64,000 nt of DNA from Gelidibacter maritimus (GTDB lineage Bacteria; Bacteroidota; Bacteroidia; Flavobacteriales; Flavobacteriaceae): NCBI RefSeq assembly GCF_014062315.1, contig NZ_JACGLT010000004.1:186001-250000 (forward strand), given 5' to 3'. Each line of letters starts with the position of its first letter. The first letter of the stretch is position 1. Positions 1 to 64,000 of the stretch are shown in pieces. The notes under the pieces were generated by a model, which saw nothing but the letters and a program-made list of their open reading frames with translations, ran no database searches and was not told where the DNA came from. Made by a program: the position numbers and the translations under genes.

Positions 1-2
1 TC

Positions 3-773
3 TTCTATTCGGTGAAGTATCCAAAGGATTCCACCTTATTTTATAATTCAGACAACTTATCGCAACTGCATAATGGCGCTATTGCCTTTTATGAAGCCGT
101 ATCGTCCACCAATAGGTTTCCTGCACTCAGTCCTGCGGCAAAAATTAAAAATTACGGGCACTATATCGATGCTGGCGCCATTGACAATAGTGGACTGCTG
201 AGTTCTATCGATTTGCATAATTACTTGCTAAAGGATTCAACCTTAAATACTACCAAGAAAGTTTTTGTTGAAATAATAAACGGACGCAACAATTATATCT
301 GGCATCTCATTCAGAAATTTAAAAAAGAGAAGGATGTTGATCATTTCTTTATTGAAGAAAAGGAACAGGATAATATTGTGGCCGATCTTAAAACCGGTCT
401 GAACTTGGATAAAATCCCGAATTATTTAAGTGATTTCTTAAATGATTGGAGTAAAAATCCACTGGTGAGTTATATTCCCATCTATCTGCCGTTTCAAATT
501 GAATTAAAAGAAGTAGAAGCCTATTTGGGAGGTAAACTGATCGATTCAGATCAAATCATTGAACTCAATTATTTTTTAGATCGGCAAAATGCAAAGGTGA
601 AAAAACAAATTAATGACAATGGTTCCGTTTGGCAGACTTACGAACCCACTTTGGCCAGGCATTTAAGTAAAAGCACAATCGCCTATTATGACCGTGTTAT
701 CCAAAGCGAACTGATAACCGATCAGATCGAGGAAATTACAGCCGAATTAAAAACTAAAACCCATCGCCCATGA
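3..773 (+). CDS. Unknown protein, 5'-truncated by the window edge
   Basis: The reading frame is open from the first bases (Phe-Tyr-Ser before a GTG at 12), so the gene probably starts outside the window and the GTG need not be its start. About 256 codons are visible. The sequence is mixed alpha/beta and charged, with no membrane segment and no motif I recognise. It ends in a four-base overlap (ATGA) with the M15 peptidase gene, so the two are almost certainly co-transcribed and translationally coupled. I assign no function. It could be the C-terminal part of a much larger protein. Confidence 0.75.
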   Translation, partial: FYSVKYPKDSTLFYNSDNLSQLHNGAIAFYEAVSSTNRFPALSPAAKIKNYGHYIDAGAIDNSGLLSSIDLHNYLLKDSTLNTTKKVFVEIINGRNNYIWHLIQKFKKEKDVDHFFIEEKEQDNIVADLKTGLNLDKIPNYLSDFLNDWSKNPLVSYIPIYLPFQIELKEVEAYLGGKLIDSDQIIELNYFLDRQNAKVKKQINDNGSVWQTYEPTLARHLSKSTIAYYDRVIQSELITDQIEEITAELKTKTHRP

Positions 774-1618
774 AATCAATCAACTCCATTAATGGTATTC
801 CGTTGCACTACGCTCGATTAACCAATCATCCTTATGGAACCATAGGTGAACAGCGCTTTTTTTCGATTGATGATGATTTTTTAAAGATTCTTGAAAAGGC
901 ATTTGATGAAGTCTTTAAACGATGTCCGTTGGGTTCTCCGGTAGCTATAACTACTGCTGGAATTTTTGTTGCCAAATCTGGACAACATGGTCACGGCAGC
1001 GCTTTCGATTTGGATGCTATATTTTGGAAGGATGCAACATTGGTTACCTTAAACTTTGTTCATCAAAAGCAGCTCTATCTGGGTGTCGAATCCATTCTTC
1101 GGAAACACTTCGGAATGGTCCTGAACCACTTTTATCCAAAACACGCAGACCATTGGCATTTCGATACCAGCGTTTCGGTCGATTACCATGAATCTTCAAA
1201 ATCAGAAACGCTTTACCTTCAAATGGTATTAAAATATATCTACGGAAAATCAGTAATTATCGATGGCATTTCCGGTCCACAGACCAGGGGATTTACAAGT
1301 GAAGTTTTTAAACGGCTCAAAATTTCCGAGCCCATCACTACCATTGTCAACTATTTGAAGTTTTTAGACTTGACTGCTAAGATTGCATTTAAACTTAGTG
1401 AAGACAAAATAAGCCCAATTGAATTAATGGATAACCTGGAAGCTGTCATAGATACCTTGCCAACGGCTCAAAAACAAGAGGTGAGACAAGCATTGAATTC
1501 ATTTTTAGATCATACTGAAACCTCAAAATGGATCATTAGTATAAAGTACGATCTTGATGTGGAATCTGTAATTGACGAGGTCCTAAAATCGGACAGTAAT
1601 AAATCACATAAAAAATAG
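770..1618 (+). CDS. M15/VanY-like zinc peptidase with peptidoglycan-binding-like segment
   Basis: This 282-residue protein has the ligand pattern of M15-type D-Ala-D-Ala/extensin-like metallopeptidases. The first part is a His in GHGSAFDLD (about residues 74-82). The second is DHWHFD (about residues 126-131), which would give the remaining zinc His and the catalytic region. Further on, DGISGPQTRGF (about residues 165-175) resembles the repeat of PG_binding_1 domains. The family cleaves peptide stems of peptidoglycan. No signal peptide or membrane segment is visible, which is odd for a wall enzyme. It overlaps the upstream gene by ATGA and lies five bases before the next gene. The peptidase fold is fairly secure; the binding segment is a weaker call. 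Confidence 0.7.
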   Translation: MKSINSINGIPLHYARLTNHPYGTIGEQRFFSIDDDFLKILEKAFDEVFKRCPLGSPVAITTAGIFVAKSGQHGHGSAFDLDAIFWKDATLVTLNFVHQKQLYLGVESILRKHFGMVLNHFYPKHADHWHFDTSVSVDYHESSKSETLYLQMVLKYIYGKSVIIDGISGPQTRGFTSEVFKRLKISEPITTIVNYLKFLDLTAKIAFKLSEDKISPIELMDNLEAVIDTLPTAQKQEVRQALNSFLDHTETSKWIISIKYDLDVESVIDEVLKSDSNKSHKK

Positions 1619-1623
1619 AAATT

Positions 1624-2025
1624 ATGGAGGCTTATAACGTAGGGACAAACGCTCCCATCAAACTAAAAATAGCAATTGAAACTGAAGCCATACCCATGAG
1701 CTATGCCTTTTTATATCATACTATTGATGACAAGGAGTTTTTTAGTTCCATTCCACCTTTTGATCCCACCCAAAAAACAGGTTGGAAGCAATTGGACGGT
1801 GGAAATCCAGTGAATGGTACGATTTTAAGAGTCTTAACCTTCCTAAGGTTTTTCAATGATTTCCCCGATGAAAAAACGTTTAAACTGGCCATAAAACAAG
1901 TGGAAGATACTTATGAACCCAGTATCAATGGCGGTGATGATGGCCCTTATACCATACCATTTAAATTGAAGGCATTTTATGAGAATAAATCTTGCGTTTT
2001 AGAAAGTGGCATTAAGTTAATTTAA
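1624..2025 (+). CDS. Small unknown protein in the M15 operon
   Basis: This 133-residue soluble protein has no signal peptide, no membrane segment and no recognised motif. It begins five bases after the peptidase gene stops and ends ten bases before an exported protein gene, so it belongs to the same operon. A small cytoplasmic partner, chaperone or structural subunit are all possible, and nothing in the sequence decides between them. Confidence 0.75.
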   Translation: MEAYNVGTNAPIKLKIAIETEAIPMSYAFLYHTIDDKEFFSSIPPFDPTQKTGWKQLDGGNPVNGTILRVLTFLRFFNDFPDEKTFKLAIKQVEDTYEPSINGGDDGPYTIPFKLKAFYENKSCVLESGIKLI

Positions 2026-2035
2026 AACGAGACCT

Positions 2036-3190
2036 ATGACATATTTAAAATTCTTATGTGTTTTGGTAACGTCGGTACTAGTTGCGCAATCGGATACAAA
2101 TCCGACAGCGGGATTGAAAAACCTGGCGCCTCCAAATTCTCCAGCATTTGTATTAATGGATATTGCACCTTCCAATATTATCGTCCCCGACAATATTCAG
2201 GCATTTTCTATTCAGACCATCAATGCGTTTTCAGGAAATAGCAAGGACGGATTGGGAAACAACAATTACGCTGTGGAGTTTCAGCCCTACTGGTACGTGA
2301 AACGAGAAAAGATGAACTTCTTTAAATATAATAATCTCAAAACTGATAAGCCTGAAGGAGAAACTATAAGTGTCAATGACTATACGCGTTACAATGTGTT
2401 CGGTGACGTTTGGAAAAAGGCATCCGTTTCTTTGGCATTGATGGACGGTACTTTCAATGTCTTTGAAGTGCCACAATCATTTGTGTCTGTTGGTGTGAGA
2501 ACACGGTTATTAACGGTTAAGACCAAGAATCAAATTGCCGAGATCAAATCTCAATACACAGGGTACGAGGAGTTCATGTCAAGTCCTGAAGTCATTGCGG
2601 TTTTTGCCAACCCCAGTTTAAGTCTATCGGAGATAAACACCGCCATCAACAGCTTGGAAGGTTACCAAACTATAGTTCAAAATTTTGAGCAATCCATACA
2701 GCGAAAACCATTTTTCGCCTTGGATGTGGCCGTTGCCTATAGCCATTTTATGGGCGATAAAAGTCAGGACATGGATGATGCCTTTGGCCGTCTTGGGTTT
2801 TGGGCAACGGGCGATCTGGCATTTTATACACCAACTATTGGAAAACAAAGCCACGTTCATATTTATGGCGTATTCAGATATCTTAGGGATGGTTTAAATT
2901 TAGATCCAGATTCTGGAGAGTTGAGGATTGAAAATACCACGGACTATGGCGCTAAAATTGCTTTGGAATTGGATAAGCTTTCTTTTGGCTATGAATACAT
3001 CACAAGAGATTCAGAAAATAATAATGAAGAACGGTCTATTGGCAGCATCAGATATAAAATCAGTGAGGCCTTTACCATAAATGGAGGCTTCGGAAAAAAC
3101 TTTGTAAGCGAAGGTACCACTGTGGTTCTTTTTGGTATCCAATGGGGACTGGATTTTGATAGTTCGGTGGTATTGGATCCTAATAGATAG
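2036..3190 (+). CDS. Exported protein, probable outer-membrane beta-barrel
   Basis: This 384-residue protein starts with a signal peptide (MTYLKFLCVLVTSVLVAQ, with the Ala-Gln cleavage context usual in Bacteroidota). The rest is rich in alternating hydrophobic/polar strands ending in aromatic residues (for example YAVEFQPYWYV near residue 80 and LSFGYEYIT near 320), as in outer-membrane barrels. A central stretch (about residues 165-225) looks helical. It is the last gene of the tight operon that carries the M15 peptidase. The barrel assignment rests on strand pattern only. Confidence 0.6.
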   Translation: MTYLKFLCVLVTSVLVAQSDTNPTAGLKNLAPPNSPAFVLMDIAPSNIIVPDNIQAFSIQTINAFSGNSKDGLGNNNYAVEFQPYWYVKREKMNFFKYNNLKTDKPEGETISVNDYTRYNVFGDVWKKASVSLALMDGTFNVFEVPQSFVSVGVRTRLLTVKTKNQIAEIKSQYTGYEEFMSSPEVIAVFANPSLSLSEINTAINSLEGYQTIVQNFEQSIQRKPFFALDVAVAYSHFMGDKSQDMDDAFGRLGFWATGDLAFYTPTIGKQSHVHIYGVFRYLRDGLNLDPDSGELRIENTTDYGAKIALELDKLSFGYEYITRDSENNNEERSIGSIRYKISEAFTINGGFGKNFVSEGTTVVLFGIQWGLDFDSSVVLDPNR

Positions 3191-3443
3191 TCTTAGACCT
3201 ATTTATACTACCATGGCTAATATCAGATCTATCTATTTTTTGGTGCCATTCTCAATTAGGATTTTATGATTCATAATCACTTTGTCAAGGTTGGTGTTTT
3301 CCACTAACGTTTCTGAGTTATTATATTCAAGATGTTTTCTTTTGCGTATATATAACTCAATTCCATAGACCAATAACCGCCTTCAAACTTTCCCCTTTGA
3401 AGTTAGGGGCATTCTTCATACATTTAACCAAACCAATCCTGCT
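3191..3443. other. Intergenic region before comM/yifB
   Basis: There are 253 bases without a convincing gene. I see no clear TAnnTTTG promoter element and no strong hairpin. A promoter for the ComM-like gene is expected here but I could not identify one. Confidence 0.4.
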
Positions 3444-4982
3444 ATGCTCAAAAAAGTTTTCGGAAGTGCCGTTTTTGGCGTTGAGGCGACAACCATCACC
3501 GTTGAGGTCAATGTGGATAACGGCGTTGGTTATCACCTGGTAGGTTTGCCCGACAATGCCATTAAAGAAAGTAATTTCCGGATTGCCGCAGCCCTTCAAA
3601 ATAATGGCTATAAAATCCCTGGTAAAAAAATCATCATTAACATGTCGCCCGCCGATTTACGCAAGGAAGGCTCCAGTTATGACTTGACCTTGGCCATTGG
3701 AGTTTTGGCCGCCACCGGGCAGATTCAGGCCGAGAATCTGGAGGAGTATTTGATTATGGGCGAATTGTCCTTGGATGGCAATCTGCAACCCATTAAAGGT
3801 GCCTTGCCAATCGCCATTAAAGCCCAAGAAGAAGGCTATAAAGGTTTTATCCTTCCGATGCAAAATGCCAAAGAAGCAGGTATTGTTGCAGGGTTGGAAG
3901 TTTATGGCGTTGAAAACATTAAGCAAGTCATCGATTTTTTTGATAAAAATGAGCCGTTGGAGCGCACGATTATTAATGTTGAAGAGGAATTTTACAAAAG
4001 TTTAGATTTTCCGGAGTTTGATTTTTCAGATGTAAAAGGTCAGGAATCCATCAAGCGCTGTATGGAAATTGCGGCGGCTGGCGGACATAATATCATTCTG
4101 ATCGGCCCTCCTGGAGCAGGAAAAACCATGTTGGCCAAGCGCTTGCCAAGTATTTTGCCACCTATGACCATGCGAGAAGCTTTGGAAACCACTAAAATTC
4201 ACTCGGTAGCGGGACGCGTCAAGGCCAATACAGGGTTAATGTCACAACGACCGTTTAGAAGTCCCCATCATACGATTTCGAACGTCGCCCTAGTAGGTGG
4301 TGGAAGTTACCCACAACCAGGAGAGATTTCACTATCTCATAACGGCGTTTTGTTTTTGGACGAATTGCCAGAATTCAAACGCGATGTTTTGGAAGTCATG
4401 CGTCAGCCTTTGGAAGATCGGGAAGTAACCATTTCACGAGCCAAATTTACGGTCACCTATCCCTCGTCATTTATGTTGGTAGCGAGTATGAATCCGAGTC
4501 CGGGTGGCTATTTCAATGATCCGAATGCGCCTGTGACCTCGTCACCTCATGAAATGCAAAGGTATTTAAGCAAAATTTCTGGTCCGCTGTTGGACCGTAT
4601 CGATATTCATATTGAAGTGACGCCGGTGCCTTTTGAGAAATTATCGGATGAACGTAAAGGCGAATCGTCCATAGACATCCGTAAACGGGTTACCGCGGCG
4701 AGAGAGCGGCAAACCAAACGATTTGAAAAATATGAAAATGTCCATTATAATGCGCAGATGAGCAGCAAGCAGATTCGTGACTATTGTAAATTGGATGCAG
4801 CATCCTTACAATTACTTAAAACGGCTATGGAACGTTTAAATCTATCGGCCCGAGCCTACGATCGTATTTTAAAAGTATCACGAACTATCGCTGACCTAGA
4901 AGGTGTAGAAACTTTAAACGGATCGCATATCAGTGAAGCCATTCAATATAGGAGCTTGGATAGGGAAGGGTGGTTGGGATAA
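3444..4982 (+). CDS. comM: YifB/ComM family Mg-chelatase-like AAA+ ATPase
   Basis: This 512-residue protein has the full length of the ComM/YifB family (about 500). Order: an N-terminal S5/Lon-like ChlI domain (about residues 1-190), then an AAA+ Mg-chelatase domain with Walker A GPPGAGKT at about 221-228 and Walker B GVLFLDEL at about 302-309, then a C-terminal chelatase-type domain. RSPHHTIS and the arginine-rich [11 protein letters not shown] segments are typical. ComM is known in naturally competent bacteria as a hexameric branch-migration helicase that helps integrate transformed DNA. Whether this organism is competent cannot be told here. The 3' end has been copied into the downstream spacer (see repeat entries). 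Confidence 0.93.
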
Positions 4983-4985
4983 TGC

Positions 4986-5005
4986 ATTCCTGCGAAGGCA
5001 GGAAT
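4986..5005. repeat. Perfect GC-rich hairpin after yifB
   Basis: Arms attcctgc and gcaggaat pair perfectly around a gaag loop, four bases after the yifB stop. No T-run follows directly, so it is more like an intergenic REP-type palindrome than a classical terminator, although it may stop or stabilise the transcript. Confidence 0.6.
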
Positions 5006-5117
5006 CTTAGGAAAAAAATGCCAATTCTAAAAAGTTAAAATCAGTTTTAACAAGGTTTTGTTTAATTATTTTAGTGAAGCCGAAGTTTGTATAAGGAAGG
5101 GAAGTTGAGCTACCCCA

Positions 5118-5156
5118 TTCCTGCCTACCTGTCCGGCAGACCGGCGAAGGCAGGAA
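5118..5156. repeat. Longer relative of the same GC-rich hairpin
   Basis: Arms ttcctgcc (5118-5125) and ggcaggaa (5149-5156) enclose a GC-rich insert containing two ccgg boxes. It occupies the same place in repeat unit 2 as the 4986-5005 hairpin does in unit 1. It looks like the same mobile-type intergenic palindrome with an internal expansion. A related cctgcctgtctgc sequence is at about 15421. Confidence 0.55.
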
Positions 5157-5601
5157 ACCTTTAGGTTCAACGAAGTTAATCTTAGGATGAAATTGCCAAT
5201 TTTAAATAATTTAAAACCAGTTTTAACAAGTTTTAGTTTTATTATTTCAGTGAAGCCATTCGATACCGAAGTCTGGATAGGTAAGGGTGGTTAGGCTAAA
5301 GGACTGCTGCGAAGACAGGAAACCTTTAGATTCAAAAAGTTAATCTCAGGTTACAAAAGACAATTTTAATTCTATAAAAAAATCGTTCACTCTATGATCA
5401 AAGCCTTAAATTTGAATTTATGGATTGATTCAACGACAGGATTCTATAGATGTCAAGAACTATCTCCATATAGAAGACCTTAAAGATATAAACTGTGGTC
5501 GTATGTCCACATTTTAGTGAAAGCAGGAAACCTTTAGATTCAACAAATTAATCTGAGTAACAAAACGATAATTTAAACTTATAAACATCAATATCTTCAC
5601 T

Positions 5602-6723
5602 ATGACCCACACCTTAAAATACCTAATTCCAATCCTTCTCGTTTTTGCTTGCAACAATTCTAAGGAAAAAGAACAACCCAAACCCGAGGCATCAGCAGAA
5701 ATCGTACAAGTTGAAGCTCCAATCCTACATTTGGAAGAGGCCAATCGTTTAGCTGAGTTGCCGATAAATTGCGTACAGGTTGAATATCCCAACAAACTCA
5801 ATCAAACTATTGGCAGTTCGGACGATTTAAAGTCTCCTAAAACGCTTCATCCCGCATTCTACGGGTGTTTTGACTGGCATTCCTCAGTCCATGGTCATTG
5901 GAGTTTGGTGAGTTTGTTGAAGCAGTTTCCTGAGTTGGATAAAAAAGCAGATATTGAAGATATGTTGTTGCAAAATATGTCCAAGGAAAATATTCAAATT
6001 GAAGTGGATTATTTTTTTGGAAAACACAACGCTACTTACGAACGCACTTATGGTTGGGCGTGGCTGTTAAAGCTTGCAGAAGAACTTCATACATGGGATG
6101 CGCCGTTGGCAAGGGAACTGGAATCTAATTTGCAGCCTTTAACTGATCTGATGGTCGAAAAATACATCGAGTTTTTACCAAAGCTCAACTATCCCATTCG
6201 GGTTGGGGAACATCCCAATACGGCTTTCGGATTGTCGTTTGCCTACGATTATGCGAATACTGTTGGGAACGAAACACTAAAATCCTTAATCGTTCAGCGA
6301 TCGAAAGATTTTTATTTGAAAGACGCCAATTGTCCTTTGAGCTGGGAACCAAGTGGTTTTGATTTTCTATCGCCATGTTTGGAAGAAGCTGCCTTGATGA
6401 AACGTGTCTTGCCAAAAGAAGAATTTAAAACTTGGTTATCCGATTTTCTTCCCCAATTAAAAGATCAAAACTTTGCTTTGGAAACGGGAAAGGTAAGCGA
6501 CAGAACGGATGGAAAATTGGTGCATCTCGATGGCGTCAATTTTTCGAGAGCATGGAGTTTATATGAGATTTCTAAAGACTTGCCGGAATATGCACATCTG
6601 AAAAATATTGCCAATGCACACATAAATTATTCCCTGCCAAGTATTGTGGGTGATAGTTATGAAGGAGGCCATTGGCTGGGCAGTTTTGCCATCTATGCGC
6701 TAAATACGGTAGCGCGTGATTAA
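5602..6723 (+). CDS. DUF2891 family lipoprotein
   Basis: This 373-residue protein has a lipoprotein signal (hydrophobic stretch ending in VFAC, Cys at about 17), followed by a charged linker. The body matches the DUF2891 family: HPAFYGCFDWHSSVHGHW (about residues 89-106), a Trp/His-rich core, and GGHWLGSFAIYAL at the C-terminus. The many conserved His, Trp and acidic residues in an alpha-helical protein suggest an alpha/alpha-barrel enzyme, but no activity is known to me. The stop overlaps the GTG start of the Nramp-like gene by eight bases, so the two are coupled, next to the 5-oxoprolinase genes. Confidence 0.85.
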   Translation: MTHTLKYLIPILLVFACNNSKEKEQPKPEASAEIVQVEAPILHLEEANRLAELPINCVQVEYPNKLNQTIGSSDDLKSPKTLHPAFYGCFDWHSSVHGHWSLVSLLKQFPELDKKADIEDMLLQNMSKENIQIEVDYFFGKHNATYERTYGWAWLLKLAEELHTWDAPLARELESNLQPLTDLMVEKYIEFLPKLNYPIRVGEHPNTAFGLSFAYDYANTVGNETLKSLIVQRSKDFYLKDANCPLSWEPSGFDFLSPCLEEAALMKRVLPKEEFKTWLSDFLPQLKDQNFALETGKVSDRTDGKLVHLDGVNFSRAWSLYEISKDLPEYAHLKNIANAHINYSLPSIVGDSYEGGHWLGSFAIYALNTVARD

Positions 6724-7942
6724 AAACTGGTTTAAAAATATTGGTCCTGGTCCTTTAGTTGCCGCAGCTTTTATCGGGCCTGGCACAGTTACTGTCTGCA
6801 CTTTAGCTGGCGTCAATTTCGGATTTGCTTTGTTGTGGGCCATGGGCTTGTCTATTATTGCAACTGTTGTTCTCCAGGAAATGTCCGCACGCTTGGGTCT
6901 CATTTCACAAAAGGGACTTTCGGAAATCATACGGTCGGAAATTAAAAATCCGATACTTAAAGGACTTACAATCCTCTTGATTCTCTCAGCAATTGTTATT
7001 GGCAATGCAGCCTATGAAGCTGGAAATATCAGCGGCGGTGTTTTGGGAATGGAAACTATTTTAGGAAATCCTACAGTGATTCTTGCCGGTTTTAATTTGA
7101 ACATATTGAGTGTTATCGTTGGAATTATAGCGTTTTCAGTGCTTTATATCGGGAATTATAAGGTTTTGGAGCGGGTTTTAGTGTCGTTGGTCATTTTGAT
7201 GAGTGTGTCTTTTCTGGTAACTGCCTTTATTACACAACCAAATCTTTCAGATATTTTCAGCGGACTTTTTGTTCCTCAGGTTTCGGAGGAAAATTTACTG
7301 ACTATTATTGGGTTGATTGGAACTACGGTGGTACCATATAATTTGTTTTTACATGCCTCGCTTGTAAAAGAAAAATGGCATCATGCATCCGACTTAAAAT
7401 ACGCAAGAAAGGACACGATAATCGCTGTTGTTTTGGGTGGCACTGTGTCCATGAGTATCATTATTTCGGCTGCAGCTATTGACACTCAGAATATTTCCAG
7501 TGCTGCCGATTTGGCCAAAGGATTGGAACCCCTGTTCGGTCGTTTTGCTAAGTACTTTTTGGCAATTGGTCTATTTGCTGCAGGAATTACCAGCGCTATT
7601 ACTGCACCTTTGGCCGCAGCGTATGTAGCTACTGGTTGTATGGGCTGGTCAACAAGTATGAAATCCAAACAATTTAAAGCGGTTTGGATGTTTATTTTGG
7701 GTTTGGGCGTTTTGTTTTCGTCCATCGGATTTAAGTCTATTGAAATTATCAAATTTGCTCAAATTACCAATGGGTTGTTGTTGCCCATTATCGCAGGGTT
7801 TTTATTGTGGGTGATGAATAAATCCAGTATTTTAGGAAAGTATAAGAATACTATAATTCAGAATGTCATTGGGTGTGTTATTGTTGGAGTGGCTGTGTTT
7901 CTTGGAGCGAAGAGTATTTTGATGGTGTTTGAGGTAATTTAA
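6716..7942 (+). CDS. Nramp-related transporter lacking metal-binding motifs
   Basis: This 408-residue protein has about eleven membrane segments and the Nramp/LeuT-like layout. Segment 1 (GPGPLVAAAFIGPGTVT, about residues 9-25) and segment 6 (VVPYNLFLHASLV) align by eye to the Nramp motifs. The conserved DPGN is replaced by GPGT and the MPH motif by VPY, so the Asp, Asn, Met and His that bind Mn/Fe are absent. It starts with GTG inside the end of the DUF2891 gene. It lies before pxpABC, as the Nramp-family gene ycsG does in the Bacillus subtilis ycsF-kipI-kipA cluster. I infer that it imports an organic substrate such as 5-oxoproline rather than a metal. Confidence 0.85.
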   Translation: MIKNWFKNIGPGPLVAAAFIGPGTVTVCTLAGVNFGFALLWAMGLSIIATVVLQEMSARLGLISQKGLSEIIRSEIKNPILKGLTILLILSAIVIGNAAYEAGNISGGVLGMETILGNPTVILAGFNLNILSVIVGIIAFSVLYIGNYKVLERVLVSLVILMSVSFLVTAFITQPNLSDIFSGLFVPQVSEENLLTIIGLIGTTVVPYNLFLHASLVKEKWHHASDLKYARKDTIIAVVLGGTVSMSIIISAAAIDTQNISSAADLAKGLEPLFGRFAKYFLAIGLFAAGITSAITAPLAAAYVATGCMGWSTSMKSKQFKAVWMFILGLGVLFSSIGFKSIEIIKFAQITNGLLLPIIAGFLLWVMNKSSILGKYKNTIIQNVIGCVIVGVAVFLGAKSILMVFEVI

Positions 7943-8233
7943 TGTTTTTGAGGATTTATAAAATTTCAAAAATAAAATTCCAAATTCCAGTTGAATAGTT
8001 AGTAATTGGTGAAATTGGCCTAATATGAGGGCTATTCAGTTTTTCTCGTAGACCTGCATGTTGACAGACAGGGCCACAGAGCCACAGAGCAGGAGAGATG
8101 CAAGGTTACAATGAATTGTAAAGAGCTGATCCCGATAGCTATCGTTAAGTGTCTAAAAAAAACATCGTAAAATTAGAACTATAACTGCTATCGGTCTTAA
8201 CCGAGAAAAAGATCAGTATTTTATTAGAAATCA
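7943..8233. other. Spacer between Nramp-like gene and pxpA with palindromes
   Basis: The 291-base spacer has a perfect 12-base palindrome cgatagctatcg (8133-8144) and an inverted repeat tcggt-ctta-accga (8191-8204) preceded by gctatcgg. A short direct repeat (gccacagag twice) lies at about 8071-8088. No TAnnTTTG element was found. The first palindrome resembles a short intergenic palindrome common in Flavobacteriaceae; the second is a possible regulatory site for pxpA. Confidence 0.45.
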
Positions 8234-8986
8234 ATGTCGAAAGAAAACCAAATAATATCCGTAGATATCAATGCCGATGTCGGCGAAGGCCTCGATAACG
8301 AAGCCCAACTCATGCCATTTCTATCCTCGTGTAATATTGCTTGCGGTGGACATGCGGGAAACGAAATGACGATGGCATCCGTTGTGAAATTGGCAAAACG
8401 ACATCAGGTTAAGATTGGTGCGCATCCATCTTTTCCTGATAAAGCAAATTTTGGACGGCTTGCAATGGACATCTCATCAGAAAAATTATTGGGATCTCTA
8501 AAGTCTCAAGTAAACAATCTTATCAAGATTCTAAAAGCTGAAAATGAACTTTTACACCATATCAAGCCTCATGGTGCGCTCTATAATCTTGCCAATACCG
8601 AGAAAACTTATGCTGAAGTTGTCATTTCGCTGATGAAACATTATGATAAATCAGTCAAACTTTATGCTCCGTATGGATCGATAGTATCAAAAATGGCAGA
8701 AAAGAACGGGATTACGGTTATATATGAGGTTTTTGCCGATAGGAATTATAATGACGATTTGACCTTGGTATCAAGATCACATCCAAATGCACTAATTGAA
8801 GATGCGGCTGAATTAAGCGACCATGTTCTCTTTATGTTACAACATCACAAAGTAAAGACTATCAGTGGTACGGAAAAAGAGATCAAAGTAGATACGATTT
8901 GTATTCATGGTGATCATCCTCAGGCCGAACAGCATTTGCAGATTCTGACAGCAGAATTAAATAAAAAAGGGATACAGATTAAATAG
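8234..8986 (+). CDS. pxpA: 5-oxoprolinase subunit A (LamB/YcsF family)
   Basis: This 250-residue protein has the family's usual length. The N-terminus reads DINADVGEG, followed by SCNIACGGHAGNE and VKIGAHPSFPDKANFGR. The centre has HIKPHGALYN, and the C-terminus has ICIHGDHP. These His/Asp motifs are the signature of LamB/YcsF proteins, which have a deacetylase-like TIM-type fold. With PxpB and PxpC the protein forms the ATP-dependent prokaryotic 5-oxoprolinase, which opens 5-oxoproline (pyroglutamate) to glutamate in the cytoplasm. PxpB starts five bases after its stop. Confidence 0.95.
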   Translation: MSKENQIISVDINADVGEGLDNEAQLMPFLSSCNIACGGHAGNEMTMASVVKLAKRHQVKIGAHPSFPDKANFGRLAMDISSEKLLGSLKSQVNNLIKILKAENELLHHIKPHGALYNLANTEKTYAEVVISLMKHYDKSVKLYAPYGSIVSKMAEKNGITVIYEVFADRNYNDDLTLVSRSHPNALIEDAAELSDHVLFMLQHHKVKTISGTEKEIKVDTICIHGDHPQAEQHLQILTAELNKKGIQIK

Positions 8987-8990
8987 AATT

Positions 8991-9725
8991 TTGGACCATT
9001 TTAAATTGACATATTCGCGATATTCAGAAACTTCCATTTTGGTGGAATGGCCACAATACATTGCACCTGAAATCCTTAGTGATATACTGCTGTTCAAAAC
9101 TTATTTATTAAAAGAGAATAGTGAATCAATCATTCAAATAACCAATGCATATTCCTCTATTTTAATTACTTACACATCTAATGATGTCGATATAGATACC
9201 CAAATTACAACATTGAAAGCTAAATATGATTCAAGACAGAATTTTGAAATTGGACCTCAAAAGTTATGGAAAATCCCTGTTTGTTATGACTTCAGTTTTG
9301 GTTTGGATTTAGAGGAATTGTCAAAAGCAAAAAAACTGTCAATTCCTGAAATTGTCCGCATACATTCTGAAGCCATTTATAAGGTCTATTTTATTGGCTT
9401 TCTTCCGGGGTTCTTATACCTCGGAGGTTTGGATAAGCTTTTGTTTACGCCACGACGCGCAAGTCCGAGGTCTCAAATTGAAAAGGGAGCGATAGGTATT
9501 GGTGGTGAGCAAACGGGCGTTTATCCCAATGCAAGCCCGGGTGGTTGGAATATTATCGGAAATTCCCCCATCGCATTTTTCAATCCCAAATTAGAACAAC
9601 CTTGTTTTGCTAAGGCTGGAGACTGTATTCAGTTTGTTCCAGTCGATTTTAAAACCCATCAGGAAATTTCATCACAGGTGAAAAACGGAACTTATAAAAT
9701 AGAAAGCGAGGTGCTTGATGGTTGA
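8991..9725 (+). CDS. pxpB: 5-oxoprolinase subunit B (KipI family)
   Basis: This 244-residue protein is of the KipI/allophanate hydrolase subunit 1 family. Signature segments are VCYDFSFGLDLEEL, GFLPGFLYLGGLD, TPRRASPR, and GAIGIGGEQTGVYPNASPGGWNIIG. The start is TTG at 8991, four bases after pxpA stops; no better ATG is near. PxpB and PxpC form the partner complex of PxpA. In Bacillus the homologue KipI was first described as a kinase inhibitor, but the metabolic role in 5-oxoproline cleavage fits this operon. It overlaps pxpC by eight bases. Confidence 0.94.
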   Translation: MDHFKLTYSRYSETSILVEWPQYIAPEILSDILLFKTYLLKENSESIIQITNAYSSILITYTSNDVDIDTQITTLKAKYDSRQNFEIGPQKLWKIPVCYDFSFGLDLEELSKAKKLSIPEIVRIHSEAIYKVYFIGFLPGFLYLGGLDKLLFTPRRASPRSQIEKGAIGIGGEQTGVYPNASPGGWNIIGNSPIAFFNPKLEQPCFAKAGDCIQFVPVDFKTHQEISSQVKNGTYKIESEVLDG

Positions 9726-10569
9726 AGTTTTAAAAGCAGGCCTGTATGACAGTATTCAGGATTTGGGGCGCATTGGTTATCAGCAATTTGGTGTTCCAAT
9801 TTCTGGAGCTATGGATGGGTATTCGGCAAAATTGGCCAATGCTATTTTAGGAAACTCAGATGATGCAGCTGTTTTGGAATTCACGTTAATTGCGCCAAAA
9901 CTTAAATTTCATAGCAATACTGCAATATGTATCACGGGGATGGTGAGTCGGGCCAAAATTAATGGCCAGCCCATTGAAAACAACACCTTTGTTATTGTAA
10001 AAGAAAATGACCTGCTTTCTTTTGGTGACAGAATATATGGCTGTCGTGGCTATCTTGCCGTAATTGGCGGATTCCAGACAGAAAAAGTCATGCAGAGTCG
10101 AAGTTTTTATACATCCATAACCGAACAGCACCGTCTAAAAACGGGCGACTACTTAAAGGTATCCCATGAATTGGCGACAACCAAAAACACGAATGCTGTT
10201 CTAAAAACACCCAAAGAACATTTTGAATCGACAGAAATAGAGGTGTTTAAAGGTATTGATTATGAGTTGATTGATACGGACTATAAGAATGAATTGTTTA
10301 ATAAGAGTTTTACGGTGTCAAGCGCTAGCAATCGCATGGCATATCAACTGGATGAGCGTTTGGAGAACTCGTTGGAGCCCATTATTACCGCACCTGTTTT
10401 GCCAGGTACCGTACAACTGACTCCTTCGGGACAATTATTGATTTTGATGCGCGATTGCCAGACCACCGGCGGGTATCCACGAATTCTACAGCTTTCCGAA
10501 ATGGCCATCAATCGCTTATCCCAAAAAACGCCGGGACAAGGATTTCGGTTCCAACTGTCTCCCCATTGA
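9718..10569 (+). CDS. pxpC: 5-oxoprolinase subunit C (KipA family)
   Basis: This 283-residue protein is of the KipA/allophanate hydrolase subunit 2 family. It begins VEVLKAGLYDSIQDLGR and continues GYQQFGVPISGAMD, then ANAILGN, and near the end QLTPSGQLLILMRDCQTTGGYPR. I chose the ATG at 9718 over the TTG one codon earlier because it gives the conserved N-terminus. The eight-base overlap with pxpB indicates coupled translation. It completes PxpABC. No gene for a 5-oxoproline-specific regulator follows. Confidence 0.95.
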   Translation: MVEVLKAGLYDSIQDLGRIGYQQFGVPISGAMDGYSAKLANAILGNSDDAAVLEFTLIAPKLKFHSNTAICITGMVSRAKINGQPIENNTFVIVKENDLLSFGDRIYGCRGYLAVIGGFQTEKVMQSRSFYTSITEQHRLKTGDYLKVSHELATTKNTNAVLKTPKEHFESTEIEVFKGIDYELIDTDYKNELFNKSFTVSSASNRMAYQLDERLENSLEPIITAPVLPGTVQLTPSGQLLILMRDCQTTGGYPRILQLSEMAINRLSQKTPGQGFRFQLSPH

Positions 10570-10667
10570 TCTTAGATTTTGACCCAGTTTTAAATAATTT
10601 CACCATTGATTTTTAATGTTCTGAAAGTGCTTAATAGTGATTAAATTCATTTAGCAAACGCGCCGCT

Positions 10668-10675
10668 TAAATTTG
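10668..10675 (+). promoter_or_regulatory. Candidate Bacteroidota -7 element TAAATTTG
   Basis: TAAATTTG matches the TAnnTTTG consensus of the Bacteroidota housekeeping sigma factor. It lies about 120 bases before the gene at 10797. No TTG is seen at the usual -33 distance, so confidence is moderate. Confidence 0.45.
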
Positions 10676-10796
10676 TAAATTTTTCAGTTCAGATTTTTAT
10701 TTTCAATAATATTTTATGCGACATTTTGAGGTTTAGTTGGCATTAAACCTAAATTTTATATAATTTCATACTCTTAAAAATTAAAACCAACCCCTT

Positions 10797-11300
10797 ATGA
10801 AAAATTTTGTAATACTCATTTTAGGAGTCGCTATTGGTGGTTTGGCAGTCTATTTTTATTGCTGTCAATCTAAAACAGAATTGATTGTTAGTGCTCCCAA
10901 AGGGCTTATATCTGCTGATCAGGCTAAAGCACTGGATCAAGCCTATAATGCCCGACACCGATTGATAAGTGATTCTCTTGTGAAACGTGAAGGTGGCGAT
11001 AACCGATCGTCGTGGTATGGGCTGGATGAGGTGAGAAATTACCTCAATTATGCTGAAAAGGACGCTAAGGAAAAAGGATATACTATGAACGGTATCCGAC
11101 TTTATTTGGGTGCACATCCAATTGAAAATGATAAACCTGGCTATACCACCGTGTTTTTTATTCCTACCGGAACCCCAAATAAAGCAAACGCAGCCTTAGT
11201 TAATTTTTCCATGCAATCTGATGGCGGTGACATTCCTGGCGGAGAAGGTTTGGATTATGGAAATCACGGCTATCCACCTGGTGCAAATTACCCTCAATAG
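10797..11300 (+). CDS. Membrane-anchored unknown protein
   Basis: This 167-residue protein has one N-terminal hydrophobic segment (VILILGVAIGGLAVYFYCC, about residues 4-22). It acts as an anchor or a non-standard lipoprotein signal. The rest is a soluble domain, exposed to the periplasm if the anchor is exported. It contains GGDNRSSWYGLDEVRNYLNYAEKDA, an NGIRLYLGAHP segment, and a Gly/Pro-rich C-terminus (YGNHGYPPGANYPQ). I recognise no family. It lies six bases before the 11307 membrane protein gene, so the two are probably co-transcribed, perhaps with the histidine kinase. Confidence 0.75.
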   Translation: MKNFVILILGVAIGGLAVYFYCCQSKTELIVSAPKGLISADQAKALDQAYNARHRLISDSLVKREGGDNRSSWYGLDEVRNYLNYAEKDAKEKGYTMNGIRLYLGAHPIENDKPGYTTVFFIPTGTPNKANAALVNFSMQSDGGDIPGGEGLDYGNHGYPPGANYPQ

Positions 11301-11306
11301 AGATAA

Positions 11307-12035
11307 ATGTTAGCAGAATTTTTTATTGATTACCGCGCTGTAATTACTATAGTTTTTGAGCTGCTTGCAGCATTATCTGGAAGCTATTACCTCAGGCAGG
11401 TCAATGACAGTGCGCTCAGGGTTTTTGTGTATTACCTTTGGCTCACAGTTGGTGTCGAAACCATTGGGAACTACAGCTATCTGATGTTATATGATTTCGA
11501 TTACGAATGGTTTAGAGCTATTAAAAACAGTGTGTTTAGTCGGAATACCTGGCTTTATAATATTTATTCTTACTTATCAATCGGTTTTATTAGTGTATTT
11601 TATTACAGTCTCATGTCTAGTTTTAAAACCAAAGTAACCATATTGTCTACTATGGGGGTCTTTAGTCTGTTTTCAATTTTTTACTTTACTTTGACCGATG
11701 CATTTTTTGTTACTACATTACCGTATCACTTTTTTATTAGTATTTCGATAATTTGTTTATATGTGTTATTGTATTTTCTACAACTGATAAACAGCGATAA
11801 AATTCTCGATTATTATAAACTGCCTTCTTTTTATATCAGTGTCATTTTGTTACTTTACTATCTTTGTATCATACCCTTATTCATTTTTGATGGGTACTTC
11901 AGATCTATAAATTCAGATTTTGGAAGGTTTAGAACTTTACTTTTATTATTTATAAATATATGTACATATTCAAGCTTCGCTTTGGCATTTTTATATCCGC
12001 TTTACAAGAGCAAACGGTCAATAAGGAAGAAATAG
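11307..12035 (+). CDS. Polytopic membrane protein of unknown function
   Basis: This 242-residue protein has about seven predicted membrane segments and short aromatic-rich loops, ending in a basic tail (YKSKRSIRKK). The layout recalls membrane sensor or carotenoid/lipid-pathway membrane proteins, but no motif decides. It follows the 10797 gene by six bases and overlaps the histidine kinase frame by 76 bases. This suggests a joint role, for example as a membrane sensing partner of the kinase. That role is inference. Confidence 0.75.
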   Translation: MLAEFFIDYRAVITIVFELLAALSGSYYLRQVNDSALRVFVYYLWLTVGVETIGNYSYLMLYDFDYEWFRAIKNSVFSRNTWLYNIYSYLSIGFISVFYYSLMSSFKTKVTILSTMGVFSLFSIFYFTLTDAFFVTTLPYHFFISISIICLYVLLYFLQLINSDKILDYYKLPSFYISVILLLYYLCIIPLFIFDGYFRSINSDFGRFRTLLLLFINICTYSSFALAFLYPLYKSKRSIRKK

Positions 12036-12823
12036 CTCTAATAGGTTATGTGACATTGGTGGTGGTGCTGCTGGCGACTATGGTGATTGTATTTTTTGTT
12101 GCTTTTCAAAAACGAAAAAACAAATTGCTGTTGGAAAAAGTTAAACAGCAAAAACAATTTGAAGAAACTGTAGCCAAGACGAGTGAAGAGATTCAGGAAC
12201 AAACACTTAAATATTTGGGCGAGGAGTTACATGATAATATAGGTCAATTGCTATCCTTGGCAAGTATGCAAATGGGGATGTTGGGGGTTAAAATCACGCC
12301 GGATATTAAAGAGCCATTCACTGAAACCCAAAAAATAATCAGGGAAAGCTTGAATGAGGTCAGAGCTTTGTCAAAATCTTTAAATGCTGATGTGATACAG
12401 AACCGAGGTTTTGAGAAGTCGATTAATGCAGAAATAGTACGTCTCAACCGGATGAAATTGATTACTGCTGAATTTGTTGTTCTTGGTGAGGTTACTCCGT
12501 TTAAGAACAAAAAGGATGGAATTATTTTATTCAGGATTTTACAGGAATTTATTTCGAATACTGTAAAACATTCCAAGGCTAAAGTGTTGCAAATTTTATT
12601 GGACTATAGGCAAGACGCTATGTTAATTATCAAAGCTGCTGATGATGGCCAAGGTTTTGACTTAGATGCGGTAAAAGATAGTTCAGGGTTGTTAAACATG
12701 AAAAACAGGGCAGAGTTGACGGAATCAACCTTTAGCTTTTCATCACAACCCAATAACGGAACACAGCTCGAGATTCATTATCCAATTGAAGAGCGCGCGT
12801 TAAAAAGAGATGCCATAGGGTGA
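11960..12823 (+). CDS. NarX/DesK-type sensor histidine kinase
   Basis: This protein is about 287 residues long. It has a short N-terminus, one membrane segment (about residues 27-50), a coiled-coil linker, and a HisKA_3 dimerisation domain with ELHDNIGQ (phospho-acceptor His at about 91). The HATPase domain has N-box EFISNTVKHSKAK, G1 DDGQGFD and GLLNMKNRAEL. There is no periplasmic sensor domain. The annotated ATG overlaps the upstream gene by 76 bases. Alignment of the hydrophobic segment suggests the native start may lie nearer 12025, but no ATG, GTG or TTG is available there. Such kinases normally pair with a LuxR/NarL response regulator, and none is adjacent. Confidence 0.85.
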   Translation: MYIFKLRFGIFISALQEQTVNKEEIALIGYVTLVVVLLATMVIVFFVAFQKRKNKLLLEKVKQQKQFEETVAKTSEEIQEQTLKYLGEELHDNIGQLLSLASMQMGMLGVKITPDIKEPFTETQKIIRESLNEVRALSKSLNADVIQNRGFEKSINAEIVRLNRMKLITAEFVVLGEVTPFKNKKDGIILFRILQEFISNTVKHSKAKVLQILLDYRQDAMLIIKAADDGQGFDLDAVKDSSGLLNMKNRAELTESTFSFSSQPNNGTQLEIHYPIEERALKRDAIG

Positions 12824-12920
12824 TTTTTTTTATATCGTGGAGCTTATACTTGATTGCTCTATGGTGATATTAATTTAATGTGACTTTACTTTTTAAGTAT
12901 ACGGAAATGGCCTGAGTACA

Positions 12921-13481
12921 TTATTTTTTGTTCCTATAGAGTTCAATCGCTTTTGAGAATTTTATCGCCCCAACCTCAGTTTGATCGTATAAAAATCCGT
13001 TGAGTTCAGGGTGATTTCCATCAATCCAATCTAAAAGTGCTTTTCTATTCCGTTCCCAAGTCACTTCGTCAAAATTCTCGTATTCAATTGCTACACTACT
13101 TATTTTATGGTTACTAAATGTTATAGTTTGATTCGTAATAAAAGGTGTTTCGTGAAGAAAAGAGATTCTTTGATCCATCTTTGAAATTTTCGACTTTATA
13201 ACTTCGTCTTCTTCCAAAATTTCGAGTATATCGTAGTTGGGGTCGAAAACAGAATCCCATTTTAAAAACTCGAAATAGTCGCTTTTTGAATAGATTTGTT
13301 TGTGTTCGCCTTCAATTTTAGTTAAGCTATCCGCAATCCAATCAGACATTTTAGAATGGTCCGATGCGTCAAGAGCCTTGACGTATTGTTTCACGATTTC
13401 AACTCTATCAGTTTCTTTTTCGGGATTTTTACAGGATACAAATCCAATGGTCAATAATAAAATTATGAGGGCTTTGTTCAT
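12921..13481 (-). CDS. Putative lipoprotein with NTF2/SnoaL-like domain
   Basis: This 186-residue protein has a lipoprotein signal (IILLLTIGFVSC, Cys at about 17). The following domain begins with EIVKQYVKALDASDHSKM, a helix pattern common in SnoaL/NTF2-like proteins, and continues with a curved-sheet type beta pattern. It stands alone on the minus strand. The family call is by pattern only and the role is unknown. Confidence 0.7.
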   Translation of the reverse strand: MNKALIILLLTIGFVSCKNPEKETDRVEIVKQYVKALDASDHSKMSDWIADSLTKIEGEHKQIYSKSDYFEFLKWDSVFDPNYDILEILEEDEVIKSKISKMDQRISFLHETPFITNQTITFSNHKISSVAIEYENFDEVTWERNRKALLDWIDGNHPELNGFLYDQTEVGAIKFSKAIELYRNKK

Positions 13482-13693
13482 CAGTTTTTGGTTTGCTTAT
13501 ATCCTTATTTGCGTCAGATTAACTATCATGCTACACAAAGGTCTGACTCATTTACTTCAATACTTAACGATTTTTATTACGAAAGAAATACGAATGTCCA
13601 CGTTGTGTTTTAAAAATTTAAACTTTAGTACGTTTCGCCGTTAAGTTTTTATTCTTGTAGCCCAACGGGCTGTCATCCAGATTCTAAAATAAG

Positions 13694-14401
13694 TTATAAG
13701 CACGCCCTCCAGAGTGGATCGTCGGGCAGTGGGGCTTCGATATCAATTTCTTTATTTGACACGGGATGGATGAATGATAGACCACGCGCATGCAGACTAA
13801 TACTGGCATCAGGATTACTCCTGTCAAACCCATATTTTAGATCGCCTTTTATAGGCGAGCCAATGCTTGATAGTTGTGCGCGAATTTGATGGTGTCGTCC
13901 CGTTTCCAATTGAATTTCAATCAAATAATAATGATCTAAGCTTTTTAAAATATTATAGTGAAGAATCGCTTTTTTTCCATCAGGAATTTCCTTGCTGTAC
14001 GCTGTAGATTTATTATTCTTCGGATTTTTTTTTAACCAATGGATCAGCGTATCTTCTGTTTTTGGTGGTGGTTGTTTGACCAAGGCCCAATAGGTTTTTT
14101 TGGCGTCTTTCTGAGCAAATATTTTATTAAGTCGTGGTAGGGCTTTACTTGTTTTAGCGAAAACAATGACACCTGTGGTCGGTCGGTCCAAACGATGGGC
14201 AACTCCGAGATAGACATTTCCGGGTTTGTTGTACTTTTCTTTTATATAGTTTTTAACCACATCGCTCAAAGGTGCATCGCCTGTTTTGTCACCTTGCACA
14301 ATATCACCCGCTCGTTTATTGACAATAATCAGATGATTGTCTTCATATAAAACTTGCAGGTTATCCTTATTGGAAAGAATTTTATTTTGATTTTTTGCCA
14401 C
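13694..14401 (-). CDS. RluA-family RNA pseudouridine synthase
   Basis: This 235-residue protein carries the RluA signature HRLDRPTTG at residues 69-77, with the catalytic Asp at about 72. It also has ETGRHHQIRAQL and GDLKYG near residues 175-200. It isomerises uridines in rRNA or tRNA. No S4 RNA-binding domain precedes the catalytic domain, so it is a short, single-domain member. It is downstream of panB on the same strand with a 157-base spacer, an arrangement I recall as common in Flavobacteriaceae. The exact target (RluC/RluD-like) cannot be told. Confidence 0.92.
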   Translation of the reverse strand: MAKNQNKILSNKDNLQVLYEDNHLIIVNKRAGDIVQGDKTGDAPLSDVVKNYIKEKYNKPGNVYLGVAHRLDRPTTGVIVFAKTSKALPRLNKIFAQKDAKKTYWALVKQPPPKTEDTLIHWLKKNPKNNKSTAYSKEIPDGKKAILHYNILKSLDHYYLIEIQLETGRHHQIRAQLSSIGSPIKGDLKYGFDRSNPDASISLHARGLSFIHPVSNKEIDIEAPLPDDPLWRACL

Positions 14402-14517
14402 GAATAAACGAATGTTTTATTTTGGGATGAAGGGGCGTAAGTGTATAGTTATCAAGTATTAAGAGTTAAGACCAAAGAGATAAGGAATGTCATTACAATT
14501 AAATTATTGTATTTTTC

Positions 14518-14556
14518 ATAACTCATAACTCATAACTCATAACTCATAACTCATAA
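14518..14556. repeat. Tandem heptamer actcata, five copies
   Basis: The heptamer actcata is repeated five times without interruption, just after the panB stop (minus strand) and before the pseudouridine synthase gene. Arrays like this change length by slipped-strand replication. It lies outside coding sequence, so any effect would be on panB-rluA transcript stability or read-through. Confidence 0.85.
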
Positions 14557-14558
14557 CC

Positions 14559-15377
14559 CTAATACTGCTCTTCATCATTGGGGAAATCTAAGTTTTTCAC
14601 ATCCGAAACATACTGCGAAATTGAATTCGTCATATCTTCATAGAGGTTCATATAGCGACGTAAAAAGCGCGGATGGAACTCATGGGTCATTCCGAGCATA
14701 TCATGAAGCACAAGGACCTGTCCGTCCACTCCATTGCCAGCGCCAATACCAATTACCGGAATGGAAACACTCTCGGCTACTTCTTGAGCTAATTTTGCGG
14801 GAATTTTTTCCAACACAATTGCAAAACAACCAATTCGTTCCAGCATCATTGCATCTTCTTTGAGCTTGTCAGCTTCTGCATCTTCTTTAGCTCTAACGGT
14901 ATAGGTTCCGAATTTATAAATGGATTGTGGGGTGAGTCCCAAATGGCCCATCACAGGAATACCGGCATGCAATATCCGCTTGATGGATTCCTTAACTTCT
15001 TTGCCGCCTTCTAATTTTACCGCATGACCACCGCTTTCCTTCATGATCCTAATTGCCGAACGCAAAGCTTCCTTCGGGTCACTTTGATAGCTGCCAAACG
15101 GTAAATCAACAACAACTAACGACCGATCGATAGCTCGCACCACACCAGCAGCGTGATAGATCATCTGGTCCAAGGTAATTGGCAAGGTTGTTTCGTGACC
15201 TGCCATGACATTACTTGCAGAATCGCCAACCAAAATAACGTCAACACCGGCACCATCAACAATTTTAGCCATGGTAAAGTCATAGGCGGTGAGCATTGAT
15301 ATCTTTTCGCCATTGGTTTTCATGTCTACCAAGGTTTTTACGGTAATTCTTTTGTAATCTTTTTTAGCTACGGACAT
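14559..15377 (-). CDS. panB: 3-methyl-2-oxobutanoate hydroxymethyltransferase
   Basis: This 272-residue protein has the usual PanB length. Motifs in order are [31 protein letters not shown] (metal-binding Asp), VVDLPFGSY (second metal Asp), [19 protein letters not shown], the catalytic Glu in IVLEKIP, and IGIGAG. It makes ketopantoate from alpha-ketoisovalerate using methylene-tetrahydrofolate, the first step of pantothenate and CoA synthesis, in the cytoplasm. It is probably co-transcribed with the pseudouridine synthase gene. Confidence 0.97.
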
Positions 15378-15792
15378 AGTTTTTTGTTTTATTGATGTAA
15401 AAATAACAATTAAGTTTTAACCTGCCTGTCTGCTGAAGGGGAAATTAGAATAAACGCGATTGGATTTCGATTTAATGCGTATGACCACGCTTGTAAAATT
15501 TCTAATGATTGCGCATTCTTTAATAGAATGTCGTTGCATTATGGATCAATTGGAGATTGCTAATTGATTTTGGTAGGTAGATACGCCATAACTAAAGGCC
15601 TTAAGTTTTTTTCTTGGGATATGTTTCTGTGAAGCTTTTAAGAAACCGTTCATTCTCATTAATCAGATGGGGGTACAGGGTGGTCATCCTAACCAGTATG
15701 AAGCATTTTTTGTGTTCCTATCAGGTGAAGTTGTTAGGTGGTTATGAAAGTAGCCTAGGTATAATTATATTTCCGAATGCACGGTTTTTGGT
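15378..15792. other. Intergenic region between panB and the DeoR-family gene
   Basis: These 415 bases lie upstream of panB (minus) and downstream of the DeoR gene (minus). A cctgcctgtctgctgaagggg remnant near 15421 resembles the GC-rich palindromes after yifB. A 60-codon plus-strand frame at 15614 has no family features and I do not consider it a gene. No clear promoter element was found for panB. Confidence 0.4.
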
Positions 15793-16542
15793 TTAGACGA
15801 AATTGATGCCGGCATTTTGATAATCTTTTAATTTTGGATTATTTGGATCATAATCGGTAACCACGGTTTCAACTTCTTTTATGTTGCACACTTCATAATT
15901 GAGTATTGAGTTTAGTTTATTGGATGTTGATAAAAAGACTGTGTGCTGTGAAGCATTGATCATTGCTTTTTTAACCAGTGAGACTTCGTAGCCTTCATCA
16001 GTAATGCCCTGTTCCAGACTTAGGGCACTCACCCCTATAAAGCAGATATTGGCCCGTAGACTGGATAAATATTGAATCACATCAATACCAGTGGTAACCA
16101 TTGAGCTGCGGTGGATTTTACCTCCAATAAAGATGGTTTCAATGGAATGATGCTCCGTTAATTGCATGGCTATTGGTAAGCTGTAGGTGTAAATAGTAGC
16201 TTTTAGTTTTTTTGGCAGCAGTTTGGCAAGCATTAAATTTGTGGTTCCGCCACTCATGATAATGACCATCCCGTCTTTGAGCAAGTTAATGGCTTTAAGG
16301 GCTATTCTAACCTTGTTTTCACGATTGTATATAATGTCTTCATTATAATGGTAAAGCTTTTGGATTGTTGAAATGGCACCACCATGAACCTTGGTAAGTA
16401 GTCCACGGTCATCCAATTCCTTGATATCCCTTCTGATGGTGTCTTCAGAGACTTTCAGTTTTTCCGACAAAAAGCTGGAACTGACCCTTCTATTGATGCT
16501 GACTTCATCAATTATTTTTTGCTGACGCTCTTTTTTCTTCAT
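15793..16542 (-). CDS. DeoR-family transcriptional regulator
   Basis: This 249-residue protein has an N-terminal DeoR helix-turn-helix (ERQQKIIDEV, then LSEKLKVSEDTIRRDI, residues 5-37, followed by LLTKVHGGA). A C-terminal DeoRC sugar-phosphate sensor domain follows, with IMSGGTTNLMLAKLL and IFIGGKIH. Family members usually repress sugar-use genes and release DNA on binding a phosphosugar. It is divergent from the nagX-SSS-murQ operon, so the natural effector would be MurNAc-6-phosphate, GlcNAc-6-phosphate or a related amino-sugar phosphate. That is inferred from position. Confidence 0.92.
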   Translation of the reverse strand: MKKKERQQKIIDEVSINRRVSSSFLSEKLKVSEDTIRRDIKELDDRGLLTKVHGGAISTIQKLYHYNEDIIYNRENKVRIALKAINLLKDGMVIIMSGGTTNLMLAKLLPKKLKATIYTYSLPIAMQLTEHHSIETIFIGGKIHRSSMVTTGIDVIQYLSSLRANICFIGVSALSLEQGITDEGYEVSLVKKAMINASQHTVFLSTSNKLNSILNYEVCNIKEVETVVTDYDPNNPKLKDYQNAGINFV

Positions 16543-16561
16543 ACCAACTGTATTATCTAAA

Positions 16562-16569
16562 CAAAAATA
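16562..16569 (-). promoter_or_regulatory. Candidate -7 element for the DeoR gene
   Basis: On the minus strand this reads TATTTTTG, matching TAnnTTTG, about 20 bases before the DeoR start codon. It predicts a very short leader. No well-spaced TTG was found, so it is a moderate call. Confidence 0.4.
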
Positions 16570-16598
16570 GCAATAGAATGCGAATTTTTTTTAAATAT

Positions 16599-16626
16599 AT
16601 GCAAAAAACTGCATGTTTAAGCGCTT
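16599..16626. promoter_or_regulatory. Candidate DeoR operator region
   Basis: Two palindromes sit between the divergent DeoR and nagX-like genes: atgca-N6-tgcat (16599-16614) and aagcgctt (16619-16626). They lie just upstream of the nagX-like -7 element (16654) and upstream of the DeoR -7 element (16562). Either could be the site through which the regulator controls both directions. Binding is inferred. Confidence 0.4.
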
Positions 16627-16653
16627 GATGTAGCAACATGAGCTAAAATATTC

Positions 16654-16661
16654 TATATTTG
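16654..16661 (+). promoter_or_regulatory. Candidate -7 element TATATTTG of the amino-sugar operon
   Basis: TATATTTG fits the TAnnTTTG consensus 38 bases before the nagX-like start codon. The nearest TTG (16625-16627) is 26 bases upstream, longer than the usual 17-23, which would suit a regulated promoter. Confidence 0.5.
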
Positions 16662-16698
16662 AGATTCTTTATTTTAAATGTCGCTAAAATAGGAAATT

Positions 16699-17808
16699 AT
16701 GGGGAGTTCTAAAAGATTGATTTCAATAGATGTTTTAAGAGGGCTCACCATTGCATTAATGATTTTGGTGAATACGCCTGGGAGCTGGAGTTTTATCTAT
16801 GCGCCTTTTAGGCATGCCGCTTGGCATGGCTGTACGCCTACAGATTTAGTTTTTCCGTTTTTTATATTTATTGTGGGCATGTCTTTGTATTTTTCATTTA
16901 AAAAATATGACACCACACTAACCAAAGCTGCAGCATTTAAAATAATTAAGAGAACGATTCTTATATTTTTAATTGGACTTATCTTGAATTTATACCCTTA
17001 TTTTAATTTTGAGAAGGTAAGGGTCATGGGTGTTCTGCAACGGATCGCTTTGGCCTATGGAGTCGGTGCCATACTTTGTTTGGCATTGAATAAAAAGCAG
17101 TTGTTGATTATGCTAACGAGCATTTTATTAGGTTATTGGGCACTCTTGTACTTTGGCGCAGAATCTGATCCGTATTCCTTGGAAGAAAACATAGCAAGAC
17201 GTTTGGATCTTTTCCTCCTTGGAGAAGATCATATTTATAAGGGTTTCGGAATTCCCTTTGACCCAGAAGGCGTGCTATCTTCCATCCCAGCTGTGGGAAC
17301 CGTTATTATAGGTTATCTCATCGGTCAGACGATGGACTTCGAAAGCTCTCTTAAATTAAAAATCAGAAAATTGTTGATTTATGGTTCAATCATGTTCATT
17401 CTTGGTTGGGCTTGGTCATTCGTATTGCCTCTAAACAAACCTTTATGGACAAGTTCTTACGTATTATACACAGCGGGACTGGGAACACTTCTTTTGGCGC
17501 TTTTGATTTATATAATAGACTATAAAGGATTCCGTAAATGGACCAAACCGATAGTCCATTTTGGATCCAATCCTTTGTTCATTTTTGTGCTTTCAGGAAT
17601 CTACGTTAAGACCATTAGCTATTTGATAAAAATACCTGTTTCGGAAAGTTCATCATCAATCTCTTTGTATAATTATCTGTTTTCAAAAGTATTTGCTCCT
17701 CTATTTGGCAATATGAACGGGTCGTTAATGTTTGCCGTCAGCCACATCATTGTCTTTTGGCTGATTTGTTACTTGCTGTACCGAAAGAAAATTTTTATTA
17801 AAATATAA
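16699..17808 (+). CDS. NagX/MurT-like (DUF5009) membrane acyltransferase or transporter
   Basis: This 369-residue protein has about ten membrane segments. It starts RLISIDVLRGLTIALMILVN, then HAAWHGCTPTDLVFPFFIFIVG, the hallmark of the COG4299/DUF5009 family related to heparan-alpha-glucosaminide N-acetyltransferase. Members sit in GlcNAc-use clusters as NagX. As I recall, a Bacteroidota member has been reported to take part in MurNAc uptake. Here it is the first gene of an operon with murQ, so amino-sugar uptake or acetyl transfer across the inner membrane is likely. The choice between the two roles is open. Confidence 0.82.
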   Translation: MGSSKRLISIDVLRGLTIALMILVNTPGSWSFIYAPFRHAAWHGCTPTDLVFPFFIFIVGMSLYFSFKKYDTTLTKAAAFKIIKRTILIFLIGLILNLYPYFNFEKVRVMGVLQRIALAYGVGAILCLALNKKQLLIMLTSILLGYWALLYFGAESDPYSLEENIARRLDLFLLGEDHIYKGFGIPFDPEGVLSSIPAVGTVIIGYLIGQTMDFESSLKLKIRKLLIYGSIMFILGWAWSFVLPLNKPLWTSSYVLYTAGLGTLLLALLIYIIDYKGFRKWTKPIVHFGSNPLFIFVLSGIYVKTISYLIKIPVSESSSSISLYNYLFSKVFAPLFGNMNGSLMFAVSHIIVFWLICYLLYRKKIFIKI

Positions 17809-17954
17809 CGGCTATGGTGAAAATTTTATATTGACGATCGAAACTTTAATAAATGTAACTGTTTGATTGGAAACACCAAAAGCCATTGAGATATGAAATA
17901 CTAATCCTGAAATCCTGACTATTGAATTTTAACCTATAAAAACTAATAATACCA

Positions 17955-19409
17955 ATGAGCGCAACTTTAATTCTAATAATCATAGCCGGCTATTTTGGAC
18001 TATTACTGTTAATATCCAACATCGTTTCCAAAAATACAAGTGATGAATCCTATTATACGGGCGATAGAAAATCGCCATGGCAGATTGTTGCCTTTGGGAT
18101 GATTGGTGCCGTTCTATCAGGCGTCACTTTTGTATCCATTCCTGGCATGGTGGGCAATAACTACTTTTACTATTTACAGTTTGTTTTTGGCAATGTAGTG
18201 GGCTATGTTTTTATAACATACGTCCTGGTTCCTATTTATTATGATTTGAAGTTGGTGTCCATTTACACCTATTTAGAAACGCGTTTTGGAGCTAAGACTT
18301 ACAAGACGGGCTCTATGTTTTTCTTGATTTCTCAATCATTTGGTGCCGCCTTACGATTGATGCTCGCAGCAAAGATTCTGCAATATGCTGTCTTTGATGC
18401 TTTTGATATTCCGTTTTATGTTACAGTTATTCTCATCTTGGTGCTTATCTGGTTATATACCAATAAATCCGGAATTAAAACCATCGTTTGGACAGATACC
18501 CTGCAGACCTTTTTCTTATTGTTGGCTGTTTTTGTTTCAATTTATGTGGTGAAGACCTCTTTGAATTTAAATGTTTCAGAAACGATAACAGCAGTGACCG
18601 ATCACGAGTATTTTAAAATTTTTGATTGGGATTCTCATTCGGGAAACAACTTCTTTAAACAATTCATATCTGGGATGTTAATTGCTGTAGCTATGGTCGG
18701 CCTTGATCAAAATATGATGCAAAAGACCTTGACCTGTAAAAATAAAAAGGAAGCACAAAAAAACATTCTCACTTTCAGCATTTTCTTAGCGATTGCCCAA
18801 TTTTTGTTTTTGGGATTAGGCGTGATGCTTTATTTGTATGCCGAACAAATGGGGATTTCATTGGAAATAGAAAATGGACAATTTATCAATACTGATAATC
18901 TTTTCCCAATGTTGTCTCTCAACCATTTTGGAATGATTGCCGGAATCAGTTTTATTTTAGGAATAACTGCAGCGTCTTTTTCAAGTGCAGACTCAGCTTT
19001 AACAGCTTTGACTACCTCATTCACACATGATTTTTTAAATATTCAGACTAAGAGTGCCAAGAAAAAATTACAATTAAAAAATCGTACCTTATTTGGCTTC
19101 TCAGCATTTATTTTTCTCATTATTATGCTGTTTTCGGAAAGTAAGGGAGATGTCATCTCTACTATTTTTAAAGTGGCAGGATATACTTATGGTCCTCTGT
19201 TAGGCCTGTATATGATGGGTATTTTTACCAAAGTAAATGTTTATGACAGAGCCGTACCGTATATCTGTATTGCGATGCCGTTGGTGACCTATTTTCTAAA
19301 CTACGCGTTTATAGAATGGTACAATTTTGACTTTGGATTCATGAATATTTTTGTGAATGCCGCCCTCACTGTGATCTGTCTGTTATTTGCGAAAAAGAAA
19401 GTTATATAA
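17955..19409 (+). CDS. Sodium:solute symporter (SSS family)
   Basis: This 484-residue protein has about thirteen membrane segments in the SSS order. Typical segments are SYYTGDRKSPWQIVAFG and GAVLSGVTFVSIPGMVG near the N-terminus, and ASFSSADSALTALTTSFTHD near residue 340, which carries the sodium-site Ser/Ala pattern. SSS members beside sugar-use genes import monosaccharides, sialic acid or amino sugars with sodium. Next to murQ, 54 bases downstream, MurNAc or GlcNAc-MurNAc products are the most likely substrates. That is inference from context. Confidence 0.9.
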   Translation: MSATLILIIIAGYFGLLLLISNIVSKNTSDESYYTGDRKSPWQIVAFGMIGAVLSGVTFVSIPGMVGNNYFYYLQFVFGNVVGYVFITYVLVPIYYDLKLVSIYTYLETRFGAKTYKTGSMFFLISQSFGAALRLMLAAKILQYAVFDAFDIPFYVTVILILVLIWLYTNKSGIKTIVWTDTLQTFFLLLAVFVSIYVVKTSLNLNVSETITAVTDHEYFKIFDWDSHSGNNFFKQFISGMLIAVAMVGLDQNMMQKTLTCKNKKEAQKNILTFSIFLAIAQFLFLGLGVMLYLYAEQMGISLEIENGQFINTDNLFPMLSLNHFGMIAGISFILGITAASFSSADSALTALTTSFTHDFLNIQTKSAKKKLQLKNRTLFGFSAFIFLIIMLFSESKGDVISTIFKVAGYTYGPLLGLYMMGIFTKVNVYDRAVPYICIAMPLVTYFLNYAFIEWYNFDFGFMNIFVNAALTVICLLFAKKKVI

Positions 19410-19463
19410 CCCTTATAATCGATACGATATACTCAATAAGAAATTAAAATCACCTTAACTATT

Positions 19464-20288
19464 ATGGAAAATAAATTAACCACTGAGCAGAGTTCTGCAT
19501 ATAACAATTTAGAAAAGATGGACACCTTTCAACTGCTTTCAAATATGAATACAGAAGATAAAACGGTTCCTGTTATCCTTGAAGAGGCCATCCCACAAAT
19601 TGAACTATTGGTAGATACCATATATCATAAAATGAAAGATGGTGGCCGCTTGTTTTATATCGGTGCTGGTACCAGTGGCCGTTTGGGTATTTTGGATGCC
19701 TCTGAATGTCCACCAACGTTTGGTGTTCCGGATAACATGGTGATAGCACTCATTGCAGGGGGCGATGTGGCGATGAGAAAAGCAGTTGAAAATGCAGAGG
19801 ATAATTCTGAATTGGGTTGGAAAGACCTGCAGGAATATAAGATAAGTAAAGATGACGTGCTCATTGGAATTGCGGCTTCAGGAACTACGCCTTACGTTAT
19901 CGGCGCAGTTAAGGAAGCTAAAAAACAGGGTATAATTACCGGCTGCATAACTTGTAATAAAAACTCCCCGTTGGCCGCAGAGGTTGATTTTCCTGTCGAG
20001 TTGGTCGTAGGTCCAGAGTTTGTTACAGGTAGCACCAGAATGAAAGCCGGAACTGCCCAAAAGCTCGCTTTGAATATGATTTCTACTACAGTGATGATCA
20101 AATTGGGAAGGGTTAGAGGCAATAAAATGATAGATATGCAGCTGTCCAATAAGAAATTGGTGAATAGAGCAGTTCAAATGATCATGAACGAACTTCAGGT
20201 AGATGAAGAACTTGCAGATAAATTATTGGCCGAGCATAAAAATGTAAGAAGCGCTATTGACAGCTATAATTCCCTAAGAAAGAAATGA
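19464..20288 (+). CDS. murQ: N-acetylmuramic acid 6-phosphate etherase
   Basis: This 274-residue protein is a SIS-domain MurQ. The segment FYIGAGTSGRLGILDASECPPTFG (about residues 58-81) holds the sugar-phosphate loop and the catalytic Glu of SECPP. Later GIAASGTTPYV, PEFVTGSTRMKAGTAQK and LSNKKLVNRAV are family signatures. It cleaves the lactyl ether of MurNAc-6-phosphate to give GlcNAc-6-phosphate and D-lactate in the cytoplasm. Its stop overlaps the start of the GH3 gene (ATGA). No MurNAc kinase is encoded in the window, although its substrate must be phosphorylated. Confidence 0.96.
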   Translation: MENKLTTEQSSAYNNLEKMDTFQLLSNMNTEDKTVPVILEEAIPQIELLVDTIYHKMKDGGRLFYIGAGTSGRLGILDASECPPTFGVPDNMVIALIAGGDVAMRKAVENAEDNSELGWKDLQEYKISKDDVLIGIAASGTTPYVIGAVKEAKKQGIITGCITCNKNSPLAAEVDFPVELVVGPEFVTGSTRMKAGTAQKLALNMISTTVMIKLGRVRGNKMIDMQLSNKKLVNRAVQMIMNELQVDEELADKLLAEHKNVRSAIDSYNSLRKK

Positions 20289-21976
20289 AAAAGTTTTTAA
20301 CAATAATGGGCATTATGCTCTTCATGATAACCTCCTGCACAGAGGTCACTAATAAGCGTCCAGTCGAAATCGATGAACGGGCCCAATGGGTCGATAGTAT
20401 TTATAGCGGCATGTCGCTTAAAGAAAAAGTGGGACAATTATTTATGGTCAGTGCGTATTCCAACAGAGATGATTCCCATACCGATTCTATTCATAAACTG
20501 ATCAATGACTATCACTTAGGCGGACTTATCTTCTTTCAAGGAGGACCAATCCGACAAGCAACACAAACCAATCTCTACCAATCTGCTTCTAAAATTCCTT
20601 TATTTATAGGGATTGATGGTGAATGGGGGTTAAACATGCGCTTGGATAGTACATCAAGATATCCGTATAATATGACCTTAGGTGCGATAACTAATAATAA
20701 AATTATCAGAAAGATCGGAGAGCAAATTGGAAAGGATTGTAAGCGAATGGGCATTCATATCAATTTTGCGCCCGTGGTTGATATCAATACCAATTCGGAA
20801 AACCCTGTCATTGGCGTTCGTTCTTTTGGTGAAGACAAAGTTAATGTAACAGAAAAGGCTTGGGCATTTACCGACGGACTGCAAAGTGCTGGAGTTTTGG
20901 CCAGTGCCAAACATTTTCCGGGCCATGGCGATACAGCCTCTGACTCCCATAAAACACTACCAACGGTGGCGTTCACGAAAGAAAGATTGGACACGGTAGA
21001 ACTCTATCCTTATAAAGAGTTATTCAATAAAGGGGTTGCAGGTGTTATGGTCGCCCATTTGAACGTGCCCAATTTAGAACGTCAAGAAGGATTACCTTCT
21101 TCATTGTCCTACCAAATAGTTACTGAATTGCTTAAAGAGCAACTGGGCTACGAGGGACTTATTTTTACCGATGCCTTAAATATGAAAGGTGTCGCTGACT
21201 ATGGGCAGCCCGGTGATATCGATTTGGCGGCCTTTAAGGCAGGTAACGATGTGCTTCTCTTTACAGAGGACGCACCAAAAGCCATCTCAAGGATTATGGA
21301 AGCATATCAAGAAAAGGAGATCACGGAGCAACGTCTGGCTCATTCTGTAAAGAAAATTCTTAACGCAAAATACGATGTGGGTTTGAATGCTTATAAGCCT
21401 ATTGAATTGGAAAACCTTGTTGAGGAGTTAAACCGAGATGTAAACCAAGAGTTATACCAAGAGGCCATAAGAAATGCTATTACACTTGTTAAAAATGAAG
21501 AGCAGTTATTGCCGCTGACTGAAAATGATCAGGAAAAAATTGCCTTTGTAAATTTGGGCAATGACACTGGCGATCTCTTTTTCGAAGCTTTGAAATTAAA
21601 AGGAAATGTGACTGATATCAAATATTCTTCATCGCGGAATTTGTTAAATAAACTGCGCAAGTTTGATAGGGTAATCATAGGATATCACAGAAAAAATAGT
21701 AGAATTACGAGAGCTATTTCAGCCGCCGATAAACGACTTATCGAAACCATTTCAAAAAACCACAAAACTATTCTAACCGTTTTTGCTAGTCAATACAGTT
21801 TAAAAGAGACCAATTTAAACAATGTGGAAAGTGTGCTTATTTCCTTTGAAAATTCAGAAGTGGCGAACAGGGCTACTGCTGAAATTATTTTTGGAGAATC
21901 AGAGGTAAATGGTGTTTTGCCTGCATCAATTTCCAAGGATTTTCCTGTTCAAATTGGAATTAATATTTCGCAGTAA
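20285..21976 (+). CDS. NagZ-like GH3 beta-N-acetylhexosaminidase, lipoprotein
   Basis: This 563-residue protein has a lipoprotein signal (MLFMITSC, Cys at about 18). The GH3 TIM-barrel domain has the NagZ signature KHFPGHGDTASDSH (about residues 209-222, including the Asp-His acid/base pair) and the nucleophile Asp in IFTDALNMKGV. A C-terminal GH3 second domain (about residues 395-560) follows, making it longer than enterobacterial NagZ. It removes terminal beta-GlcNAc, for example from GlcNAc-MurNAc. The lipid anchor places it in the periplasm or outer membrane, unlike cytoplasmic E. coli NagZ. It is coupled to murQ. Confidence 0.92.
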   Translation: MKKFLTIMGIMLFMITSCTEVTNKRPVEIDERAQWVDSIYSGMSLKEKVGQLFMVSAYSNRDDSHTDSIHKLINDYHLGGLIFFQGGPIRQATQTNLYQSASKIPLFIGIDGEWGLNMRLDSTSRYPYNMTLGAITNNKIIRKIGEQIGKDCKRMGIHINFAPVVDINTNSENPVIGVRSFGEDKVNVTEKAWAFTDGLQSAGVLASAKHFPGHGDTASDSHKTLPTVAFTKERLDTVELYPYKELFNKGVAGVMVAHLNVPNLERQEGLPSSLSYQIVTELLKEQLGYEGLIFTDALNMKGVADYGQPGDIDLAAFKAGNDVLLFTEDAPKAISRIMEAYQEKEITEQRLAHSVKKILNAKYDVGLNAYKPIELENLVEELNRDVNQELYQEAIRNAITLVKNEEQLLPLTENDQEKIAFVNLGNDTGDLFFEALKLKGNVTDIKYSSSRNLLNKLRKFDRVIIGYHRKNSRITRAISAADKRLIETISKNHKTILTVFASQYSLKETNLNNVESVLISFENSEVANRATAEIIFGESEVNGVLPASISKDFPVQIGINISQ

Positions 21977-22007
21977 ACTATTAATAATTAACCTAAAACA
22001 ATTAAAC

Positions 22008-23477
22008 ATGGAAAGAACTCTACACAACAAGCTCATCGTTTTATTGGCCTGTATGGCGATTCATACCATGTTTTCTCAGGAAATTATTCAGGTAGGTCCA
22101 CACCAAATGCAAAAAGAAGAATTTGGTAAAGTTACGACAGATGCCACCCAACGAGATGCCAGTAAAACGGCTGAAGAGCTAATTGGTTTAAATGCTTCAA
22201 GAGCACCCGCATTGAGTAAAAAAGTATTTGGCTTTTTGCCATACTGGGAGCAGAGTTCTGGGGCTCATAACAATATTCGCTATGATTTATTGACCCATTT
22301 GGCCTGCTTTGATTTTTTGGTGCAATTGGATGCATCTATTGCTACACCTGCGGGATGGCCATGGACGGCTGAAATAAATGCTGCCCATGCACAAGGCGTT
22401 AAAGTTATAATGACTGTAGTTAATTTTGGCGGTGCCGATGGAGCAGATGCCGTGGTCTGGGAATTGATTACCAATCCAACCAAAAAAAATCTATTCTTCA
22501 ATAATGTCAAAAACTTAATTGAAACCTACAATTTGGACGGCGTCAATATTGATTTTGAAGGAATGTCCTCCGCTCATCGGGGTGCAGAACTGAATGCATT
22601 CTTGTCTGATCTAACCACATATATCCATACCGAACTCCCAGGAAAGGAAGTTTCTTTTGATGGACCGGCTGTCAATTGGGGCGGATGGGATATAGAGGGT
22701 TTGGTCGATAGTGTAGATTATGTGGTCATTATGGCTTATGATTATACGTCTGCAAACAGTGCAAATTCAGGCCCAATTGCACCATTAACACACCATACTT
22801 CATGGAAACGTTCTATTAAGCGTACCATAGAGACAGGTACCTATGCCGTTCCAACGGCAAATACTCCTGAAAAATTGATTATGGCAGTTCCATACTACGG
22901 GCAACATTGGAAAACAGAGACCAACGTCTCCGAATCGGTAACCATATCGCATGTATCGTCCACACGTTATAGAAATACAGTAACGGAGGCAGATAGCCAC
23001 GGTGGTTTTATATGGAATTCAGATTTTGAATATCCATGGTATAGATGGAACGACGGGGCCAATTGGAACCAAGTTTGGACCGATAACGAATTGAGCATCT
23101 CAAAAAAATTCGATTTGGCCATAGACAACAATTTAGGAGGTGTAGGGATGTGGGCCTTAAATTATGACGGAGGCCGACCAGAGCTTTGGGAATTGATCAA
23201 TACTAAGTTTGGTGCAACGGCTTCTGTTGGTGATGCGAGTTTGAATCAGATTAAAGTCCATCCCAATCCGACTTCAGGTTATGTAAATATAACAAATACC
23301 AACGCTGTTAAATTCACTAAAATGGAACTGTTCAATATTATGGGCGCTTCTGTTTTAAAGATGACCTCTCATTTTGAAAATATAAACATGACGCCATTTG
23401 AAAACGGATTGTATTTTTTAGAAGTTGAAGATGATCAAGGTGCCCAAGCCACCTTCAAAATTTTAAAATCCAATTAG
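22008..23477 (+). CDS. GH18 glycoside hydrolase with T9SS type A sorting domain
   Basis: The start at 22008 gives a proper signal peptide (LIVLLACMAIHTMFSQ); an upstream in-frame ATG at 21909 lies within the GH3 gene. The GH18 domain spans about residues 65-400, with FGFLPYWE at its start, catalytic LDGVNIDFEG (DxxxDxE, about residues 177-186) and VIMAYDYTS. The C-terminal 70 residues (VHPNPTSGYVNI, MELFNIMGASVLK, ENGLYFLEV) are a type A sorting domain, so it is secreted or surface-bound by T9SS. GH18 enzymes cut beta-1,4 GlcNAc linkages in chitin or glycan strands of peptidoglycan. It precedes the NamZ-like gene. Confidence 0.92.
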   Translation: MERTLHNKLIVLLACMAIHTMFSQEIIQVGPHQMQKEEFGKVTTDATQRDASKTAEELIGLNASRAPALSKKVFGFLPYWEQSSGAHNNIRYDLLTHLACFDFLVQLDASIATPAGWPWTAEINAAHAQGVKVIMTVVNFGGADGADAVVWELITNPTKKNLFFNNVKNLIETYNLDGVNIDFEGMSSAHRGAELNAFLSDLTTYIHTELPGKEVSFDGPAVNWGGWDIEGLVDSVDYVVIMAYDYTSANSANSGPIAPLTHHTSWKRSIKRTIETGTYAVPTANTPEKLIMAVPYYGQHWKTETNVSESVTISHVSSTRYRNTVTEADSHGGFIWNSDFEYPWYRWNDGANWNQVWTDNELSISKKFDLAIDNNLGGVGMWALNYDGGRPELWELINTKFGATASVGDASLNQIKVHPNPTSGYVNITNTNAVKFTKMELFNIMGASVLKMTSHFENINMTPFENGLYFLEVEDDQGAQATFKILKSN

Positions 23478-23581
23478 TTGATTATGAAAAGTTTGCGGCA
23501 CATGAAAAAACGTATCAAATTTTAATAAATAAGACTACAATATCATTTTATTATTTACTCATAAATTAAAACTCGAATATT

Positions 23582-24799
23582 ATGAAATATCTTTTTTTAT
23601 GTTTTATTAGCCTTATAGCTTGTAATGAAACGACTAAGAAAAATCAAGTTAAAGAGGACAGCATGGTTGTTGCGGAAGTTGAAAAATTGGCAATTGTAAC
23701 AGGAGCAAATCAAACCGATGTTTATCTTAAGCTTTTAGAGGGTAAGAATGTGGGTGTAGTGGCAAACCAAACCAGCGTTATTTTTAAGGATGAAAGCGAA
23801 CAAAACCACACCCATCTTGTCGATTCCTTATTGGCATTGGACGTCAAGGTGACCAAAGTCTATTCACCTGAGCATGGTTTTCGTGGCACTGCGGATGCTG
23901 GCGAATATATAGAGGATGGCATTGATGAAAAAACAGGTTTGCCTATCTTTTCTCTTTATGGTAAAAATAGAAAGCCTCCGGTTGAATATTTAAAGGATAT
24001 TGACGTGATGCTGTTTGATGTTCAGGATGTTGGCGTTCGTTTTTATACCTATATCTCCACACTTCATTATGTGATGGAAACTGCCGCAGAGCTTAATATT
24101 CCAGTCATTATTTTAGATCGTCCAAATCCTAATGGCCATTATATTGATGGTCCTATTTTGGAAAGCGAGGTTAAAAGTTTTGTGGGCATGCACCCAGTAC
24201 CTATTGTATATGGAATGACCATTGGTGAATATGGAAAGATGATCAATGGCGAAAAATGGATGGAGAATGGCATTCAATGTGAACTTACGGTAATTCCGCT
24301 TAAAAACTACACTTACAATTCAGAATACGATTTGCCTATTAAGCCATCACCAAACCTTCCCAATGCCACATCCATCAATTTGTACCCGAGTGTTTGCTTT
24401 TTTGAAGGTACCACATTAAGCTGCGGACGGGGTACGGAAATGCAGTTTCAGGTTTTTGGGGCGCCATTTTTACCAAAAGACAAATTCGATTTCAGCTTTA
24501 CACCGCAACCCAATTTTGGGGCAAAAACGCCAAAACATCAAGGAGAAGTGTGCTATGGAAGAGATTTAAGAAATGTGAAACGGCTTAATGAAGTCAAGTT
24601 GGATTGGCTGGTAGAGACATACAATGCTACACCAGATCAACAGACATTCTTTAATGATTTCTTTCCAAAGCTGGCTGGGACTAAAAAGCTGCAACAACAG
24701 ATTGAAGAGGGAATGTCTATTGGAGACATCAGAGAAAGCTGGAAACCACGATTGGAGACTTTTGCAAAAACGAGAGAAAAATATTTGATATATAACTAA
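23582..24799 (+). CDS. namZ: NamZ-like exo-N-acetylmuramidase (DUF1343, GH171), lipoprotein
   Basis: This 405-residue protein has a lipoprotein signal (CFISLIAC). The body is DUF1343: VGVVANQTSV, VYSPEHGFRG, DVMLFDVQDVGVRFYTY, VIILDRPNPNG, PSPNLPN, and LYPSVCFFEGT. DUF1343 was shown in Bacillus subtilis to be NamZ, an exo-beta-N-acetylmuramidase (GH171) that releases MurNAc from MurNAc-GlcNAc ends. With the GH3 enzyme it would trim peptidoglycan glycans in turn. The lipid anchor puts it in the envelope. It matches MurQ in the same operon. The gene symbol is by family analogy. Confidence 0.9.
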   Translation: MKYLFLCFISLIACNETTKKNQVKEDSMVVAEVEKLAIVTGANQTDVYLKLLEGKNVGVVANQTSVIFKDESEQNHTHLVDSLLALDVKVTKVYSPEHGFRGTADAGEYIEDGIDEKTGLPIFSLYGKNRKPPVEYLKDIDVMLFDVQDVGVRFYTYISTLHYVMETAAELNIPVIILDRPNPNGHYIDGPILESEVKSFVGMHPVPIVYGMTIGEYGKMINGEKWMENGIQCELTVIPLKNYTYNSEYDLPIKPSPNLPNATSINLYPSVCFFEGTTLSCGRGTEMQFQVFGAPFLPKDKFDFSFTPQPNFGAKTPKHQGEVCYGRDLRNVKRLNEVKLDWLVETYNATPDQQTFFNDFFPKLAGTKKLQQQIEEGMSIGDIRESWKPRLETFAKTREKYLIYN

Positions 24800-24927
24800 C
24801 AAAAAAGAGAGATCTTATTATGAGAAGCTATCGATTGAGCATTCTGAAATTTAATAGTTCCAACCTATGTATTATGCTAAGTCTATAATCATAAGACGAT
24901 CGGTTTGTTAAAATTAATTATAAAGAC

Positions 24928-27447
24928 ATGAAAAAATTATTATTTGTTGCAAGTCTTAGTTTTCTTCTAATTTCCGCTGTAGCGCAGCCATCTGTAGGAA
25001 AGCAGGTGGGAGTTTCCGTCATTCGGATCAATCAGTTGGGATATACACCAACCTCCATAAAAGTTGCGGTGTTTGGTGCCATTGAGCACGCCAAGATTGA
25101 GGTATTCACTCTTCATGACGCATTAACGGATAAAGTGGTTTTTCAATCGAAAAGACCAATTTCAAAAGGAGCTTACGGACCATTTAAATCGTCGTATCGT
25201 CTGAATTTTAGCGAATTTGAAACACCAGGGAAATACTATCTCATGGCTAACGGCATTAAATCGCCTGAATTCCGAATCAACACTGATGTTTATGACCATA
25301 CCGCCGATTTTCTACTGGAATATATGCGTCAGCAACGTTGCGGCTATAATCCCTATTTGACGGCGTCATGTCATTTGGATGACGGCTATATTTTGTACAA
25401 TCCAGGGAAGGAAGGAGAGCGAATTGATGTCACCGGTGGGTGGCATGATGCCTCCGATTATCTACAATACACCGCCACTTCAGCCAATGCAGTCTTCCAG
25501 TTGTTGTTTGCATATCGTGACAATCCAGAAGCGTTTGACGATGCCTATGACGCTGATGGACTACCAGGACCAAATGGGATTCCTGATATTATCGATGAAG
25601 CAAAATTTGGTATGGATTGGCTTAAAAAAATGAACCCATCCGACACAGAATATTATAACCAAATTGCCGATGATCGGGATCATTCTGGGTATCGCTTGCC
25701 CAATAAAGATTCGGTTGTCTATGACCCTAATCGTAAAGGGCGTCCTGTATATTTGGCAAGCGCTGAGAAACAAGGTGTTTTAAAATATAAGAATAGATCA
25801 ACAGGGGTGGCCTCCACCGCAGGGAAGTTTGCATCGGCATTTGCTATTGGTGCCACAGTCTTAAAAGATTTTTATCCTGAATATACAAGGTATATGGGAA
25901 AACGCGCAGAAGAGGCTTATCGGTATGGCGAATTGCATCCAGGGGTAAGCCAAACCGCACCCGGACGCTCCCCTTATTTTTACGAAGAAGACAATTGGAT
26001 TGATGATATGGAATTGGCGGCGAGTAGTCTTTATAAACTTACAGGTGATGAAAGGTTTAAAAAAAGTGCCCTGAAGTACGCTTCAGAAGAAAAAATAACA
26101 CCTTGGATTGGCCGGGATACCATTTTACATTATCAGTATTATCCCTTCTTGAACGCTGGCCATCATGAATTGGCCACAGCACTTAAATCGGATGATCGAA
26201 AAGAAGTCACCTCTTATTATGCCAAGGGACTAAAGATGCTTCATGAGCGTGGCAAAGACAATCCGTTCTATATTGGAATTCCATTTGTTTGGTGCTCTAA
26301 TAATTTTGTGACTGCCGCAGTTACACAGAGCAGACTATATTATAATCTTTCTGATGATGATACCTATCTTGAAATGGAAGCAGCACTGCGCGATTGGCTT
26401 TTTGGATGTAATATTTGGGGAACTTCCATGATTGTTGGGCTTCCTGCTGATGGCGATTCGCCTACAGATCCGCACTCATCACTTTATCTCTTGGAAGTTT
26501 ATCAGACCAATGGCGGATTGATAGACGGTCCGGTTTACGCGTCTATTGCAAACAGCTTAATAGGTGTCGAGCTTCATGAGAAAGATGAATACGCGCAGTT
26601 TCAATCTGATTTGGTGGTATATCAGGATGATGTGGGAAGCTACTCTACCAACGAGCCAACAATGGATGGGACTGCTTCTTTGGTCTATTACCTATCATCC
26701 TTAGAAAGCGAAAGCATTAGAAATGGAAATAAAAAGAAACGATATACTTATGATTCGAGCGGTGCCATTGTTAGAGGAGACAGATCTGCAAAGAAAATCA
26801 GTTTACTGTTTTCAGGTGATGAATACGCCGATGGTGCGGAAGAAATATTAAGAGTTTTGGAGAAGCATAACATAAAAGCTTCTTTCTTTCTTACTGGAAA
26901 TTTTTATAGAAACGAAAATTTTGCGCCATTCATCAAAAATGCGAAGACATCGGGGCACTATCTCGGTGCACATTCCGATAAGCATTTGCTGTATAACGAT
27001 TGGACAGAAGAAAAGAAACTATTGGTGAGCCAAGATGAATTTAAGAACGATTTAAAAGCGAATTATGACGAAATGGAAAAGTATGGCATACAGAAAGATG
27101 ATGCTCCTTACTTTTTACCTCCGTTTGAATGGAACGATCATATCATCACTCAGTGGGCAGATCAAATGAGTATTCAAATAATCAACTATAGTCCAGGTAC
27201 AATTTCGCACGCAGACTATACCACTCCAGAGATGGAGAATTATAGATCTTCTGAAGCAATTGTAAATTCTATCCTTAATTTGGAGGAAACAGATGGATTA
27301 AATGGATTTTTACTTTTGTCGCATATCGGAACACATCCTGATAGAACAGATAAGTTTTATAACAAGCTTGATGAGTTAATTACCACTTTGAAAGCAGATG
27401 GATACGAATTTGATACCTTGGTCAGAAACTTGAGTTTGAAAAATTAA
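24928..27447 (+). CDS. GH9 hydrolase fused to NodB-type polysaccharide deacetylase
   Basis: This 839-residue protein starts with a signal peptide (FLLISAVAQ). An N-terminal Ig-like CelD_N domain follows (about 28-120; IRINQLGYTP). The GH9 catalytic domain (about 125-600) has the nucleophile/base motif GGWHDASD at 170-177 and the acid Glu in STNEPTMDGTASLVYYLS. The C-terminal NodB domain (about 620-839) has SGDEYADG near 629-636 in place of TFDDG, ASFFLTGNF, and HSDKH at 682-686. GH9 is mostly cellulase, but bacterial GH9 exo-glucosaminidases of chitin-disaccharide operons are known. Here deacetylation of GlcNAc units and cleavage of the resulting glucosamine by one protein is a plausible inference. 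It is the last gene of the operon, before a hairpin terminator. Confidence 0.88.
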   Translation: MKKLLFVASLSFLLISAVAQPSVGKQVGVSVIRINQLGYTPTSIKVAVFGAIEHAKIEVFTLHDALTDKVVFQSKRPISKGAYGPFKSSYRLNFSEFETPGKYYLMANGIKSPEFRINTDVYDHTADFLLEYMRQQRCGYNPYLTASCHLDDGYILYNPGKEGERIDVTGGWHDASDYLQYTATSANAVFQLLFAYRDNPEAFDDAYDADGLPGPNGIPDIIDEAKFGMDWLKKMNPSDTEYYNQIADDRDHSGYRLPNKDSVVYDPNRKGRPVYLASAEKQGVLKYKNRSTGVASTAGKFASAFAIGATVLKDFYPEYTRYMGKRAEEAYRYGELHPGVSQTAPGRSPYFYEEDNWIDDMELAASSLYKLTGDERFKKSALKYASEEKITPWIGRDTILHYQYYPFLNAGHHELATALKSDDRKEVTSYYAKGLKMLHERGKDNPFYIGIPFVWCSNNFVTAAVTQSRLYYNLSDDDTYLEMEAALRDWLFGCNIWGTSMIVGLPADGDSPTDPHSSLYLLEVYQTNGGLIDGPVYASIANSLIGVELHEKDEYAQFQSDLVVYQDDVGSYSTNEPTMDGTASLVYYLSSLESESIRNGNKKKRYTYDSSGAIVRGDRSAKKISLLFSGDEYADGAEEILRVLEKHNIKASFFLTGNFYRNENFAPFIKNAKTSGHYLGAHSDKHLLYNDWTEEKKLLVSQDEFKNDLKANYDEMEKYGIQKDDAPYFLPPFEWNDHIITQWADQMSIQIINYSPGTISHADYTTPEMENYRSSEAIVNSILNLEETDGLNGFLLLSHIGTHPDRTDKFYNKLDELITTLKADGYEFDTLVRNLSLKN

Positions 27448-27454
27448 ATAAAAA

Positions 27455-27486
27455 AATCCCAGTTGGACTTACTAACAACTGGGATT
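27455..27486 (+). terminator. Intrinsic terminator of the amino-sugar operon
   Basis: Perfect 11-base arms aatcccagttg (27455-27465) and caactgggatt (27476-27486) with a ten-base loop lie eight bases after the GH9-NodB stop. An A-run precedes the stem, so it also works for the convergent universal stress gene on the minus strand, where it is followed by Ts. Confidence 0.85.
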
Positions 27487-27520
27487 CCCTTCAATTGACC
27501 TATCTTTGGTTATGACGAAA

Positions 27521-28369
27521 TCAGCTTTGATGTGGAATCACCATAAAAGGAATCGGCGAATGATATCCTAATTTCTTAATAACAGGCTCATTGAGTACAT
27601 ATTCGAGGAAGCTATGCGTATAGTTTATCATGGTAATGAGCTTGATATTGTTTTCTTCAATAAAAGCAGAAATAATTTCCTCTTTAGTCCCTATTTCAGG
27701 AATCCAATGTATATTATGCGGTTGATCTTTAAGATGTTGGGTGAGTGCATTTAAATTGTTCTGTTGCTTCTCAGTTAGATCATCAGGACCGCTAATATGT
27801 AAGATTTCGAGATCGGACTTTTGCAACTTCGCTAAACTTAGGAGCGGACGAATTTCATCACCATAAGGTCGTTTAAAATCGGTAGCGAATGCCATGCGGT
27901 CAGTTGTAGCATACTCATAATTATAGGGCACTAATAAAACAGGGCAAAGTTTAACTTTCTTGATCACGTTTACACTATTGCTGCCAAGCAGAAGCTCTTT
28001 AGCTCCCGTAGCACCCTTAGTGCCCATGACAACAAGATCTATGGCATTGTCCTGTATGGCAGTTTTGATGGATGCAGTAAGGTAATCTTCACTAAAAATT
28101 GATTCAAATTTGTGTTCAGAATTAGGACTTACAAATTTTGCGCGCTCTTTTAAAGTTTCTAACTGTTCTTTAGAAGTGTTTTGTAGTTGGTCTATATAAC
28201 TTGGCGAAATATAGGTTCTGGATCCTGTATTCACAAATGTCCAAGCGTGCGAAAAATAAAAGGTACAAGGTACCTTGGCGTATAATCTTATGGCATAAAG
28301 TGCGGCACTCCATGCGTTCTCTGAAAAATCTGTCGGTAGTAAAATATGATGTCTCATAATTATTATCAA
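27521..28369 (-). CDS. Universal stress protein, tandem UspA domains (paralogue 1)
   Basis: This 282-residue protein has two UspA-like halves. The first begins HILLPTDFSENAWSAALYA and has the nucleotide-binding signature GTKGATGAKELLLGSNSVNVI (G-2x-G-9x-GS). The second half (about residues 150-282) lacks a full ATP motif and ends in PFMVIPHQS. It is a cytoplasmic stress or nucleotide-sensing protein of unknown target. It is strongly similar to the protein encoded at 29800-30636 (same domain plan and many identical segments), which points to gene duplication. Confidence 0.92.
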   Translation of the reverse strand: MIIIMRHHILLPTDFSENAWSAALYAIRLYAKVPCTFYFSHAWTFVNTGSRTYISPSYIDQLQNTSKEQLETLKERAKFVSPNSEHKFESIFSEDYLTASIKTAIQDNAIDLVVMGTKGATGAKELLLGSNSVNVIKKVKLCPVLLVPYNYEYATTDRMAFATDFKRPYGDEIRPLLSLAKLQKSDLEILHISGPDDLTEKQQNNLNALTQHLKDQPHNIHWIPEIGTKEEIISAFIEENNIKLITMINYTHSFLEYVLNEPVIKKLGYHSPIPFMVIPHQS

Positions 28370-28683
28370 TTTAATCTTATAGTGTAAACATAATAGATAA
28401 TACCCACAAATACCATGATTTTTGTCATCTCTCGGTTTTGATTTGAGTTAGTAGAGCAGGGGTGGTGACAGCAAAATAGTCCTATCAGCTTATTCTCAGA
28501 AGGTTAAATCTTTAGACAGTTTTATTCCCGCCAAATGGTTTTAATACTCCCAAATTTGCTCGATCCAAGATATAACTCCTTATTCACGCTTTGGTGGACT
28601 TGACCGTCCGTGCTGGTCGGATGGAGCCCGAGTTTCTTGATTTCCATGGAGAGCATAGCTATACTTTGAATCTCTGAAAATCC
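28370..28683. other. Spacer upstream of universal stress gene 1
   Basis: These 314 bases have no convincing gene. The promoter of the minus-strand universal stress gene should lie at its left end, but no TAnnTTTG match was found. No clear repeat is present. Confidence 0.4.
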
Positions 28684-29595
28684 TTATTGATATTTATGCT
28701 GATCCTTATCTAAGATCATTCGTAATCTTAATATTTCAGATGGTGCTCCATCGTTGTCCGTTACAAGGACCAATTCAGTTTCAGTATCGGATATCACTTT
28801 ATCAATAATTACAGATTCCACTTTTAAGGGACTTTCTGGATTGGGAATCTGTTGAAATACATGGTCATTGTCAAGCTGTCCGTTCTTCATTTTTATAATG
28901 CCTAGATAACTGCCTAAAATATCGCCGTCATCATAAGCATTGGGCGTATCTTCAACAGAAGCCGTAAAAATGAGATAAGGTTGGTCTTGAAACGAAGTGG
29001 CTCCTGAAAAACCTGCTTGCAAACCCTTGATTTTAGGTAAAGAAAATAAGTGAGTCTTAGGAATAGGGAAGGACGACTTTGTTTTACAATAAGCTAAAAA
29101 TTCACGAAGTGAAAAGCTAAATATAATATTTCGACCTCTGTTAAAAAGATATAGTAAGTCTCCAACCCTGGCGAGAGCTTCAATATCAAGTTCATAGCCC
29201 TGCATGATATCCATCTCTCTTATATGGTCATAAAATAAAGAGATGTCATATTCCTGATAGGAAGCTTCGTCTCCAATTTCAATCAATACACAAACATCGC
29301 GTTCAGGCGATTTAGATCCAGAACCAAAAACAAGAATTTCAGTGGTACTGATCATTTCCATCGCCTCAAAATCAGGTTTGTTGATTTTTGGAATTATAGT
29401 TCCTTCTAACTTTTCAGAGGAAAAAATCGGAGTTTTTGAAACCAGATCGAAATTCTTACCCAGGTGAAATAAATACGGAGAATCATCACCTATCACATAG
29501 TAACCATCTTTAAATTTTACAATCCCAGAGGCGCTTGGTATGTCTTCCAAGATCTGCCAACTCAATATTTCAATGTGTAACTTGAGATGCTGCAA
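28684..29595 (-). CDS. Unknown protein, possible beta-propeller
   Basis: This 303-residue soluble protein has no clear signal peptide. Recurrent short beta motifs (SASGIVKFKDGYYVIGDD, EALARVGDLLYLFNRGRN, FSGATSFQDQPYLIFTAS) suggest a propeller of the SdiA-regulated or phytase-like kind. I recognise no catalytic residues. It sits between two paralogous universal stress genes on the same strand, so a link to stress physiology is possible but unproven. Confidence 0.65.
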   Translation of the reverse strand: MQHLKLHIEILSWQILEDIPSASGIVKFKDGYYVIGDDSPYLFHLGKNFDLVSKTPIFSSEKLEGTIIPKINKPDFEAMEMISTTEILVFGSGSKSPERDVCVLIEIGDEASYQEYDISLFYDHIREMDIMQGYELDIEALARVGDLLYLFNRGRNIIFSFSLREFLAYCKTKSSFPIPKTHLFSLPKIKGLQAGFSGATSFQDQPYLIFTASVEDTPNAYDDGDILGSYLGIIKMKNGQLDNDHVFQQIPNPESPLKVESVIIDKVISDTETELVLVTDNDGAPSEILRLRMILDKDQHKYQ

Positions 29596-29799
29596 GGACT
29601 TGTTTGTTTAACGATAGAATTATGGTGAAATCGATAAAAACTGGATAATCGGTAAAATAAAATGGTCTATTGAAATTATTTAACGGCAACCTTCAAAACA
29701 GGCACTTTAAATAAATGTATCTTGATAGTGGAACTAATGACAAATTCAATTTATAAGCTTTGAAATTAGAAGGATTCTCCTTTTAAAAAATAAAGGCGT

Positions 29800-30636
29800 T
29801 TAGTCTTTACGTGGAATCACCAAAAATGGAATTTTAGACTTAAACCCTAATTTCTTTATGATAGGTTCTTTGATGATGTTTTCGATAAAACTATGCTCAT
29901 AATTGATCATAGTCAGGATTTTGACATTGTTTTCTTTAATGAAATCAGATATTACATCGGCTTTTGCACGATTACTTGGTAGCCAATTAAAAGTGTGTGC
30001 ATAGTCTTTTAAATGTGTCTTCAACCGTTCAAAATTTTCGTTTTGTGTTTCGGTTAATCCATCCTTGCTTTTGATGTGCAGGACGTTAATAGTAGCCTTG
30101 GTCATATCGGCTAATTGTGTTATTGGCAATAGATCTTCGCCAAAAAACCTACTGAAGTCAGAAGGGAAAGCAATTTGGTCCGGTTTCACAAATTCACACT
30201 TTGTTGGCACAAGCATTATAGGGCACAACCTTACTTTGTTAATAACGGAAACAGTATTGCTTCCAAGAATATACTTTTTGGCACCTGTAGCACCTTTAGT
30301 ACCCATAAAAACCAAATTGATGTTGTGCTTTTTAATAGATACTTCTATACATTCTTCCAAAGAGCCGACCGTATAAATTGTTTCAAACTTATGTTCAGGA
30401 TTTGTACTTTCTTTCTCAGCACGCGCTTTGACCTCAGCTAATTGTTCTTTCGATTTCTCAATTAGTGGATCTATATAACTCTGAGAAATATGGGTCCGAG
30501 CACCTGAATTTAGAAAAGTCCAGGCGTAGGAAAAATAAAACGTACAAGGCTCATCAGCGTACAAACTTAGAGCGTAACGTGCCGCGCTCCATGCATTATC
30601 TGAAAAATCTGTTGGTATTAAAATATGCTGTCTCAT
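29800..30636 (-). CDS. Universal stress protein, tandem UspA domains (paralogue 2)
   Basis: This 278-residue protein has the same plan as the product of 27521-28369: HILIPTDFSDNAWSAARYA at the N-terminus, GTKGATGAKKYILGSNTVSVI as the nucleotide site, and a second half ending PFLVIPRKD. The two share many identical blocks, as expected of duplicates. It has its own upstream region with a -7 element and a tandem repeat (30688-30738), so it may be regulated separately from paralogue 1. Confidence 0.92.
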   Translation of the reverse strand: MRQHILIPTDFSDNAWSAARYALSLYADEPCTFYFSYAWTFLNSGARTHISQSYIDPLIEKSKEQLAEVKARAEKESTNPEHKFETIYTVGSLEECIEVSIKKHNINLVFMGTKGATGAKKYILGSNTVSVINKVRLCPIMLVPTKCEFVKPDQIAFPSDFSRFFGEDLLPITQLADMTKATINVLHIKSKDGLTETQNENFERLKTHLKDYAHTFNWLPSNRAKADVISDFIKENNVKILTMINYEHSFIENIIKEPIIKKLGFKSKIPFLVIPRKD

Positions 30637-30687
30637 GCTGTTGTTTATTTATCCGACTGAACTGAAAATACATTTTTACTAGTAATG

Positions 30688-30738
30688 CAAAACTAAGGCT
30701 TTATCTGAATATATAAAAGGCTTTATCTCTATATATAA
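30688..30738 (-). promoter_or_regulatory. Promoter of universal stress gene 2 with tandem 22-base repeat
   Basis: On the minus strand 30688-30695 reads TAGTTTTG, a match to TAnnTTTG, about 52 bases before the start codon. The -33 region has no TTG. Instead it holds two adjacent 22-base units (30695-30716 and 30717-30738), identical at 20 of 22 positions, both beginning aaggctttatct on the plus strand. One 22-base period is two helical turns, which suits an activator binding in tandem. Confidence 0.5.
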
Positions 30739-31424
30739 CATGATTAATAGCGGCTTACGAAGGAGGTTACGAAAATATAAGAAAATGGTGATCATACCAT
30801 TGGTTTTATCATAAGACTTTGAACGGCTTGAGTCTTTTCTTACAACAGAAGACCCTGTTGCCAAAAGGTGCTTGTTGTAAGATAATTAAAATAACTCTAA
30901 ACGATTTTATGTCTTTATTTTACTAAGATTCTATAGTGGGTGCATTGTAAAAGCCTAAAGATTTATCATTGCTCTTTTGACTTCCATAAGATTTAGTTAC
31001 TGATATTGAGACGATATTAGTTTTCAAATAAAACGTAATGAGCGTTATGTGCTCAAAAATACTGAGCTGAAAGAATTGGATTTGTAATGGAGGTTAACAT
31101 TGAAAAGGCAATAGCAGGTGGGTGGTAAGCAATGATAGGTGGTATTAATGAAAATGATTTTAAATCCTAGATATTGCGTAACAATCTCTGAACAGCTATT
31201 TATGCCTGATTTTGTGCTCTGTCATCACGGAACTATCCTCTTGGAAGGGTATGGACCAAAAAACTGATAGCATAGATTAAAGGTTCACGACGAGACTATT
31301 CAATTGGCTTATTTTTTAAGAGATCATTATTGAATTTTTAAGTTCTGCTTTACTATTGTCATTTCTTAAATAAACTATAATATGTTCCGAGAAACTATAA
31401 ATTAAAGTTAAGACGTTGGTTTTC
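30739..31424. other. Long gene-free region with inverted repeats
   Basis: No gene is supported here. Two neighbouring hairpins are visible: aagact/agtctt (30813-30836) and a perfect nine-base pair of arms cttacaaca/tgttgtaag (30839-30881, 25-base loop). Either a small RNA or a decayed gene could occupy the region. The right end leads into the promoter of the DUF4168 gene. Confidence 0.35.
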
Positions 31425-31456
31425 TTTGCTCAAAAAAGCGATTGCCTGTAAGTTTG
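31425..31456 (+). promoter_or_regulatory. Bacteroidota promoter of the DUF4168 gene
   Basis: TTTG (31425-31428), 20 bases, then TAAGTTTG (31449-31456) fits the consensus TTTG-N(17-23)-TAnnTTTG closely. It lies 20 bases before the ATG at 31477. Confidence 0.7.
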
Positions 31457-31476
31457 AAAAACTTTAAAATATAATT

Positions 31477-31935
31477 ATGTTCAAATCAGTAAAAGTCAAG
31501 AGTTTATTTTTATTTGCAGCACTAATTGGATCGCTGACATTATCTGCGCAAGAGCAAAATGTTTCTGATTCAGATTTAAACCAGTTTGCCGATGCCTATA
31601 TTAAGGTACAAATGCAGAATCAAGTAGCTCAACAAGAAATGATGACCATCATAGAAAACGAAGGTTTAGCGGTAGAGCGTTTTAGCGCCATCCAAGAAGC
31701 AGCGATTGATCCGAATAAAGAGTCGGATGCAACGGCTGAAGAAATGAAAAAACATGCCAGTGCCATGTCAAAAATGGAAAAACTGCAGCCTGAATTGGAG
31801 CAAAAAGCAGTTGACGAGATAGAGTCTGCTGGTATTTCTATAGATCGCTATAAATCATTGGCTACGGCCATTCAGAAAGAAAGAAGTCTTCAAGAAAGAC
31901 TTCAGGCAATTTTGATGGAGCGCCAAGGGAATTGA
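31477..31935 (+). CDS. DUF4168 family secreted protein
   Basis: This 152-residue protein has a signal peptide (SLFLFAALIGSLTLSAQ). The mature part is helical and holds two related halves, each ending in a GLAVERFSAIQ or GISIDRYKSLA motif, as in DUF4168 proteins. The family is periplasmic or secreted and of unknown function. It has its own promoter and terminator and is a single-gene unit. Confidence 0.85.
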   Translation: MFKSVKVKSLFLFAALIGSLTLSAQEQNVSDSDLNQFADAYIKVQMQNQVAQQEMMTIIENEGLAVERFSAIQEAAIDPNKESDATAEEMKKHASAMSKMEKLQPELEQKAVDEIESAGISIDRYKSLATAIQKERSLQERLQAILMERQGN

Positions 31936-31960
31936 TTTTTAGTTCCTTAATAAAATAGAA

Positions 31961-31989
31961 AAGAAGGTCACATCGACCTTCTTTTTTTT
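31961..31989 (+). terminator. Intrinsic terminator of the DUF4168 gene
   Basis: Arms aagaaggtc (31961-31969) and gaccttctt (31975-31983) with a five-base loop are followed by a run of eight or more Ts, 25 bases after the stop. Confidence 0.9.
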
Positions 31990-32096
31990 ATGTTAAACAT
32001 GAATGGTGTGAAAATATCTAAGTGCTGCCAAATGAGAGTTTGGTAAAGGATTTAACCAAATGATCTTAACAAGATCTATGAGACCCATTTCAATGT

Positions 32097-33095
32097 CTAA
32101 TTCCCTTTGATACGTGTCCATAAGTCGCCCATCAATTTCTTACCATCGCGCGGACTTTTTTCCTGTTCTACAAAACAGACTTCACCATGGTCATTACGCA
32201 CAACTTCATACTGAAACACGAAGTTCTGGGCTCCGGCGTCCATACTTAATAATCCAAATCTCAAATCGTTGAATAAAAGTTTGTCGTCCTTATTAATAAT
32301 GGTGTACCAACCTTTTGAGATGTTAATCATACGTTGAACCTTTTCGGTGTTTACTAGATCTCCCAATAGCTCATGATTCTTTTTATAGGTTTGAAAAGCT
32401 ATCGGCTGGCTGTCAAAAAATGAATAATAAGCCAAAAGATAAGCATCATCGGTCTCTATATTGGCACTCCAAAGAATGGTGTTGAGTGGAGAAGGTCGGA
32501 CATCAATTTGCTTGTAGGCTATCTGTTGGTCCTCCAAAGCCGATTTAAACTTGGTAAATGCCACCGATTTCAATACTAATGTCAATGCCAAATAAGATGA
32601 ACTCACAATTAGGCCTATATTGTTATAAATACGACGTTTCCGAGAGGTTCGTTTTTGAAACATTGTCAAAATTAAAAACACTAAAAAAGGTAAGGTGTAA
32701 AGCGGGTCAATCACAAAAATACTCTTAAACGCAAGTCTGGTGTCCAATGGCCAAAACAATTGAGTGCCCCAAGTTGTAAAAGCATCTAAAAGCGGATGGG
32801 TAAAGAATGCCCAGAAAAATAACCAAGACCATCCCTTAATATCCTTATATGATTCGTAGCGGGTAACAATCCAAGCGAAAATAGGTGCGAAAATTACCGA
32901 AAACACAATGGAATGCGTAAAGCCTCTATGTATTTCTAGTGCTGTAACGGTATCGGTAAAATGCGATGAAAAAACATCCAAGTCGGGTATAGTGCCAGCA
33001 ATAGCACCATAGAGCATGGCTTTATTGCCCACTTTTTTTCCTAAAACAGCCTCGCCAACGGCGGCACCTAATATAATTTGTGTAAGTGAATCCAT
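32097..33095 (-). CDS. YdjM/DUF457-type membrane-bound metal-dependent hydrolase
   Basis: This 332-residue protein has about four membrane segments. The N-terminus MDSLTQIILGAAVGEAVLGKKVG, followed by AGTIPDLDVF, HRGFTHSIVFSV (about residues 55-68) and FTHPLLDAFTTWGTQ, is the signature of the YdjM/DUF457 family of inner-membrane metal-dependent hydrolases with conserved His and Asp residues. The C-terminal 130 residues form a soluble domain. The family is loosely tied to stress and lipid metabolism; the substrate is unknown. Confidence 0.88.
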   Translation of the reverse strand: MDSLTQIILGAAVGEAVLGKKVGNKAMLYGAIAGTIPDLDVFSSHFTDTVTALEIHRGFTHSIVFSVIFAPIFAWIVTRYESYKDIKGWSWLFFWAFFTHPLLDAFTTWGTQLFWPLDTRLAFKSIFVIDPLYTLPFLVFLILTMFQKRTSRKRRIYNNIGLIVSSSYLALTLVLKSVAFTKFKSALEDQQIAYKQIDVRPSPLNTILWSANIETDDAYLLAYYSFFDSQPIAFQTYKKNHELLGDLVNTEKVQRMINISKGWYTIINKDDKLLFNDLRFGLLSMDAGAQNFVFQYEVVRNDHGEVCFVEQEKSPRDGKKLMGDLWTRIKGN

Positions 33096-33420
33096 AAACT
33101 TGGCAAAAATAACCCAAAAATTAGATTAAACCATCGTAGGAATAAAAGAGTGCGTGACACACTATAATAGATTGCACCTAAAGCGATTTTTAAGCTATGG
33201 ATAGCCTTGATGCAAATGATAACCTCTTAAATAGTGTTCGTATAGCTCTCTAAGCATCTTGATTAAGAAACATTTAAAGTCGCCCTCATCCTTATCAAAC
33301 CCATGTCGTTTAATTGAGAATACCAGCTATTGACTGCAGTATAATTTTAAATGAAGAAACTATATTTCAGTCAATTGCAATTTTTATTAATTTAATAAGC
33401 CAAAATAATCGACCAAACGC
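33096..33420. other. Spacer between divergent genes
   Basis: There is no gene here. A minus-strand TATTTTTG (plus-strand 33104-33111) is a weak -7 candidate for the YdjM-like gene. Nothing else stands out before the promoter at 33421. Confidence 0.35.
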
Positions 33421-33450
33421 TTGTTTTTTTCGTTTAATTGCATAAATTTG
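33421..33450 (+). promoter_or_regulatory. Bacteroidota promoter of the 33477 gene
   Basis: TTG (33421-33423), 19 bases, then TAAATTTG (33443-33450) matches the consensus closely. Transcription would begin about 33457. This supports the ATG at 33477 over the in-frame ATG at 33438. Confidence 0.72.
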
Positions 33451-33476
33451 CTTCGACAACCCCTAAAATCTCAATT

Positions 33477-33923
33477 ATGAAAACTAAACTTACTTTACTT
33501 TGTATGGTATTTTTACTAATGACAAGCTACGGTTTTGCCCAAAAAGAGCCTCAAAGTATCATTACAGGAAAAGTGTCCATTGCAAAGTATCACGATCGTT
33601 CTGAATTGGATCAATTGCCAAAAGGAGATCTTTTAACCTTGTATAATGAACGTATTGAAGTTATAGTTAAAATTTTACCCAATATCGCTTTTGCCACAAA
33701 ACCTGGTGTGACGATGTCATCTTTAGGAATTCCTGATACGAAGGATAATCGGAAAGCGCTAGAGGAAAATGTTAAAGCCGTTAATACTTATTTTGACAGT
33801 ACAATGTCTTTCCAGAACAAAGTTTTGCCGTACTCTGATAAAACTAATTTAATATCAGCGATCTTATTTTATGAGGAAACCTTGAAATCACTTCATACTT
33901 ATAGTGAGTTCAACCAATATTAA
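33477..33923 (+). CDS. Small secreted protein of unknown function
   Basis: Starting at 33477 the 148-residue protein begins with a clean signal peptide (MKTKLTLLCMVFLLMTSYGFAQ). The ATG at 33438 overlaps the promoter and is rejected. The mature part has a GDLLTLYNERIEVIVKILPNIAF segment and is largely helical near the C-terminus. I recognise no family. It is a single-gene unit in the periplasm or envelope. Confidence 0.75.
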   Translation: MKTKLTLLCMVFLLMTSYGFAQKEPQSIITGKVSIAKYHDRSELDQLPKGDLLTLYNERIEVIVKILPNIAFATKPGVTMSSLGIPDTKDNRKALEENVKAVNTYFDSTMSFQNKVLPYSDKTNLISAILFYEETLKSLHTYSEFNQY

Positions 33924-34169
33924 TTAGCGCTGACCTTCTATAGTCATAATCATTTTTAACAACTCGGTTATTAATTCGAAAATCATAGAATTTTCTAAGG
34001 GATTTTTCATGGATTTTGAGTCCCTTTTATAAGGGTACTTAAGGCTCAAATAATCGATCATCACGCTAATAATATTAACAATTTTTTTGTAGGTATTTTC
34101 TGTGTATTGATTTTAAATGTAGGAAAAGTTAGACATTTTGAAATTAAATTATGCATTTCATCGACTTTA
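33924..34169. other. Spacer before the 34249 gene
   Basis: There is no gene here. A weak hairpin, aaggga (33997-34002) with tccctt (34021-34026) followed by Ts, may end the 33477 transcript. Confidence 0.35.
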
Positions 34170-34201
34170 TTTGTATTTCATAGGATTTATATATATGTTT
34201 G
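34170..34201 (+). promoter_or_regulatory. Bacteroidota promoter of the 34249 gene
   Basis: TTTG (34170-34173), 20 bases, then TATGTTTG (34194-34201) matches the consensus. It lies 48 bases before the start codon. Confidence 0.72.
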
Positions 34202-34248
34202 AATCCAATAGTTAAAGAATCCTAAATCTATTACTAATTCCATTATTT

Positions 34249-35553
34249 ATGAAAATCTTTACTCCAACTATATGTTTATTTCTTTTGATTGTGAGCAGCA
34301 CTTTTGCTCAGCAGGAAAAAGGAATTATTGGCAAGAATAACTGGCTGAGCAATTGGACAGAATTTAGGCCCAATCAAGTAGAGCATGGTGAACCTACGCA
34401 AATCTTAAGCGGAAATATTACCCAAGACACCAAACTTGTTAAACGTGATACCTATCTATTATTAGGGAGTGTATTTGTTACCGATAGTACCACGCTTACC
34501 ATTGAACCAGGAACCGTGATCATAGGCGACTTTAAAACTAATGGTGCGCTAATCATCACAAGAGGTTCTAAAATTATAGCCGAAGGGATGGAAACTGACC
34601 CTATAGTTTTTACTTCCAATAGAGGTGTGAAGAAAGAAGGTGATTGGGGAGGTGTTTTTATTTTAGGAGATGCTCCAATTAATAAGTTCGGTAATGCTTC
34701 TTCAGTAAATTACGGTTTGCGCCCATCTGCTTTTGAAAACATTAGTTATGGAGGTGATAATACCTACAGCGATTCTGGTGTTTTTAAATACGTAAGAATT
34801 GAGTATGCCGGAAGACGGACAAGAGATTATGGATACTTCAATTCGTTAACCTTAGCTGGAGTTGGCAGCAATACAGTAATAGAAAATGTGATGGTAAGTT
34901 ATTCTGATGGTAATTCCTTCAACATTATAGGTGGCGAAGTGAATTTAGAAAAACTGGTGTCCTTCAGAACTAAGAGCAACGACTATGAATTTAATTTTGG
35001 CACGCAAAGTACTATTAGAAATTCTTTGGCCATAAGGTCTCCTTATGTATCTGGATCAGATGGCTCACGTGCCATGTATATAGCGTCTTACGATAAGAAA
35101 GATGAAGTGGACTTTAGTAAGAAAGGCACTTCGGTACATGCTGAAAACTTAACTTTAATCAGTGTTAGTGAGAATTTAGAAGCAGATATAAAGGTCGGTT
35201 TGGTTAAAGAAGCACTGTATATCTCTGAAGATGCTGATTTGGACATTCGCAAAAGCGTGATATCAGGATTTAATCCAGCGGTTATTATTAACGATAAAGT
35301 TAAGGTAAACGCTGAAAATTTAGACCGCTTAAAGTTTAGTGATATGTATTTCAATAATTGTAATGGAAACATTTTTACTGAAAATGATTCAAATAATGCC
35401 GATTTAGAAAATTGGTATGGTAACAGCGTCTTTTTTAATGTGTATTCAAAAGGAAATGATACCGAGACCTTTATTGATGTTAACAACAATAGACGTCCCG
35501 ATTTTAGACTCCGCATTAACAAGATTATTGCATCAAATGACAGAGAAGATTAA
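34249..35553 (+). CDS. Secreted right-handed beta-helix-like protein
   Basis: This 434-residue protein has a signal peptide (ICLFLLIVSSTFAQ). The mature part carries repeated short beta rungs: TTLTIEPGTVIIGDF, GALIITRGSKIIAEG, DPIVFTSNRG, GDWGGVFILGDAPIN, FKYVRIEYAGR. This is the pattern of a family of Bacteroidota surface parallel beta-helix proteins. Many relatives end in a T9SS sorting domain; here the C-terminus (RPDFRLRINKIIASNDRED) lacks a recognisable one, so the export route beyond the periplasm is unclear. It precedes the sprC-like gene by 181 bases. Role unknown, possibly an adhesin. Confidence 0.75.
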   Translation: MKIFTPTICLFLLIVSSTFAQQEKGIIGKNNWLSNWTEFRPNQVEHGEPTQILSGNITQDTKLVKRDTYLLLGSVFVTDSTTLTIEPGTVIIGDFKTNGALIITRGSKIIAEGMETDPIVFTSNRGVKKEGDWGGVFILGDAPINKFGNASSVNYGLRPSAFENISYGGDNTYSDSGVFKYVRIEYAGRRTRDYGYFNSLTLAGVGSNTVIENVMVSYSDGNSFNIIGGEVNLEKLVSFRTKSNDYEFNFGTQSTIRNSLAIRSPYVSGSDGSRAMYIASYDKKDEVDFSKKGTSVHAENLTLISVSENLEADIKVGLVKEALYISEDADLDIRKSVISGFNPAVIINDKVKVNAENLDRLKFSDMYFNNCNGNIFTENDSNNADLENWYGNSVFFNVYSKGNDTETFIDVNNNRRPDFRLRINKIIASNDRED

Positions 35554-35734
35554 CCTGAGAGTTTTGTAGTTAGAAATATGACCCCAAATCATTACACGCT
35601 TTCCATCTTAAACACTTGTCAGTTATCTGGCAAGTTTTCCTGATATAAGACAGTGGTATTGAAATTTAGTAAGGCATTCTTTCTGCAAATAGCACTTAAG
35701 AATAACAAAACAGATAATTACTAATACACCCTGA

Positions 35735-37201
35735 ATGCATAAAACTACTACTCTAAAAAGCTATTTTTTTGTACTTGGTATTTTTGTTCTGCTCTTATTA
35801 TCTGGACAAATAAACGCCCAGGTCGTAATTGGTACACCTAATCTCGGTTATACTCGAGCATGTGCTAGTGATGCTTTCAATAGCTACAATGTAACCTTTG
35901 TATTTTCTCCCGAATCTGAACTCAGTTCAACCAATCAATTCTCGATTGAAATGTCTGATGCGACTGGGAATTTCTCAAATAGCACAGTAGTATTCACTTC
36001 AGAGCCTGGAGCCGTGACTACATCTCCAGCCACATTAAACTTTTCTATACCTGAAACCACAGCAGGCGAGGCGTACAGGATCAGAATTAAAAGCTCAGGA
36101 CCCGTAGCAAGCAGTTCAAATTCTGTGGCTTTTGCCGCGTATTATAAACTTCAGGACAGTCCGTTTACGATCAATAATTTGGTGTCTTCTGGGGCCTTTT
36201 GTAGCGGTGGAAGTTATTTGCTGACAATAGATAATCCAGGAAACGGGTCTAATGATTCACCACTAAATTACCCTTCACTCACCTATAAATGGTATAGAGA
36301 AACGAGTCCAACAACTTCTGTGTATGTGGGAGATGGGTCTTCTTTATCTGTGAGCCAAGCAGGTACTTATTTTGTGAAAACCAATTATGGCACTTGTACG
36401 TCAAGTTCGTTCTCCAATCGGGTAAAGATAAGTGAAGCCACTTCAGGTGAAGCAGATGCGGCGATAGTATCAAGTTTAGGAAATCCGTATTGCCCAGCCG
36501 AGGGCATGACCACATTAAGTACCCTTGGGGGTGTAAGCTACCAATGGTTTAAAGATGGTATTGCCATAGCGGATGCTACCAATCAAATGTATCAAACCAA
36601 CGAATCTGGCACCTTTTCAGTCAAAGTTGATTTAGGTAGTTGTACGGCGTCTGGATCCATTGATTTAGAAAGCACAGACTTTGAGAGTGCAATAGATGTG
36701 GATGACACTAATATTATGGAGCAGGGCGATAAACTATGGGCTATCGTAACCACCACTGCGAACAATCCAAAATTTGAATGGTTTTTTAATGACGTCCTTA
36801 TTTCAGGAGCTCAGGGCGATGAGTATGAGGCTACCTCTTTTGGAGAATATAAAGTAAAGGTTACACAAACCTCTGGATGTATGGTCTATGTAGAGCATAG
36901 GTTTTCTATAAGTGAAGCGCTGGAACCTTTCCCAGAGGTAGAACATATTCCAAATTTGATCAGTCCAAACGGTGATGGCATTAACGACACCTGGATCATT
37001 CCTACAAAATATGTGAGCGGTACCAATACTGAAGTGATAATTATGACAAATCAAGGCAAGGTGGTGCTTCAAACTAAAGACTATTTGAACAATTGGCCTC
37101 AAACTTCTTTGAATTTGAACAGTATTAACCAAGTCTATTATTACGTCATCATCACTGAAGATCAGCAAACCAAAAAAGGTTCCATTACCGTAGTGAAATA
37201 A
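35735..37201 (+). CDS. sprC: SprC-like surface protein with T9SS type B sorting domain
   Basis: This 488-residue protein has a signal peptide (FFVLGIFVLLLLSGQINAQ). About four Ig-like domains with paired Cys follow (for example AFCSGGSYLLTIDNPG and YCPAEGMTTLSTLGGVSYQWFKDG). A C-terminal type B (CHU_C, gliding motility-associated) domain ends it: ISPNGDGINDTWIIP and YYYVIITEDQQTKKGSITVVK. In Flavobacterium johnsoniae the adhesin gene sprB lies in an operon sprC-sprD-sprB-sprF. Order, domain content and one-base spacing to the next frame support this as sprC. The symbol is by synteny. Confidence 0.75.
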   Translation: MHKTTTLKSYFFVLGIFVLLLLSGQINAQVVIGTPNLGYTRACASDAFNSYNVTFVFSPESELSSTNQFSIEMSDATGNFSNSTVVFTSEPGAVTTSPATLNFSIPETTAGEAYRIRIKSSGPVASSSNSVAFAAYYKLQDSPFTINNLVSSGAFCSGGSYLLTIDNPGNGSNDSPLNYPSLTYKWYRETSPTTSVYVGDGSSLSVSQAGTYFVKTNYGTCTSSSFSNRVKISEATSGEADAAIVSSLGNPYCPAEGMTTLSTLGGVSYQWFKDGIAIADATNQMYQTNESGTFSVKVDLGSCTASGSIDLESTDFESAIDVDDTNIMEQGDKLWAIVTTTANNPKFEWFFNDVLISGAQGDEYEATSFGEYKVKVTQTSGCMVYVEHRFSISEALEPFPEVEHIPNLISPNGDGINDTWIIPTKYVSGTNTEVIIMTNQGKVVLQTKDYLNNWPQTSLNLNSINQVYYYVIITEDQQTKKGSITVVK

Positions 37202-37295
37202 TATGAAACAGACGTTCCTAAATAGCAATCATATAAGAAAAGGTCTCTCGGGAATGTTCCAAGTGTACATCAATAAATACGTATGGCATAGCCCA

Positions 37296-40181
37296 ATGAA
37301 AACTTTTTTGCTGACCATAATATGTAGTTTCTGTTCCATCCAGATGTTCTATTCCCAAGAGGAAGATGGCGTCGTCTCGCTTAGTATACCTGTAAGAAAC
37401 TCATTAACCTACAATAGATACACAATCAATCCAACCTTTAGTTTTGTTAGAGAACAAAATAGATATATCAGTGTTTATAATAAGCGGGAGTGGGTTCAGT
37501 TTGATGATGCGCCACAAACCTATTTAGCAGGCTATTATGGTAGGTTTGCAGAAAATATTGGCGCAGGTGTGGGCGTGTTTCAACAAGATTATGGTGTGCT
37601 TACTACATTTGGTGGACTATTGAATTTTGCCTATAACGTGAGATTGAAACGGGATAGTAATTTGACTTTCGGTTTAAATTTGGGCGTTTATAAAAGTGGC
37701 ATAAATACAGGACGGGTGGTCACTAATTTTTCTGACCCATCTCTTGAGCATGTCCCATCACATCTTTTACTTACTGTAAACCCAGGCATTAACTACGGTA
37801 CTAAGTTTTTGGATTTTGGCGCGTCTATCAATAACCTGATACTTTATAATGTGCAAGCCTCAGAACTTCTGAATGACGATCCACGTCAAACGCTTCAGGC
37901 ACATATTATGTACACGGGTTATATATATAGTGGTGGCTTTTTTGATGAGTCAAAATTCTCTGGATTGTTGAGGTCTGAATTTGGTGAAGAGGATACTTCA
38001 ATTTCAGGCATTGCTATGTTGACCGTGCCTAAGGGAATTTGGGCACAAGTAGGTTATAATACGGTTTACGGCGCATCGGCCGGTTTAGGGCTTAATATTA
38101 CGAAACAAATTGCCATTGAATACAATTTCGAAAAAGCCTTAGGCGATCTGACCCACTTTGGACCATCGCATGAAATAACCCTAGCTTTCAAACTTAACAA
38201 CAATTCTTATTATGATTACAGTGCCGAAGATGAAATGTCTGCACTTATCAATTCAGATAATAAACGTGTCTTAGCCTCAAGCAAGCCTAGGATGGATGCT
38301 GAAACACGAGCGCAGCTATTGGCAGAGTCGTCCGCCAGAAGAGAGGAAGTGAGAGAAAGAGCAAAAGAAAGAGCAGAAACCCGTGCACAGATTACGGCTG
38401 AAAACAGGGCCAGAATTGAACGTCAGTCAGAGGCAAGATTAGCGGCAGAAAACAAGGCCAAACAAGAAGAGCAAGAACGCGCCGTTGCAAACCCAACTCT
38501 GGTAGAAAATGCAAAATCTGAAACAATTGCTACAACTGGAAGCGGTGAAAATCAACCAACAGAAACTGACGAGAGCTTAGACGCGCAAAATAAAGCAAAA
38601 TCTGAAAGCAATGTTCTAACCAAACGAGATGCAGAGGCACAAGCAGCACTAGCGGCTCAAGAAAAATCCAAAGCGGAGGCTAAAGCCAGAGCTGACGCGC
38701 AGGCAAGACTCGCTGCTGAAGCAAAAGCATACAATGAAGCAAAAGAACGATTAGCGGCCGAGACGAAAGCTAAAGCAGACGCTGAGGCTAAAGCCAGAGC
38801 GGAGGCACAGGCAAGACTTGCTGCTGAAGCCAAAGAAGCCAAAGAAGCACAAGAGAGATTGGCCGCCCAAACGAAGGCCAAAGAGGAAGCAGAGGCTAAA
38901 TTAGCAGCGGAGGCTAAAGCTAGAGCAGAAGCACAGGCAAGACTCGCTGCTGAAGCAAAAGCTGCGAAAGAAGCACAAGAGAGATTGGCCGCCCAAGCGA
39001 AAGCCAAAGAAGAAGCAGAGGCTAAGTTGGCAGCAGAAGCCAAAGCTAAAGCTGATGCGGCAGCAGCAAAAGCTAAACAAGGGGCTGAAGCCCAGTTGGC
39101 GTTGGAAACAAAAGCGAGGCTTGAAGCTGAACAAACTGCAAAATTAGCTGCAGAAGAAAAGGCGAAGCAAGAAGCAAAAGCAGCTCAAGCAGCAGCCATG
39201 GCTGAATCAAAAGCTAAACAGGAAGCTGAGGCTTTAGCCAAGCTTGAAGCGGAAAATGCAGCACTTGCAGAAGAAACTGAAAAAGAACAAGAGGCTGTAG
39301 TGAATCCAACAGATGCTTTAGGTATTTCAATGAAATCTCTTGCTGATATGACGGAGGCTTCAAAAAGCACTCAAGATGAATTATTGGCCAGATTCGATGC
39401 AATGGTGGTTAGTAAAAATCAAGATCTCAAGGATTTGAAAGAAGAAAACGATTTGAGAGAGCAAGGAATTTTCAGTGCACCAAAACCCTTTAAGAGTATT
39501 ACTGAAGAAAACAATGTCCTTCAAGCTATTCGATCAGATTTAGATAATATGATAGACGTCAATACTGAAAGAATTAAGGAGCTGGAAGATTTATATGCGG
39601 AGCGTATTAAGGTACCGACACTTAAAAATGATGAGGTCACCTTGTATTATCAAAAGACAATTAAAACATTAAAGGCCGAACAAGCACGGGCCATTCAGAC
39701 CAGAACTCAATTGAGTACCACCTTAAAAGGTATTAATGAGGCTACAGAATTTGAGAGAAAGCGGAGAATTAAACGTGCTGCTTTTAACAATGAAGAAGAT
39801 AGATATGCGCAAGATAGAGCCACATTGACGAGAATTAAAGAAAATACACCGCTGAGCCCAGTTCCTTTAAAAGCTGAAGATTTTAATTTTGGTGAAGAAC
39901 AAGGCAATAATATTCAAATTATTAAAAATGTTAAGAATGTTGAAAGTGGTTATTATGTTGTTGTTGCTGTTCATAATGATGCTGTCAGTAGAGACGAATT
40001 TTTAACCAAAGCAGTCGCTGCAGGTCAGTCTAATATCGATTTCTTCTACGATGTCAACACGAGTAGATATTTTATTTACTATAAAAAACTGGATAGTATA
40101 AGTGCAGCAAGTGAAGAAATGAAAACTAAAGGAAACCAACCTTATAACGGAAAAATGTCAATTATTAAAATAGAGAACTAA
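37296..40181 (+). CDS. sprD: SprD-like PorP/SprF barrel fused to long Ala-rich coiled coil
   Basis: From the ATG at 37296 a typical signal peptide follows (MKTFLLTIICSFCSIQMFYSQ). An in-frame ATG at 37203, one base after sprC, would add 31 residues. Residues about 22-310 are a PorP/SprF-type outer-membrane barrel (AGYYGRFAENIGAGVGVFQQ, VGYNTVYGASAGLGLNI). Residues about 330-665 are low-complexity Ala/Glu/Lys/Arg repeats around AEAQARLAAEAKA, forming a very long single helix or coiled coil. Residues 670-960 hold more helix and an SPOR-like end (SGYYVVVAVHNDAVS, SRYFIYYKKLDS). The protein probably links the outer-membrane site of SprB secretion to the periplasm or wall. Placement before sprB supports the sprD call. 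Confidence 0.78.
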   Translation: MKTFLLTIICSFCSIQMFYSQEEDGVVSLSIPVRNSLTYNRYTINPTFSFVREQNRYISVYNKREWVQFDDAPQTYLAGYYGRFAENIGAGVGVFQQDYGVLTTFGGLLNFAYNVRLKRDSNLTFGLNLGVYKSGINTGRVVTNFSDPSLEHVPSHLLLTVNPGINYGTKFLDFGASINNLILYNVQASELLNDDPRQTLQAHIMYTGYIYSGGFFDESKFSGLLRSEFGEEDTSISGIAMLTVPKGIWAQVGYNTVYGASAGLGLNITKQIAIEYNFEKALGDLTHFGPSHEITLAFKLNNNSYYDYSAEDEMSALINSDNKRVLASSKPRMDAETRAQLLAESSARREEVRERAKERAETRAQITAENRARIERQSEARLAAENKAKQEEQERAVANPTLVENAKSETIATTGSGENQPTETDESLDAQNKAKSESNVLTKRDAEAQAALAAQEKSKAEAKARADAQARLAAEAKAYNEAKERLAAETKAKADAEAKARAEAQARLAAEAKEAKEAQERLAAQTKAKEEAEAKLAAEAKARAEAQARLAAEAKAAKEAQERLAAQAKAKEEAEAKLAAEAKAKADAAAAKAKQGAEAQLALETKARLEAEQTAKLAAEEKAKQEAKAAQAAAMAESKAKQEAEALAKLEAENAALAEETEKEQEAVVNPTDALGISMKSLADMTEASKSTQDELLARFDAMVVSKNQDLKDLKEENDLREQGIFSAPKPFKSITEENNVLQAIRSDLDNMIDVNTERIKELEDLYAERIKVPTLKNDEVTLYYQKTIKTLKAEQARAIQTRTQLSTTLKGINEATEFERKRRIKRAAFNNEEDRYAQDRATLTRIKENTPLSPVPLKAEDFNFGEEQGNNIQIIKNVKNVESGYYVVVAVHNDAVSRDEFLTKAVAAGQSNIDFFYDVNTSRYFIYYKKLDSISAASEEMKTKGNQPYNGKMSIIKIEN
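38284..39290 (+). repeat. Imperfect DNA repeats encoding the Ala-rich helix
   Basis: Units of about 90-130 bases encoding variants of KARAEAQARLAAEAKA and KEAQERLAAQ recur head to tail, best conserved at about 38650-39060. Long reading frames on the opposite strand here are by-products of the codon bias. Such arrays are prone to copy-number change. Confidence 0.75.
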
Positions 40182-40252
40182 AAAGAATAAAAGCCCCCTC
40201 GTTTTTTTCAATGCCCCTTGACAAAAACGAACCATCCAAATCTACCAAAATC

Positions 40253-43200
40253 ATGAAAAAACCTACTTTTTCTAGAATAGCCTTTATTGCATTATTGCTG
40301 CTCATGGGTCTTGAATCCATCGCACAAAATCATGTTCCATTCGTACCCAGGTATGATGAGGCCATTAAAGGCGACATGCTTTTAATAGGAAATAATAATT
40401 TAAGCGTACACCGGACAAATCCGTATACTGGAAACACCAATAATGAGAATTGGAGGAACAGAGATAAAATGGTATATGTTGACATTGATGGTGACAGCAG
40501 TACTTTTAATTCCAGTAGTGCCGATTTGAATGTGCCGAGTGATACCAATTGTTATCAAGTGGTCTATGCGGCATTATATTGGACGGCCGTTGTAAAAGGA
40601 GACACTCCAATGTCAGATATTAAATTTAAGACGCCAGAGAGTGGAGGTTATATTGATATAACTGGCGAACAAATTTACTATCAAGATTCTTCAGATGATA
40701 GAAATTCCAATGCCTATGTGTATTATAAAAATGTAACGGACATCATGTCTGGATTAAGTGATGCGGACGGAACCTATACAGTTGCTAATATCTCTTCAGC
40801 AACCTCGGCCATGATGACTGGTGGACGTAATAGAGAAGGACTGTCCTCCGGATGGTCTCTTTTTGTGATTTATGAGGATCCATTATTACCAAGTAAGTAC
40901 ATCACGTCATTTGACGGGTTTACAAAAATTAATAATACTGGTCCGGTTGCGGACAGAGAACAAAGTTTTGATATTGTCGGATTTCGAACAATTCCTGTAG
41001 GACCGGTCCGCGCAAAATATGCTTTTAGTGCTTTGGAAGGCGATAAATCATGGGAAAATGATTATTTGGAAATCAATGGCACAAGAATCAGCGCAACCAC
41101 GGCAGGGGGAACAACCATACGCCCTAACAACAACTTCTTTAATAGCTCCGTCTCAATTATTGATCCCATTACGAATACCCCGATGCTTTTTACGGATAGA
41201 AATCCTGCGAGTTCCAATACGTTAGGATTTGACGCGGGAATTATCAATATTCCCAATGCTGGAAATAATGTGATTGGAAATGGAGACACCTCCGCTACCA
41301 TTAAGTTGGGGACCAATACGGATATTTATTATTTCTACTTTAGCGCTTTTGCCATTGAAATCATTGCCCCTAAAATAGTCCTTACTAAAATTGTGGAAGA
41401 TACTGCGGGTAATGACATCGGAGGGCAATTGGTTAATTTGGGTGATGAACTTAATTATGTCATTGGTTTTCAGAATGTTGGTAATGATCATGCCACCAAC
41501 TTAATCATTAGAGATGTACTTCCTCAAAATATTGTCTTCAACTATCCGGAAGATTTGGGATTGCTCCCTTCTGGAGTCACAGTGCAAAGCTATAACCCTG
41601 CCACGAGAGAAATCATATTTGCGGTTGATAATTCTGTTGTTGAGATTGATGATCCTGTTCAAGAAATTCGGTTTAAGGTTACGGTTGTAAAAACTTGTAG
41701 TCTTTTAAATGATGCCTGTTCAAATATTATTAGTAACCAGGCTTACTCTACCTATAATGGTACGGACAATCCAAATTTCACCATTTCTGACGATCCAAGT
41801 TTCAGTTCAAATACAGGTTGTTTATTAACACCAGGAGCCACTAACTTTTTGGCAGATATTACATGTGATTTTGAAGAGGAAGTCATTTTATGTGGCTCAA
41901 GTGTAACGCTAACCGCGGGTAGTGGATATGACTCTTATACTTGGTCCACCAGCCCTACGGGTTCACCGGTAATCGGGACCACACAATCGATAACCGTTAC
42001 AACTACGGGTACTTATTATGTTCATAATACAGCTTCGGCACCTTGTCAGTCCATTGACCAAAGATTTGTTGTAGTTACCTATGGTGAAAATGACGTCAAT
42101 CCGCTGATTCCGTTTGCTGATGAGGTAGTGACTTGTCCAAACGATGGTAAACAATTGCCAAATTTCTTTTTATGTGGTGCCAATGATATTCGTAACATTG
42201 AAACCAATATTACCGATACATCTTCTATTATATGGGAAAAATTGGATGAGACCAGTTGTTCAGCTGTGCCATTGGAAGATTGTGCCAATGAAGATAGTTC
42301 ATGCACGTGGAATCAGGTGGCTACAGGCCCTAATTATAATATTAATCTAGCCGGGCAGTATCGGATCACCTTAAATTATGAAGGAGGATGTTTTAGTCAA
42401 TATTATTTCAATGTATATTCAAATATTCTAGTTCCAACGGCAACGTCAAAAGATATTATATGTGACATTCCGGGTGAAATTGTCGTAGGTGGCGTGCCAA
42501 ACGGTTACGAATACAGTATTGACGGTTCAAATTACCAAAGCAGTAATGTATTTTCAGTCGCTACACCGGGCGTTTATAGTGTATATGTTAAACAAATTGG
42601 TTTCGATTCAAGTCCATGTATTTTTTCTGTACCGGACATCCAAATAAGAGAACGTAATTTTACAGGAACGGCCGTTGTTACGCAGCCGCTCTGTCATGAT
42701 GATAAAGGAAGCGTCAAGTTGGCCGCTAATGATGCACGTGCTCAATATTTTTATTCGCTCTCAAAAGGTGCAACCTTAATCCATGAGGTCGGTCCGATTA
42801 TGGAAAGCGATTATTCCTTTAACAATTTAAATCCAGGAACGTATACAGCAACCATTTCTACCGAAGATGGCTGTAGTGAAATAGTGGATTTTGAAATAAT
42901 TAATCCTGAGTTACTAACGGCTACCTCCGCCATAACAAGACCACTATTGGCTTGTGACTATCCAGATGATGACCCTGATGACGGAAAGGAAGGTGACGGG
43001 GATAGTGATGGCGACGTTGGTGCAGAACCAAGAGGTGGTATTATCACGGTATATCCAAATGGAGGAACCGCACCTTATTATTACTTTGTAAATGGTGCTA
43101 CCGAATTCCAATCTGATCCAGAAATTATTGTAACAGCACCTGGTACCTATACCATTAGGGTGGTCGATGCCAACAACTGTAGCACTGAAACAACCATTCA

Positions 43201-46200
43201 GATTGAAGAAACACCAGCACCGGAGTTTACGGTTGCATCAACTGATATTTTATGCGATGACCCTAATTCTGGAACAATTAATATCAATGTTACCAATGCT
43301 CACGGAACGACTTTAAAATACAGTATTGATGGCGGTGAAACTTTTGTAAATTCAAGTGCGTTTTCAGGACTTACAGCAGGCTCTTATGAGGTCGTGGTTG
43401 AGTACATGATTGGTACTGCTTCATGTTGGACCGATCCGGAAACAGTGATCATAGATCCTTCCGTGGCTATGGAAGGTGTAGCAACTTTAGAGGCGCCATT
43501 TACCTGCGATTCCAATGGTACCATTACGGTTTCAGGCGTTAGTGGAGGCACAGCACCACATCTATTCAGTATTGATGGTGTCAATTTCCAAGCATCACCT
43601 GCGTTTACTAATTTAACGGCTGGTACGTATACCATCACCGTTAAAGATGCATTGGAATGTACTTTTGCGACCAATAGCATTACTATTGAAGCGCTAAATC
43701 CACCAACGAATTTAACCTTTGACAGTACGGCCTTAACTTGTCCAACTAACACTTCCGATGTGACCATTACTGGAACCACTGGTGGAACAGGGGAGTTGGA
43801 ATATCAGATTATCGCTCCAGCAGCAGCGGTAACAGCTTACCAAACTTCAACCACATTTGCAGGTTTGGCTCCAGGAACTTACACCTTTCAGGTAAAGGAT
43901 GCCAATGATTGTACTTATAGTGAATCTTTCACTATCGCATCATTACCTACACTTCAGGTTGTGGCACAACCTATAAATGATGAGACCTGTTTTGGAGCTG
44001 ATGATGGTTCAGCACGATTTACAGTTTCAGGGACTACTGATTTTACCTATACGGTTAACGGTGGTACTGCAACTACAGGAACTTCTCCGGTTGTCTTGAC
44101 CGGCTTGGCAGTGGGCACCCACACCATTGTTGTGACGGATGTTGCAACCAATTGTACCGCCACAGCTTCTGTAACAATAAACGGATCATCTGCAGCATTG
44201 ACAATGGCCACAACTATTGAACCGATTACTTGCTTGCAAGATGGTAGTGTCAAAATTGATGCTTCTGGCGGTTGGGGAGGAAATACCTTCAGTTTAACCT
44301 TGCCGGACGGCACGGCTCTACCTGCCCAAGCAAATAACACCTTTTCTAATTTAACCCAAGATGGAACTTATACGGTCAGTGTAACTGATGCCAAAAACTG
44401 TATAGTGACTGAGACTTTTGTTTTAGCTACTCCGGACGCCATTGTTGCAACAATTGAACAAGGTGCTAATCTTTGTTATAACACGAACACCGGTGCAACT
44501 ATTGAAGTGAACGTGACCGCAGGACAAGCTCCTTTTGAATATAGCATCAATGGAAATGCGTTTCAAAGTAATACTACTTTTATAAATCTTGTACCAGGGG
44601 CTTATACCATTATTGTAAGAGATGCATACGGTTGCGAATTGACTTTACCTACTGAGGTTATAGAACCGCAACTGTCAATGAGCACAATTTTTACAAAAGA
44701 TTTAGATTGTACAGGTTCTCCTGACGCTGAAATCACTGGAACAATCGTTGGTGGCTATGCGCCATTTACCCATGAAGTTGCTATTAATGGTGGTGCTTAC
44801 ACAGCTTTAGGAGCAACTGGTTCATCATTCGTATATGCTACGGCTAACTCAGGAACTTACCAATTTAGAGTAACTGATGCCCAGGGATGTATTGTAGAAT
44901 CTGGCATTACTACCATCGATCCACTTTCACCACCAGCCATTAGCGCAGCGGTACAGGCACAGGATATATTGTGTTTTGGTGATGACAACGGTTCAATTAC
45001 GGTAACCATAGATACATCAGTTGGAACACCTCCTTTTGTAATCAATATTCACAATGACACTACCGGGACTGACTATGGGACCCAAACCTCAGGATTGGCC
45101 GCCGGAACGTACACGGTAACGGTTACCGATGCAAAATCTTGTACGGTTACTGAAACTGTCATCATTGACCAGCCAGATGCTATTAATGTAGCGTCTCATG
45201 CTGAACCTATTACTTGCGATTCTGCCAATGGTGGTATATCCAAAGGATCAGTCATTATTGACGGCGTTACGGGTGGTACACCCCCTTATAACTATTTTGT
45301 GACAGGTACCAATGGCTACGATGAATCTGAATTGAATACCGACGGATCAACGTCTTATACATTTGACGTGGTTGATTTTGGTTTGTATCAGATCAATGTG
45401 GTTGATGCGAACGGCTGTTCCGTTTTGGTTCAAGATGTTTTGGTGGCATCACCACCAGATGATTTACAAATTAATATTCAATCAACGGTAGACTGTGCCA
45501 CTGGAGGAGAAGCAATTGTAAGTGTTGGAACTGCGTTGGCAAGTGCTGGACCATTCTATTTCAGTACCTATCCTGCTACGGGTACTGCACCAGGAGGATC
45601 ATGGGTTGCTGAGGATGCCGTAGGATCAAAATCGACAACATTCACCAATTTAACTCCAGGAGTTACTTATACTTTCATCGTTTATGACCAGTCTACCGGT
45701 TGTACGCATTATGAAGTGGCACCAGATGCTATTCCATCAAACTCCAATTTGACGGCAACGGCATTAAGTTCAAACAATATCACCTGTACTGGAAGTGCTG
45801 ATGGAAATGTGTCATTCACTATAGAAAGCCCTTATGGGACAGCGACTAACGTTAACTACGAAATATTTAACTCCTATTCATTGGTCTCAACAGGAATCAA
45901 TGGTTCTGGAAGTGTACCTGCAAATGGTTCTTTAGATGTCGATAATTTAGGCCCGTTACCATTCGGAAATTACTATGTGTTGATTTCAGAAACTTCAGGA
46001 CCAAATTCGGGATGTAGCGTAATCACTGTGCCTTTTAACATCACCGAATCTGCAATTCCATTAAGTTTAACGACTTCAGTTGACCAAAATGCGAACTGTA
46101 ATGTCAACTCCGGATTGATCAGTGCTGTTGGTCGCGATGGTACAGCGCCTTATACCTATCAATTGACGAACTCTGCCACTGCACCATTGGCGACAGACCC

Positions 46201-49200
46201 AGCGTGGGCCTCAGCCAATACCTTCAATAGAGATGCTGGTAGCTATTTTGTTCATGTTATGGATGCTTATGGATGTATTGTTTCGAGTTCCGTGGTGGTT
46301 TTACCACAAGACCCAACGCCAATTGTTGCACTTGATCTAACCAACCAATGTGACACAGCAGAAGGTGATTTCGAAATTGAAGTTAGCCTTCCAACGGCTG
46401 GAATCGCACCATATAGTTTTAGTATAAATGGAGGTGCCTTCCAAACAAGAACGGCACCATTCACCATCACAAATTTAACCTCAGGGACTCATACCGTTGA
46501 AGTTAGAGATGCTAATGGTTGTGGCAACTTAGAGACGATTACAATTGAGCCGCCAGTTGGTATTACTCCAGCCATCACTGCACTGCCAACTTGTGCAAAT
46601 GATGATGGTGTGATTACGGTCACAGCAATTGGTGGATCGGGTAGTTATAGCTATGCGATTAGTCCTAATGCGGGCTCCATAACATTGACCGGAAATGTAT
46701 TCTCCGGAGTGCCATCTGGAACTTATACGATTACGGTAACTGATACAAATACGTTATGTACAACTGATGTTTCAGTAACCTTAGAGGCAGCAACTCCAGT
46801 GCTCTTTACAGCGGATCCAACCCACGTATCATGCTTTGGTGGATCTGACGGAACGATTACGGTTAACCTTCCAGCAAGTAATGACAATCCAGTGTACACT
46901 TATGCCATCATAGCAGGGCCATCTTTGGTTGCAGCTCAAGGTTCAAAAGTGTTTACAGGACTTGTCGCAGGGACGTATACGGTTGAAGTCACCTCAGGAA
47001 GAGGATGTTCGTCAACAGTAGATGTGACGGTTACTGAACCTACTGAATTGACGGTTTCTGGTGTTGCTACAGACTTTGCCTGTGCCTTAGATAATTCAAA
47101 AAGTGTTTCAACGCTGACGATTACCGCGATGGGAGGAACCACGGATTATACTTACAGTATTGACGGCACTAATTATTTTACGACCAATACCTTTGAAATC
47201 ATCGATACGGGAGTTGCGCAGACTATTGACGTTTACGCTAAAGATGCCAACGGATGTGTGGCAACAGATACCGTCAATATCTTGCCATTGCCAGAATTGA
47301 CTGCTGCCGCGGTAACTATCGTTGATGCAATTGATTGTAATGAAACGGGCTCGGTAAGAATTGAGGTCACAGGAGGTTCAGGAGATTTCCTATACCAAAT
47401 GCTTCCAAGTGGGACGCCTCAAGCTTCCAATATCTTTAACATCACATTGCCGGGCGATTACTATTTCCAAGTGACTGATGTGGTTACTGGATGTTATATT
47501 GAAACCCTCGCTTTTACCGTAGATCCATTTGATGTGATTGATGTGGTGGCAACACCTACAACCGCTGTAACTTGTTATGGAAACACTAACGGTGCTTTGG
47601 AAATCAATGTGTCAGGTTACTCTGGCAACTATACCTATGAGGTTTTAGACAATGCAGGTGCTGCAGTTATTGCGCCAACCAATGCAAATACGTCAACAAA
47701 CCCACAAGTTATCAATGGATTGGGCGGTGGAAATTATACGGTGGTCGTTACTGAAACGGATAGTCCTTTCTGTGCTACCGTTACCAATGTGGTTACCATT
47801 GCTTCGCCGGCGACACCATTAACACTAGAAGTTTCCGAAACTTCCAATGTCACATGTGATGATGACCAAGGCACCATAACCGCGCTTGCAAAAGGTGGGT
47901 GGGGAAGCTACGAATATGAATTGACCGGTGCTGCAACCGTAGCTTATTCTCCAAATGGAACTTTTACAGGTTTATCAGCTGGTGTTTATGTCGTTAATGT
48001 TAGAGATGCTGGTGGTTGTATTGCAACAGAAACAGTAACGCTTGTGGCGCCAACACCAATCGCTTCAAGTTTCACGGCAAGTGCGACAACCTTACCATGT
48101 TTTGGTGATCAAACTGCAAGCATTTCCATCACTAACGTTACAGGTGGACAAGGTAGTAACTATACTTACACCTTGAATATGGTATCGCCAACGCCAAGTT
48201 CTTCTGGTCCGCAATCTACACCAGTCTTTAGTGGCTTGAGCGCAGGAACATACACATACACCATTACCGATGGTTATAATTGTAGTTTCAATTCAGGAGA
48301 CATTGTCATTGCACAACCAACGCCAATTGAAGCAAGTTTGACCGCTGTGACCACGCCAACGTGTATCACTCAAGCCACGTTGACCTTAAGTGCCAATGGA
48401 GGAACTGGACTTTACACTTATAGTGATACCAGCACGTTTACGAATATCTTGGGAACCTTTACAAACGCAACAACTATTTCAGTGGCTGCTGGAACTTACA
48501 AGTATTATGTAAGAGACGCCAATGGATGTGTAGCAACCGTAACCAATGATATTAAAATTGATCCAGTTCCTGATTTAACCTTGGACCTATTATTGACCAA
48601 TGCTACAATTAATTGTACAGGGGATAACTCGGCAGTTATCGTAGCAACTGCCCAAGGTGGACTGGGTAATTACGTATACACCTTATTAAATGCTTCGGGG
48701 AATCCGATTCCTTCTGCGGTCCAAAATACACCAGGGGTATTTACTGAGCTTGTTGCAGGAACTTATTTCGTTAAGGTGGATAGCGGCGATTGTGATACAA
48801 CGTCAAAGATGGTAGAAATTAAGGAACCTTTGGCCGCAATTGAGGCTACTGCCATAACAACAAACGTTAGTTGTTTTGGAGGTAATAACGGTTCGGTTGA
48901 AATTACTGCAACAGGTGGAACAGGAATTATAAAATACGCGATTTCTCCGCAATTAAATCAATTTTTTGAGAAGAATGTATTTGAAAACTTAGCTCCTGGC
49001 ACTTATGACATCATCGCTCAAGATGAATTGGGATGTTATGTAAACCTTAATGTCACCATTACTGAACCAGCTGCTGTAATTGTAAGTCTAATTCCTGGAT
49101 CTAGCGTACCTGAAATTTGTGAAGGTGATACTGATGGTATGTTTAGTATTACAATAACAGGCGGTACGGCGCCGTACAGCGTAAGCTTAGATGATTACGA

Positions 49201-50056
49201 CGGACCTTATACCACCGGAACAGCTACTCAAACACAGTTTGATTTTACTGGATTAAAAGGAGGAGACCATAGTGTCTTTGTACGAGACAGTGAGGGCTGT
49301 GAGTCTGAATGGAACATCACCTTCCCTGAGTCGGTTAAAATTGACCCAATGGTCGAGATAGAATATTTATGCGAAGGCAATATGCCAGGCAATAGGGTAA
49401 CCGTAACCTTTGACGATAGTATACAGGATATGTCTGATTTGGATTTCTCTTTAAATGGCGGGGCTTTCCAATCAAGCAACGTATTCAATAATATTGTTGC
49501 AGGAGTAGGGCATTATATTGATGTCAGACATACCAATGGTTGCATCAAAAGAACTGCCTTGTTTGATATCGATCAAGTTGATGCATTATCGCTTGTATTG
49601 AGTGATGGAGATATGAATCAGATTGTGGCCACCGCTACAGGTGGGACCGAAGGTTACTTATTCACTTTAAATGGAGAGGATATGGGATCTGAGAACACTT
49701 TCGTGATACGCGAATCTGGAAACTATACGGTAACGGTAACTGATAGTAGTGGTTGCGTTGCGACCGCCACCAGGTATTTTGAATATATAGACATCTGTAT
49801 TCCAAACTATTTTACACCTAATGGCGACAATCATTTGGATACTTGGGCTCCTGGTTGTTCAAACAACTATGCCAACTTAGAGTTCAAGATTTTTGATCGC
49901 TATGGTCGTGAAGTTGGAACCTATCGTCAAGGCCAGTCTTGGGATGGAAAATATAGAGGAAGAGAACTTCCTACGGGTGATTATTGGTACATCGTTAAAT
50001 TAAATGATGGTAAAGATGATCGTGATTTTGTAGGACACTTTACACTTTATAGGTAA
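40253..50056 (+). CDS. sprB: Giant SprB-like gliding adhesin, about 27 SprB repeats, T9SS type B
   Basis: The protein is about 3267 residues from the ATG at 40253, which gives the signal peptide IAFIALLLLMGLESIAQ; an ATG at 40211 is upstream in frame. The N-terminal domain (about 30-370) is followed by a DUF11-like domain (373-490; NLGDELNYVIGFQNVG) and a Cys-bearing Ig-like domain. About 27 SprB repeats of roughly 88 residues (about 735-3130) come next, each with TC..G..G.I.V...GG and a YTV.V.DA.GC end. The C-terminus (IPNYFTPNGDNHLDTWAPGC to GHFTLYR) is a type B sorting domain. SprB is moved along the cell surface by the gliding motor; F. johnsoniae SprB is about twice this size. SprF follows directly. 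Confidence 0.92.
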   Translation: MKKPTFSRIAFIALLLLMGLESIAQNHVPFVPRYDEAIKGDMLLIGNNNLSVHRTNPYTGNTNNENWRNRDKMVYVDIDGDSSTFNSSSADLNVPSDTNCYQVVYAALYWTAVVKGDTPMSDIKFKTPESGGYIDITGEQIYYQDSSDDRNSNAYVYYKNVTDIMSGLSDADGTYTVANISSATSAMMTGGRNREGLSSGWSLFVIYEDPLLPSKYITSFDGFTKINNTGPVADREQSFDIVGFRTIPVGPVRAKYAFSALEGDKSWENDYLEINGTRISATTAGGTTIRPNNNFFNSSVSIIDPITNTPMLFTDRNPASSNTLGFDAGIINIPNAGNNVIGNGDTSATIKLGTNTDIYYFYFSAFAIEIIAPKIVLTKIVEDTAGNDIGGQLVNLGDELNYVIGFQNVGNDHATNLIIRDVLPQNIVFNYPEDLGLLPSGVTVQSYNPATREIIFAVDNSVVEIDDPVQEIRFKVTVVKTCSLLNDACSNIISNQAYSTYNGTDNPNFTISDDPSFSSNTGCLLTPGATNFLADITCDFEEEVILCGSSVTLTAGSGYDSYTWSTSPTGSPVIGTTQSITVTTTGTYYVHNTASAPCQSIDQRFVVVTYGENDVNPLIPFADEVVTCPNDGKQLPNFFLCGANDIRNIETNITDTSSIIWEKLDETSCSAVPLEDCANEDSSCTWNQVATGPNYNINLAGQYRITLNYEGGCFSQYYFNVYSNILVPTATSKDIICDIPGEIVVGGVPNGYEYSIDGSNYQSSNVFSVATPGVYSVYVKQIGFDSSPCIFSVPDIQIRERNFTGTAVVTQPLCHDDKGSVKLAANDARAQYFYSLSKGATLIHEVGPIMESDYSFNNLNPGTYTATISTEDGCSEIVDFEIINPELLTATSAITRPLLACDYPDDDPDDGKEGDGDSDGDVGAEPRGGIITVYPNGGTAPYYYFVNGATEFQSDPEIIVTAPGTYTIRVVDANNCSTETTIQIEETPAPEFTVASTDILCDDPNSGTININVTNAHGTTLKYSIDGGETFVNSSAFSGLTAGSYEVVVEYMIGTASCWTDPETVIIDPSVAMEGVATLEAPFTCDSNGTITVSGVSGGTAPHLFSIDGVNFQASPAFTNLTAGTYTITVKDALECTFATNSITIEALNPPTNLTFDSTALTCPTNTSDVTITGTTGGTGELEYQIIAPAAAVTAYQTSTTFAGLAPGTYTFQVKDANDCTYSESFTIASLPTLQVVAQPINDETCFGADDGSARFTVSGTTDFTYTVNGGTATTGTSPVVLTGLAVGTHTIVVTDVATNCTATASVTINGSSAALTMATTIEPITCLQDGSVKIDASGGWGGNTFSLTLPDGTALPAQANNTFSNLTQDGTYTVSVTDAKNCIVTETFVLATPDAIVATIEQGANLCYNTNTGATIEVNVTAGQAPFEYSINGNAFQSNTTFINLVPGAYTIIVRDAYGCELTLPTEVIEPQLSMSTIFTKDLDCTGSPDAEITGTIVGGYAPFTHEVAINGGAYTALGATGSSFVYATANSGTYQFRVTDAQGCIVESGITTIDPLSPPAISAAVQAQDILCFGDDNGSITVTIDTSVGTPPFVINIHNDTTGTDYGTQTSGLAAGTYTVTVTDAKSCTVTETVIIDQPDAINVASHAEPITCDSANGGISKGSVIIDGVTGGTPPYNYFVTGTNGYDESELNTDGSTSYTFDVVDFGLYQINVVDANGCSVLVQDVLVASPPDDLQINIQSTVDCATGGEAIVSVGTALASAGPFYFSTYPATGTAPGGSWVAEDAVGSKSTTFTNLTPGVTYTFIVYDQSTGCTHYEVAPDAIPSNSNLTATALSSNNITCTGSADGNVSFTIESPYGTATNVNYEIFNSYSLVSTGINGSGSVPANGSLDVDNLGPLPFGNYYVLISETSGPNSGCSVITVPFNITESAIPLSLTTSVDQNANCNVNSGLISAVGRDGTAPYTYQLTNSATAPLATDPAWASANTFNRDAGSYFVHVMDAYGCIVSSSVVVLPQDPTPIVALDLTNQCDTAEGDFEIEVSLPTAGIAPYSFSINGGAFQTRTAPFTITNLTSGTHTVEVRDANGCGNLETITIEPPVGITPAITALPTCANDDGVITVTAIGGSGSYSYAISPNAGSITLTGNVFSGVPSGTYTITVTDTNTLCTTDVSVTLEAATPVLFTADPTHVSCFGGSDGTITVNLPASNDNPVYTYAIIAGPSLVAAQGSKVFTGLVAGTYTVEVTSGRGCSSTVDVTVTEPTELTVSGVATDFACALDNSKSVSTLTITAMGGTTDYTYSIDGTNYFTTNTFEIIDTGVAQTIDVYAKDANGCVATDTVNILPLPELTAAAVTIVDAIDCNETGSVRIEVTGGSGDFLYQMLPSGTPQASNIFNITLPGDYYFQVTDVVTGCYIETLAFTVDPFDVIDVVATPTTAVTCYGNTNGALEINVSGYSGNYTYEVLDNAGAAVIAPTNANTSTNPQVINGLGGGNYTVVVTETDSPFCATVTNVVTIASPATPLTLEVSETSNVTCDDDQGTITALAKGGWGSYEYELTGAATVAYSPNGTFTGLSAGVYVVNVRDAGGCIATETVTLVAPTPIASSFTASATTLPCFGDQTASISITNVTGGQGSNYTYTLNMVSPTPSSSGPQSTPVFSGLSAGTYTYTITDGYNCSFNSGDIVIAQPTPIEASLTAVTTPTCITQATLTLSANGGTGLYTYSDTSTFTNILGTFTNATTISVAAGTYKYYVRDANGCVATVTNDIKIDPVPDLTLDLLLTNATINCTGDNSAVIVATAQGGLGNYVYTLLNASGNPIPSAVQNTPGVFTELVAGTYFVKVDSGDCDTTSKMVEIKEPLAAIEATAITTNVSCFGGNNGSVEITATGGTGIIKYAISPQLNQFFEKNVFENLAPGTYDIIAQDELGCYVNLNVTITEPAAVIVSLIPGSSVPEICEGDTDGMFSITITGGTAPYSVSLDDYDGPYTTGTATQTQFDFTGLKGGDHSVFVRDSEGCESEWNITFPESVKIDPMVEIEYLCEGNMPGNRVTVTFDDSIQDMSDLDFSLNGGAFQSSNVFNNIVAGVGHYIDVRHTNGCIKRTALFDIDQVDALSLVLSDGDMNQIVATATGGTEGYLFTLNGEDMGSENTFVIRESGNYTVTVTDSSGCVATATRYFEYIDICIPNYFTPNGDNHLDTWAPGCSNNYANLEFKIFDRYGREVGTYRQGQSWDGKYRGRELPTGDYWYIVKLNDGKDDRDFVGHFTLYR

Positions 50057-50098
50057 TAAGAACTAATGAAGATGAGGTTAAAAAATAAAGCTATTCAG

Positions 50099-51079
50099 AT
50101 GAAAAAAATTATATCATTTACGCTCTTTTTAGTGATGACTTACGGTTATGCCCAAGAGTTGAATCTTCCGGTGTTTACCCAGTATTTGGCTGATAACGAC
50201 TTTGTGATTTCTCCGACTTATGCCGGTATTGGTGATAATTTCCGGATAAGAGCAAACGGCTTGACACAATGGGTGGGTATTAAAGGAGCTCCGGATAATC
50301 AATCCTTATATGCTGATTTCAGGATTTCTGATCGTACGGGAGTTGGCGTGTCCTTATACAATGATAAAAACGGGAACACCAGACAAAAGGGCGTTAAATT
50401 TTCTTTTGCGCACCACTTGACCCTAGATTATTATTCAAAGCAATATCTGTCTTTCGGGGTTTCTTACAATATCAACAGTTTTAGGATTGATATTGAGAAT
50501 TTCCAACCCAATTATGAAACGCCGGTTATAGACCCTTATGTTACCGATGACCGGGCAACAAATAATAATAACTTTGATGCGGGTGTTCTTTACCGAAACA
50601 AAGGCTATTACTTCAGTTTTAATGCCAATAACATTCTTAAAAAGGATATTGATGATTTTATAGGTATTGAGCCGAGATTACTGTTGAATTATCAAATTTA
50701 TACTGGAATTGTGATTCCGAGTAAGAACGATAATAGTGTGGAATTTGAACCTTCCGTGTATTATCAAATGTTCAGTAGTGACAAGCGCTCCAGTACCGAT
50801 GTCAACTTTAAATACCGAAAATATAACGGTAGAAGTGATTCTGGGGACTATTATTGGGCGGGAATTTCTTATCGTTTCCTTAACGATCAATTGTTTAAGC
50901 CATTAAACATCGGTCCCATGGTGGGAATAATGAAGTCTAAATTCTATTTTGCCTATTCCTACCAAGTTACCACCAATGCTATGGCAGGCTATAACTCGGG
51001 AACACACATGGTGACCATCGGTTTGGATTTCTTGCAGGGCATTAGTAATTGTCCATGTACGCAGAGCCCCATTCATTAA
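50099..51079 (+). CDS. sprF: PorP/SprF family T9SS outer-membrane protein
   Basis: From the ATG at 50099 the protein is 326 residues with signal peptide MKKIISFTLFLVMTYGYAQ; the ATG at 50066 would add 11 residues ahead of it. The mature part has PorP/SprF features: LPVFTQYLADNDFVISPTYAGI, GVSLYNDKNGNTRQKGVKFSFAHH and a beta-barrel ending GTHMVTIGLDFLQGISNCPC. SprF is needed for secretion of SprB to the surface by T9SS. It is 42 bases after the adhesin gene, as in the sprCDBF operon, so it is probably dedicated to that adhesin. Confidence 0.9.
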   Translation: MKKIISFTLFLVMTYGYAQELNLPVFTQYLADNDFVISPTYAGIGDNFRIRANGLTQWVGIKGAPDNQSLYADFRISDRTGVGVSLYNDKNGNTRQKGVKFSFAHHLTLDYYSKQYLSFGVSYNINSFRIDIENFQPNYETPVIDPYVTDDRATNNNNFDAGVLYRNKGYYFSFNANNILKKDIDDFIGIEPRLLLNYQIYTGIVIPSKNDNSVEFEPSVYYQMFSSDKRSSTDVNFKYRKYNGRSDSGDYYWAGISYRFLNDQLFKPLNIGPMVGIMKSKFYFAYSYQVTTNAMAGYNSGTHMVTIGLDFLQGISNCPCTQSPIH

Positions 51080-51230
51080 TTTAAAATTTATTACTAAACA
51101 GCTAAGATATATGATTTGAATTACCAGTCTTTAAAACTATAGAGTTTCAAAACATCGTTAAAAATGTTTTTAAAAGTAGCATTCACTATGGTCTTATTTT
51201 TTAAAAAAACTAATATTAAAACAAAAAAAC

Positions 51231-52886
51231 ATGAGATGTAAACTACTTTTATTACTGATTGCACTAACTACATTTAACACCTTTGGACAAACCACATATA
51301 TCTTCGATGGCGATGGAAGCTGGACCGATGAGACACAATGGAAAGATGGAAATTATCCTGGCCTAACGGTAAACTTGAATGATACAGTTGAAATTCTAGG
51401 AAAGCTTATAATTCCAGAGGATATATCGGTAACTAATAATGGCACTATTGAAAGTTTTAGTTCGGCAAATGGAGCTGTTCCAGACTTAACAATTAGAGGT
51501 GAATTTAAAAATTTAAACACAATTAAATTTAGTAGAATACAAATTAATGTCACTACTACCGGTAACGTAGTATTGTCAGATTCGGAAACCATAATTACTA
51601 ATTCTTCCACTTTCACTAATTCTGGTAAAGTAGTAGTTTTTGCGGGTGGTGTTTTAACCCTTAATAATTCAACATCTTCCATAATAAATGATACCACTGG
51701 GCTTTTTACAAATTATGGAACTGTAAACGTTTTTAATGGGAAATTAGAAAATAACAACACATATATGCATGCCATTAGAAACGGTGCTACAATGACAGTT
51801 ACTGGCGGGGAAATAATAAATAGAGGAGGCTTTAGTAATGATAATAATGGCCATTTACATATTAAAAGATATTTTAATAATGAAGTTACAGGCTTGCTTA
51901 TTAACAGTGGAGAATTATCAATTTCAGAATTTACATCGTCATTAATTAACGCTGGAAGTTTTCATAATAATAAAAACGTACATGTAGGTGATGGCACGAC
52001 GCTTAATATGTTAGATGATAGTAGCTTTATTATCCAGTCGGGTACAGTAACTGTATCTGCAAATGGCAAAATTGAAAATAGAGCATCTGCATTTGAATTA
52101 AGGGCGGGAAAGGTGCTAAATAATGGTACCATAAACAATGAAACTGAAATACTTATTCGGTATAGTGGCGAATTGGAAAATAATGGTACTTTAAAGAATC
52201 TGGGTGCCCAGATAACCAATTTAGGTACACTAACTGGAATCAATATAGAACATGGGTCTCATTTTTCAAACGATGGGGTTTTATCTCCAGGGAATTCAAG
52301 TACTGCTATCGGCACCTATAGATTTGATGATTTTATAAATAATTACACCCAAACTGCGTCTGGGTCATTGAATATTGAATTGGCCGGTACTGTTGCTGGG
52401 GTTTCTCATGACCAAGTTATCGTCAAAAAAATAGCAACTTTAGGTGGCACATTAAATGTAACATTGATAAATGGTTTTGAACCTGCTATAGGTGATGTTT
52501 TTACTGTCTTATATCAGGGGGATGGGATTGTAGGTTCATTTGCTACAGTAAATTTACCTACGCTTTCTGCAGACAAGGAGTGGGACGCAGTGGAGTATAG
52601 CGATACCGATGGTGTGCGGATTTCCGTCAAGAAATCTACGTTAAGTATTTCAGACGCTAATGCTGAATCCTTAAAATATAAAATTTATCCTAATCCCGCT
52701 TCAAATGAAATTTTTGTTTCAGGAATCACCATGCCTTCAAAAGCAATAATTTTCGATTTGAATGGAAGAAGAATTTTAGAAATGGAATTGTCAAGAGATA
52801 AACCAAGTGTTGAATTAAACACATTGGAACCAGGCGTTTATTTTTTGAATGTAGAAACAAAGACGTTCAAGTTTGTAAAAATATAA
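51231..52886 (+). CDS. Secreted repeat protein with T9SS type A sorting domain
   Basis: This 551-residue protein has a signal peptide (LLLLIALTTFNTFG). The mature part is Asn/Thr-rich, with repeated rungs such as LENNGTLKNLG, VLNNGTINNET and GKIENRASAFELR, and an autotransporter-like segment (LSPGNSSTAIGTYRFDDF, then GSLNIELAGT). The last 75 residues (YKIYPNPASNEIFVSG, IIFDLNGRRILEME, LEPGVYFLNVE) are a type A sorting domain. It is a likely surface beta-helix adhesin. It lies 151 bases after sprF and ends before a strong terminator. It looks more AT-rich than the sprB genes. Confidence 0.82.
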   Translation: MRCKLLLLLIALTTFNTFGQTTYIFDGDGSWTDETQWKDGNYPGLTVNLNDTVEILGKLIIPEDISVTNNGTIESFSSANGAVPDLTIRGEFKNLNTIKFSRIQINVTTTGNVVLSDSETIITNSSTFTNSGKVVVFAGGVLTLNNSTSSIINDTTGLFTNYGTVNVFNGKLENNNTYMHAIRNGATMTVTGGEIINRGGFSNDNNGHLHIKRYFNNEVTGLLINSGELSISEFTSSLINAGSFHNNKNVHVGDGTTLNMLDDSSFIIQSGTVTVSANGKIENRASAFELRAGKVLNNGTINNETEILIRYSGELENNGTLKNLGAQITNLGTLTGINIEHGSHFSNDGVLSPGNSSTAIGTYRFDDFINNYTQTASGSLNIELAGTVAGVSHDQVIVKKIATLGGTLNVTLINGFEPAIGDVFTVLYQGDGIVGSFATVNLPTLSADKEWDAVEYSDTDGVRISVKKSTLSISDANAESLKYKIYPNPASNEIFVSGITMPSKAIIFDLNGRRILEMELSRDKPSVELNTLEPGVYFLNVETKTFKFVKI

Positions 52887-52923
52887 TTCATGAAATAACG
52901 TCACAATAAAACAAATTCATTTT

Positions 52924-52963
52924 AAAAGCTCACATTACTCTTGTAAAGTATTGTGAGCTTTTT
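52924..52963 (+). terminator. Intrinsic terminator after the 51231 gene
   Basis: Arms aaaagctcaca (52924-52934) and tgtgagctttt (52952-52962) are perfect 11-base complements. They extend inward with one mismatch and are followed by Ts, 37 bases after the stop. Confidence 0.85.
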
Positions 52964-53062
52964 GAATTTAAACTTTTTTTAATTAGAAGAATATTTTATT
53001 TGACCCCATTCCATTTCGTTTACATTTACGTATTCTAATCTATAATTGATATTTTTATAGCG

Positions 53063-53257
53063 ATGATTTCTAATGGTCAAATATTAGTACGTATACAATT
53101 TTGGGTAACGCTGCTTTGCTGTTTGTTTTTTCAAAATAGGTTAGAGGCCCAGTACGCGCCATATTTTCAAAATTATGATCTCTCGCAATATAATGCCGGA
53201 AATCAGAATTGGGGTATATCTAAAGCCGATGACGTTCTTATTCGAAAGTCGTTTTGA
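53063..53257 (+). pseudogene. N-terminal remnant of a propeller/YYY regulator
   Basis: The 64 codons contain a signal-like segment and then YDLSQYNAGNQNWGISKADD. This matches the mature N-terminus of the regulator at 54844 (YQPQQYGAENQNWSVSQSDE). The frame then stops, and no propeller, YYY domain or LuxR helix-turn-helix follows. I interpret it as the truncated start of a second copy of such a regulator. Confidence 0.7.
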
Positions 53258-53395
53258 TATGACAAAAACATTACTGGATAAGTGTAGCGCTACTATAACA
53301 AATATTGTAATAACGAAGGCTTAAACATAAGCCTCAAGCCGATTTAAGGGATATACTTCTTAGTGGACATTTTGTTGGAAATAAAAGATTAACAA

Positions 53396-54283
53396 ATGAA
53401 GAAAATAATATATTATTTAGTGCTATGTAGTTTCAGTTTTGGGTTTTCCCAAGCTAATGTCACCACTTATACGTATGCCATAAAAGGTTTGGACACCTTA
53501 AAAATGGATGTTTACACACCAAAAAAAATGAAAACTAATGATTCCGTTCCGGTTTTATTGTGGATGCATGGTGGCGGATTTGTGGGTGGGAGTAGGAATA
53601 ATTCAAGTGAAGTGAAATTGGCTGAATTGGCTGCAGAGAAAGGGTATTTAGGTATTTCCATCTCCTATCGATTGACAAGAAAAGGCCAACCGACCGGGTT
53701 TGGATGTGATTGTCCTAGAGCTGATAAACTGCTGACTTTTAAATATGCAGCCATTGACTTTCTGGACGCTGCAAAATTTATTTATGAGAATAAGGATTTG
53801 TTGGGTGCAGATACGACTAAGATCATCGCCGGTGGGAGTAGTGCCGGGGCGGAAGGGATGCTCAACGCAGTATATATGCGTGAATATTTTATTGACAATT
53901 TAAAAAATTATGAGCATATCAATTTCGCTGGTGTTTTTTCTCTGGCAGGAGCCATGGTTAACGCTGATTACGTGTCTGCAGATAACGCGTTACCTTCAGT
54001 ATTTTTTCACGGGACAGCAGATAATTTAGTGCCTTTTGCGAGTGCGGCGCATCATCTTTGTAAATCAGAAAAGAAAGGCTATATCATATTGGATGGATCG
54101 TCAACCATTGTCGACAGATTGGTTGAATTGGAAATGCCCTACTATTTCTATAAAGTAATTGGCGGCAAACATGAACTGTCATCCATCCCGTTTGATCAAT
54201 TGGATGAGGTCTTTGCTTTTTTTGATCAAACTGTTTTTAGAAAAGAGATCATACAAACTGTAAGAATAATCAAGAAAATATGA
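53396..54283 (+). CDS. Secreted alpha/beta-hydrolase (carboxylesterase-like)
   Basis: This 295-residue protein has a signal peptide (YLVLCSFSFGFSQ). Esterase motifs are visible: oxyanion HGGG in LLWMHGGGFVGG (about residues 56-67), nucleophile Ser in AGGSSAGAEG (about 145-154), acid Asp in FFHGTADNLVP and catalytic His in GGKHELSS. Family members (BD-FAE/esterase-lipase type) remove ester groups, such as acetate or ferulate, from polysaccharides. Here it lies among remnants of a carbohydrate-use locus, so a carbohydrate esterase role is likely. The triad is complete and it appears functional. Confidence 0.87.
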   Translation: MKKIIYYLVLCSFSFGFSQANVTTYTYAIKGLDTLKMDVYTPKKMKTNDSVPVLLWMHGGGFVGGSRNNSSEVKLAELAAEKGYLGISISYRLTRKGQPTGFGCDCPRADKLLTFKYAAIDFLDAAKFIYENKDLLGADTTKIIAGGSSAGAEGMLNAVYMREYFIDNLKNYEHINFAGVFSLAGAMVNADYVSADNALPSVFFHGTADNLVPFASAAHHLCKSEKKGYIILDGSSTIVDRLVELEMPYYFYKVIGGKHELSSIPFDQLDEVFAFFDQTVFRKEIIQTVRIIKKI

Positions 54284-54310
54284 AAAAGTTAGGATGTTGA
54301 TTACTGATTC

Positions 54311-54661
54311 ATGATACTTTTCAATCGTGCATTACTAAACCATAAGTTACTGCCGAAACGCAACCACAACAAGAGACCAATAGGAAATGAAGCCAAACCT
54401 CAAACACCTTCCAATTTTAAAGTGGCCAGACAAAAGGATAGACGTAACGCCAATTTAACGTGGGATGCGGTCAAAGATGCCACGGGATATGTGATTTATT
54501 GGGGCATTGAAAAAGATAAATTGAATCTTAATGCCATGATGTATGATTATCCTGATTATGAATTGCGGGCACTGACCACCGATCAATCGTATTATTTACA
54601 AGTAGAAGCATTCAATGAAAACGGGATTTCTCAGCGAAGCGAGATTGTTTTTATAGAATAA
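54311..54661 (+). pseudogene. Fn3-like C-terminal fragment of a GH43-type enzyme
   Basis: The last 85 of 116 codons form a fibronectin-III-like domain: PSNFKVARQKDRRNANLTWDAV, then TGYVIYWGIEKDKLNLNAMMY and YYLQVEAFNENGISQRS. I recognise this pattern from the C-terminus of Bacteroidota GH43 beta-xylosidases or arabinofuranosidases. No signal peptide, no catalytic domain and a basic, low-quality N-terminus indicate a relic rather than a gene. It follows the esterase by 27 bases. Confidence 0.6.
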
Positions 54662-54843
54662 CCGCGACATCTGTAATGATGGTTGTTAGTTCTTATTAGA
54701 CGTTTTGATTTCCATTGCATTGTGTTTGTGCTTTGATATGGTTATATGGAAGAATTTTTAGGCAAACTAAAAACTTTTGCTTTATGGTTTGGAATTTGTA
54801 ATTTCAACTTATATTGGATCTCACACCATGCAAAACTTCAATT

Positions 54844-57648
54844 TTGAAAATTAAAACCGTCATTTTATATATTCAACTCCTGTTTTCATCAATTTTGGTT
54901 GCACAGGAGTTGCCGCCACTCACTATATATCAACCACAGCAATATGGAGCTGAAAACCAAAACTGGAGCGTATCCCAATCGGATGAACAGTATATTTATG
55001 TAGCTAATAATCAAGGACTTTTGGAGTTTAATGGAGCCGATTGGCAATTGTATCCTACGCCAAACCAATCGGTCTTACGTTCGGTAAAAGCTATTGGCGA
55101 CCTGATTTACACCGGGTTCTATATGAACTTTGGGTATTGGGAGCGCAACGAATTTGGCAGTTTGGATTACACCTCAATTTCTGATGAATCAGACGTGCCG
55201 TTGATAGAAGACGAGCAGTTCTGGAATATTTTGTCCTTGGATCATTTCGTTCTCTTTCAATCCTTGAATAGAATTTATATTTATGATTTAGAAAAGCGCA
55301 GTTTCAAAATAATAAATTCCCAAAGTACGATCACCAAAATTTTCAGTGTGGATGATATTATCTATTATCACGTTTATGGCGAAGGTATTTATAAAATTGA
55401 AAGTGGGCAATCCGTTCTATTGATTGATGATGCGATATTTTTAACAAATATTATTGTCAATATGTTCAATCTTCATGGCGATCTGTTGATTCAAACCCAA
55501 GAACAGGGGTTTTATAAGTGGAAAGATGGGCGCCTTTCTGACTGGGATATTTCTGCCAGAAATACGATTGAAAGCTTGAGTGTATATAACAGTATCCGAC
55601 TTCAAAATGGTGATTTTATATTAGGAACAATATCTAATGGAATGGTTTATTTAGACCAATCCGGTGCCATTGTATATACCATTGATCAGGCTGATGGGCT
55701 TTCAAATAATACCGTACTGGGGCTTTTTGAAGACAGCAATAATAATGTGTGGTTGGCTCTGGATAATGGAATCAATTGCCTCAACTTAAAATCGGCATTA
55801 AGTATCTATAATGATAAAAATGGCGATTTAGGAACGGTTTATACCTCTACACGTTTTGATGGAAACTTATATCTCGGTACAAATCAAGGACTTTTTTATA
55901 AAGCACTGGACTCCAATGATCGATTTAAATTTATTGAGGGCACTAAAGGACAGGTATGGAGTTTAAAAAGAATAGACCATACGCTTTTTTGTGGTCATAA
56001 CTTAGGAACTTTTGTCATTAAAGGAGATACCGCGAAATTGGTGGCGTCAATTCCTGGCACTTGGGATGTTCAGACATTTCTCGATGATGATAACCTGGTT
56101 ATACAAGGAAATTACAATGGACTCCATTTTCTACAGAAACAAAATGGACAGTGGTCTTATAAGAATAAGCTGGAAGGTTTTAATATATCATCCAAACATT
56201 TTGCTATAGTGGACGCTCATAAACTTTTGGTAAGTCATGAATACAAAGGTGTATTTGAAATTTCAACCAATGACGACTGGACCGAAATACTGTCGGTTGA
56301 GAAAGATACATCTGTAGAGAAAGGCTTCGGCTCAAGTTTGGTCACCTATATGGATAAGATTCTGTATGCTTATGAAAAAGGAGTTTTTGTTTATGACAAT
56401 CAAAAAGAAAAGTTTAAAAGGGATAGTTTGTTGAGTACTATTTTTCCATCAGGGGAGTACATCTCAGGTAAATTGATTTCCGATGGTCAGCACGATAAAT
56501 TATGGGGTTTTTCAGGTAAGAATATCTCGTACGTGTCGCCAGGGAAATTTAGTGAGAAGCCCGTTATAACAAGAATACCTTTACCAAAATCCTTGAGAAA
56601 CGATATGACTGGCTATGAGACCATCTCTTACTTATCAGAGGATAAGTATCTTTTTGGTACCTCTTCAGGATATATTATTTTAGATCTTAGAAAAATGGAT
56701 CTTAAATCCTACGATGTGGACATCACTGGCATAACCAATTATGCCATCAATGGCGATGCATTTTCTGTGGATATTACCAAACCATCTCGCTTTACCAATA
56801 ATGAAAATAATCTCGAGTTCCATTATAGTGTGGCTCAGTATAATAAGTATTTAGAGTCAGAATATCAGTACAAACTCATTGGTTATTATGACGAATGGAG
56901 TTCATGGTCTTCACAGCCTTCTGCATCTTTTAAAAACTTGCCTCATGGATCTTATGTGTTTAAGGCACGATCAAAGGTAGGAAATAACGTTTCCCATACC
57001 CAAGCTGTTTATCATTTTGAGATCGCCAAGCCTTGGTATCTTTCCAACATAATGGTAGCCGTTTACCTCTTGCTTCTTATCGTTTTAGCGGTTATGATCC
57101 ACTATCTATACAAACGGTATTATAAAAAGCAGAGGGAAAAGTTAATGTTGAAAAACAAACGTGACTTGGAATTAAAGGAACTTGAGGTAGAACAACAGTT
57201 GATGCAACTCAAAAACGAAAAGCTCAAACAGGACGTAGAAAATAAAAGTAGGGAACTGGCAATTTCTACAATGAGCCTTATTAAAAAGAATGAATTCTTA
57301 AGTCAGATTAAGGATGAATTGAAAAACACGGACAATTTAAAAAGTGTAAAGCCAGTTATCAAGATAATTGATAAAAACATCAACACTACAGACGACTGGA
57401 AATTCTTCCAAGAAGCCTTCAATAATGCGGACAAAGATTTCCTTAAAAAGGTGAAAAGCAAACACCCTAAACTAACACCAGACGATCTTAAACTCTGTGC
57501 CTATCTTAGGCTTAATCTTTCCTCAAAAGAAATTGCACCTTTATTGAACATTTCGCCTAGAAGCGTAGAAGTGAAACGATACCGTTTGCGTAAAAAGATG
57601 GAATTGCCACATGAAACCGGCTTAACAAATTACATCTTGGAATTGTAG
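54844..57648 (+). CDS. Beta-propeller/YYY-domain LuxR-type membrane regulator
   Basis: I chose the TTG at 54844, not the TTG at 54814, because it gives a clean signal peptide (MKIKTVILYIQLLFSSILVAQ). The protein is about 934 residues. It has Reg_prop-type propeller blades (about 35-600; NNVWLALDNGINCL), a triple-tyrosine (YYY) domain (about 640-735; EYQYKLIGYYDEWSSW), and a membrane segment (about 740-760). A coiled coil and a LuxR-like helix-turn-helix (LTPDDLKLCAYLRLNLSSKEIAPLL, RSVEVKRYRLRKKM) end it. It has no kinase domain. It probably senses a glycan product in the periplasm and activates the susC operon directly downstream. Confidence 0.88.
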   Translation: MKIKTVILYIQLLFSSILVAQELPPLTIYQPQQYGAENQNWSVSQSDEQYIYVANNQGLLEFNGADWQLYPTPNQSVLRSVKAIGDLIYTGFYMNFGYWERNEFGSLDYTSISDESDVPLIEDEQFWNILSLDHFVLFQSLNRIYIYDLEKRSFKIINSQSTITKIFSVDDIIYYHVYGEGIYKIESGQSVLLIDDAIFLTNIIVNMFNLHGDLLIQTQEQGFYKWKDGRLSDWDISARNTIESLSVYNSIRLQNGDFILGTISNGMVYLDQSGAIVYTIDQADGLSNNTVLGLFEDSNNNVWLALDNGINCLNLKSALSIYNDKNGDLGTVYTSTRFDGNLYLGTNQGLFYKALDSNDRFKFIEGTKGQVWSLKRIDHTLFCGHNLGTFVIKGDTAKLVASIPGTWDVQTFLDDDNLVIQGNYNGLHFLQKQNGQWSYKNKLEGFNISSKHFAIVDAHKLLVSHEYKGVFEISTNDDWTEILSVEKDTSVEKGFGSSLVTYMDKILYAYEKGVFVYDNQKEKFKRDSLLSTIFPSGEYISGKLISDGQHDKLWGFSGKNISYVSPGKFSEKPVITRIPLPKSLRNDMTGYETISYLSEDKYLFGTSSGYIILDLRKMDLKSYDVDITGITNYAINGDAFSVDITKPSRFTNNENNLEFHYSVAQYNKYLESEYQYKLIGYYDEWSSWSSQPSASFKNLPHGSYVFKARSKVGNNVSHTQAVYHFEIAKPWYLSNIMVAVYLLLLIVLAVMIHYLYKRYYKKQREKLMLKNKRDLELKELEVEQQLMQLKNEKLKQDVENKSRELAISTMSLIKKNEFLSQIKDELKNTDNLKSVKPVIKIIDKNINTTDDWKFFQEAFNNADKDFLKKVKSKHPKLTPDDLKLCAYLRLNLSSKEIAPLLNISPRSVEVKRYRLRKKMELPHETGLTNYILEL

Positions 57649-57837
57649 GTCTACTACATCTCTTTATTTCACCCATACATTACCACAACATCACCTTGTT
57701 TTGCAAAATCTATCTCGATGTAGTGTTAAATTAATTAACACCATTGAATAAGCGGTGCTATGGGGGTTGTTTTACATCTCGCATAAATAACATCTCAGTT
57801 TTAGGTGCTGTATATTCATTGTAGTGGTGAGATTTAA

Positions 57838-57866
57838 TTGTTTGACAATTGAATTGTATAAGTTTA
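57838..57866 (+). promoter_or_regulatory. Possible promoter of the susCD operon
   Basis: TTG (57838-57840), 18 bases, then TAAGTTTA (57859-57866) is one mismatch from TAnnTTTG, 20 bases before the SusC start. A weak -7 fits a promoter that needs an activator. Confidence 0.4.
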
Positions 57867-57885
57867 TGGAATAAAGTTTCAAACT

Positions 57886-60800
57886 ATGATAACAAAATTT
57901 CTCTCATTTTTAATTCTCCTATCTACAACCTTAGTATTTAGTCAATCGATTAATGTTAAAGGAACAGTAAAGGATTTTGAAAGCGGTCAACCTCTTATTG
58001 GAGTCAATGTCGTTGTTAAGAATACCACAAAGGGTGCTTCAACTGATTTTGATGGGAACTTCAGTATTGATGCGGTTGACATTAATTCTGTTTTAGTAGT
58101 CACCTATGTAGGCTATCAAAATCAGGAAGTAAAGGTTCTGAATGATCAGCCCTTGACCATTATTCTTAAAGAAGATGCGGAAGCACTCGATGAAATTGTG
58201 GTGATTGGGTACGGATCGCAACGAAGAGAACTCGTCACTGGTGCGTTTACCAGTTTGGATGCAGAAAGAATTTCAGAAAGCAATCCCACGCGTATTGAAG
58301 AAGCGCTTAAAGGAAATGCAGCTGGGGTTCAAGTGACCTCAAATTCCGGATCTCCAGGAGCATCTCTAAACATTAGAATTAGAGGGATCACTACTAACGG
58401 TGATAACTCGCCTCTAGTTATTGTGGACGGGGTCAATATCGGAACCGATTTGAGCATCATTGATCCTAATGATATTCAAACCATGGATATTATTAAGGAT
58501 GCGAGTTCTGCCATCTATGGGGTGCAAGGTGCCAACGGAGTTATTTTGATCACTACCAAAACAGGGAAAAAGGATCGAAAGACTAAATTCTCCTACAACT
58601 CCTATTATGCGATCCAAGAGGCTGAAAATCGCATTAATTTAATGAATAACTTAGAATATGCTTTGTTCCTTAATGAAACAGAAGCGGTTGATGGCAATGT
58701 GATTCCTTATCCGAATCTTCAAAACTTGACTACCAATACTGATTGGCAAGATCAATTATTTGAGTCGGCGCCAATGATCAGCCATAACTTGAGTGCCGTA
58801 GGCGGGTCAGAAACCACAACCTATGGATTCAGTGCCAGTTATTTTGCCCAGGACGGTATCATTGCGAGTGATAAATCCAACTATCAAAGATGGACGGTAA
58901 AAAATAATTTCGGAATCGATCTTACCGAAAAATTAAAACTAAACACCTTCTTACTTTATACCAATATCAGAAGTCAATCTATTCCGGAAGGCGGAAGAGG
59001 TTCAGCGCTTTATTATGCGTTGAATGCATCGCCGTTAACGCCTGTATATGATGGAACGGATGGCAGTGGCATTTCAAGAGGCTACTCCTATATAGGGACA
59101 GAGCAAGGCAGTGAAATTATCAACCCAATGGCATTGATCGATAATACCTACAACGAAGGACAGGCCGATCGTTTTACTGGAAAGGTGGAATTGGAGTGGA
59201 ATGTGTTTTCTGATTTAAAGGCGACAAGTCGTTTCAACTTCAATTATTCCAATTATGGTGGCCGATCGTTTTCGCCACTACAATATTATGGTCCTGGAAA
59301 AGTGGTCAATAACGTTAGTTTAGATCCTAACGATAGAACTGCTTTTGACCTAGACCGAAATAAGGATGGCACAAGAGATGCCTATGGTTCCGTGGCGGAA
59401 AATTCACAAAGATCGTTCGATTTTACTTGGGAGAATTTTGTGGATTATTCAAAATCTTTCGGTAAACATAATTTGAATGCCTTATTGGGAACGTCTATTA
59501 GAAGTGAAAAATATAAAGGTTTCTTTGGTTCTGGCCCATTAAATAGTGGTCCTGAAACTTGGGAAAACGCATTTCTAGGAAATTCACAGTCCATTATTCA
59601 GGTAGTAGATGGGGAAGTCACCCAAAATTTGGTGTCGGTATCCGACGGTAGAAATGAAGATCGCTGGTATTCCTTTTTTGGCCGTGTTCAATATGATTAT
59701 GATCACAAGTATCTGTTTTCTGCCATGATAAGAAGAGATGCTTCAACCAAATTTGGACCAAATAACAGAATAGGTAATTTCCCATCAGTCTCTGCAGGTT
59801 GGGTGCTTTCCAACGAAGATTTTTATAACGTGGAGGCCATCAACCGATTAAAGTTTAGAGGAAGCTGGGGTATTACCGGAAACGATAAAATTGGAAGCTA
59901 CAGATGGATCGGCCTCTTGCAAGGTAGAACCGGTGCGGCCAACTATCCGTTTGATGAATTATTAGCCAGAGGAAATGCTATTGGTTCTTTGGCCAACCCT
60001 GATTTGAAATGGGAAACCAATTATCAAACCAACGTTGGTGTGGACGTTTCCTTCTTTAATAGCAAATTGGATTTAACCGTGGATTACTACCGTAAAAAAA
60101 CGGTCGATTTGTTATTGGTTCCAGAAATCTCTGGAGTATTGGGCAGTTCAGCTCCTGGAAGTTCACCTCCAGTGGTCAATGCAGGAACCATTGAAAATAA
60201 GGGTATTGATTTAAGCTTGAATTTTAACCATCACTTCAATGACAACTTTAGAATGGGTCTTGGCTACAATTTGACCAGTATTAAAAACAAGGCTCTTGAA
60301 GTCAATAACTCGGCTGGATTTCTACCCGGCGGATTGCACAACTTGGCAAATAACACATCACGATTTCAAACCGGTTTGCCTATTGGCGTGTTCTACGGTC
60401 TTAAAACCGATGGGATTTTCCAAAATCAGGCAGAGATTGATGCGCATGCAGTACAGCCGAACGCACAACCAGGAGATTTGAGATATGTAGATGTGGATGG
60501 TGATGGCGTTATTGAATTTGGAAGTAATGACGATTTAACGATGATTGGAAACCCAATCCCAGATTACACTATGGGTTTCAATCTGAATTTAGACTTCTAC
60601 CAATTTGATTTTGGAACTTCATTGTATGCTTCTTTGGGTAACGATGTTGTACGAAGCTACGAGCGTTTCTTGACCTATAGCAACAAACCAGATTTGTATT
60701 TGGATCGTTGGACAGGGCCTGGAACTTCTAATTCTGTTCCGAGAGCTTCAAACACCGCTTCAAACAATCAGTTATTTTCCTCATTTTATGTGGAGGACGG

Positions 60801-61038
60801 TTCTTACTTAAGAATTCAAAATGTTCAATTGGGATATTCTATCAATCCTAAACTTTTACAGCGAACTAGAATTGATAAGTTTAGAGTGTATGTAGCGGTG
60901 AATAACCTTTACACATTTACTAAATATTCAGGCTATAACCCTGATGTTTCAAATTCCAGTCCTAATGGCGCTGGGGTAGATTTGGGACAATATCCAAATA
61001 CCAGAACATTTACAACAGGAATTAATGTTTCATTTTAA
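57886..61038 (+). CDS. SusC/RagA-type TonB-dependent receptor
   Basis: This 1050-residue protein has a signal peptide (FLILLSTTLVFSQ). A carboxypeptidase-regulatory-like domain follows (about 22-105; GTVKDFESGQPLIGVNVVV, YVGYQNQEV). The TonB plug domain (about 115-230) has the family signature SGSPGASLNIRIRG and PLVIVDGV. A 22-strand barrel ends NTRTFTTGINVSF. SusC proteins take oligosaccharides across the outer membrane with a SusD lid. The regulator upstream and SusD, ten bases downstream, mark the start of a polysaccharide utilisation locus. The substrate cannot be read from this protein. Confidence 0.95.
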   Translation: MITKFLSFLILLSTTLVFSQSINVKGTVKDFESGQPLIGVNVVVKNTTKGASTDFDGNFSIDAVDINSVLVVTYVGYQNQEVKVLNDQPLTIILKEDAEALDEIVVIGYGSQRRELVTGAFTSLDAERISESNPTRIEEALKGNAAGVQVTSNSGSPGASLNIRIRGITTNGDNSPLVIVDGVNIGTDLSIIDPNDIQTMDIIKDASSAIYGVQGANGVILITTKTGKKDRKTKFSYNSYYAIQEAENRINLMNNLEYALFLNETEAVDGNVIPYPNLQNLTTNTDWQDQLFESAPMISHNLSAVGGSETTTYGFSASYFAQDGIIASDKSNYQRWTVKNNFGIDLTEKLKLNTFLLYTNIRSQSIPEGGRGSALYYALNASPLTPVYDGTDGSGISRGYSYIGTEQGSEIINPMALIDNTYNEGQADRFTGKVELEWNVFSDLKATSRFNFNYSNYGGRSFSPLQYYGPGKVVNNVSLDPNDRTAFDLDRNKDGTRDAYGSVAENSQRSFDFTWENFVDYSKSFGKHNLNALLGTSIRSEKYKGFFGSGPLNSGPETWENAFLGNSQSIIQVVDGEVTQNLVSVSDGRNEDRWYSFFGRVQYDYDHKYLFSAMIRRDASTKFGPNNRIGNFPSVSAGWVLSNEDFYNVEAINRLKFRGSWGITGNDKIGSYRWIGLLQGRTGAANYPFDELLARGNAIGSLANPDLKWETNYQTNVGVDVSFFNSKLDLTVDYYRKKTVDLLLVPEISGVLGSSAPGSSPPVVNAGTIENKGIDLSLNFNHHFNDNFRMGLGYNLTSIKNKALEVNNSAGFLPGGLHNLANNTSRFQTGLPIGVFYGLKTDGIFQNQAEIDAHAVQPNAQPGDLRYVDVDGDGVIEFGSNDDLTMIGNPIPDYTMGFNLNLDFYQFDFGTSLYASLGNDVVRSYERFLTYSNKPDLYLDRWTGPGTSNSVPRASNTASNNQLFSSFYVEDGSYLRIQNVQLGYSINPKLLQRTRIDKFRVYVAVNNLYTFTKYSGYNPDVSNSSPNGAGVDLGQYPNTRTFTTGINVSF

Positions 61039-61048
61039 TTATATAAAC

Positions 61049-62515
61049 ATGAAAGGGAATTTAAAAAAAATATTGGCAATCGTACTCTTCACCACACTTT
61101 TGACCTGTGATGATTACTTGGAGATATTGCCAGAAGGTCAAGAAAACACCGAGAATTATTTTAATTCGAAATCTGACTATGAAGATGCGTTAATCGGTGT
61201 CTATGATTTGTTGGGAACCACCTATCTCAGTAATATTTTGGGAGAAATAGCTTCCGATAACAGCAATTGTGGAGGTGGCGATCAAACCGATGTTTTAGAT
61301 TGGCAGCAGATCGATGATATGATCCATACCGCGGACAACGGTGCTTTACGAAATGTTTTTCAGTGGATGTATGCCGGAATCAGTCGCGCCAATTATATCG
61401 TAGAATTTAAAGATAAAATGGATTTTCAGGGGAAAGAGCAATTGCTTGCCGAGAATTTATTTTTAAGATCGTATTTCTACTTTGAATTGGTGAAATTCTT
61501 TGGGGACGTTCCAATGTATTTGGACGGTAGAATTTCTTTGGAAGATTCTCAAGCTATCGATAGAACTCCAAAAGCAGAAGTGTATGCACAATTGGAAGCC
61601 GATTTAAAAACAGCAATTGAAAGCCTGCCTTGGGAACAAGCGCAGAATGGACGTGCTACTAGAGGAGCCGCATTAGCACTGTTGGGAAAAATATACCTCT
61701 ACCAAGAGAAATTCCAGGATGCCGCAACTACTTTAGATAAGGTCATTACTTCGGGGCAATACCAATTGGTTTCTGATTTTAGCACCATCTTTTTAAATTC
61801 CAACGAAAATAATATAGAGTCGGTTTTTGAAGTTCAGTATTTTGGTGGCCAAGGCGCCAGTTTTGATTGTTTTCAATGTGTGGAAGGTAATATTGCAGTT
61901 GGGTTTATGGGACCACGTTTTTTAAATGGCGACTTTTCACCTTATACCAGTGGGTTTAGTTTTAATCCTCCGACCGCTGAAATTTTCAACAGTTATTCTT
62001 CCGATGATGTCCGAAGAGATGCAACCATTTTAGATATGGAAGCTTTTGTAGCCGAAAGACCGGATGTGACTTTCAGTCAAGGAAACACCGATGATTACAC
62101 AGGCTATTATAATAAGAAATACATTCCTTACGCTGAGGCAAACTTGCCAGATGTGAATCTGACTCATAGTAATAATTACCGTTCCATCCGTTATTCTGAT
62201 GTTTTATTGATGGCAGCAGAAGCTTACAATAGAGGCGCCATTGATGATTCAAAAGCAAGAAATTACGTTAATCTAGTGCGAGAAAGAGCAGGACTGGAAG
62301 ATGTAACCTCTTCAGGCGGGAATCTTACACAGGACATTTATAGAGAAAGACGATTGGAATTGGCTGGAGAAGGACATCGGTTTTTTGATCAGGTAAGAAC
62401 TGGTCAGACCAGTACCATTAAAGGGTTTACACCAGGTAAACATGAATTGTTCCCAATTCCTCGAATTGAGATTGAATTGGCAGGAAATCGATGGACACAA
62501 AACCCAGGTTACTAA
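61049..62515 (+). CDS. SusD/RagB-type glycan-binding lipoprotein
   Basis: I chose the ATG at 61049; the ATG at 61025 lies within the end of susC. The protein is 488 residues with a lipoprotein signal (IVLFTTLLTC, Cys at about 19). The fold is SusD-like: an N-terminal SusD_3-like part (YLEILPEGQENTENYFNS), TPR-like helices (LLAENLFLRSYFYFELVKFFGDVP), then a RagB C-terminus (YRSIRYSDVLLMAAEAYNR, YRERRLELAGEGHRFFDQVR). It forms a lid on SusC and captures oligosaccharides at the cell surface. Confidence 0.95.
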   Translation: MKGNLKKILAIVLFTTLLTCDDYLEILPEGQENTENYFNSKSDYEDALIGVYDLLGTTYLSNILGEIASDNSNCGGGDQTDVLDWQQIDDMIHTADNGALRNVFQWMYAGISRANYIVEFKDKMDFQGKEQLLAENLFLRSYFYFELVKFFGDVPMYLDGRISLEDSQAIDRTPKAEVYAQLEADLKTAIESLPWEQAQNGRATRGAALALLGKIYLYQEKFQDAATTLDKVITSGQYQLVSDFSTIFLNSNENNIESVFEVQYFGGQGASFDCFQCVEGNIAVGFMGPRFLNGDFSPYTSGFSFNPPTAEIFNSYSSDDVRRDATILDMEAFVAERPDVTFSQGNTDDYTGYYNKKYIPYAEANLPDVNLTHSNNYRSIRYSDVLLMAAEAYNRGAIDDSKARNYVNLVRERAGLEDVTSSGGNLTQDIYRERRLELAGEGHRFFDQVRTGQTSTIKGFTPGKHELFPIPRIEIELAGNRWTQNPGY

Positions 62516-62526
62516 AATATAAGCAT

Positions 62527-64000
62527 ATGAAAGTTTTAAAATACACATTGAGTCTTGCCTTGTTGGTAGTTGCCATTTATAGTTGTTCTCAGGATGACGA
62601 CATAGTGAATATCAATGAGATTGCCGCACCAACAAATGTTTCGGCAGCAGTTAGAGTAACAAACGACAATACAGGATTGACCACCCTAACGCCTTTAGGC
62701 GACGGAGCGGTTGGTTTTGTTATTGAATTTGGGGACGGTTCAGAGCCCTCAGAAATTATCCAACCAGGTAAAAGTGTCAACCACATTTATGAGGAAGGCA
62801 GTTATGAGATGACGGTTAAAGCCAACGGATTAAACGGCTTATCCACCACCGTAACGCAAACCGTGGAAGTTTCGTTCCAAGCACCAGAAAACTTGGAGGT
62901 CACTATTGCTAATGACCCTACCATATCAAAACAAGTCAATGTCAATGTATCGGCAGATTATGCGCTTTACTTCCAAGTTGATTTTGGTGAGGAAGGCAGC
63001 GAGCCTATAGAAGGAAATATTGATGACACCGTATCTTTCGTATATCAAGAAACCGGAACTTACACCATTACAGTTACCGCCTTTAGTGCCGCTATAGAAA
63101 ATATAAGCTATACGGAAGAGTTTGAAGTGACGGCTATTTTACAACCGTTGAAAGCAGCACCGAAACCGCCATCACGATCGGAAGATGATGTGATTTCTGT
63201 TTATAGTGATGCCTATACCAACATCCAAAACACTGATTTTTATCCAGATTGGGGACAGAGCACAACGTTCAACCAGATTACGATAGATAATAGTGAGATT
63301 ATCCAATACGGAAATTTAAATTATCAAGGCATTATGTTAGGGGCACCAGCAGATGCCTCGGCTATGGAATTTGTTCATATCGATATCTGGACCGCTGATG
63401 ATAATAATGCAAAAATATCCCCTATCAGCTCAGGGCCAAATGAAGCAGCTTTCGAATTGGAATTGACGCCGCAACAATGGACGTCATTCAATATTCCATT
63501 AGCGTATTTTACGGATCAAAATCCGTCGCTCAATTTAGCCGATATCTTCCAATTCAAGTTTGATGGCGATCCTGCCGGAGGAACAATTTTTATTGATAAT
63601 CTCTATTTTTTCAGAGCACCATCCATCCCTTTCACTTTGGCTGGGAGCTGGAAATTAGCTGATGAACCAGGTTCGTTAGGCGTAGGACCTGCGCTTGGAG
63701 ATAAGGGTTGGTTCAGTTGTGACGGCGATTGTATGGTCGAAAGAGCCTGTTTCTATGATGACACTTACGTGTTTAATGCTGACGGAAGTTTTACCAATAA
63801 TTTAGGTGATGACACTTGGATTGAAGGCTGGCAAGGCGGTAGTGACGGTTGTGGTTCACCGGTGGCACCTCACGACGGATCGGCAGCGGCAACATATGAA
63901 TATGATGCAGCTGCAGGCACGATCACCTTAAATGGATCCGGAGCATATCTTGGTGTTCCTAAAGCGAACAACCAAGGGGAGCTGCCTAATGTTGAAATTG
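62527..64000 (+). CDS. PKD-domain surface glycan-binding lipoprotein, 3'-truncated
   Basis: The frame is open from ATG 62527 to the window edge (491 codons). It has a lipoprotein signal (LLVVAIYSC), then two PKD-like domains (about 25-115 and 120-205; GFVIEFGDGSEPSE, YTITVTAFSA). A jelly-roll CBM-like region follows (about 215-360; VYSDAYTNIQNTDFYPDWG, IFIDNLYFFR), then a domain starting LAGSWKLADEPGSLGVGP. It starts 11 bases after susD. This is the place of SusE/F-type surface glycan-binding proteins. In marine Flavobacteriaceae, PKD proteins directly after SusCD are often in laminarin (beta-1,3-glucan) loci, so that substrate is my leading guess. Confidence 0.8.
   Translation, partial: MKVLKYTLSLALLVVAIYSCSQDDDIVNINEIAAPTNVSAAVRVTNDNTGLTTLTPLGDGAVGFVIEFGDGSEPSEIIQPGKSVNHIYEEGSYEMTVKANGLNGLSTTVTQTVEVSFQAPENLEVTIANDPTISKQVNVNVSADYALYFQVDFGEEGSEPIEGNIDDTVSFVYQETGTYTITVTAFSAAIENISYTEEFEVTAILQPLKAAPKPPSRSEDDVISVYSDAYTNIQNTDFYPDWGQSTTFNQITIDNSEIIQYGNLNYQGIMLGAPADASAMEFVHIDIWTADDNNAKISPISSGPNEAAFELELTPQQWTSFNIPLAYFTDQNPSLNLADIFQFKFDGDPAGGTIFIDNLYFFRAPSIPFTLAGSWKLADEPGSLGVGPALGDKGWFSCDGDCMVERACFYDDTYVFNADGSFTNNLGDDTWIEGWQGGSDGCGSPVAPHDGSAAATYEYDAAAGTITLNGSGAYLGVPKANNQGELPNVEI

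Follow-up and report, generated by a model that had tools for sequence, protein, structure and literature searches.

The window analysed here, a stretch of 64,000 nucleotides from Gelidibacter maritimus, contains a same-strand run of genes that begins at position 16699 and ends with a gene encoding a GH9 hydrolase joined to a NodB-like domain (Table 1). With a MurQ etherase, an SSS transporter and the exo-hydrolases NamZ and a NagZ-like GH3, the run has the make-up of a MurNAc/muropeptide salvage operon and looks built for cell-wall sugar salvage. The earlier note on this DNA had placed the fusion in an amino-sugar operon beside murQ and namZ, and the Pfam and NCBIfam calls on the run bear this out, MurQ scoring above its NCBIfam cut-off and NamZ carrying both of its Pfam domains. 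Two other members fall below NCBIfam cut-offs, namely the NagX-like protein (NagX, 164 bits; cut-off 480) and the GH3 (PRK05337, 159 bits; cut-off 207). The best solved match of the GH18 in the PDB is Bacillus subtilis YdhD, titled a sporulation-specific glycosylase, and its other five solved matches include a cortical-lytic enzyme and several chitinases. Lipoprotein-like signals were seen by eye at the starts of GH3 and NamZ.

Table 1. Features of the operon and of the GH9-NodB fusion, with positions counted from the first letter of the window.
Feature	Position	Strand	Basis or remark
DeoR-type regulator, divergent from operon	15793..16542	-	Pfam
NagX/HGSNAT-like transmembrane glucosamine N-acetyltransferase	16699..17808	+	PF07786 above cut-off
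SSS sodium symporter, candidate MurNAc/amino-sugar permease	17955..19409	+	Pfam
MurQ, MurNAc-6-phosphate etherase	19464..20288	+	NCBIfam above cut-off
GH3, NagZ-like beta-N-acetylhexosaminidase	20285..21976	+	Pfam
GH18 with T9SS tail	22008..23477	+	Pfam on longer reading from 21909; PDB match YdhD
NamZ exo-N-acetylmuramidase	23582..24799	+	Both NamZ Pfam domains
GH9-NodB fusion gene	24928..27447	+	ORF list, Pfam; ATG start, 839 aa
Probable signal peptide, about residues 1-19	24928..24984	+	Translation judged by eye
CelD_N Ig-like domain, residues 31-112	25018..25263	+	Pfam, E 3.5e-17
GH9 catalytic domain, residues 122-589	25291..26694	+	Pfam Glyco_hydro_9, E 3.6e-64; fold match
Catalytic Asp pair D174, D177	25447..25458	+	Invariant in aligned copies
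DDRDH family signature, residues 248-252	25669..25683	+	Invariant in aligned copies
PHSS, residues 515-518, at cellulase H-x-R place	26470..26481	+	Arg lost
Catalytic acid E576	26653..26655	+	Invariant in aligned copies
NodB-like domain, about residues 612-835	26761..27432	+	Pfam 618-747, conserved region, fold match
Motif-1 position SGDEYADG, residues 629-636	26812..26835	+	Both Asp lost
Motif 2 HSDKH, residues 682-686	26971..26985	+	Both His kept
Motif-3 position LPPFE, residues 730-734	27115..27129	+	Leu in place of Arg; E734 new and invariant
Motif-4 Asp D763	27214..27216	+	72/72
Motif-5 His H799, then R806, D808, K809	27322..27354	+	Conservation in 72 copies

The Pfam matches of the run include no MurNAc kinase gene; AnmK lies elsewhere in the genome, on another contig, a second MurQ is also present, and a search of the organism's own genome for a BadF-type kinase gave one weak match, below cut-off. 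Scans of the sequence for promoters and terminators returned nothing beyond what shuffled sequences gave. The MurNAc transporter of Tannerella forsythia, TfMurT, belongs to the sodium symporter superfamily and is described as encoded in an operon with murQ (PMC5790795); because of this precedent, and because MurQ and SSS genes also stand side by side in another genome (G210), we read the SSS protein as MurT-like. Among named relatives, Gelidibacter species come closest, at 83-84% over the NodB part; in two Gelidibacter loci (L004, L005) SSS, MurQ, GH3, GH18, NamZ and the fusion follow in identical order, which a third genome (L171) retains without GH18.

As the earlier note had proposed from the open reading frame, the fusion gene encodes a GH9 hydrolase joined to a NodB domain, Pfam resolving the product into CelD_N, GH9 and NodB parts. 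The Glyco_hydro_9 match scores 218 bits against a curated cut-off of 27.7, and Polysacc_deac_1 (PF01522, NodB fold) matches residues 618-747 with 43.2 bits (E 4.6e-11; cut-off 23.1). Judged from the translation, the protein is probably exported. The residues singled out earlier are also where they were said to be, D174 within WHDASD (residues 172-177) and H682 and H686 within HSDKH, and the NodB motif was rightly called atypical, since SGDEYADG occupies the place of TFDDG in an alignment with PdaA while HSDKH is kept. The titles and abstract beginnings of the open-licence literature searched do not name a GH9-NodB fusion. Polysaccharide-deacetylase domains do occur in multi-domain hydrolases, of which one survey names xylanases (PMC4928363), and GH9 cases may be among its supplementary architectures.

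The fusion had been thought unusual, a view that did not survive profile searches of the NodB subfamily and the GH9 part in 395 Bacteroidota genomes. These found the NodB subfamily in 41 genomes (288-386 bits, with nothing else down to E 1e-20) and the GH9 subfamily in 40 (at least 665 bits, the next group reaching at most 377), absences being soft in that only a few candidates per genome (7 in one search and 3 in the other) were scored after a loose first pass. Both parts occur together in 36 genomes, fused in 23, adjacent in 8 (in reverse order in G210) and unlinked in 5, while GH9 occurs alone in 4 and NodB alone in 5. With the fused and adjacent genomes set aside, the counts for both, GH9 alone, NodB alone and neither (5, 4, 5 and 350) still give a Fisher p of 6e-7, related genomes being treated as independent. 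GH9 and NodB are thus conserved partners. A quick tree built from 61 rows, 58 of them fusion-type GH9 and 3 paralogs, requires 7 changes of the fused state, at least 4 of them forced by strong branches, so that fusion or fission took place repeatedly; in one genome (G442) the stand-alone NodB is fused to a beta-lactamase2 domain instead (L161). The residue counts given below refer to 69 GH9 parts and 72 NodB parts, near-copies included, the main ones having been repeated with near-copies removed; the alignments exclude the window's own copy (L030), alignment A1 excludes L009 with its truncated NodB, and L029, the weakest match of the homologue search, has no alignment row.

The Pfam match and the catalytic residues place the hydrolase part in family GH9, for which inverting hydrolysis of a beta-glycoside would be expected. 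D174, D177 and E576 are kept in all 69 copies, and in 57 of 57 once near-copies are removed, and each of the five DDRDH positions is likewise invariant (69/69). At position 518, the place of the H-x-R arginine, the copies have Ala (37), Ser (27), Pro (3), Gly (1) or Val (1) and Arg in none of the 69, and the asparagine six residues past the catalytic glutamate is replaced by Thr (Thr582 here) or Ser in every copy. Both residues are kept in the printed alignments of BoGH9A, CelD, 3x17 and AaCel9A, and the H-x-R arginine appears in five alignments (four enzymes) and also in those of J30 and 3x17; H-x-R is to be read as a signature of glucanases rather than as an established requirement of all GH9. 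These losses bear on the reading of the protein as a secreted GH9 glucanase of the ordinary kind, carrying a dead NodB tail and present in the operon by chance. Its nearest folds are indeed endoglucanases, and its top Foldseek matches include a Bacteroides xyloglucanase. Yet the H-x-R arginine is lost in 69 of 69 copies, the NodB partner is conserved, and two other GH9s of Flavobacteriaceae (L047, L042) match BoGH9A at 379 and 396 bits, whereas no solved chain matches the fusion GH9 with more than 123 bits. We regard this reading as very improbable.

GH9 enzymes are described as mainly endoglucanases, with one small group of exo-glucosaminidases, mostly from Vibrionaceae, whose member VC0615 cleaves (GlcN)2 and not (GlcNAc)2 (PMC6096475). 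A kinship with such exo-glucosaminidases, to which the earlier note had pointed, was not borne out, the fusion GH9 being closer to endoglucanases by sequence and by fold; VC0615, PBPRA0520 and VP2484 are not its closest relatives, and placement in the Vibrio group was not supported. The two Flavobacteriaceae GH9s mentioned above, considered as a bridge to VC0615, were rejected as such, BoGH9A being their best match and VC0615 being absent from their matches. As to the long loops that close the pocket after subsite -1 in the Vibrionaceae type, several active-site loops of the structural model have a pLDDT below 50.

The NodB-like part has the NodB fold and motifs 2, 4 and 5 of CE4 enzymes, and it lacks the aspartate pair of motif 1 and the arginine of motif 3. 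At motif 1, 68 of the 72 copies have Ser or Thr at 629 and Gly or Ala at 630, the remaining 4 being gaps. H682 and H686 are kept in 71, with a gap in the remaining one. Residue 730 of motif 3 is Leu, Met, Ile or Val in all 72, and E734, two residues past the motif-3 proline pair, is invariant (72/72), as are H799 and R806 (72/72 each), with D808 in 71 and K809 in 68. The functional positions are likewise invariant in the 60 copies left after removal of near-copies, and the stand-alone NodB genes share the invariant residues. Decay or a sequencing fault as the origin of the odd motif was rejected, the same positions being replaced in every aligned copy. In CE4 enzymes the motif-3 arginine is reported to hold the motif-1 catalytic aspartate (PMC10967932, PMC4505593). 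Since the motif-1 aspartate and the motif-3 arginine are lost jointly and a glutamate is gained, the site looks rebuilt rather than decayed, and E734 may serve as base or metal ligand.

Both motif-1 aspartates being lost, deacetylation is not to be assumed. The GH9 might be the only enzyme of the pair, removing GlcN from previously N-deacetylated peptidoglycan, with the NodB part a substrate-binding pseudoenzyme. Such a role would fit the loss of the motif-1 pair and of the motif-3 arginine wherever aligned, the ready availability of a NagZ-like GH3 for GlcNAc, and the 4 of 40 genomes in which fusion-type GH9 occurs with no such NodB. Inactive CE4-type proteins are known, BA0330 and BA0331 being reported to lack deacetylase activity and to bind peptidoglycan, with motif 1 kept (PMC4505593), and the fold matches of the NodB part include BA3943, titled a CE4 pseudoenzyme. 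Against this, a binding domain would hardly need E734, D763, H799 and R806 in 72 of 72 copies and H682 and H686 wherever aligned (71 copies), and we consider a pseudoenzyme unlikely. A NodB fold with neither motif-1 aspartate is on record in 3CL6, described as a non-metal enzyme (PMC10967932).

Gene neighbourhoods were surveyed at 71 target loci (84 before near-copies were merged at 80% identity), with two controls, 20 GH9-paralog loci and 40 regions picked arbitrarily from the same genome set; L001-L003 and L039-L059 were left out, and for L031-L038 and L060-L119 longer stretches from their own genomes were used. Two or more of eight marker families occur at 12/71 target, 7/20 paralog and 1/40 arbitrary loci (p 0.019 against arbitrary), and two or more of 13 at 15/71, 7/20 and 1/40 (p 0.005), a descriptive comparison, as the markers were chosen after part of the loci had been seen. 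SSS genes are found at 7/71 target loci and at none of the 20 paralog and 40 arbitrary ones; MurQ (4/71, 0/20 and 1/40), NamZ (6/71, 0/20 and 1/40) and NagX-like genes (4/71, 0/20 and 1/40) are not significant alone, p values being uncorrected for the 16 markers. NlpC/P60, Ala/Glu-epimerase-like MLE, NamZ or SpoIID genes lie near other copies, of which NlpC/P60 and MLE were dropped as cell-wall marks because the paralog control has them at 7/20 and 11/20 loci. NagX-like genes share the operon at L006, L019/L122 and L173 and lie near at L009.

MurQ occurs in all 46 genomes searched (40 drawn from the phylum and 6 selected Flavobacteriaceae). It lies within 15 kb of a fusion-type GH9 in 6 genomes, or 4 of 40 genera against 0.35 expected (p 0.0005); with the window's genus omitted the figures are 3 of 39 genera against 0.33 (p 0.005), and within 10 kb 2 genera against 0.23 (p 0.02), distance limits having been fixed after the positions were seen and genera being treated as independent. 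In G150 and G501, GH9, NodB, MurQ and SSS are separate genes that follow one another in that order, and a SusD-family gene lies upstream within the run; at loci L139 and L147 split GH9 and NodB genes stand ahead of MurQ and SSS. SusD does not lie directly beside GH9 in L139 and L147: a metallophosphatase/PQQ-like gene intervenes, and in L139 two more genes. G031 and G111 have SSS, GH9, an MLE epimerase and NlpC/P60 and no NodB gene at the locus. The association with MurQ and SSS is repeated, though in a minority.

Hardly less probable than the peptidoglycan reading set out below is that the pair acts on another amino-sugar glycan, such as chito-oligosaccharides, an exopolysaccharide or an envelope glycan; the sugars set free would enter a shared pathway, which would explain why MurQ and NamZ stand beside the pair in some lineages. 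This possibility draws on the 49 of 71 target loci at which all 13 cell-wall/amino-sugar families are absent, on neighbours of a GlcN/GlcNAc type (ROK, MFS, SIS, YdjC or NagA, not MurQ) in L006, L019/L122, L121 and L127, on G125 and G133, where the closest MurQ and SSS genes stand together and far from the GH9-NodB genes, and on the GH9 paralog, whose run includes KaiC-like and TPR genes at 20/20 loci and a PgaC-like glycosyltransferase at 14/20. It sits less well with the presence of MurQ and SSS beside fusion-type GH9 in several genera, above chance, and with NamZ, GH18 and GH3 in the window's operon.

We tentatively favour a periplasmic two-step unit in which peptidoglycan-type fragments would first be deacylated and would then lose a terminal amino sugar. 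Architecture, domain partnership, residue conservation and operon context are observed; what the pair acts on, its exo action, the chemistry of the NodB part, the order of the two steps and the localisation are proposed. GH18, NamZ and GH3 would degrade glycan strands outside the cytoplasm, and the NodB-like domain would remove an N-acyl group through its rebuilt site, with His682 and His686 binding metal and Glu734 replacing the lost motif-1/motif-3 pair. Cleavage by the GH9, through the usual inverting mechanism with Asp and Glu, would then release a terminal free amino sugar in beta linkage that NagZ and NamZ would not remove, either GlcN or a sugar adjacent to MurN. A NagX-like protein would re-acetylate the released GlcN at the membrane, and MurNAc would be imported by the SSS symporter and then processed by MurQ. 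The earlier note had a similar scheme, with NodB deacetylating terminal GlcNAc and GH9 removing the GlcN, of which the GH9-NodB unit in an amino-sugar operon, with conserved partners, holds good; against the exact scheme stand the greater resemblance of the GH9 to endoglucanases and the NagZ-like GH3, which should remove GlcNAc with no need of deacetylation. Because that GH3 should already handle terminal GlcNAc, sugars left by NagZ and NamZ are the likelier natural targets, GlcN-MurNAc or a second N-acyl group. The arrangement in G125 and G133, together with MurQ-linked loci devoid of NodB, slightly lowers our trust in the peptidoglycan reading and raises as slightly that in action on another glycan.

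Taken further, and rather doubtfully, the fusion would represent a recurrent, apparently undescribed Bacteroidota family in which a NodB domain with a new catalytic centre is paired with a GH9 exo-glycosidase whose specificity is also new, the two acting one after the other on N-deacetylated or N-acylated fragments of peptidoglycan; the candidate centre would comprise the two histidines, Glu734 and Arg806/Asp808, with no motif-1 aspartate. If so, a GH9 of cell-wall salvage would be a new enzyme for that process and would show by what means bacteria use peptidoglycan with glucosamine, for which NagZ and NamZ may not suffice. The NodB part is a natural test of how the fold works with neither motif-1 aspartate. 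Such proteins may be labelled cellulases by automatic annotation.

By sequence and fold the closest known systems are the GH9 endoglucanases and xyloglucanase (3x17, J30, CelD, BoGH9A), from which the fusion family differs in lacking the H-x-R arginine and the asparagine, in gene context and in its NodB partner. Unlike the CE4/NodB deacetylases PdaA, BC1960 and BA0150, it has no motif-1 Asp-Asp and no motif-3 Arg wherever aligned, E734 and R806 being invariant instead. The Thermococcus deacetylase Dac is not known to belong to the CE4 family. Dac and the exo-glucosaminidase GlmA, assigned to GH35, are reported to act in that order on chitobiose (PMC6566704), the sequence of steps envisaged here, although they are separate proteins and serve chitin, not muropeptides. 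The Vibrionaceae exo-glucosaminidases VC0615 and PBPRA0520, as described, share the GH9 fold, an N-terminal Ig-like/Fn3 domain, the catalytic Asp/Asp/Glu and an amino-sugar context (PMC6096475). Finally, the murT-murK-murQ operon of T. forsythia likewise sets a sodium-symporter MurNAc transporter beside MurQ (PMC5790795), whereas the present run adds GH9-NodB, NagX-like, GH18, GH3 and NamZ genes and has no kinase.

The second GH9 group of the Bacteroidota, paralogous to the GH9 subfamily of the GH9-NodB fusion and scoring at most 377 bits, is represented by 20 loci (L178-L197), where the run that holds the GH9 gene also encodes a large TPR protein and an ATPase of KaiC-like type in every case, and a PgaC/NodC-like glycosyltransferase in 14 of the 20. 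This run looks like an exopolysaccharide operon, with the GH9 paralog as its predicted hydrolase. The NodB subfamily, for its part, occurs at one locus, L161, joined to a beta-lactamase2 domain rather than to GH9 (see table).

Two further gene groups recur around the GH9(-NodB) gene in the genomes compared. A cluster of GHL10 proteins (PF02638, assigned by applying Pfam to the copies from L020 and L174) is found in its operons at L020, L139, L174 and L175, and is a possible candidate for a further cell-wall hydrolase. A SIS-MFS-ROK set lies nearby at L006, L014, L018, L019/L122, L121 and L127, the SIS protein of L006 being of the PRK02947 sugar isomerase-domain type.

Downstream of the fusion, the window carries a 992-aa protein whose middle looks like a putative coiled-coil, and, on the strand opposite to the fusion, a pair of seemingly alike universal-stress-type genes, with which downstream genes of two Gelidibacter loci, L004 and L005, agree in size and strand.

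Coordinates of the additional features (window numbering unless a locus is named)
Feature	Position	Strand	Basis
Universal-stress-type gene 1	27521-28369	-	Pfam scan
Universal-stress-type gene 2	29800-30636	-	Apparent likeness to the gene at 27521-28369, which alone the Pfam scan covered
992-aa protein, long repeated Ala/Lys/Glu-rich middle	37203-40181		By-eye reading of translation
Fusion of a NodB and a beta-lactamase2 domain	L161:6620-8524
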